Shown here one piece after another: positions 1 through 22,542 of a DNA stretch of 22,542 nt (the stretch's first letter is position 1; every line of letters begins with the position of its first letter). Made by a program: the position numbers and the translations under genes. This DNA is from a virus, in IMG/VR virus record IMGVR_UViG_3300007734_000482, positions 1-22,542 of that record. One strand, 5' to 3'. The notes under the pieces are model-generated. The model was not told the origin of the DNA and searched no databases. It was given only the letters and a program-made list of their open reading frames with translations.

Positions 1-127
1 GGATCGCCACCAGCTCGGCCTCGATCCGGTCAGCGCCGTGCGCGGCCTCGTCGGCCTCGAGCCAGTGAGCCGAGCAGACGCCCTGCATGACCATCGGCTC
101 GGTGCAGTGGGGGACGGTGCACGTCAC
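1..127 (-). CDS. Partial small zinc-knuckle protein (5' end only)
   Basis: The reading frame opens with GTG at 127-125, which overlaps the TGA of the upstream gene (a GTGA junction), and runs off the left edge of the window after 42 codons. The visible part has Cys3, Cys8, Cys18 and His21, a spacing typical of small zinc-binding phage proteins, followed by an acidic helical stretch rich in Glu and Ala. Function is unknown. The start rests on the coupling seen throughout this operon. The C-terminus lies outside the window. Confidence 0.6.
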   Translation of the reverse strand, partial: MTCTVPHCTEPMVMQGVCSAHWLEADEAAHGADRIEAELVAI

Positions 128-321
128 AGGTCCTCCATCTCGTCTTGCAGCTTGTTGAACTCCTCGACCAGCACCCCGGCCTCGGTCTCCTCGTCCTCGC
201 AGATGCCGAGAACCTCGTCGCACACGCGCTGGATGAGGTGCTTCTCGGCCACGCTGAGCCGCTCGGCCAGCTGCCTGAGCGGCGCGAGCACCTGGCTCAT
301 GTCCTCGACGAGCCCGGTCAC
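124..321 (-). CDS. Small acidic helical protein, unknown function
   Basis: This is a 65-residue protein starting with GTG at 321-319, which overlaps the stop of the glycosyltransferase-like gene (GTGA). It is acidic and almost wholly predicted helix, with heptad-like leucines around residues 9-25 and a Glu-rich C-terminus. It probably forms a helical bundle or a small coiled coil. An in-frame ATG at residue 8 is an alternative start. No family was recognised. Its coupling on both sides makes it a genuine member of the leftward operon. Confidence 0.65.
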   Translation of the reverse strand: MTGLVEDMSQVLAPLRQLAERLSVAEKHLIQRVCDEVLGICEDEETEAGVLVEEFNKLQDEMEDL

Positions 322-1016
322 CCCTCAATCTCCACGCCCGCAGGCTCCTCGCCGATCAGCAGCCGCTTCTCAGGAGCCCGGTCGAGCTGGTTCCAGGTCT
401 CTTTCACGTGCTCGACGTACCCGTCGCGCGCGGCGACCATCGGGATGCCCGCATCGCGCAGGCGCATGCTCAGGTGGAAGTCGCTCGACCACGCCTGCTG
501 CTCGGAGCCGAACGCCCCGAAGGGGAACCTGCGCCACATCTCGCGGCTCATGCAGGTGAGCGCGAATCCCACGAAGCCCGTGCCCACGCCCTCGCGCGGC
601 CACGCGACCACGTCGTCGTAGCGGTAGAAGTCGTACGCGCCGGCGGTGGGAACGTCGCCCATCAGGGGCCGCTTGGTGATGTTCACCTCGGGGTGCGTGG
701 AGTCCAGCCGGCAGTAGCCGGTGACCACGGGCATGCGCTCCTCCGACACCTGAGCGAGGCCCAGCACCGCATCAAGCGCCTCCTGGCTCACCACGCAGTC
801 GTCGCTCACCAAGCACAGGTGCGTGAAGTGGATCGACTCGTCGCGCACGATCGAGGCGATCACGTCGATCAGCTGCCACTCGGTGTAGTTCTGCAGCCAC
901 GCCTTGCGCACGTCGAGCGTCTTGAACGCCGCGATGCACTCGGGTATCTGTCGCGGGTTCATGATCGCCAGCAACGGCGCAAAGCCGCTTTGCTGCTCTG
1001 CAGCCGCGGTGGTCAT
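318..1016 (-). CDS. Glycosyltransferase-like (GT-A fold) protein
   Basis: This is a 232-residue protein. The start ATG at 1016-1014 overlaps the stop of the upstream gene (ATGA), so it is preferred to a longer frame open to 1079. Features of GT-A (family 2-like) glycosyltransferases are visible: an SDD triad at 71-73 after a hydrophobic strand (HLCLV), which fits a nucleotide-sugar/metal DXD site; a variable middle; Asp179 in a 'SDFHLSMRLRDAG' stretch like the acceptor-side Asp of the family; and a late His203. Phages use such enzymes to modify DNA bases, virion proteins or host surface glycans. Nothing here tells which. There is no signal peptide or membrane segment, so it is probably cytoplasmic. 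The fold is inferred from motif order only. Confidence 0.6.
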   Translation of the reverse strand: MTTAAAEQQSGFAPLLAIMNPRQIPECIAAFKTLDVRKAWLQNYTEWQLIDVIASIVRDESIHFTHLCLVSDDCVVSQEALDAVLGLAQVSEERMPVVTGYCRLDSTHPEVNITKRPLMGDVPTAGAYDFYRYDDVVAWPREGVGTGFVGFALTCMSREMWRRFPFGAFGSEQQAWSSDFHLSMRLRDAGIPMVAARDGYVEHVKETWNQLDRAPEKRLLIGEEPAGVEIEG

Positions 1017-1186
1017 GACTTCACCACCTCGTACATGCGCACGCGCCTGGTGAGCTCCTCGACCTTCTCGAGCAGCCACGCGATGTCGGCCACATACTCG
1101 TCAGGGTGCGTGAGCGATTGCTCTACCGGCCCCATGCCACGCCACGCATCCAGCCGGGCGCGGATTTCCTGTAGGCGGTCAGGCAT
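1013..1186 (-). CDS. Small phage protein, paralogue of the C-terminal half of its neighbour
   Basis: This is a 57-residue protein from ATG 1186-1184, overlapping the end of the upstream gene by 8 bases, with a GGAGG Shine-Dalgarno sequence about 10 bases upstream. It has an N-terminal 'MPDRLQEIRARLDA' and a later 'DIAWLLEKVEELT' helix. Both recur in the C-terminal half of the neighbour at 1179-1694, so the two are tandem relatives. The 'IRARLDA ... LL.EVE.L' pattern is familiar from many uncharacterised small actinophage proteins. Compared with the neighbour, the central insert and the cysteine tail are missing. Function is unknown; it is probably helical. Confidence 0.7.
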   Translation of the reverse strand: MPDRLQEIRARLDAWRGMGPVEQSLTHPDEYVADIAWLLEKVEELTRRVRMYEVVKS

Positions 1187-1694
1187 CTTTCCCGTCCTCC
1201 ACCGGACAGACGAACCCGCAACTGCACACGCCCGTCGTCAAATCCATGCGATGGACCGGCTTGGTAAGCCGCTCGACCTCGTCCAGCAGCCACGCGATGT
1301 CGTCGGGGGCGTGGCGATGTAGAGCCTGCGATGCGCGGTCGCGGTCGTCCTCCATGTGGTACGCCTTGTCGCTGTCCCACACCATCTCTGCGTTGGTGCG
1401 TTCGGTATGTGTCGCCGCATCCAGCCGTGCGCGGATTTCGGTTAGGCGGTCAGGCATTGGTTCCTCTAGTGTCTTGACCCGCTCGCGCAGTCGGATCACC
1501 TCGGCCGTTATGGCGCGAGCGAATGTGACGAACTCCATGTCGGTGTAGCCGCTGATTTCCGCGCTCAGGGCCTCGACGTCTGAGGTGACGCGCTGCGCTC
1601 GCTCGCTATTGCGGCGGCGGCGTTCCGCGTGTGAGGCCTCGCGTGCCGCTTCGGCTTCACGCTTGTTGGCCGCGTAGTTCCACCACGCGCTCAC
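1179..1694 (-). CDS. Coiled-coil plus 'IRARLDA' domain phage protein
   Basis: This is a 171-residue protein. Its GTG start at 1694-1692 overlaps the stop of the upstream zinc-ribbon gene (GTGA), so a longer open frame to 1748 is not needed. Residues 10-75 are charged and helical (Arg/Glu/Ala rich, coiled-coil-like). Residues 80-171 match the 57-residue neighbour at both ends (MPDRL.EIRARLDA and DIAWLL.EVERLT) around a central insert containing WDSDKAYHMEDD. A Cys-rich tail (CSCGFVC) may bind metal. The start of the second half has its own ribosome-binding site (see 1455-1467), so this frame may yield two products. Function is unknown. Confidence 0.65.
   Translation of the reverse strand: MSAWWNYAANKREAEAAREASHAERRRRNSERAQRVTSDVEALSAEISGYTDMEFVTFARAITAEVIRLRERVKTLEEPMPDRLTEIRARLDAATHTERTNAEMVWDSDKAYHMEDDRDRASQALHRHAPDDIAWLLDEVERLTKPVHRMDLTTGVCSCGFVCPVEDGKDA
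1455..1467 (-). promoter_or_regulatory. Internal ribosome-binding site and in-frame ATG
   Basis: Inside the 171-codon gene, AGAGG at 1467-1463 is followed after 5 bases by an in-frame ATG at 1457-1455. This would start a 92-residue protein (1179-1457) matching the domain of the downstream 57-residue paralogue from its first residue. The spacing is close to ideal, and better than at many recognised starts nearby. Either a separate protein is made from the same frame, or two once-separate genes have fused. Confidence 0.5.
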
Positions 1695-1825
1695 CCGCGC
1701 CCCTCCTTCTCCACCGGGATGTCGTAATCCATCTCGCGTTCGTCCCACAGGCAGTCGTCGCAGATGCGCCCGACACGGCCCACGGGCTCGCCGCAGGCGA
1801 GGCAGTAGGTCTGCTCGTCGCTCAT
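1691..1825 (-). CDS. Small zinc-ribbon protein
   Basis: This 44-residue protein starts at ATG 1825-1823, overlapping the TGA of the upstream membrane peptide (ATGA). Two CxxC pairs (CLAC at 8-11 and CDDC at 22-25) form a compact zinc ribbon, followed by an acidic tail. Proteins this short with paired CxxC motifs are common in actinophage early operons and may bind DNA, RNA or a protein partner. No specific role can be given. A longer frame extends upstream to 1882, but it lacks a supported start. Confidence 0.65.
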   Translation of the reverse strand: MSDEQTYCLACGEPVGRVGRICDDCLWDEREMDYDIPVEKEGRG

Positions 1826-1905
1826 CGCGGGGGCCTCAGCGTCCAGATCAGCAGTGCTACGAGGAAGAACACCAGCGCCCACAGCGTCCCCTGGTACCCG
1901 CTCAC
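1822..1905 (-). CDS. 27-residue membrane peptide
   Basis: A GTG at 1905-1903 overlaps the stop of the RuvC-like gene (GTGA), and the TGA at 1824-1822 overlaps the next ATG. The peptide has one strongly hydrophobic segment (residues 8-22, 'LWALVFFLVALLIWTL') and a basic Arg-Pro-Pro-Arg end, so it should span the membrane once. It is too short for most gene finders. Overlap at both ends and the clean hydrophobic segment argue that it is translated. Function is unknown. Confidence 0.55.
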   Translation of the reverse strand: MSGYQGTLWALVFFLVALLIWTLRPPR

Positions 1906-2387
1906 GCCACCACCTCCACCTTCCGTAGCGCGGCGCACGCGAGCGCGGCCGCGTCGATCTCGTCCTGCGTGCGGCCGGCGATCTCCGGCCACTGGCCCTC
2001 GGCCCACTTGCGCACCGGCTCCTTGCCGGGCCCGCGGATGCCGAGCAGCTGCCGCCACTCGCGCGGCTGGATCACCTCGATCAGCGCGTGGCCGAACACC
2101 CGCCAGGCGATTGCCTCGACGTTGCCGACCCAGCGCGCGTGATCGACAGTGACCTTGCGGCTCGGGCCCGCGAACGGCGCCTCGATGAACACGCCCACAA
2201 CATCCACGTCGGCCGCGTCTGCGGTGTGCAGCACGCCCACCAGCTCGTCGCGCACCGCGCCGAGCGCGTGCCGGCGGTCCTCGTCGTGGCGGTCAACCAC
2301 GATCGTGCCCGTGGTAATCAGGCGCTCCTCGTCGGTGAGCAGCGCCCACCCGGTCACGCCCTGAGCTGCGTCGATGCCCAGGATCAT
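1902..2387 (-). CDS. RuvC-like Holliday junction resolvase (RNase H fold)
   Basis: This is a 161-residue protein from ATG 2387-2385, overlapping the upstream stop (ATGA). The N-terminus 'MILGIDAAQGVTGWAL' is the first strand of RuvC-type nucleases with the first catalytic Asp (Asp6). The second acidic residue is Glu69 in 'VVGVFIEAPF', and the C-terminal pair is Asp142 and Asp145 in 'TQDEIDAAALA'. The length matches the usual size of RuvC (about 160-190). RuvC cuts four-way DNA junctions as a dimer. In a phage it would resolve branched replication or recombination intermediates before packaging, fitting the nuclease and SSB-like protein of the other early operon. A distant RNase H-like nuclease of other specificity is possible. 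Confidence 0.8.
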   Translation of the reverse strand: MILGIDAAQGVTGWALLTDEERLITTGTIVVDRHDEDRRHALGAVRDELVGVLHTADAADVDVVGVFIEAPFAGPSRKVTVDHARWVGNVEAIAWRVFGHALIEVIQPREWRQLLGIRGPGKEPVRKWAEGQWPEIAGRTQDEIDAAALACAALRKVEVVA

Positions 2388-2467
2388 CGGCTGCCCTCGA
2401 TCCAGACCAGCATCACGATGCCGAGCGCCGTGACCCACTGCGCGAGGGTGGAGAGGATGGCGGTCAT
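2384..2467 (-). CDS. 27-residue membrane peptide upstream of RuvC-like gene
   Basis: The ATG at 2467-2465 overlaps the stop of the large zinc-finger gene, and its TGA at 2386-2384 overlaps the ATG of the RuvC-like gene. The peptide has a hydrophobic segment around residues 9-24 ('QWVTALGIVMLVWI') and no charge until Glu25, so it is a candidate single-pass membrane peptide. It has the same length as the peptide on the other side of the RuvC-like gene but no obvious sequence identity with it. Function is unknown. Confidence 0.55.
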   Translation of the reverse strand: MTAILSTLAQWVTALGIVMLVWIEGSR

Positions 2468-3300
2468 GCGGCCACCTTCCCGGCCTTCTCGCGCATCTCG
2501 CGGCAGTGGCGCGCGTGCTCCTCGCGGTAGCGCGGGTCGTGCGCCCGGCAGTAGTCGGAGTCGGCCAACGCCGCCATGCGGCACTGCTTGCCCTTGCCCG
2601 GTGCGTTGAGCTTGACGCCCTTGCACTGCACGCCGCGCACGTAGCCCTCAGCGCGCCGCAGCCGGCGGCGGTGAGCAGGGTCGCGGGCGAGGCCATGCTT
2701 GAAGTTGCGTGCCCCGGTGGCCTCGTTCTGCTTGCGGCGGTTCCAGCCCCGGTGCTCGAACAGCGAATACATCGCCATCGCCATCGCGTTGGGGTTGGCG
2801 TAGCCGGTACCGGGGTGCACCTCGTGGCACGCCTGGCGCATCGAGAGGCCGGTGAGGTAGAGCCTGCGCACCTCCTGTAGCTGCTCTTCGGTGCACAGGT
2901 AGGGCACGCCCGCGTTGCTCGAGCGCGCCCCCTTGCGCTTGTCGCCCAGGCGGTCGACCACGTTCGGGATCGTGTTCCCGCCGGTCTGCGCATCGCACCA
3001 TAGGCAGCTGCCGTCACCGCGGCTCGGCTGGATCTGCCGGCACTTGGGGCAGTAGGCGTCGAGGCCCGGGACCATCGGGGAGTCCTCGAGCACGACGTCC
3101 TGCATGTCGAGCACAACCGCGAAGCGGTCCATCCACTCGGCGCTCATCTGCCCCGTGGTGCGGGTGACGTGCAGCCTCCTGGCCGCCGATGAGGGCATAA
3201 GGTCGAAGCGCTCGCCGACGATCTCGGAGAAGCGCGTCAGGCTCACTTCGTTCAACTCACACCAGCGGTCAATCGCTTCGACCATCTCGGGCCCGGTCAT
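2464..3300 (-). CDS. Multi-domain zinc-finger/HTH DNA-binding protein
   Basis: This is a 278-residue protein from ATG 3300-3298, overlapping the upstream stop (ATGA). In order it has: a helical N-terminal domain (1-75) that could be helix-turn-helix; a zinc ribbon at about 84-102 (CPKC ... CLWC); a second HTH-like stretch around 137-160 ('LQEVRRLYLTGLSMRQACHE'); a basic linker; and a C-terminal Cys/His cluster at about 226-255 (CKG...CRM...CRAHD) typical of small phage zinc modules. The protein is strongly basic toward the end, consistent with DNA binding. It could be an early regulator or part of the replication machinery. No catalytic motif was recognised and no specific role is claimed. 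Confidence 0.65.
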   Translation of the reverse strand: MTGPEMVEAIDRWCELNEVSLTRFSEIVGERFDLMPSSAARRLHVTRTTGQMSAEWMDRFAVVLDMQDVVLEDSPMVPGLDAYCPKCRQIQPSRGDGSCLWCDAQTGGNTIPNVVDRLGDKRKGARSSNAGVPYLCTEEQLQEVRRLYLTGLSMRQACHEVHPGTGYANPNAMAMAMYSLFEHRGWNRRKQNEATGARNFKHGLARDPAHRRRLRRAEGYVRGVQCKGVKLNAPGKGKQCRMAALADSDYCRAHDPRYREEHARHCREMREKAGKVAA

Positions 3301-3506
3301 CGGTTCCCCCTTCGCACGTGCCGCCAGTAGCCGGCGATCACGTCGTTGCGTGGGATGCGCAGCGAGCCGGCGGCCTTGGTGATCGACTTGGTGCGCTCGA
3401 TGCCGTCAGCGCAGTACGCCTCGACGGCGTGAAAGCACGCCTCGTCGAGCTCGCGGCGCTGGGCGCGCTGGTCCTCGGTCATTCCCACTACGTCCAGGAG
3501 GGCCAT
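3297..3506 (-). CDS. Small HTH-like protein
   Basis: This 69-residue protein starts at ATG 3506-3504, sharing one base with the stop of the Rpf-like gene (TGATG). An alternative in-frame ATG lies at 3482. The N-terminal half is a charged helix. The C-terminal part ('ITKAAGSLRIPRNDVIAGYW') resembles a helix-turn-helix with a basic end (RHVRRGNR). It is probably a nucleic-acid-binding protein, but no family was recognised. Confidence 0.6.
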   Translation of the reverse strand: MALLDVVGMTEDQRAQRRELDEACFHAVEAYCADGIERTKSITKAAGSLRIPRNDVIAGYWRHVRRGNR

Positions 3507-4069
3507 CAGAACGCCCCCGAGCAGCCCCAGGCGGTGATGCCGACTGAGTCACGCACTGCGTCGGCAACAAGCACCTGCTGTTGGGGAGAGGCCCACCCGG
3601 CGTTGCCGGGGTAGTGCTTCGGGCGCCAGCCGTCCCACGTGCCGTGGAAGAACCCGAGCCCGCCTTCGTAGGTTGGCCCAGACACGGTCCAGTTGACGCC
3701 CGCGTAGCCCGAGCCCGGCTGCTCGCAGCGCCCGATACGCAAGAAGCCTTGGTAGTCCGGCACGCGCTTGGCAACCTCAGGCCATGTCACCGGGGCCGGC
3801 GGGAACTCGAGTCGGTCGCGCTTGAGCTGCTTGACGCACGCCTTTTTGGCGTCGCCATGGTGCGCTGCGCACGGCGCTGCCGCAGCTGGGGAGACAGAGA
3901 ACGCGATAGCACTCCCCACAGCCGCCGCGACTCCCCACCGGGTCAGCCGCTGCAGGGCCTTCGCATGTCGTGTCTCCCCACGCTGTTCGTGGTCACGACC
4001 CGGGGCGTGGCTTGCCCGCGGGCGATCCACCCGAAGGTGGTACTGAACCAGTTGTTCTGAGCGCTTCAC
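3506..4069 (-). CDS. Secreted Rpf-like peptidoglycan hydrolase (transglycosylase-like)
   Basis: This is a 187-residue protein. The GTG start at 4069-4067 has an excellent AGGAGG five bases upstream. Residues 1-42 are basic, 46-64 form the hydrophobic core of a signal sequence ending in AAAAP, and 98-187 match the resuscitation-promoting factor/transglycosylase-like fold. That fold shows Cys115-Glu116 (catalytic Glu), 'YEGGLGFFHGTW', 'ASPQQQVLVAD' and a late 'WGC' (Cys183, likely disulphide partner of Cys115). Rpf enzymes cleave the glycan strand of actinobacterial cell walls and wake dormant cells. This gene is far from the holin/endolysin cassette and heads an early-type operon. The N-terminal extension before the signal core is unusually long, so a shorter start is possible. 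Confidence 0.8.
   Translation of the reverse strand: MKRSEQLVQYHLRVDRPRASHAPGRDHEQRGETRHAKALQRLTRWGVAAAVGSAIAFSVSPAAAAPCAAHHGDAKKACVKQLKRDRLEFPPAPVTWPEVAKRVPDYQGFLRIGRCEQPGSGYAGVNWTVSGPTYEGGLGFFHGTWDGWRPKHYPGNAGWASPQQQVLVADAVRDSVGITAWGCSGAF
4027..4040 (-). other. RNA hairpin with UUCG tetraloop near the Rpf-like start
   Basis: Read on the minus strand, a 5-base-pair stem (CCACC/GGTGG) closes a TTCG loop, the extra-stable C(UUCG)G type. It lies about 30 bases inside the Rpf-like coding region, between it and a GCCCGCGGGC palindrome at 4014-4023. It could affect translation or be part of the recombination site, or it may be chance. Confidence 0.3.
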
Positions 4070-4097
4070 CTAGACCTCCTGCATAGCGGTCGTTTTT

Positions 4098-4134
4098 GGG
4101 TCTGATGTCTCCCCATCGGGCCTAATGTCTCCCC
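4098..4134. repeat. Tandem 17-bp direct repeat in the int/Rpf divergent spacer
   Basis: The 17-mers at 4098-4114 and 4118-4134 agree at 15 of 17 positions (GGGYCTRATGTCTCCCC) and start 20 bp apart, about two helical turns, so bound proteins would sit on the same face of DNA. The 104-base spacer (4070-4174) separates two divergent genes and must hold the integrase promoter and possibly one for the leftward operon. TAATGT at 4123-4128 is a possible -10 for the integrase, but no good -35 was found. Confidence 0.5.
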
Positions 4135-4174
4135 GACGTGCAACCATCTGGTCGGGCTCACGAAGGGAGACGCG

Positions 4175-5230
4175 ATGCCCGCCTTGGTGAAGAAGTGCCG
4201 CCACGCGAGGGGAGAGTGGGGAGACTGCGCGTGCCAGTGGTACGCGGACTACCGCCTCGCGGGTCAGCGGACGTACAAGCCACTCGGCCGTGACCGTGCG
4301 CAGGCGCAGGCCGCATACCGCGTCGTCCTGGCCGAGCTCGCCGCCGGCATCACCGGCGTCAGCGGCGACCCGACCTTCGACGAGGTCGCGGACATCTACA
4401 TCGCCGCCTGCCGCGTGCGCCTGCGGGCTCAGTCGGTCGACCGCTATGAAGCAGTGCTCGATCATGCCCGGCGCTACTTCGCCGGCGGCGTAGCGTCCGC
4501 CATCGGCACGCCCGAGATCGCCATGCTCGCCCAGGCGCTGCTCGACAGCGGACACGCCCGAAGCCACGTGCGCATGATCGTCGGGCGCACCATCGCCGTG
4601 CTTCGCCATGCAGCCGAGCTGGGCATCGTCGAGCGTGTACCGGCCACGCCGTCGGTGCTGGCCGACGCGACAGATGATGAGCCCGAGCTCGAGGTCCTCA
4701 CGCTTGAGGAGGCGCGGAAGGTCATTGCCAAGTTGCCCGAACCGGAGCGCAGCCTCAGCGTCCTCGTGCTGTGGACCGGCATGCGTGCCTCGGAGGCTCT
4801 GGCCCTTGGTCCCGAGAACGTCGGTGACGCCGTGCTGCTCGTGCGCTCCACTCAGGTGCAGGGCAGGCGCACCAAGTCCGGTGAGGTCGTCACCAACCGG
4901 CCCAAGTCCCGTCGCGGCAAGCGCGACGTCGATCTCATCCCGCAAGCCGTCGAGGCACTCGGCGATCTTGTCCTGCCGGTCGACACCACCTACCGCCGCT
5001 GGCTGCAGCGCTGGCAGGGGGCCTGCAAGAAGGCGCGCGTGCCCGCCACGGGGCTCCACGCGCTCAGGCATACGAACGTCAGCCTGCGCTTCGCCGCCGG
5101 CCAGACGCTCACCTACATCGCGGACCAGGTCGGCGATGCGCCTCAGACCATCACGCGGCATTACGCGCACCTCCTGCGCGCTCAGACGCCGCCGCAGACT
5201 GATCTGCTCGCCGCCGTCGCGGGGGCCTGA
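4175..5230 (+). CDS. int: Phage integrase, tyrosine recombinase
   Basis: This is a 351-residue protein starting at ATG 4175 with GGGAG six bases upstream. It carries out site-specific recombination between attP and attB. An N-terminal Cys/His cluster (Cys8, His10, Cys18, Cys20) plus basic residues forms the arm-binding region. A core-binding helical domain spans about 65-165. The catalytic domain shows Arg204 (TGMRASEA), Lys244, His295 and Arg298 (HALRH) and the nucleophile Tyr330 (ITRHYAHLL). The usual second His of 'LGH' is Asp321 (VGD). Length is normal for actinophage integrases. It is the only plus-strand gene between two leftward operons. Its last 80 bases overlap the excisionase-like gene tail to tail. 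Confidence 0.93.
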   Translation: MPALVKKCRHARGEWGDCACQWYADYRLAGQRTYKPLGRDRAQAQAAYRVVLAELAAGITGVSGDPTFDEVADIYIAACRVRLRAQSVDRYEAVLDHARRYFAGGVASAIGTPEIAMLAQALLDSGHARSHVRMIVGRTIAVLRHAAELGIVERVPATPSVLADATDDEPELEVLTLEEARKVIAKLPEPERSLSVLVLWTGMRASEALALGPENVGDAVLLVRSTQVQGRRTKSGEVVTNRPKSRRGKRDVDLIPQAVEALGDLVLPVDTTYRRWLQRWQGACKKARVPATGLHALRHTNVSLRFAAGQTLTYIADQVGDAPQTITRHYAHLLRAQTPPQTDLLAAVAGA

Positions 5231-5426
5231 CTTCGCGCGCGAATGTGGTGCTGCTCGGTGTCGCACTCGGGCGCACCAGCTGCTCGAGCGACCAGCCGGG
5301 CACGTAGTAGCGCCCGTTGATGCGCATCGAGACCACCCGGCCGCGCCGGATCAGCCCGCGAACAAAGTCCTGAGAGCGACCGAGGGCCTCTGCGGCCTCG
5401 GCCACGGTGAGGAGCTGCGCGTTCAC
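5151..5426 (-). CDS. Excisionase-like MerR-type HTH protein
   Basis: This is a 91-residue protein from GTG 5426-5424, overlapping the upstream stop (GTGA). Residues 5-50 ('LTVAEAAEALGRSQDFVRGL', then a basic wing with 'RYYVP') are the winged HTH typical of excisionases and helix_turn_helix_17 proteins. The last 40 residues are basic and low in complexity and are encoded opposite the integrase 3' end. Position next to int supports a role as recombination directionality factor, bending attachment-site DNA during excision. A transcription regulator is the alternative. Its transcript is antisense to int. Confidence 0.75.
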   Translation of the reverse strand: MNAQLLTVAEAAEALGRSQDFVRGLIRRGRVVSMRINGRYYVPGWSLEQLVRPSATPSSTTFAREVRPPRRRRADQSAAASERAGGARNAA

Positions 5427-5572
5427 CTCTTGTGTGGCTCCGGCTCCGTCAGCAGCTTGGCGACCTTGGCGTAGACGGCGGGGTCCTGACACTGCATCGG
5501 GGTTCCCAGCGTCATGTGCTGGCGCATCAGAAGCTGCTTGGCGGCTTCCCTCATCTTCGGGTCGATGCTCAT
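5423..5572 (-). CDS. Small protein, unknown function
   Basis: This 49-residue protein starts at ATG 5572-5570, overlapping the upstream stop (ATGA), and ends in a GTGA overlap with the excisionase-like gene. It is basic and helical, with Met-rich stretches (KMREAAKQLLMRQHM) and a single Cys28. No family was recognised. Coupling on both sides supports it as a true gene; a longer open frame in the same phase has no start support. Confidence 0.6.
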   Translation of the reverse strand: MSIDPKMREAAKQLLMRQHMTLGTPMQCQDPAVYAKVAKLLTEPEPHKR

Positions 5573-5832
5573 CGTGCGAAGTCCTCTGGTCGGCAGTGCG
5601 GGCATACGATCGGCAGTGTCCACTGCTTGACCGGCGTCCCGTCGGGCATGCGGATGCCCTGGGGGGTCGGGGCGGCGATCCAGCCCTGACCGTGACAGCC
5701 CGCGCAGCCCTGCTCGCGCTCGCGGATGCGCATGTACGCGAGCAGGGACTGGCGTGCGTTCTCGGCCCGCTGCCACGTGGCAGTGCCCTCCGGTCGCCAT
5801 CCTTTGTTGGGCTTGGGGGTATGCACCGGCAC
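5569..5832 (-). CDS. DnaJ-type zinc-finger small protein
   Basis: This is an 87-residue protein. AAGGAGG at 5843-5837 sits 4 bases before GTG 5832; a second in-frame GTG at 5826, 10 bases away, is equally possible. A CAGCHGQGW motif around residues 50-58 and CPHC near 78-81 make a DnaJ-like zinc-binding pair (CxxCxGxG ... CxxC). The N-terminal part is basic. Such proteins are frequent beside nucleases and SSB-like genes in actinophages. The exact role is unknown; it may bind protein or nucleic acid. Confidence 0.65.
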   Translation of the reverse strand: MPVHTPKPNKGWRPEGTATWQRAENARQSLLAYMRIREREQGCAGCHGQGWIAAPTPQGIRMPDGTPVKQWTLPIVCPHCRPEDFAR

Positions 5833-5845
5833 CGGGCCTCCTTCC

Positions 5846-6316
5846 CTAGAACGCGCTCGGCGCGAAGGGGATGTCGTCGGAGCCCGCCTTCGGGGCGCCT
5901 GACTTCTTCTTGGCAACCTTCGCCACGGCCTCAAGGTCGGGTGCGGCCTTCTGCACGCTGTACGAGTGGTACTCGCGCCCCGACTGACCGCGCTTGAGGC
6001 CCTTGTAGGTCACTAGGACCTGCCAGCCGGGCCCCGGCGCCTCTTCGGCGTCGCTTCCCAGCTCGCGTTGCAGCACTGACCGTGAGAGCCGGAAGGTCAT
6101 GACCCCGGCCTGCTCCTGGTCGTTGATGGTGACGTCCTCGACGAGCAGCTCCTCGGTGTCGCCGAAGTCGGTCGTCACCGTCTGGTGGCTCGGATCGGCG
6201 ACCTGTCCGGCGAACCAGTCGCCGACATTCGGCAGTCCGATCCAGTCGCCAGCTGCGTCCTTGGCCTGCGCGCGGAGCGCGGCGATGGCATCTGCGTCCA
6301 TGTTCCTCGTTCTCAC
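5846..6316 (-). CDS. Putative single-stranded DNA-binding/recombination accessory protein
   Basis: This is a 156-residue protein. GTG 6316 overlaps the nuclease stop (GTGA); an in-frame ATG at 6301 is the main alternative start. The body is beta-rich (residues 30-125, ending in 'GREYHSYSVQKA'). The linker has Lys, Ala and Gly, and the C-terminus contains 'DDIPFAPSAF' (147-156), close to the acidic DDIPF tip by which SSB proteins recruit partners. It directly follows a RecB-like nuclease, so a single-strand annealing or binding role in phage recombination is likely. The tail motif is seen; the fold is inferred. Confidence 0.55.
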   Translation of the reverse strand: MRTRNMDADAIAALRAQAKDAAGDWIGLPNVGDWFAGQVADPSHQTVTTDFGDTEELLVEDVTINDQEQAGVMTFRLSRSVLQRELGSDAEEAPGPGWQVLVTYKGLKRGQSGREYHSYSVQKAAPDLEAVAKVAKKKSGAPKAGSDDIPFAPSAF

Positions 6317-7116
6317 TTTCCGTTCTGGATTACTGCCGACTTGATGAACCGTCGGCTCTTGGCCGCGAGCAGGAAGCGCGCGGCGCGGAAGGCCGCGAAG
6401 GCGGCCTCATTGGCATCGACCGGGACGAGGCGTGCCTTGTCCGGCCGGGCATGCACGACGAAGGCCCCATCGACCTCCGGCGTCTTGATGAGCAGCCCGT
6501 CGGGCGTGACGAGCCAGTCGGAGTAGCGGTAGGCCGCCATCTGGTACGCGAAGGTCGACTTGAGCGACTTCGACGTCTTGAGATCGACCAGGGCGGTCAC
6601 GCGCTCGCCGCTTGGCAGCGTCAGGCGCGCGATCGAGTCCAGTCGGCCGGCGTACGCGGTGTCCTCCGCCTCGAGGTCCCCGAGAACCACGCACTCGACG
6701 TGCAGCGGCTCGTAGTCGATCGACTGCAGCAGGCCGATCACGTGATTCACCGTGTCCGAGGCGGGCCCGATCAACACCGGCAGCGACTCGCCGGCCGACC
6801 AGGCCTCAACCGCGTCATGGACCAGGGTGCCGGTATCGCCTGCGCGGTCGCGCTGCTCGTCGGGCGCCTTTGCCAGCGCCTCGACCAGCACATCGCGCCC
6901 CTGCTTGAGAAGCGCGGCGAACTGGCCCGACTCGGCGTAGTCGACGGCCGCCTCTGCGACCTGCTTTTTCATCCACCGCTCAAGTCCCCAGCGGCCGCCG
7001 ATCATGTTCAGCGCGTTGGTCACGCGCGGTGCCACGCGGAAGTCGCACCCGAGCTCATCGGGAATGAGGTAGCCGCTGCCGTCCGCCGCCAATGCGGCGC
7101 GCTTCTCGGTCGTCAC
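6313..7116 (-). CDS. PD-(D/E)XK nuclease, RecB/Cas4-like exonuclease
   Basis: This is a 267-residue protein starting at GTG 7116, overlapping the upstream stop (GTGA). The ordered motifs of RecB/Cas4-type nucleases are visible: His100 in 'GTLVHDAVEAW', Glu141, Asp160 in 'AGRLDSIARL', Asp178-Leu-Lys180 (DxK) in 'TALVDLKTSKS', and Gln192 with Tyr196 in the 'YQMAAYRYSDWL' helix. No four-Cys cluster is seen, so an iron-sulphur site as in Cas4/AddB is unlikely. With the downstream SSB-like protein it resembles the exonuclease half of a phage recombination pair, making single-stranded ends. It acts in the cytoplasm. Confidence 0.8.
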   Translation of the reverse strand: MTTEKRAALAADGSGYLIPDELGCDFRVAPRVTNALNMIGGRWGLERWMKKQVAEAAVDYAESGQFAALLKQGRDVLVEALAKAPDEQRDRAGDTGTLVHDAVEAWSAGESLPVLIGPASDTVNHVIGLLQSIDYEPLHVECVVLGDLEAEDTAYAGRLDSIARLTLPSGERVTALVDLKTSKSLKSTFAYQMAAYRYSDWLVTPDGLLIKTPEVDGAFVVHARPDKARLVPVDANEAAFAAFRAARFLLAAKSRRFIKSAVIQNGK

Positions 7117-7241
7117 TTCATTCCCCTTTCCGACCGGAGCAGGGGCGAGGGCGTGACCCGTACACCCTCAGGCCCCTGCTCGACGGTCGTGGTGGCAAGC
7201 CACCAGCCGCGGGGAGTCGCGGCCTTGGTCGCCGGGCTCAT
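7113..7241 (-). CDS. 42-residue protein, unknown function
   Basis: The ATG at 7241-7239 overlaps the stop of the upstream membrane protein (ATGA), and the TGA overlaps the nuclease GTG (GTGA). The protein is basic with a 'GWWLATTTVEQGPEGVRV' core that reads as a short beta hairpin. No family was recognised. It is supported by the coupling pattern only. Confidence 0.5.
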   Translation of the reverse strand: MSPATKAATPRGWWLATTTVEQGPEGVRVTPSPLLRSERGMK

Positions 7242-7405
7242 CCGAACACCCGCTGGACGAGCTCTGCCAGGTACGGCCCGGTGTAGTCGAGCGTGAACCT
7301 GGTGGCGAAGAACAGCGCCAGCATCGTGCCGACGATGATCCACATGATGAGGGTCGCCGGCGTCAGCGCACGCTTGCGGCCGTGATGGCGGTAGCGGCGG
7401 CTCAC
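7238..7405 (-). CDS. Small single-pass membrane protein
   Basis: This 55-residue protein runs from GTG 7405-7403, overlapping the stop of the first early gene (GTGA). The basic N-terminus (SRRYRHHGRKR) should stay in the cytoplasm. Residues 17-35 ('ATLIMWIIVGTMLALFFA') form a clear membrane segment, leaving about 20 residues outside. Small membrane proteins in early phage operons may act in superinfection exclusion or host takeover, but nothing specific is shown here. Confidence 0.6.
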   Translation of the reverse strand: MSRRYRHHGRKRALTPATLIMWIIVGTMLALFFATRFTLDYTGPYLAELVQRVFG

Positions 7406-7638
7406 CTGAGCACCTGCCCGGCGCTGAGGCTCGCCACCAGCGCCATGCCGCGGGCGGTCTGGATCTGCCGGCTGGCGATGTCGGCGTTCATCTGCGAATC
7501 GCCGCCGTGTCCCTCCCAGACGTCGCCGCGCTCGAGCGCCCCGATGGCCTCATCGAGGTCCATCGCGGCCTGACGAAGGCGGTCGGATGCCCGAAGGAGC
7601 TGAAGTCGGATCTCGGTCCTGATCGTCGGCTGGCTCAT
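7402..7638 (-). CDS. First gene of the leftward early operon, helical, unknown function
   Basis: This is a 78-residue protein. ATG 7638-7636 is preceded by AAGGGAG at good spacing, so it is the promoter-proximal gene of the 7638-5151 operon. It is helical, with 'LLRASDRLRQAAMDLDEAIG' followed by an acidic, Gly-containing segment and a C-terminal amphipathic helix. Transcription must start in the 7639-7889 spacer, which carries dyads likely to be bound by a repressor. No family was recognised. Confidence 0.65.
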   Translation of the reverse strand: MSQPTIRTEIRLQLLRASDRLRQAAMDLDEAIGALERGDVWEGHGGDSQMNADIASRQIQTARGMALVASLSAGQVLR

Positions 7639-7662
7639 CGTTCTCCCTTCGTGAGCCTGTGT

Positions 7663-7692
7663 GGTGCATTGCTTACTAGTGCCTAATGCACC
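7663..7692. promoter_or_regulatory. 30-bp dyad in the early promoter region (operator candidate)
   Basis: Arms GGTGCATT (7663-7670) and AATGCACC (7685-7692) are perfect inverted repeats, and a second palindrome, ACTAGT (7675-7680), sits exactly at the centre. It lies 25 bases upstream of the first early gene. On the minus strand, TTGCAT (7702-7697) with a 17-base spacer to CTAGTA could be the leftward promoter overlapped by this dyad. The promoter call is weak; the dyad is clear. Confidence 0.55.
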
Positions 7693-7828
7693 AGCGATGC
7701 AAGCACTCCTTCCGGACGACTAAGACAACTTTCCGCAACTAGCGGCTGAAACACTACGTCGGCAGCCAAGACCTACCCGTATGGATGGGGACAGCGCGCA
7801 CCGGCGCATGTACGTCTGTGCCTGCATG

Positions 7829-7849
7829 ACTAGGTATCGGGCGCCTAGT
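7829..7849. promoter_or_regulatory. 21-bp dyad upstream of the first HTH gene
   Basis: ACTAGG (7829-7834) and CCTAGT (7844-7849) form a perfect inverted repeat with a 9-base spacer, 40 bases before the GTG of the HTH gene at 7890. TAGTGCC is shared with the other dyad (7677-7683 and 7846-7852). This fits autoregulation by a repressor binding both sides of the divergent spacer. The rest of 7639-7889 holds one more ACTAG (7738-7742) and no gene that I can support. Confidence 0.5.
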
Positions 7850-7889
7850 GCCGTACCATTCAGCTCGAGGGGCCAAGGAAGGGAGACCT

Positions 7890-8123
7890 GTGGCCACGCT
7901 CGCAGACCTGATCGTCTACGGACGGCAGGGCAAGGGAATGACCCAGAATGACCTGGCGATCGCGCTTGAGATCAAGGCCGGCGGCGCACAGGTGTCGAAG
8001 TGGGAGCGCGGGGCCCTGCCGGACCCGCGCAACGTCCACCGCATGATCGAGCTGCTCGGGCTCGAGGCGGATGAGACCTGGCTTGCCTTCGGACGCGCGG
8101 TCGACGCGGCGAACTCGCTCTAG
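7890..8123 (+). CDS. XRE-family HTH protein, candidate phage repressor or Cro
   Basis: This 77-residue protein starts at GTG 7890 with AAGGAAGGGAGA just upstream; a longer frame to 7848 lacks that signal. It is a single Cro/C1-type domain: 'MTQNDLAIALEI' (helices 2 to 3), 'QVSKWERGALPDP' (recognition helix and turn), and a closing helix 'VHRMIELLGLEADETWLAFG'. It has no C-terminal cleavage or dimer domain, so it is Cro-sized. It diverges from the early operon across a spacer with dyads, the standard place for a lysis-lysogeny regulator. It ends 4 bases into the convergent gene at 8120. Confidence 0.8.
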   Translation: MATLADLIVYGRQGKGMTQNDLAIALEIKAGGAQVSKWERGALPDPRNVHRMIELLGLEADETWLAFGRAVDAANSL

Positions 8124-8299
8124 CCGGTCCCGTTCTCCATCGCGCGCCTGGTGGCGTCGGCGCGCTCGACCAGCGCTCTCCCGCTCGGTAGCACCTGCAG
8201 CTGCTCGCGCCTGTCCTCGATCAGGGCGACGACGGCAAGCACGGCATTGAAGGCAGCGGTCATGCGCTGGGCCGTGACCTCAGAGGTGTCGTCAGTCAT
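8120..8299 (-). CDS. Small helical protein in the switch region
   Basis: This 59-residue protein starts at ATG 8299-8297 with AAGGGA at good spacing. The frame stays open upstream to 8515, but the dyad at 8321-8347 suggests that stretch is regulatory. It is a helical protein with a hydrophobic stretch 'FNAVLAVVALI' at 14-24, too short and too flanked by charge to be a sure membrane segment, then a charged half. It converges on the HTH gene at 7890-8123 with a 4-base overlap. Function is unknown. Confidence 0.55.
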   Translation of the reverse strand: MTDDTSEVTAQRMTAAFNAVLAVVALIEDRREQLQVLPSGRALVERADATRRAMENGTG

Positions 8300-8320
8300 G
8301 ACGGTCCCTTCGGTCGGATA

Positions 8321-8347
8321 GTGAGGAACGTGTGTTCTAGTCCTCAC
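8321..8347. promoter_or_regulatory. 27-bp dyad upstream of 8299 gene (operator candidate)
   Basis: GTGAGGA (8321-8327) and TCCTCAC (8341-8347) are perfect inverted repeats with a 13-base spacer. The minus strand carries TAGAAC within it, a possible -10 for the 8299 gene. The remaining spacer (8348-8566) includes an AT-richer stretch at 8485-8520 that may hold the promoter of the HTH gene at 8567 (for example TTGCTG at 8493), but no clear -10 was seen. Confidence 0.45.
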
Positions 8348-8566
8348 CTCGGACGCTTCGAGAAACCACTCCGCGACCCACCTCGGCATCTGCACGGGCG
8401 TAGGCTGCGAGCGGTTCATCGTCACCACCACCGATCCTAAAGAGGGTTTGGCGCTGCGTTGGGCCGGGAACCGTACCTGATGCCTTGGTAAGTTGCTGAA
8501 CAGTAAGAAACTCATTTAGGTGAGCCGACTTCGGCCCGACTCCGTTCATCATTCGGAGCTGGGCCG

Positions 8567-8818
8567 ATGAGCAGCAGCAAAGAGGCGTTTACCAAGAGGT
8601 TTTGTGACTGGCGGGCCGAGGCAGGCATGACCCGCCGTGATCTGGCCCGCGCGCTCGAGGTCACCGAGCAGACCCTCATCAACTGGGAGAAGGGCACTGC
8701 GCCCACCATCGAGCCGCTCGCGCGCCTCGCGGTCTACTCGGGGCTGTCGATTGACTGGTGGCTCGGGCTCACCGACGCACGCGCCAGGCTGCGGGTCACG
8801 CGCCGGAAGGCCATGTAG
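8567..8818 (+). CDS. XRE-family HTH protein, second switch regulator
   Basis: This is an 83-residue protein from ATG 8567, with GGAG about 9 bases upstream. The Cro/C1 fold is clear: 'FCDWRAEAGMTRRDLARALE' (helices 1-2), 'VTEQTLINWEKGTAPT' (recognition helix), and 'IEPLARLAVYSGLSIDWWLG' (helices 4-5). It shares the fold but little sequence with the HTH protein at 7890, so the two may act on different operators as a repressor/Cro pair. The basic tail (RLRVTRRKAM) is encoded opposite the end of the convergent gene at 8734. Confidence 0.8.
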   Translation: MSSSKEAFTKRFCDWRAEAGMTRRDLARALEVTEQTLINWEKGTAPTIEPLARLAVYSGLSIDWWLGLTDARARLRVTRRKAM

Positions 8819-9042
8819 GCCCACAGGTCCGCGAGCTCCTCCTTGGCGTTGTCGGTGAACCACGGCTCGACGCGCCCGGTCCAGTCGCCTGAGAACTCCT
8901 CGCAGCCGGCCTCGTAGCGCTCCTTCACCATCTGAACCAGATCCACCGGCGGGTCCTGCACCAGGGCCAGCACATCTCCCCAGGCTCCCTCGAGCTCTCC
9001 CAGAACCTGCGGCCATAGCGCTCGCGCTTCATCGGGGGTCAT
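8734..9042 (-). CDS. Acidic protein with weak MazG-like pattern
   Basis: This is a 102-residue protein from ATG 9042-9040, with no strong Shine-Dalgarno. Residues 38-80 contain a Glu-rich helix pair ending in 'NAKEELADLWAYMAFRR'. This resembles the E-E-L-A-D helix of MazG-type nucleoside triphosphate pyrophosphohydrolases and related small actinophage proteins. The full ExxE...ExxD metal site is not clear, so the link is tentative. The last 85 bases overlap the HTH gene 8567-8818 on the other strand. Confidence 0.5.
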   Translation of the reverse strand: MTPDEARALWPQVLGELEGAWGDVLALVQDPPVDLVQMVKERYEAGCEEFSGDWTGRVEPWFTDNAKEELADLWAYMAFRRVTRSLARASVSPSHQSIDSPE

Positions 9043-9072
9043 CGGTCGTGGGTCTCGCTTCGTCGGTTTCGC

Positions 9073-9112
9073 TTGCGCACAGGGTGGTCTGGGGCGTATA
9101 GATAACTATACG
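9073..9112 (+). promoter_or_regulatory. Promoter with overlapping dyad operator
   Basis: TTGCGC (9073-9078), an 18-base spacer and TATAGA (9097-9102) form the best sigma-70-type promoter seen in the window. The -10 lies inside a perfect inverted repeat, CGTATAG/CTATACG at 9095-9101 and 9106-9112 with a 4-base centre. A repressor bound there would block the -10. It reads toward the gene at 9138. Confidence 0.6.
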
Positions 9113-9137
9113 ACCCACGACCCGGGGATCAGTACCC

Positions 9138-9359
9138 ATGACCCATGACCAGCTTCACGCTGTCTCGGACCTGTCCGAGCGCAGCAACGCTGACCTGCTC
9201 AGCGAGTACATCCTCATCACCGCGCAGCTGCGCGAGGAGCACCGCAGACGCAGGTGGCTGCTCGACTGCCGCGCCGCCGTGCGCGACACGCTCATCGCCA
9301 GGCTCGGCCTGTGCATCGCCATGCGCTTCTGCGGGCAAGTGGACGGCGTCATGCGCTGA
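9138..9359 (+). CDS. Small helical protein with its own promoter (moron-like)
   Basis: This 73-residue protein starts at ATG 9138, 36 bases after the -10. It has a long helix 'ADLLSEYILITAQLREEHRR' followed by a basic turn and a hydrophobic C-terminal helix 'LIARLGLCIAMRFCG'. No family was recognised. With the next gene it is a plus-strand island between two minus-strand genes, as expected of a cassette expressed in the lysogen. A coding role is likely but not certain. Confidence 0.5.
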   Translation: MTHDQLHAVSDLSERSNADLLSEYILITAQLREEHRRRRWLLDCRAAVRDTLIARLGLCIAMRFCGQVDGVMR

Positions 9360-9360
9360 C

Positions 9361-9378
9361 CCACGCTCGAGGTCGTGG
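9361..9378. other. Small inverted repeat between two plus-strand genes
   Basis: CCACG (9361-9365) and CGTGG (9374-9378) enclose 8 bases and begin right after the stop of the upstream gene. There is no T-run, so it is a weak terminator at best. TACATT at 9383-9388 could be a -10 for the gene at 9401. Confidence 0.3.
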
Positions 9379-9400
9379 CCGCGTACATTCCGAACCGGCC

Positions 9401-9586
9401 ATGACCGAGGAACAGCATGCACAGGCCCTGCGGGAGGCGGCACTGCGCCGGCGTGAGTCGGAGAGCGCCTGGCGGGCTGCCATCCTCGCTGCGCACCGCG
9501 ATGGGATGTCCTACCGCGCCATCGCCGTGCACGCGGGCGTGTCGCACTCTCGCGTGCAGCAGATCGTGAACGCACAGAACGACTGA
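9401..9586 (+). CDS. Small HTH protein
   Basis: This is a 61-residue protein from ATG 9401. No clear Shine-Dalgarno is present; a TACATT -10-like element at 9383-9388 would give a very short leader. The N-terminal half is a charged helix. 'MSYRAIAVHAGVSHSRVQQI' (about 36-55) is a helix-turn-helix of the sigma-70 region 4/resolvase type. It is probably a DNA-binding regulator. It ends 3 bases from the end of the convergent metallophosphoesterase gene, with no terminator between. Confidence 0.65.
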   Translation: MTEEQHAQALREAALRRRESESAWRAAILAAHRDGMSYRAIAVHAGVSHSRVQQIVNAQND

Positions 9587-9589
9587 CGC

Positions 9590-10291
9590 TCATGCGGCTG
9601 CGGCCGCCTCGCGCGGCCTGCCGATCCATTCGGCCGACACGGTGCGCGTGCCGTCGTGGGCGTCGCGGATCGTCACGATCCATCCTCCGATGTCAGGGGA
9701 GATGCCGCGGTCGCGCATGAACGGCGTCTGGCGCTGGAAGCACCCGGCCATCAGGCACGTCACGCCGTGGTGGCGGAAGAACGCGGCCTTGTGGAAGTGC
9801 CCGAGCACGAGGATGTCGGGCCGGTCGGCCTCGGGCAGCTGCTCGATGAAGCGCTGGGCCTTGTGTGAGTGCGCGTAGGCCGAGGGTCCGCTGCCGTGAG
9901 CGAGCAGGATGCGCGTGCCGTCGTCCAGCGTGACCGTGGCGCGGTCGTTGCCCAGGTACACGATGTCCGTGCGCCGGCGCGCCAGGGCGTGCACGGGGTT
10001 GGCCCCTCGGAAGTCGCCGTGCAGGTCGTGGTTGCCCGCGATCATGAGCGTGCGCACGCCGGGCACCCGGGGGTAGTGCTCATCGGCCCGGTCGACCTGC
10101 TGTGCGGGCGTGAGCTCGTCGGTGACGTTCCCGCGGTACATCCCCGCGCCCGCCATCACGTCGCCGGCGTGAAGCACCGTGCTGATGCCGCGGAAGGCGA
10201 ACTCGTCGTAGACCGCCTGCAGCTCCTCGGGCGACTCGAAGCGGCTTCCGATGTGCGTGTCGCTCACCACGCCGATGACCTGGGCGGCCAT
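9590..10291 (-). CDS. Calcineurin-like metallophosphoesterase (short form)
   Basis: This is a 233-residue protein from ATG 10291-10289, sharing one base with the upstream stop (TGATG). All family motifs are in order: Asp11-x-His13 (SDTHIG), Gly43-Asp44 (HAGDVM), Asn87-His88-Asp89 (GNHD), His132 (LLAHGSG) and His165-x-His167 (GHFH), giving a dinuclear metal site. Family members hydrolyse phosphodiesters or phosphomonoesters, including nucleic acid ends. It is the last gene of the leftward late block and lies directly after a second, larger member of the family. The substrate is unknown. Confidence 0.88.
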   Translation of the reverse strand: MAAQVIGVVSDTHIGSRFESPEELQAVYDEFAFRGISTVLHAGDVMAGAGMYRGNVTDELTPAQQVDRADEHYPRVPGVRTLMIAGNHDLHGDFRGANPVHALARRRTDIVYLGNDRATVTLDDGTRILLAHGSGPSAYAHSHKAQRFIEQLPEADRPDILVLGHFHKAAFFRHHGVTCLMAGCFQRQTPFMRDRGISPDIGGWIVTIRDAHDGTRTVSAEWIGRPREAAAAA

Positions 10292-11319
10292 CAGTCGAGC
10301 CACAGCAGGTACTCGGCCGTCACGCGCCCGCGCTCGGGGTCGATCATGTGCAGGCGCTGCCCGGGGAGCGACTCGGCGGCCATCCACTCCTTTGCGAAGC
10401 TCGAGCCGCTCACGCAGCTGGGCGTGACGAACACACGGCCGCCGGCAGGCAGCGGGATGCTCATCGGGATGTGGAAGTGCCCGAGGTAGGCATCGGTGAA
10501 CTCCGGCATGACGCCGGCCGCCCAGCTCATGTGCTTGCGCAGGATGCCGTAGGCCGGGATGTTCCCGCCGAAGCCGCGAATGGTGTCCCCGTGATGCACG
10601 AGGAAGCGGTACGCGCCGATCTCGCCCACGTGGTACCAGGTGTCCGCGTCGTGCCAGGTGAGCCGGTCCTGCCCGGCGAGGTTGTCGCGGATCACGCGCC
10701 CGACGATCCGGTCCCAGTTGGTCTCGGTCTCGTAGTCGAGCGACTGCCTGCCCTTGCCGCGCCCGACGCGCCCGTGGTTGCCGGGCACCTCATACACCGT
10801 GACCCGCTCGAAGCCTCCGAGCAGCGACAGGATCGCGTCGCCCAGGATGCGCGCCGCGGTGAACACCTGGTCGAACGTGGTCTGCTCGACGTGCCACACC
10901 TGATGAGCGAACTGCGCGGTCTGCTCGATGAGGTCACCGCCGAGGAGCAGCACGCACTCTCGCACCGGGTGATCCGCCCGCTGCACGTCGGAGATGCGCA
11001 CGGCCTTGCCGACCGCCTCCATGACGCGCCGTGTGGTGACCTCGACGTTGGTGCTGGCCGTCACCGCGCCGACATGCACGTCGGTCAGATGCAGCAGCGC
11101 GACCTCCTCACCGGCCTTCCTGCGATCGCGCCGTGGTGGTGGCACCGCAGATGGCGTGCCGGCCACCACTGCAGCGTCGCGCGCGGCCTCGTAGACCGCG
11201 GCGATCAGGTCAGCGCTCTTGGCCTCGGCCTTGGCAAGGCGCCGCTGCAGGCTCTTGCACGTGGCTTCCAGCTGCGCCGCGCGCTCCTCGGCTCCTATCT
11301 CATCGCCGAGCGCAGGCAC
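10291..11319 (-). CDS. Metallophosphoesterase with N-terminal coiled coil (SbcD/Mre11-like motifs)
   Basis: This is a 342-residue protein from GTG 11319, with GGGG five bases upstream and a 20-base overlap with the gene before it. Residues 10-50 are a coiled coil and 55-70 a Pro/Arg linker. The catalytic part has Asp80-x-His82 (TDVHVG), Asp129 (GGDLIE), Asn181-His182 (GNHGR), His242-His243 (VHHGDT) and His281-x-His283 (GHFH). The GNHGR box, in place of GNHD, is frequent in phage DNA-repair-type phosphoesterases. Together with the adjacent 233-residue enzyme it forms a tandem pair. It may be a nuclease or a phosphatase acting on DNA. Confidence 0.85.
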   Translation of the reverse strand: MPALGDEIGAEERAAQLEATCKSLQRRLAKAEAKSADLIAAVYEAARDAAVVAGTPSAVPPPRRDRRKAGEEVALLHLTDVHVGAVTASTNVEVTTRRVMEAVGKAVRISDVQRADHPVRECVLLLGGDLIEQTAQFAHQVWHVEQTTFDQVFTAARILGDAILSLLGGFERVTVYEVPGNHGRVGRGKGRQSLDYETETNWDRIVGRVIRDNLAGQDRLTWHDADTWYHVGEIGAYRFLVHHGDTIRGFGGNIPAYGILRKHMSWAAGVMPEFTDAYLGHFHIPMSIPLPAGGRVFVTPSCVSGSSFAKEWMAAESLPGQRLHMIDPERGRVTAEYLLWLD

Positions 11320-11539
11320 ACGTTCCCCTTCTGTGCGCCGCGATGGCCTTCTCGCTCACGTCATGCCCGTGTGAGCGAAGGGCGCGGGAGATGGCGACGT
11401 GGCGAATGGCGTCGTCGGCCATCGCCGTGTCGAAGTCGCTGAGGTCGTCTGCGCTCAGCTGCTCCCTGAGCATGACGATCGGGCAGCGGTTCGGGATCGT
11501 CCGGCTCTGCTCCTGGCCGATGTCCTCGAGCAGGCCCAT
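11300..11539 (-). CDS. Small HTH-like DNA-binding protein
   Basis: This is a 79-residue protein from ATG 11539-11537. Its start lies 5 bases after the holin candidate's stop, and no strong Shine-Dalgarno is visible. Residues 32-72 read as a helical DNA-binding domain ('HVAISRALRSHGHDVSEKAI') ending in 'HRRGTCACA'. That 'rHRRG.C.C' ending recurs in HTH proteins of actinophages, some sited near terminase genes. It could be a small terminase-like or regulatory protein. Its position after the lysis genes is noted without further inference. Confidence 0.65.
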   Translation of the reverse strand: MGLLEDIGQEQSRTIPNRCPIVMLREQLSADDLSDFDTAMADDAIRHVAISRALRSHGHDVSEKAIAAHRRGTCACARR

Positions 11540-11544
11540 GCGGG

Positions 11545-11805
11545 CTACGCCTGTTCGGGGGCGTCGGTGGGGATCGCCGGGAGCTCGTCGATCAGCTCCG
11601 ACGACTCAATCCACGCAGGCTCGCCGTAGACGGTCTGCACCATCGCCTGCAGCTGGCGGCCGAGCACCACGATGGCGCCGAGCACGGTCGCGCAGGTCGC
11701 GCCCCACTGCCAGGGGAGCGTGCTGAACACGGGAGCCAGCGCAGCCGCGACTGCGCCGATGAGCCCGATCCACGATGCGGGCCCGAAGGTGACCTTCTGG
11801 TTCAC
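11545..11805 (-). CDS. Holin candidate
   Basis: This is an 86-residue protein from GTG 11805, with an AAAGGAA ribosome-binding site upstream. Two hydrophobic segments, about 11-31 ('WIGLIGAVAAALAPVFSTL') and 34-53 ('WGATCATVLGAIVVLG'), are separated by a tight turn and followed by an acidic soluble tail. This is the layout of two-segment holins that open the membrane for endolysin. It lies directly after the endolysin gene. Only topology and context support the call. Confidence 0.6.
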   Translation of the reverse strand: MNQKVTFGPASWIGLIGAVAAALAPVFSTLPWQWGATCATVLGAIVVLGRQLQAMVQTVYGEPAWIESSELIDELPAIPTDAPEQA

Positions 11806-11819
11806 GATGGTTCCTTTCC

Positions 11820-12575
11820 TCAGGTGGTCTTGCCGAGCGCCTCGGGCGCTGCGGCGGTGCCGGCGGACTGCCGGACACGGGAGAACGGACGAAGCTGCCG
11901 GCCGAGGCGTCGCTCGAGCACGGTCTTGGCCTCATCGCGTCCCTGCTCATCGAGCCACGGCCCGTAGACCTTGCGGCCGAGCTCGAAGGCGTACTTGCCC
12001 TTCACGCGCACCCGGCGCGCTTGGCGGCGCTGGTCGGGCGCGAGGCGCAAGATGGCCTTCTCGCGCGCCTGACGGCTCCTCCACGGGCCGTAGAGGCGCG
12101 GGGTGGCCGTGGGGTCCTCGAGGAAGTACACGCGCTCCTTCTCGGGCCTGCCGTGGCGCAGCTCGGGCGAGACCACGATGGTCGCGCCGGCAAGGCTCCT
12201 CACGCGCCTGGCGACAGAGTCGGAGGTGTTGCCCTCGATGGTGTTCCACACGCCGGGGGAGACCTCGGAGACCAGCATCCCCACGTGCGTGCCGCACCAC
12301 ACGATGAGGGCACCGGGCACGGGGGTGCTCGTGACCCAGCCCTTCTCGCGCCCGCGTGAGCAGATGACTGCGGTGGCCGGGTGGCTCACGTCGGTCACGC
12401 CCGCCTCGCGCAGCCAGGCCGAGCAGGCCATGCCACACCAGGGCTCGTAGCGCATCGACCAGTAGCGCTCCCACTTGGTGATCGGCCCGCCGCCGTCGTC
12501 GTTGCTACCCGGCGGCTTCTCGCGCACGCCGATGTAGCGGGCGGCCGTGGCCACGACCCGCTGGTTAGGTGTCAC
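11820..12575 (-). CDS. Endolysin with CHAP-like cysteine peptidase/amidase domain
   Basis: This is a 251-residue protein from GTG 12575, with AGGAAG upstream. Residues 1-135 form a CHAP/NlpC-P60-type domain with Cys47 in 'YEPWCGMACSAWL', His97 in 'CGTHVGMLV' and an Asn/Glu pair in 'NTIEGNTS' (111-118). These enzymes cut peptide or amide bonds in peptidoglycan. The C-terminal 100 residues are basic and carry two copies of a YGPW unit (162-165 and 204-207), each followed by a charged helix with an Arg-Glu/Asp pair. They may be a wall-binding module. There is no signal peptide, so export needs the holin. Confidence 0.8.
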   Translation of the reverse strand: MTPNQRVVATAARYIGVREKPPGSNDDGGGPITKWERYWSMRYEPWCGMACSAWLREAGVTDVSHPATAVICSRGREKGWVTSTPVPGALIVWCGTHVGMLVSEVSPGVWNTIEGNTSDSVARRVRSLAGATIVVSPELRHGRPEKERVYFLEDPTATPRLYGPWRSRQAREKAILRLAPDQRRQARRVRVKGKYAFELGRKVYGPWLDEQGRDEAKTVLERRLGRQLRPFSRVRQSAGTAAAPEALGKTT

Positions 12576-12592
12576 TGCCTGCTTCCTTTCGG

Positions 12593-12919
12593 TTAGAGGA
12601 AGTACCCGATCAGGGCGCCGAGGATCACCAGGAACGACCCGGTGAGCAGCGCCCACACGCGCGCGGAGATGACGGCGCCTCTTGCCTCGTCCTCGTCCTC
12701 ATGCGAGTCGGCGATGCGGGCGCGCACCTGCAGCTCGCCGACCTGGTTCTCGAGCTTGCCGACGCGGCCGTTCTGCGTCTTGACCTTGTCCTCGAGGGCG
12801 GCCAGCTTGTCGCCGACCCGCACGATCTCGCCCTCCATGAGCGCGTGATGCCTCGCGCTCTCGCGCTCCATGTTGCCGAGGCGGTCGAAGATGGCCTCGA
12901 GGCGTCCTGCGTCGGTCAC
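12593..12919 (-). CDS. Coiled-coil protein with C-terminal membrane anchor (XhlA-like lysis protein candidate)
   Basis: This is a 108-residue protein from GTG 12919, overlapping the tail gene stop (GTGA). Residues 5-70 form a heptad-rich coiled coil ('ALEDKVKTQNGRVGKLENQV'), followed by an acidic linker. Residues 87-107 are a strong membrane segment ending in 'IGYFL'. This is the order found in haemolysin XhlA-type lysis proteins, placed just upstream of endolysin as here. It may be a second holin or a holin partner. Confidence 0.6.
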   Translation of the reverse strand: MTDAGRLEAIFDRLGNMERESARHHALMEGEIVRVGDKLAALEDKVKTQNGRVGKLENQVGELQVRARIADSHEDEDEARGAVISARVWALLTGSFLVILGALIGYFL

Positions 12920-13416
12920 GATGCGGACTCGTAGATGATGAAACCCTGCAGCACGTCGTTGTTGGTGACCTGCACGCTGCCGGTGGGTCCGAGCGGGTTT
13001 CCGTCGGCGTCCTTGTAGAAGATGACCGCGGTGGTCGTGTTTCCGATGACGGTGCCGACGTAGTTGGTGATCGTTGCATCGAGGAACCTGTACGAGCCGG
13101 CGATCGAGGTGGATGCGCGGGCAGTGGGGGCCGCCGTGCCACCGCTTCCGAAACCAAGCGTCACCGTTCCGCCAGCGGTGCCCGACGTGGTCGCAGTCAG
13201 GTTGAAGTAGGCGACGACCAGGCGGCCGACCTTCAGGTACTTCGAGTCGTTGTTGGTCACCGTCACGGCAACGGTCTGCGTCAGTGTCGGCGTCCATGAC
13301 GTCCACGCCGTGAAGAACGGGGCGAGCTCGACCATGTTGGCCTGCACGTCCGCGTTGTATCGACTGGCCGTGAGCACATCTCCCGTCGACACCGTCGTTG
13401 GGGTGTTCCAGGGCAT
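12916..13416 (-). CDS. Tail tip or fibre-type minor structural protein
   Basis: This is a 166-residue protein from ATG 13416, with AAGGAG upstream. It opens with 'MPWNTPTTVSTGDVLTASRY', a start common in actinophage tail-associated proteins ('G..LTA..wN'). Residues 45-166 are Thr/Ser/Gly-rich beta strands as in receptor-binding or decoration domains. It is the last structural-type gene before the lysis genes. The receptor is unknown. Confidence 0.65.
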   Translation of the reverse strand: MPWNTPTTVSTGDVLTASRYNADVQANMVELAPFFTAWTSWTPTLTQTVAVTVTNNDSKYLKVGRLVVAYFNLTATTSGTAGGTVTLGFGSGGTAAPTARASTSIAGSYRFLDATITNYVGTVIGNTTTAVIFYKDADGNPLGPTGSVQVTNNDVLQGFIIYESAS

Positions 13417-13428
13417 CTCATTCTCTCC

Positions 13429-14397
13429 TTAGTAGGTCAGGCGCGGGTAGATCTGCTCGACCCACGCCCCGGCCACGCGCCTGTAGTAGCGGCCGGTGTC
13501 GGACTCGAGGATGTAGTCGCCGTTGGTCGGCGACGAGGGGCGCGAGGCGTTGGTGCACACGGTGTAGGTGACCGTGCCGTCGGGCGGCGCGAACGTGCCC
13601 TGGGTGCTGCTGCCGAAGATGAACGGCGGAGTCCCGTAGTCGGACATGGTGTAGGTCACGACGTAGCGGTTACCGCCGTCGGTGATCTCGGTCTCGATGC
13701 CCTCGATGATGTAGTCACCTGAGGTGCCGGCCACGGTGTCGTTGACCGTTACTCGGTCCTGCAGCTCGAGAGAGAGCATCTGTGTCGTGGCCGCCGCGGG
13801 GCCGCCGTCCATCTCGATCGTCACCGGCGCGACGAAAGACGAGCGGATGTTGACGATGAACTGCGCAAGGCTGAGGGCCTGCGCGTCGCTCGCCAGGTAT
13901 TCGCTCTGGATCTCCTGCCCGTCGCACACTCCGTAGAGCTTCACGCTGATGGGGTTTTGCGCGATCTGCGGAGTGCCGGTCGTCAGAGTGTTGGGCGACG
14001 CCCCGGCAGCGCCTGCCTGAGACTGCCTGGCTACCGCCTGGCGGTTGACCAGCTGATCGAACTCGAAGCCCGGCTGGCTGGTCAGCGCGTAGGTGGTGAT
14101 CGTTGCGGTCGAGCTGGTGCGCCTCGCACGGCTTTCGCGCTCCTCAAACGTGGCGCGGCCATCGCGGTCGAGATAGAACACGCCGCGCTCTGCCTCGAGC
14201 AGGTCCTGGATGAGCGTGAGAGCGCTCTTGCTGCCGTCGGCGTTGCCGACTGTGATCGTGTCGCCGGTATCCAGCGCGCCGGTATTGCGCGTTCCGTCAG
14301 CCTTGATGCCGCCTTTCCAGAGCGTGCGGTCGTTGAAGTCGATCCCGTCGAGGATCTGGCCGATCCGCCCGCCGGTAGTCGTCGAGAACCAGCTCAT
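13429..14397 (-). CDS. Minor tail protein, C-terminal part of a two-gene pair
   Basis: This is a 322-residue protein from ATG 14397-14395, overlapping the stop of the previous gene (ATGA). It begins with 'GGRIGQILDGIDFND' and continues with 'LLEAERGVFYLDRDGRATFE'. In many actinophage tail proteins these motifs form the second half of one protein of about 500 residues whose first half matches the neighbour at 14394. The middle is beta-rich with strands of a tail-hub type fold. The C-terminal 70 residues are Thr/Ser/Gly/Pro-rich ('SSPTNGDYILESDTGRYYRR'). Confidence 0.75.
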   Translation of the reverse strand: MSWFSTTTGGRIGQILDGIDFNDRTLWKGGIKADGTRNTGALDTGDTITVGNADGSKSALTLIQDLLEAERGVFYLDRDGRATFEERESRARRTSSTATITTYALTSQPGFEFDQLVNRQAVARQSQAGAAGASPNTLTTGTPQIAQNPISVKLYGVCDGQEIQSEYLASDAQALSLAQFIVNIRSSFVAPVTIEMDGGPAAATTQMLSLELQDRVTVNDTVAGTSGDYIIEGIETEITDGGNRYVVTYTMSDYGTPPFIFGSSTQGTFAPPDGTVTYTVCTNASRPSSPTNGDYILESDTGRYYRRVAGAWVEQIYPRLTY

Positions 14398-15023
14398 CCG
14401 GCGGCCGTCCTCACGAGGCCCGCGCGCGACGTGGAGGTGAGCGTCGCCGAGGTGACGTCCGTGGTGGTGCCGGCATCCGGCGTGAAGGAGTCAGCGCCCG
14501 TTCCGCCGTTGGTCGTCGAGAGCGCGGGGTCCACGGGGAACACGCGGCTGAGCACGAGCATCAGGTCGACGCACGACAGCCTGCAGATGCCCGTGGCGTA
14601 GTCAAAGCGTGCCGAGCGGATGAACCCCCAGAACACGCCGTAGGTTGTGCTCGTGGCCGGGTCTGTCGCGCGGATGCGGATCGGGCGCATGGGGACGAAG
14701 CCGGGCGCGTTGGCGCTGTTGAGCAGCGAGCTCTTGTTCGCGGGGTTCCAGTAGGAGCGATCCGACGGGCGCATCATCTCGAGCTCGGCCGTCCCGGCGT
14801 TGATCTGACCGAGGATGTCGTCGCGCCCGCGCTTGACGCGGATGCTCTGCACGTCGGTGGTTACGTCGTCATACGCGCCGGTGAAGAACGCGGTGTAGGC
14901 GTTCGAGAACACCTCCGCGGTTCGCACGACGCCGTTGATCGTCTGAAAGGCGATCGGGAAGGTGAGCACCTGCGACTGCGCGGCGTTCCAGCCGATCTGC
15001 ACGCTGTAGGTGGGGACCGCCAC
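14394..15023 (-). CDS. Minor tail protein, N-terminal part of a two-gene pair
   Basis: This is a 209-residue protein from GTG 15023, 4 bases after the tape measure stop. It contains the tail protein signature of a virion rim domain: 'IRVKRGRDDILGQINAGTAE', 'FVPMRPIRIRA' and 'VFWGFIRSARFDY', followed by 'CRLSCVDLMLVLSR'. It ends in a Thr/Ser-rich stretch, where related single-chain proteins carry on into the 'RIG..LD' half now encoded by the next gene. It is likely to sit at the tail tip after the tape measure. Confidence 0.75.
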   Translation of the reverse strand: MAVPTYSVQIGWNAAQSQVLTFPIAFQTINGVVRTAEVFSNAYTAFFTGAYDDVTTDVQSIRVKRGRDDILGQINAGTAELEMMRPSDRSYWNPANKSSLLNSANAPGFVPMRPIRIRATDPATSTTYGVFWGFIRSARFDYATGICRLSCVDLMLVLSRVFPVDPALSTTNGGTGADSFTPDAGTTTDVTSATLTSTSRAGLVRTAAG

Positions 15024-15027
15024 GGCC

Positions 15028-17733
15028 TTAGACAGCCAGCCTCACGAGGCGGTCGAGCTCGGGCCTGAGCATGCGGGCGGCGTCCTTGGCGTTCATCACG
15101 CCGTTGAACGTGAGGTTGATGCTCGACCCGCCGATGCCGGTGGTGCGAAGCATCTTTCGGGCCCGGGGCCCCTCGAGCGGCAGCACGGCCTCGCGGCCGG
15201 CTTCGCCGATCAGGGCGTTGGTCGGGCCCATGGTGATGCCGCCGGCGGCGAGCTTGACGCCGTAGCGCGGCGCGGCGTTCTTCTTCCAGGCGTTGAGCTT
15301 CTTGTTGACCCAGGCGCCCTTCGGGTTGTCCTTCTTCCAGGCGTCGCCCTTCTCATCCCACTGGCCCTCGAGGTTCTGCCGGACGTTCTCGACAGCGCGG
15401 TCCCAGGTCTCGCTGGGCTTCTCCACCGAGCCCGTGCCGGCGGCCACCGAGTCGGAGCCCGAGATCTGCTGGATCTCCTTGATCTGCGCCTTGAGCGTGT
15501 CCAGGGCCAGCTTGAACTGCAGCGCGAAGGCTTCTCCCAGCGACGCCCCGGCCTCGCCACCGATCAGCGCGTCGAGCTCGGTGTTGAACTGCTCTGCGCT
15601 CATCTTGCCCGAGGCGAACCTGGCGGCGAGGTTGTTGACCTTGTCCTCGTTCGCCTTGCGGTCGGCCTCGACCGACGCGCGCATGTTGTCGATCTCCTTC
15701 TGCGTGTTGAAGTCGTCCAGCGCCGTCTCGGCGTCTTTGCGCGCCTTCGTCGCGTCGGCGAGCTCCTTCTGCGCGGCGGTCTGATCCTCAGCGGTGCTGA
15801 GCGCTGCCTGCTTCGCGGCCTCCTCTTCCTTGGCTGCCGTGATCGCGTCCTCGAGCTGCTTCTTCTGACGATCGGACTGCGCGCTGGCAAACTCGGCCTC
15901 CTTGGCCGAGAGCTTGTCGCTGCCGCCCTGCCCGCGCGCCTGAGCGAACAGGGACGCGAAGCTGCCGGCGAGGCCCATGACGTTGCTCTTGGCGCTTGCG
16001 ACGGCGCTCTTCATCACGCCGATGAGCGCGGTGGTCACCGCGCCCTTCTTGCGCTGCATGCCTGCCTTGATGCCGTCCGCCAGTGGCTCGCCGATCTGGC
16101 GCGCCGTGACCTCCGACGGCGACTTGATGCCCGCCTCCTGCTTGGCCTGCGCGATGCCCTGGCGGATGACCTCAGCGATGGCGCCGCTGACCTCGGGCGA
16201 TCCGGAGCGCACGCCCACGGCGATGCCACCGCTGAGCGCGGTGCCGACCGGCTGGGCCTTGGCGCCGGCCGTGCCCTTGGCCGCTCCGGCGGCTCCGGAG
16301 AGCATGGTGTTCATGCCCTGCGTGACCTTGCCCTTGCCGCCGGTGATGCCGAGAGCCACGGCGTCGGGCAGCTTGCCGCCCTGCCCCTTGAGCGCGTTCA
16401 CGACAGGGTTGATCGCGCCCGGGTCGCCGGCGAGGCCCAGCATGTTCGACACAGCCGACTTGATGAGGCCGGGCAGCGAGCCGATGCCGCGCACGATGAA
16501 CTGCACGACCTGCTTGCCGAGGTCATACGCGGCGGTGAGCAGGCCCTTGGCGGCGTTCCACAGCGCCACGGGGATGCCCTTGATGAACGAGATGATCCCC
16601 TGGACGATCGACGAGCCGATGTTCTTGATCGACTCCCAGGCGCCGCGGAAGTCCCCGCGCAGGATTGAGGAGACCAGCCGGAGCACGCCGGCGATGGTCT
16701 GGAACGTCGACTTCACGATGCCGCCGAACGAGGTCACGATCGGCGTGATGACCGACTGGATCTGCGGCCAGTATTGCCGGAAGATCTGCACGATCGAGAC
16801 CACGATCGAGCCGATGCTGCTGCCGATCGACTGGAACGTCGGCAGCAGGTAGGTGCTGAACCACGTCCACACCTGCTGGGCGACCTGCTGGATGCGCGGC
16901 CAGTTCTGCTGGAAGAACGTCGTGGTGCCGTTGATGGCGGCTGTGAGTCCCGGGAGCACCGCAGATGCGAGCGGCGCGATTGCGGCCACCGCGCCCTGCG
17001 TGAGGTCCTCGAAGGCGCGCTTGGCCTTCTCGACCTGCCCCGGTGTGGTCTCGCCGAAGGCACGGGCCGATCCGCCGACCTGAGTCTCGAGCTCCTTCAG
17101 GATGAGCTTCTGCGCCTGAGCGGTCTGGCCCGTCGCCACCAGCGACTTGATGGTCTCCTTCTGGCTGGCGGTGAACTGCACGCCGGCACGGCCGAGGGCG
17201 CTGATGCCCTTCACGGGGTCGTTGAGCGCCTTGCCGACCATCATGGCGCTCGAGCCCATGTCCTTGCCGAGCGCGACCGACAGATCCATCGTCGCCCTGG
17301 TGGCGCGGTCGAAGATCTTGTCGGGCCCGCGGTTGCTGATCTGCGTGAAGGTCAGCAGCAGGTTCTGCGCGCCCTGGATGGCGTCGTCCTGCAGGCCGGT
17401 CTGGCGCTGCAGGGCGCTGGCCAGACCCTCGATGTGCTGCACGGTGACGCCGGCCGCGCCGCCGGTCGACTTGATGGCCGCCGCGGTCTGCGCGGACATC
17501 TTCTGCGCCTCGGAGAACTCGCGGATGCCGGTCTGGAACGCGCTGACCAGACCCTGCCCGATGGCGATGGTCGCGCCGGCGGTGGCACCGGCCAGCATGC
17601 CCATTCCAATCGAGCCGAGCTTCGAGCCGCGCTTGCCGAATCCCGAGGCCGCGCTGTCGGCCTGGCGGAAGGCACGCACCATCGACGAGGCATCGCCGAC
17701 AATGGCGACCTCGACCTTGCGGGTCGCGGCCAT
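15028..17733 (-). CDS. Tail tape measure protein
   Basis: This is a 901-residue protein from ATG 17733-17731, sharing one base with the stop of the tail-chaperone extension. Sections seen: an N-terminal domain with a hydrophobic Gly/Ala segment at 42-66; a 'TFTQISNRGPDKIFDRATRA' region (about 130-150) typical of phage tape measures; a long hydrophobic alpha-helical middle (255-450) with membrane-like stretches; Gly/Ala-rich spacing (450-540); a coiled coil at about 610-730 rich in Lys, Glu and Ala; and a C-terminal 'GRE.VLPLEGPRARKML' box common in tail length proteins. With about 0.15 nm per residue, the tail would be roughly 135 nm long. Confidence 0.93.
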   Translation of the reverse strand: MAATRKVEVAIVGDASSMVRAFRQADSAASGFGKRGSKLGSIGMGMLAGATAGATIAIGQGLVSAFQTGIREFSEAQKMSAQTAAAIKSTGGAAGVTVQHIEGLASALQRQTGLQDDAIQGAQNLLLTFTQISNRGPDKIFDRATRATMDLSVALGKDMGSSAMMVGKALNDPVKGISALGRAGVQFTASQKETIKSLVATGQTAQAQKLILKELETQVGGSARAFGETTPGQVEKAKRAFEDLTQGAVAAIAPLASAVLPGLTAAINGTTTFFQQNWPRIQQVAQQVWTWFSTYLLPTFQSIGSSIGSIVVSIVQIFRQYWPQIQSVITPIVTSFGGIVKSTFQTIAGVLRLVSSILRGDFRGAWESIKNIGSSIVQGIISFIKGIPVALWNAAKGLLTAAYDLGKQVVQFIVRGIGSLPGLIKSAVSNMLGLAGDPGAINPVVNALKGQGGKLPDAVALGITGGKGKVTQGMNTMLSGAAGAAKGTAGAKAQPVGTALSGGIAVGVRSGSPEVSGAIAEVIRQGIAQAKQEAGIKSPSEVTARQIGEPLADGIKAGMQRKKGAVTTALIGVMKSAVASAKSNVMGLAGSFASLFAQARGQGGSDKLSAKEAEFASAQSDRQKKQLEDAITAAKEEEAAKQAALSTAEDQTAAQKELADATKARKDAETALDDFNTQKEIDNMRASVEADRKANEDKVNNLAARFASGKMSAEQFNTELDALIGGEAGASLGEAFALQFKLALDTLKAQIKEIQQISGSDSVAAGTGSVEKPSETWDRAVENVRQNLEGQWDEKGDAWKKDNPKGAWVNKKLNAWKKNAAPRYGVKLAAGGITMGPTNALIGEAGREAVLPLEGPRARKMLRTTGIGGSSINLTFNGVMNAKDAARMLRPELDRLVRLAV

Positions 17734-18184
17734 TAGTGGTTACTCCGGCTCATCTGCTTGATGTCCTTGCCCAGGGCCTCGATCTCGGCTTGCGTGAAGT
17801 CCTGCATCTGCCAGGGGTAGATCCCGTAGACCCTTAGGAGTCCTGGGTTCCACCAGGCTCGGGGGTCGTCTGAGGTGCGTCGCTTGCGTCCTCTGCCGCC
17901 TCGCTGGCGGCCGGGGTAGGGTCCTCTTCAACCTCCACGCGGATCGCGCCGAACTCGAGGTTCTCGAGGGCCTCAATCGGAGCTGCGTCGCCGGCGCGCT
18001 CGGCGGCGATCTGCGAGATGGCGACGATCACGTCAGTGTCGCCTGCCAGCAGCGCGTCCTCGATCTCGCCGGCACGGATGCCGGTCAGCGTCTTGATGCG
18101 CCCCATCTCGCGGTAGGTGAAAGCCTCCGGCATGGGGTAGCGCTTCGGGCCCTCGGGCCACTCGATGACGATCTCGTTTGCCAC
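17733..18184 (-). CDS. Tail assembly chaperone, long form via -1 frameshift (gpGT-type)
   Basis: The 17834-18184 frame continues in the -1 frame to a TAA at 17735-17733, which overlaps the tape measure ATG. The fused product would be about 150 residues: 108 from the upstream frame, then 42 starting with RAWWNPGLLRVYGIYPWQ. That extension, with 'YGIYPWQMQDFTQ', is the usual C-terminal part of actinophage tail chaperones, and the downstream frame has no ribosome-binding site or good start of its own. As in lambda G/GT, both forms are expected to coat the tape measure before tube assembly. Confidence 0.75.
17834..18184 (-). CDS. Tail assembly chaperone, short form (gpG-type)
   Basis: This is a 116-residue protein from GTG 18184, with AAAGGA upstream. 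The helical, acidic body ('AFTYREMGRIKTLTGIRAGE', then 'DVIVAISQIAAERAG') and an Asp/Glu/Ala/Pro-rich tail match tail assembly chaperones, which lie between tail tube and tape measure genes. It ends at a TAA in 17836-17834. The frameshift site precedes that stop by 8 codons. Confidence 0.8.
   Translation of the reverse strand: MANEIVIEWPEGPKRYPMPEAFTYREMGRIKTLTGIRAGEIEDALLAGDTDVIVAISQIAAERAGDAAPIEALENLEFGAIRVEVEEDPTPAASEAAEDASDAPQTTPEPGGTQDS
17861..17865 (-). other. Candidate -1 ribosomal frameshift site (C5 run)
   Basis: On the minus strand, codons ACC CCC GAG contain five C in a row. A Pro-tRNA on CCC (17863-17861) can re-pair fully after slipping back one base, and reading then enters the 42-codon extension frame. 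This is the only run of this kind in the overlap before the short-form stop. No stimulating RNA structure was worked out. Confidence 0.6.
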
Positions 18185-18198
18185 GAGCGTCCTTTCCG

Positions 18199-18639
18199 TT
18201 AGAGGTCGTTCTTGCTGAGGAAGGTGTCGAGCCAGTGATCCATCGCGCGCTCGACCTGGGCCTCGCTGGTCTCAGCTGCGGGCCACAGGAACGGACGTGC
18301 GCGACGGGGGTCGAACTCGTAGATGGCGGGGTACCGATACCCGCCGGGGTACTTCTTGCTCTTCTTCTTGGCCTTGGCCTCGACGAACACGCCCTGCTGG
18401 CGCACGGTGGGCACGATCTTGCTGGCGAGGTTGCCGGTGGTACCGACGAGGCCATTGGCCCTGGCGATGAACTTCGCCTTGTCGGCCACGATCTGCCCGA
18501 CGTCCTTGAGGCCGTCGCGCACCTCGCCCTTGGCCGTCTTGTTGACCTTGTTGAGGTCGCGTTGAAGCTGGGCGAGACCCTCGACCTGCAGGGTCCCGCC
18601 GAACGTCGCAGAGCGAAGTGCTCTGCCCCCACGTGCCAT
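18199..18639 (-). CDS. HK97 gp10-like tail/neck protein
   Basis: This is a 146-residue protein from ATG 18639-18637, 2 bases after the tail tube stop. A helical start ('GLAQLQRDLNKVNKTAKGEV') is followed by 'IVADKAKFIARA', 'VGTTGNLASKI' and a basic 'AKAKKKSKKYPGGYRYPAIY' strand. This order matches HK97 gp10-type proteins at the head-tail junction. In most phages this gene precedes the tail tube; here it follows. It may instead be a tail component with the same fold. Confidence 0.7.
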   Translation of the reverse strand: MARGGRALRSATFGGTLQVEGLAQLQRDLNKVNKTAKGEVRDGLKDVGQIVADKAKFIARANGLVGTTGNLASKIVPTVRQQGVFVEAKAKKKSKKYPGGYRYPAIYEFDPRRARPFLWPAAETSEAQVERAMDHWLDTFLSKNDL

Positions 18640-18641
18640 GA

Positions 18642-19646
18642 CTACGAAGCCGTGTCCGAGGTCAGGTAGTTGATGGTGATCGGCTGGTTGGTGCCGTCGT
18701 TGAGAACCTTGAACGGGATCTCCTGCGTCAGCACGTCCGGCCCACCGATCTGCGGATCGCCGCCGGTGTCGAAGCGCGCCTTGGCAATGTCGATCTCGAA
18801 GTAGGGGAACGTCGAGCCCTCGATCGCGGTCGCCGCGGTCCACTTGGCGTTGATCGCCGCCTGGGTGTTGTTGACGAAGCGGTTGTAGGCGGTCAGGCCG
18901 TTGAACTCGAGGGTCACCGTGCCGGTGATCTCGGTCATGCCGGCGATGATCGGCTCGCTCATCGTCGCCCCGCCCAGGAAGTAGCGGTCGGACTTGAGGT
19001 TGTTGTTGATCTCGATCTCGAAGTCGGTGACCACGGCGACCGAGGAGCCGCCGATCGAGACCACGCCCTGCGTCCAGTAGAACTGCTCATACGCAGCGGC
19101 GCTGCCCGTGGTCGGGTAGGTGGCCGTGGCGAGCGACTGCGCGGTGGTCAGGTCCTGGCCGACGAAGGAGATCTCCGACTGCAGGATCTCGTCGACCGAC
19201 GAGCTGAACGTCGCGGAGTCGACCTTCATCCCGAGGAAGCTGAACGGCTGCACGACGCCGGCGCTCGAGGTGTCCGGCCGGCCGACCTGCACGGTGAGCG
19301 ACGTGCCGAAGATGTCGCCCAGCGTGTGCGCGTGCAGGCGGGCGAGCGTGGCGCCCGACGGAGTGCTGATCGAGCTCGACCCCAGCACGTGCTTGAGGAT
19401 GAGGCCGTAACCCTTGGTGGCGGGCTCAAGCGTCACCGAGCCCTCGACGCGCTTCTGACCGGGCGCGTAGCGGTCGGTGCGAAGCACCCTGTTGTTGGCA
19501 CGAAGGCCGGCCGACTCCACCCGCTCGATCTGGTACTCGAGCGACTCCTCGAGGAACTCGAGGAACCGGGTGGGCGTCTGGTACGTACCGAACGTGCTGC
19601 TCTCGGCGAGACCCAGCTGGGCCGCGAGCGCTGACCTGATGGCCAT
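18642..19646 (-). CDS. Major tail (tube) protein
   Basis: This is a 334-residue protein from ATG 19646-19644, with a GAGGAGGAG ribosome-binding site. Its N-terminus contains 'SSTFGTYQTPTRFLEFLEES', a tail tube entry seen in actinophages. It has a beta-rich core with 'RVEGSVTLEPATKGYGLILK' and 'VTDFEIEINNNLKSDRYFLG', and a closing beta domain ('EITGTVTLEFNGLTAYNRFV'). It lies between tail terminator and chaperone genes, as tube proteins do. It is longer than many tube proteins, perhaps because of an added surface domain. Confidence 0.85.
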   Translation of the reverse strand: MAIRSALAAQLGLAESSTFGTYQTPTRFLEFLEESLEYQIERVESAGLRANNRVLRTDRYAPGQKRVEGSVTLEPATKGYGLILKHVLGSSSISTPSGATLARLHAHTLGDIFGTSLTVQVGRPDTSSAGVVQPFSFLGMKVDSATFSSSVDEILQSEISFVGQDLTTAQSLATATYPTTGSAAAYEQFYWTQGVVSIGGSSVAVVTDFEIEINNNLKSDRYFLGGATMSEPIIAGMTEITGTVTLEFNGLTAYNRFVNNTQAAINAKWTAATAIEGSTFPYFEIDIAKARFDTGGDPQIGGPDVLTQEIPFKVLNDGTNQPITINYLTSDTAS

Positions 19647-19649
19647 CTG

Positions 19650-19850
19650 TTACTCCTCCTCGGCCTTTGGGGCCTTCTTGGTGTTCTTGGGCGCGGGCGG
19701 TTCGTCCGCGATCCACTCCCCGTTTACGAGCAGGCTCTTGGCCACCTCGTCGGGGAAGGCGGTGGGCTCGCCGTGCATCGCCGTCAGGACCCGCCCGTCG
19801 GCGAGCGGGACGTCGACGCCGTCGTGCGGCCCCAGGTAGGTGATCTTCAC
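19650..19850 (-). CDS. Small acidic-tailed phage protein
   Basis: This 66-residue protein runs from GTG 19850, with GGAGG upstream. It has a short beta-type domain at 1-50 ('MKITYLGPHDGVDVPLADGR' and 'LLVNGEWIADE') and a Lys/Glu-rich tail ('APKNTKKAPKAEEE'). Similar small proteins lie between head-completion and tail tube genes in actinophages without a known role. It is coupled to the tail tube gene (gap 3). Confidence 0.65.
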   Translation of the reverse strand: MKITYLGPHDGVDVPLADGRVLTAMHGEPTAFPDEVAKSLLVNGEWIADEPPAPKNTKKAPKAEEE

Positions 19851-19860
19851 GGCTTGCCTC

Positions 19861-20295
19861 CTAGATGCGCGCCTGGACGCGCACGCCGATCGTGAGGAGG
19901 GCAGAGCGCGTGGTGTCGCTCGCGCCCACCTCGAGGTTGACGGTGCTCACTGACGCCACGCGGACGGTGTTGCCCATCGTCGGCGCCGTGCTGGTCTCGC
20001 GCAGCTGGTTCTCGACCTCGGCGAGCAGCGCATAGGCGCGCTCGACAGCAGGCTGCGTCTGCTGGCCCTCGCGGATCACGAAGATCATCACCTGAACGGT
20101 GTAGACCTCCTCCTTGGCGAGCTGGCCGAGCCCGGCCCAGTTCTGCTCGCCATCGAGGCCCAGCACGTTGATGCTCTCCCGCCCGGGGTCCGGCAGGGCC
20201 GGCCCGTAGTTGACGCGCACGCCCGTGAGGTTCGTGCGGGCCGCCAGAGCGGTCACCAGGGCGCTCATGAACGCCGGTGCGGTCGAGGTGCTCAT
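19861..20295 (-). CDS. Tail terminator-like protein
   Basis: This is a 144-residue protein from ATG 20295-20293, sharing one base with the connector stop (TGATG). A helix at 8-20 is followed by beta strands 'EEVYTVQVMIFVIREG', a long helix 'AVERAYALLAEVENQLRET', and paired strands closing with 'LLTIGVRVQARI'. This alpha-beta order is that of gpU/gp17-type tail terminators. Its place between connector and tail tube genes fits. Confidence 0.65.
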   Translation of the reverse strand: MSTSTAPAFMSALVTALAARTNLTGVRVNYGPALPDPGRESINVLGLDGEQNWAGLGQLAKEEVYTVQVMIFVIREGQQTQPAVERAYALLAEVENQLRETSTAPTMGNTVRVASVSTVNLEVGASDTTRSALLTIGVRVQARI

Positions 20296-20933
20296 CAGTA
20301 GATGACGTGCCTGCGGTAGCTGTTGAGCAGCCTGCGCGCGGCCGGCGGCAGCCCGTAGGACGCGATGCGCTCGGTCGCCAGCTGCACGGCCTCGTCGACG
20401 TCCATCGCAAAGGCGCTTACGTCGCGGCGCATGGCCGAGGTGACCGTGAGGATCGCCGCCTGCTTGACAGGCTCCGGCACCGATGCGAAGCCCCACACGC
20501 CGGCCACGTCGACGATCGCGTAGCCGTAGCGCACGGCGGTCGGCGAGGTGAACATCCCGGTGAGCAGGTTCGAGAACTGGATGCTGGTGAACACGCCCTC
20601 GGGCTTGGTCACCGGCTGGCCCTGGTACTGATCGGTGACCGTCAGCGTGAGCGGCGCAGTCGACTCAGGGTGCAGGGTCACGCTCGAGAGCGTCTGGCAG
20701 TCATACGGCTCGAGGTCGAGCCGGTACTGGCCGAGCTCGAGGCGGAACCTGCGCGTGGTCGGCGTGCCGACGCTTCCGGTGACAGGAGCGAACTCGCGGT
20801 TGACCTCGTTGCAGATCGACTTCGAGTAGATCGTGATGAGCGCGTCGATCAGCGAGTCGCGGCTGGTGTCGGCGGTCGGCATCTCGAGCGCCAGGCGCAC
20901 GTCCGACCGTGAGCAGAGGTCACCGGCAGCCAT
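20295..20933 (-). CDS. Head-tail connector protein (HK97 gp6/gp15-like)
   Basis: This is a 212-residue protein from ATG 20933-20931. N-terminal 'CSRSDVRLALEM' and helices with 'LIDALITIYSKSICNEVNRE' resemble head-completion (adaptor) proteins of SPP1 gp15/HK97 gp6 type. A beta insert covers 60-140, followed by helices 'PEPVKQAAILTVTSAMRRDV' and 'RRLLNSYRRHVIY'. It would bind the portal ring and start the neck. Confidence 0.75.
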   Translation of the reverse strand: MAAGDLCSRSDVRLALEMPTADTSRDSLIDALITIYSKSICNEVNREFAPVTGSVGTPTTRRFRLELGQYRLDLEPYDCQTLSSVTLHPESTAPLTLTVTDQYQGQPVTKPEGVFTSIQFSNLLTGMFTSPTAVRYGYAIVDVAGVWGFASVPEPVKQAAILTVTSAMRRDVSAFAMDVDEAVQLATERIASYGLPPAARRLLNSYRRHVIY

Positions 20934-20936
20934 CGG

Positions 20937-21140
20937 CTATCGCTCCTCGACCTTCTTCGCGCGGGTCGTCTTGGGCGCGGGGCGCTTGGCGGCGCGTGCG
21001 GCCGGCGGAGCGGCCTGCCCGGTGATCTTGGCGATCTCGGCGTCGACGGCTGCGACGCGGTCCTTCAGGCCGCGGTTCTCATACCCGCGGCGCTCCTCGA
21101 TGAGTCCTGCGAGGCGCTCGGCCTTTTCCTTGTCATTCAC
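20937..21140 (-). CDS. Small basic-tailed protein next to the capsid gene
   Basis: This 67-residue protein runs from GTG 21140, with only a distant GGAG. A coiled-coil-like first half ('LAGLIEERRGYENRGLKDRV') and a Lys/Arg/Ala/Pro-rich tail ('ARAAKRPAPKTTRAKKVEER') are visible. Small Lys/Pro-rich proteins sit here in many actinophages; the role is unknown. It is separated from the capsid gene by a hairpin that could lower its expression. Confidence 0.6.
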   Translation of the reverse strand: MNDKEKAERLAGLIEERRGYENRGLKDRVAAVDAEIAKITGQAAPPAARAAKRPAPKTTRAKKVEER

Positions 21141-21171
21141 GTGTCTGTGTCTCCAAGTAGGGGAGAACGAC

Positions 21172-21199
21172 GCGGGGCGGACCCGAAGGCCCGCCCCGC
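21172..21199 (-). terminator. Strong hairpin after the capsid gene (attenuator or terminator)
   Basis: On the minus strand, 12-base arms (21199-21188 and 21183-21172) pair with one G-U wobble around a TTCG loop (21187-21184) of the C(UUCG)G type. It is followed by GTCGTTCTCC with no clear U-tract. It lies 29 bases downstream of the capsid stop. Such hairpins after capsid genes can stabilise the capsid mRNA or reduce read-through to the genes that follow. Full termination is unlikely because essential genes lie beyond. Confidence 0.65.
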
Positions 21200-21228
21200 T
21201 TGTGCCGTTACTGCTGTGTGCCTGAGAC

Positions 21229-22518
21229 CTAGAAGCTCGGAGCCGCGAGGCCCGTGCCGGCGATCTTGGCGATGCCCTTCGGGTAGCGCTCGGACGCGAA
21301 GGCCGAGTAGTTGAAGAGCTGCAGGCGCACCTCGAGCGTGCCCGAGAGAACCTGGTCGAGCACGCGGGTGACGACCGGACCCTCCATGAGGGGCATGTCG
21401 TCGGCGCGCACGAGGTAGATCTCGTCCTCGTTGGTGCCCGTGCCGTAGGTGGTGCCGACGTTGGCGTCCACGACCACCGGGTAGCCGGCGATCGTGAGCG
21501 GCACGCCGCCATCCTGCTCGCCCACGCCGCGGTAGAACCCGCCCTGCTGAAGCAGCGGGAAGGTCGAGCTCAGGTTGCTGGCCAGGAACGCCGCGCGACG
21601 CGGGTGCATGACCCAGTGCGTCGGAGGCAGGTAACGCTGGCTGAGCACCTGCTGCACGGCGTCGTAGAGCTTCGGCAGAAGCTCAGCGGCCGTCGGCGTG
21701 CTGTCGGTGTAGGTGACGCTGACGATCGACGACACGTTGCGGATACCGACGTGCTCGGAAGAGGCAGCGGCGCCGCGGATGCACTCGCGGTCGAGCTCGG
21801 TGGCGTGCGCCAGAGCCAGGTCGCGGAAGATGATCTGGTCGAAGGCCGGGTTGCTGCGCTCGAGGAGCTGCAGCGACACGTCCTGCTGACCGGCGATCGT
21901 GCGGACGTACACCGAGAGCTGCGACGAAGTCACGTCGGTCTCGGACACGCCCGAGCCCTCGACCTGCGCAGCCTCAGAGGCGCCGGTGTCCATCTTCGGC
22001 AGCGTCATCACCATGCCGGTGTCCGGAAGCGGAACGCTCGGCAGCACGTTGGCGAAGGGGCGACCCTGACGGGCGACCTCCACCGCGTACTCGGCGAGGT
22101 ACTGCGGCGGGATGAAGCCGCCACCCTGACCCGATGCCGAGGTCACGTTGCGCATCTCGGCCTCGTTGCGCATCAGGCGCTTCGCGGCCTCGGGGTCCGT
22201 CTTGTGGTGCACCAGGTCGTACAGGAACGAACGCTGGTCGGGGGAGTCCGGCCGGTAGGTCGGCTCCTCCTTGGTGACGCGGACGTCCATCGAGAGGGTC
22301 GGAGCAGCCTTGCGGGCCTCCTGGACCTTCTCGTAGCGGGTGACGGCGCTCTTGCGCGCCTCCACCTCGGACACCGCGCCGTCGAACTCAGCCTCAAGAG
22401 CAGCCAGGTCGGCGCTCTCGTCGGCGAGCTCGATCGCGTCGGCCGCCGACTGCATGCGCAGCTCGGCGTCCTCGAGGGCCTTGCGGGCCTCGGTGATCTT
22501 GGTCTCCATGAGTGTCAT
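21229..22518 (-). CDS. Major capsid protein, HK97 fold
   Basis: This is a 429-residue protein. ATG 22518 overlaps the upstream stop (TAATG), and an ATG 3 codons later is also usable. Residues 1-110 form an Ala/Glu-rich coiled coil like the HK97 delta (scaffold) domain, usually removed by a prohead protease. Residues 120-429 show 'GGGFIPPQYLAEYAVEVARQ', 'TLPKMDTGASEAAQVEGSG', 'LLERSNPAFDQIIFRDLALA', 'WVMHPRRAAFLASN' and 'TIAGYPVVVDANV', all typical of HK97-type capsids. No separate scaffold gene is seen in the window, which agrees with a fused delta domain. Confidence 0.93.
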   Translation of the reverse strand: MTLMETKITEARKALEDAELRMQSAADAIELADESADLAALEAEFDGAVSEVEARKSAVTRYEKVQEARKAAPTLSMDVRVTKEEPTYRPDSPDQRSFLYDLVHHKTDPEAAKRLMRNEAEMRNVTSASGQGGGFIPPQYLAEYAVEVARQGRPFANVLPSVPLPDTGMVMTLPKMDTGASEAAQVEGSGVSETDVTSSQLSVYVRTIAGQQDVSLQLLERSNPAFDQIIFRDLALAHATELDRECIRGAAASSEHVGIRNVSSIVSVTYTDSTPTAAELLPKLYDAVQQVLSQRYLPPTHWVMHPRRAAFLASNLSSTFPLLQQGGFYRGVGEQDGGVPLTIAGYPVVVDANVGTTYGTGTNEDEIYLVRADDMPLMEGPVVTRVLDQVLSGTLEVRLQLFNYSAFASERYPKGIAKIAGTGLAAPSF

Positions 22519-22542
22519 TACCTCGTGAGATCGAACTTGACG
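22518..22542 (-). CDS. End of an upstream gene (last 7 codons)
   Basis: In one minus-strand frame the last visible codons (VKFDLTR) end in TAA at 22520-22518, which shares one base with the capsid ATG. Coupling of this kind suggests an upstream coding gene. In similar phages that gene is the prohead protease, but the visible sequence cannot show it. Confidence 0.35.

Follow-up and report, generated by a model that had tools for sequence, protein, structure and literature searches.

A secreted Rpf-like gene of a phage overlaps at its 5' end the probable attachment site of the neighbouring integrase

Why a secreted wall hydrolase of the Rpf type should be encoded beside the integrase of a phage, with an unusually long basic leader that runs into a cluster of DNA repeats, is the question raised by positions 3506-4069 of a single IMG/VR virus record 22,542 bases long (the whole stretch that was analysed, here called the window). 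The leader of the protein and the attachment site of the phage were considered together, and the comparison of the locus with related phages suggested that they are, in large part, the same DNA.

The rpf-like gene and its surroundings

The rpf-like open reading frame (3506-4069, minus strand) is real, exactly as delimited in the initial annotation. It starts with GTG, encodes 187 amino acids and is preceded by a strong Shine-Dalgarno sequence, AGGAGG (4075-4080, minus strand), located 5 nt upstream of the GTG at 4069; no recognisable sigma-70-like promoter was found near rpf. A Pfam profile search matched the protein to PF06737 'Transglycosylase-like' with E=1.1e-8 and 36.1 bits (cut-off 27 bits), which bore out the Rpf-family identity proposed earlier from motifs. 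A second match was obtained to PHROG 29757 'transglycosylase' (1e-5), and the closest solved structures among PDB relatives were RpfE, RpfB, and RpfC. Within the Rpf/transglycosylase-like catalytic domain (3518-3754, minus strand), the catalytic Glu116 (codon 3722-3724) directly follows Cys115, and this Cys-Glu pair aligned with the Cys-Glu pair of an actinobacterial secreted PF06737 protein. Cys183 is located within the Trp-Gly-Cys end of the protein. The residues C115-E116 and C183 were invariant among the Rpf proteins of the phage relatives described below and aligned to the bacterial protein. The signal core of the initial annotation was also recognised: judged by hydropathy, the secretion signal consists of a hydrophobic core (residues 47-64; 3878-3931, minus strand) with AxA sites, and the n-region ahead of it comprises 46 residues with a net charge of +6.

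The closest relative found for the window Rpf was the bacterial, secreted PF06737 protein, with 48% identity over 97 residues of the catalytic domain and a locus GC content of 70.6%; its genome belongs to the Actinomycetota, because the phylum sample had been drawn around a Tessaracoccus genome. A tblastn search of rpf against phage records returned zero matches or weak domain matches. Shallow AlphaFold models yielded no significant Rpf match for the full-length protein (pLDDT 52) and no significant PDB match for the domain (pLDDT 74) and were not counted as evidence. Judged by sequence, the placement of the product in the Rpf/PF06737 family is sound, cleavage of peptidoglycan outside the membrane is the activity predicted from membership of this family, and the phage host is likely an actinobacterium.

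The protein resembles the actinobacterial Rpfs of family PF06737 (RpfB, RpfC, and RpfE of M. tuberculosis) in its transglycosylase-like domain, Cys-Glu motif, C-terminal cysteine and secretion, and differs from them in being phage-borne, in the unusually long basic leader encoded by a motif array, and in the strong divergence of its homologues in related phages. Rpf-like motifs of the same enzyme family are present in actinophage tape measure proteins, lysins, and minor tail proteins, where they are parts of the virion or of the lysis machinery, whereas the window Rpf is a free secreted protein encoded beside int. A stand-alone phage Rpf is also encoded by gene 102 of the M. abscessus prophage prophi79-1 (RpfC-like; L026 8965-9273), but that gene is flanked by terminase and RuvC-like genes, in a neighbourhood that also has portal genes, and is not beside int.

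The small ORF that follows rpf (3297-3506, minus strand) is coupled to it by a TGATG stop-start overlap and in turn overlaps an operon member to which no function was assigned (2464-3300, minus strand); rpf therefore heads a run of coupled genes. L012, one of the related phages, has the same order of rpf and the small ORF. A RuvC-like Holliday-junction resolvase gene (1902-2390, minus strand; PHROG 159, E=3e-13) lies on the same strand and in the same leftward block. The position given in the initial annotation, at the head of a leftward operon that shares a block with the RuvC-like gene and adjoins int (4175-5230, plus strand), was therefore correct. So was the separation from the lysis genes: a CHAP-like endolysin gene (11820-12575, minus strand; PHROG endolysin families, E=1.6e-6; weak match to PF05257 CHAP, E=0.051) and an adjoining putative holin gene (11545-11805, minus strand), named by eye from its position and hydrophobic character and without a PHROG match, are located about 7.5 kb from rpf. 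A putative holin beside the lysin was also seen in G002 and G004.

Three further observations concern the gene content of the window. A family-2 glycosyltransferase-like gene (318-1079; PF13641, E=1.7e-6) belongs to the leftward block of rpf. Two tandem metallophosphoesterase/exonuclease-like genes lie at 9590-11319; in the tblastn table the match of G002 is confined to the first and that of G003 to the second. A pair of small plus-strand genes (7848-8818) encode XRE-type HTH proteins, probable lysogeny regulators; in their vicinity there is no exact copy of GTCTCCCC, a sequence considered below.

The integrase and its relatives

The product of int was identified as a tyrosine integrase (PHROG 1, E=4e-39), and the 3' end of the gene is overlapped by an ORF for an HTH_17 protein (5151-5426, minus strand; PF12728, E=2.7e-10), a probable excisionase. 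Close relatives of the integrase, 88%, 72%, and 69% identical to it, were found in three other IMG/VR contigs (L010, L011, and L012), and further scans beyond these three contigs revealed no more close relatives. Each of the three contigs carries a secreted Rpf-like ORF beside int, divergent to it and in the same position as in the window, so that the int-rpf arrangement is known from four genomes. The Rpf proteins of these phages diverge fast, being 32-45% identical compared with 69-88% for the integrases. Taken singly, the three homologues fell below the Pfam threshold of PF06737; their profile matched the domain of the window protein with 98% probability in hhalign.

L012 and L010 have most of their structural genes in common with the window. 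L011 (G004) possesses homologues of the int, rpf, lysin, holin, and RuvC genes of the window and no detectable structural similarity. Since the pair is kept in L011 despite an unrelated structural module, int and rpf form a stable module.

A distant integrase, G491:C441 (L045), was detected in a class-wide genome search with E=6.5e-54. Its upstream neighbour is not rpf but a VRR-NUC-like gene, assigned by a sub-threshold Pfam match. Downstream of the distant int, at L045 2544-3101, there is a secreted and possibly lytic-transglycosylase-like ORF (CIITRESGW...GLMQM by eye; no significant Pfam match), which would make it a second wall-enzyme-like gene near an integrase of this lineage.

Prophages were searched for in the viral contigs and genomes, and neither a prophage nor attL/attR or attB was found in them. 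In GTDB genomes, nothing close was found among prophages with this integrase or attP array; G491, a distant relative without rpf, was the only one. Three genome matches to the arm-array pattern (L023, L024, and L025, of which L025 was inspected) were unsupported as relatives, and L018 was judged by its context to be a chance match.

The motif array and the candidate crossover core

The repeat cluster noticed in the initial annotation consists of copies of TGTCTCCCC or its complement. Eight copies are present within about 360 bp of the window compared with 0.7 expected, a number reached in 0 of 2000 shuffles, so the basic N-terminus does overlap a cluster that is denser than expected by chance. 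Allowing one mismatch at most, each of the four phages has eight or nine copies, and their positions relative to the int start, between about -290 and +43, are nearly the same. Given in the order window, L012, L010, and L011, the offsets are -287/-288/-287/-297, -246/-247/-246/-256, and -203/-204/-203/-213 for three of the copies and -68/-68/-68/-77, -48/-48/-48/-57, and -11/-11/-11/-10 for three others.

Three candidate arm-type sites lie within rpf, around the signal core. An exact GTCTCCCC (3888-3895, minus strand) coincides with the signal-peptide codons FSVSP, has the same int offset in the four phages and is invariant including third codon positions; GACTCCCC (3929-3936, plus strand) coincides with the signal-peptide codons WGV, where TGGGGAGTC is invariant in all four phages; and another exact GTCTCCCC (3972-3979, plus strand) encodes GET. 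Two candidate sites are located in the rpf-int gap at 4107-4114 and, 20 bp further, at 4127-4134 (both plus strand). The variant GTCTCCCT (4164-4171, minus strand) overlaps the ribosome-binding site of int, and two candidate sites within 4209-4225 (minus strand), CTCTCCCC at 4209-4216 and GTCTCCCC at 4218-4225, lie inside int codons 12-17. The motif bases of the three copies within rpf are invariant across the four phages (24 of 24), and over 93 bases aligned without gaps the third codon positions were invariant at 7 of 7 sites inside motifs and at 4 of 24 outside (p=1e-4), the motif copies having first been defined in one of the four sequences.

Six motif copies were also found in the equivalent stretch upstream of the distant integrase G491:C441 (0 of 2000 shuffles). 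Because this integrase has the motif without an rpf neighbour, the motif follows int and not rpf. The motifs look like arm-type sites of the integrase, as far as sequence can tell. The VRR-NUC-like ORF upstream of the distant int (L045 644-1006) starts inside the motif array, with a copy at 989, and arm sites that reach into the 5' end of the adjoining gene may be a general trait of this integrase lineage. In Cluster K mycobacteriophages (CrimD, Pixie), too, short arm-type repeats of mixed orientation stand on both sides of the core, 5' of a tyrosine integrase; in mycobacteriophage attP, 11-bp arm repeats surround the core 5' of int (PMC3203893). The window differs from Cluster K in that arm sites and candidate core are located inside the coding sequence of the neighbouring gene.

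An unbiased search for shared 13-mers over the approximately 127 bases that separate the two motif clusters gave AGAACAACTGGTT as the best shared 13-mer, with a score of 34/39 compared with a random maximum of 29 in 400 trials. It is one base off GAACAACTGGTTC (rpf sense), an imperfect palindrome GAAC-N5-GTTC at 4045-4057 that occupies rpf codons 5-9 and is the candidate attP crossover core. The distance from this block to the int start is 117, 117, 117, and 124 nt in the four phages, and the block lies 11-12 bases past the rpf start codon, or 30 bases in L011 (4-10 codons inside rpf). A Shine-Dalgarno sequence and a start codon directly precede the block in all four phages. In L012 it is crossed in another rpf reading frame than in the other three phages, and therefore the core is conserved as DNA and not as peptide. 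A downstream rpf start was rejected for L010 and L012, since neither has an in-frame start codon between the block and the signal core.

Two identities of the core were considered and rejected. A tRNA or tmRNA tail did not apply, as the window contains no tRNA and the sequences past the core diverge. Of 9 genome matches to the core 15-mer, 6 were located in the same conserved codons (Leu-Asn-Gln-Leu-Phe-Phe) of rpoB, each in a different sampled genome of the class, the gene being recognised by eye in its translated sequence; an insertion in the middle of this essential gene should be lethal, so rpoB was rejected as attB and the matches were taken as coincidence.

An overlap of attP with the 5' end of rpf is well supported by this comparison, and the exact crossover is probably at 4045-4057, a candidate position deduced from conservation. 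The passing suggestion in the initial annotation that the rpf frame may have taken in attachment-site DNA is now strongly favoured by the comparative evidence.

Possible consequences of integration for rpf

Taken together, we lean towards a mechanism in which attP and its crossover core lie within the 5' end of rpf, integration removes the ribosome-binding site and start of the gene, and Rpf is thereby tied to the unintegrated state or to the host attB sequence. A secreted peptidoglycan hydrolase of the Rpf type would have joined the integration module of the phage: attP would be made up of the arm-type sites at 3888-3979 and 4107-4225 around the core at 4045-4057, reaching into the rpf frame, and the 45-residue basic leader would be attP DNA read as protein. 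As long as the phage DNA is free, whether not yet integrated or already excised, rpf would keep its ribosome-binding site and start codon and would be translated together with the operon behind it. Integration at the core would split the locus: ribosome-binding site and start would remain beside int at one end of the prophage, and the body of rpf and the following genes would adjoin host DNA at the opposite end. Because the candidate core overlaps the 5' end of rpf, integration would take away its ribosome-binding site and start codon, and the output of Rpf would then be bound to the unintegrated state or ruled by the host sequence at attB. The change in expression upon integration is what we infer from this layout. 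If the crossover is the conserved block, the prophage copy of rpf is severed from its start, and the simple model that a lysogen wakes its host is therefore disfavoured, unless host attachment-site DNA provides a start.

Other explanations of the same layout were weighed. The array could consist of operators for a regulator of divergent rpf and int promoters, palindrome included, with crossover elsewhere and rpf not split. The helix-like spacings of the motifs (20, 41, and 43 bp), the two copies in the rpf-int intergenic gap and the XRE-type regulators encoded in the window fit such a role, but the only other exact motif copy in the window is at 12256 and none is near the XRE genes, the motif sites accompany the distant integrase without an rpf neighbour, and a core flanked by arms, 5' of int, is the attP layout of tyrosine integrases, so that we regard this explanation as quite improbable. 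If the overlap with attP is accepted, the prophage rpf could instead be expressed from a host promoter and start at attB, with a leader fused from host and phage sequence, and alter the wall turnover or dormancy of the lysogen. The edge of attP, where rpf is located, is the classic position for conversion genes, and the closest Rpf relative found is bacterial. However, the rpf frame of L012 crosses the core in a different phase, which means that no constant in-frame fusion to a single host gene is conserved, and two of the four phages lack an in-frame start between core and signal; lysogenic conversion of this kind appears improbable.

A role of rpf as an auxiliary enzyme for release or wall loosening in lytic growth, with the attP overlap reflecting genome compaction and having no regulatory meaning, is doubtful. 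The partner phages also encode endolysin homologues, so Rpf would be an accessory, and overlap alone need not imply regulation; by itself, however, this explanation leaves the linkage of a fast-diverging gene to int across unrelated phage backgrounds unexplained. More tentatively than the mechanism favoured above, a wall enzyme controlled by integration may be envisaged, with Rpf made from unintegrated phage DNA only and silenced by lysogeny, for example so as to start growth of a dormant host when the phage infects or has been excised.

Attachment-site cores inside ORFs are documented for repressors in the integration-dependent immunity of mycobacteriophages (PMC4557955, PMC9934374). In BPs and its relatives, as in the favoured mechanism for the window, the attP core lies inside an ORF and integration changes the gene product. 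The BPs repressor loses its 3' end and the protein becomes stable, whereas the secreted hydrolase of the window would lose its 5' end, with ribosome-binding site and start. One published hint that Rpf levels and phage infection are connected is that during infection of Rhodococcus by phage WC1 four host rpf genes rise, and the authors speculated that cells may thereby be kept from dormancy (PMC10986025). An Rpf made only from free phage DNA would, speculatively, suit such a function at the start of infection or following excision. If the favoured mechanism is true, integration-dependent control would extend from repressors to a secreted enzyme linked to dormancy, and a signal-peptide coding sequence would double as binding sites of a recombinase. 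It would also open a direct test of phage manipulation of host dormancy in the choice between lysis and lysogeny, since rpf output could be compared between the unintegrated and the integrated state.
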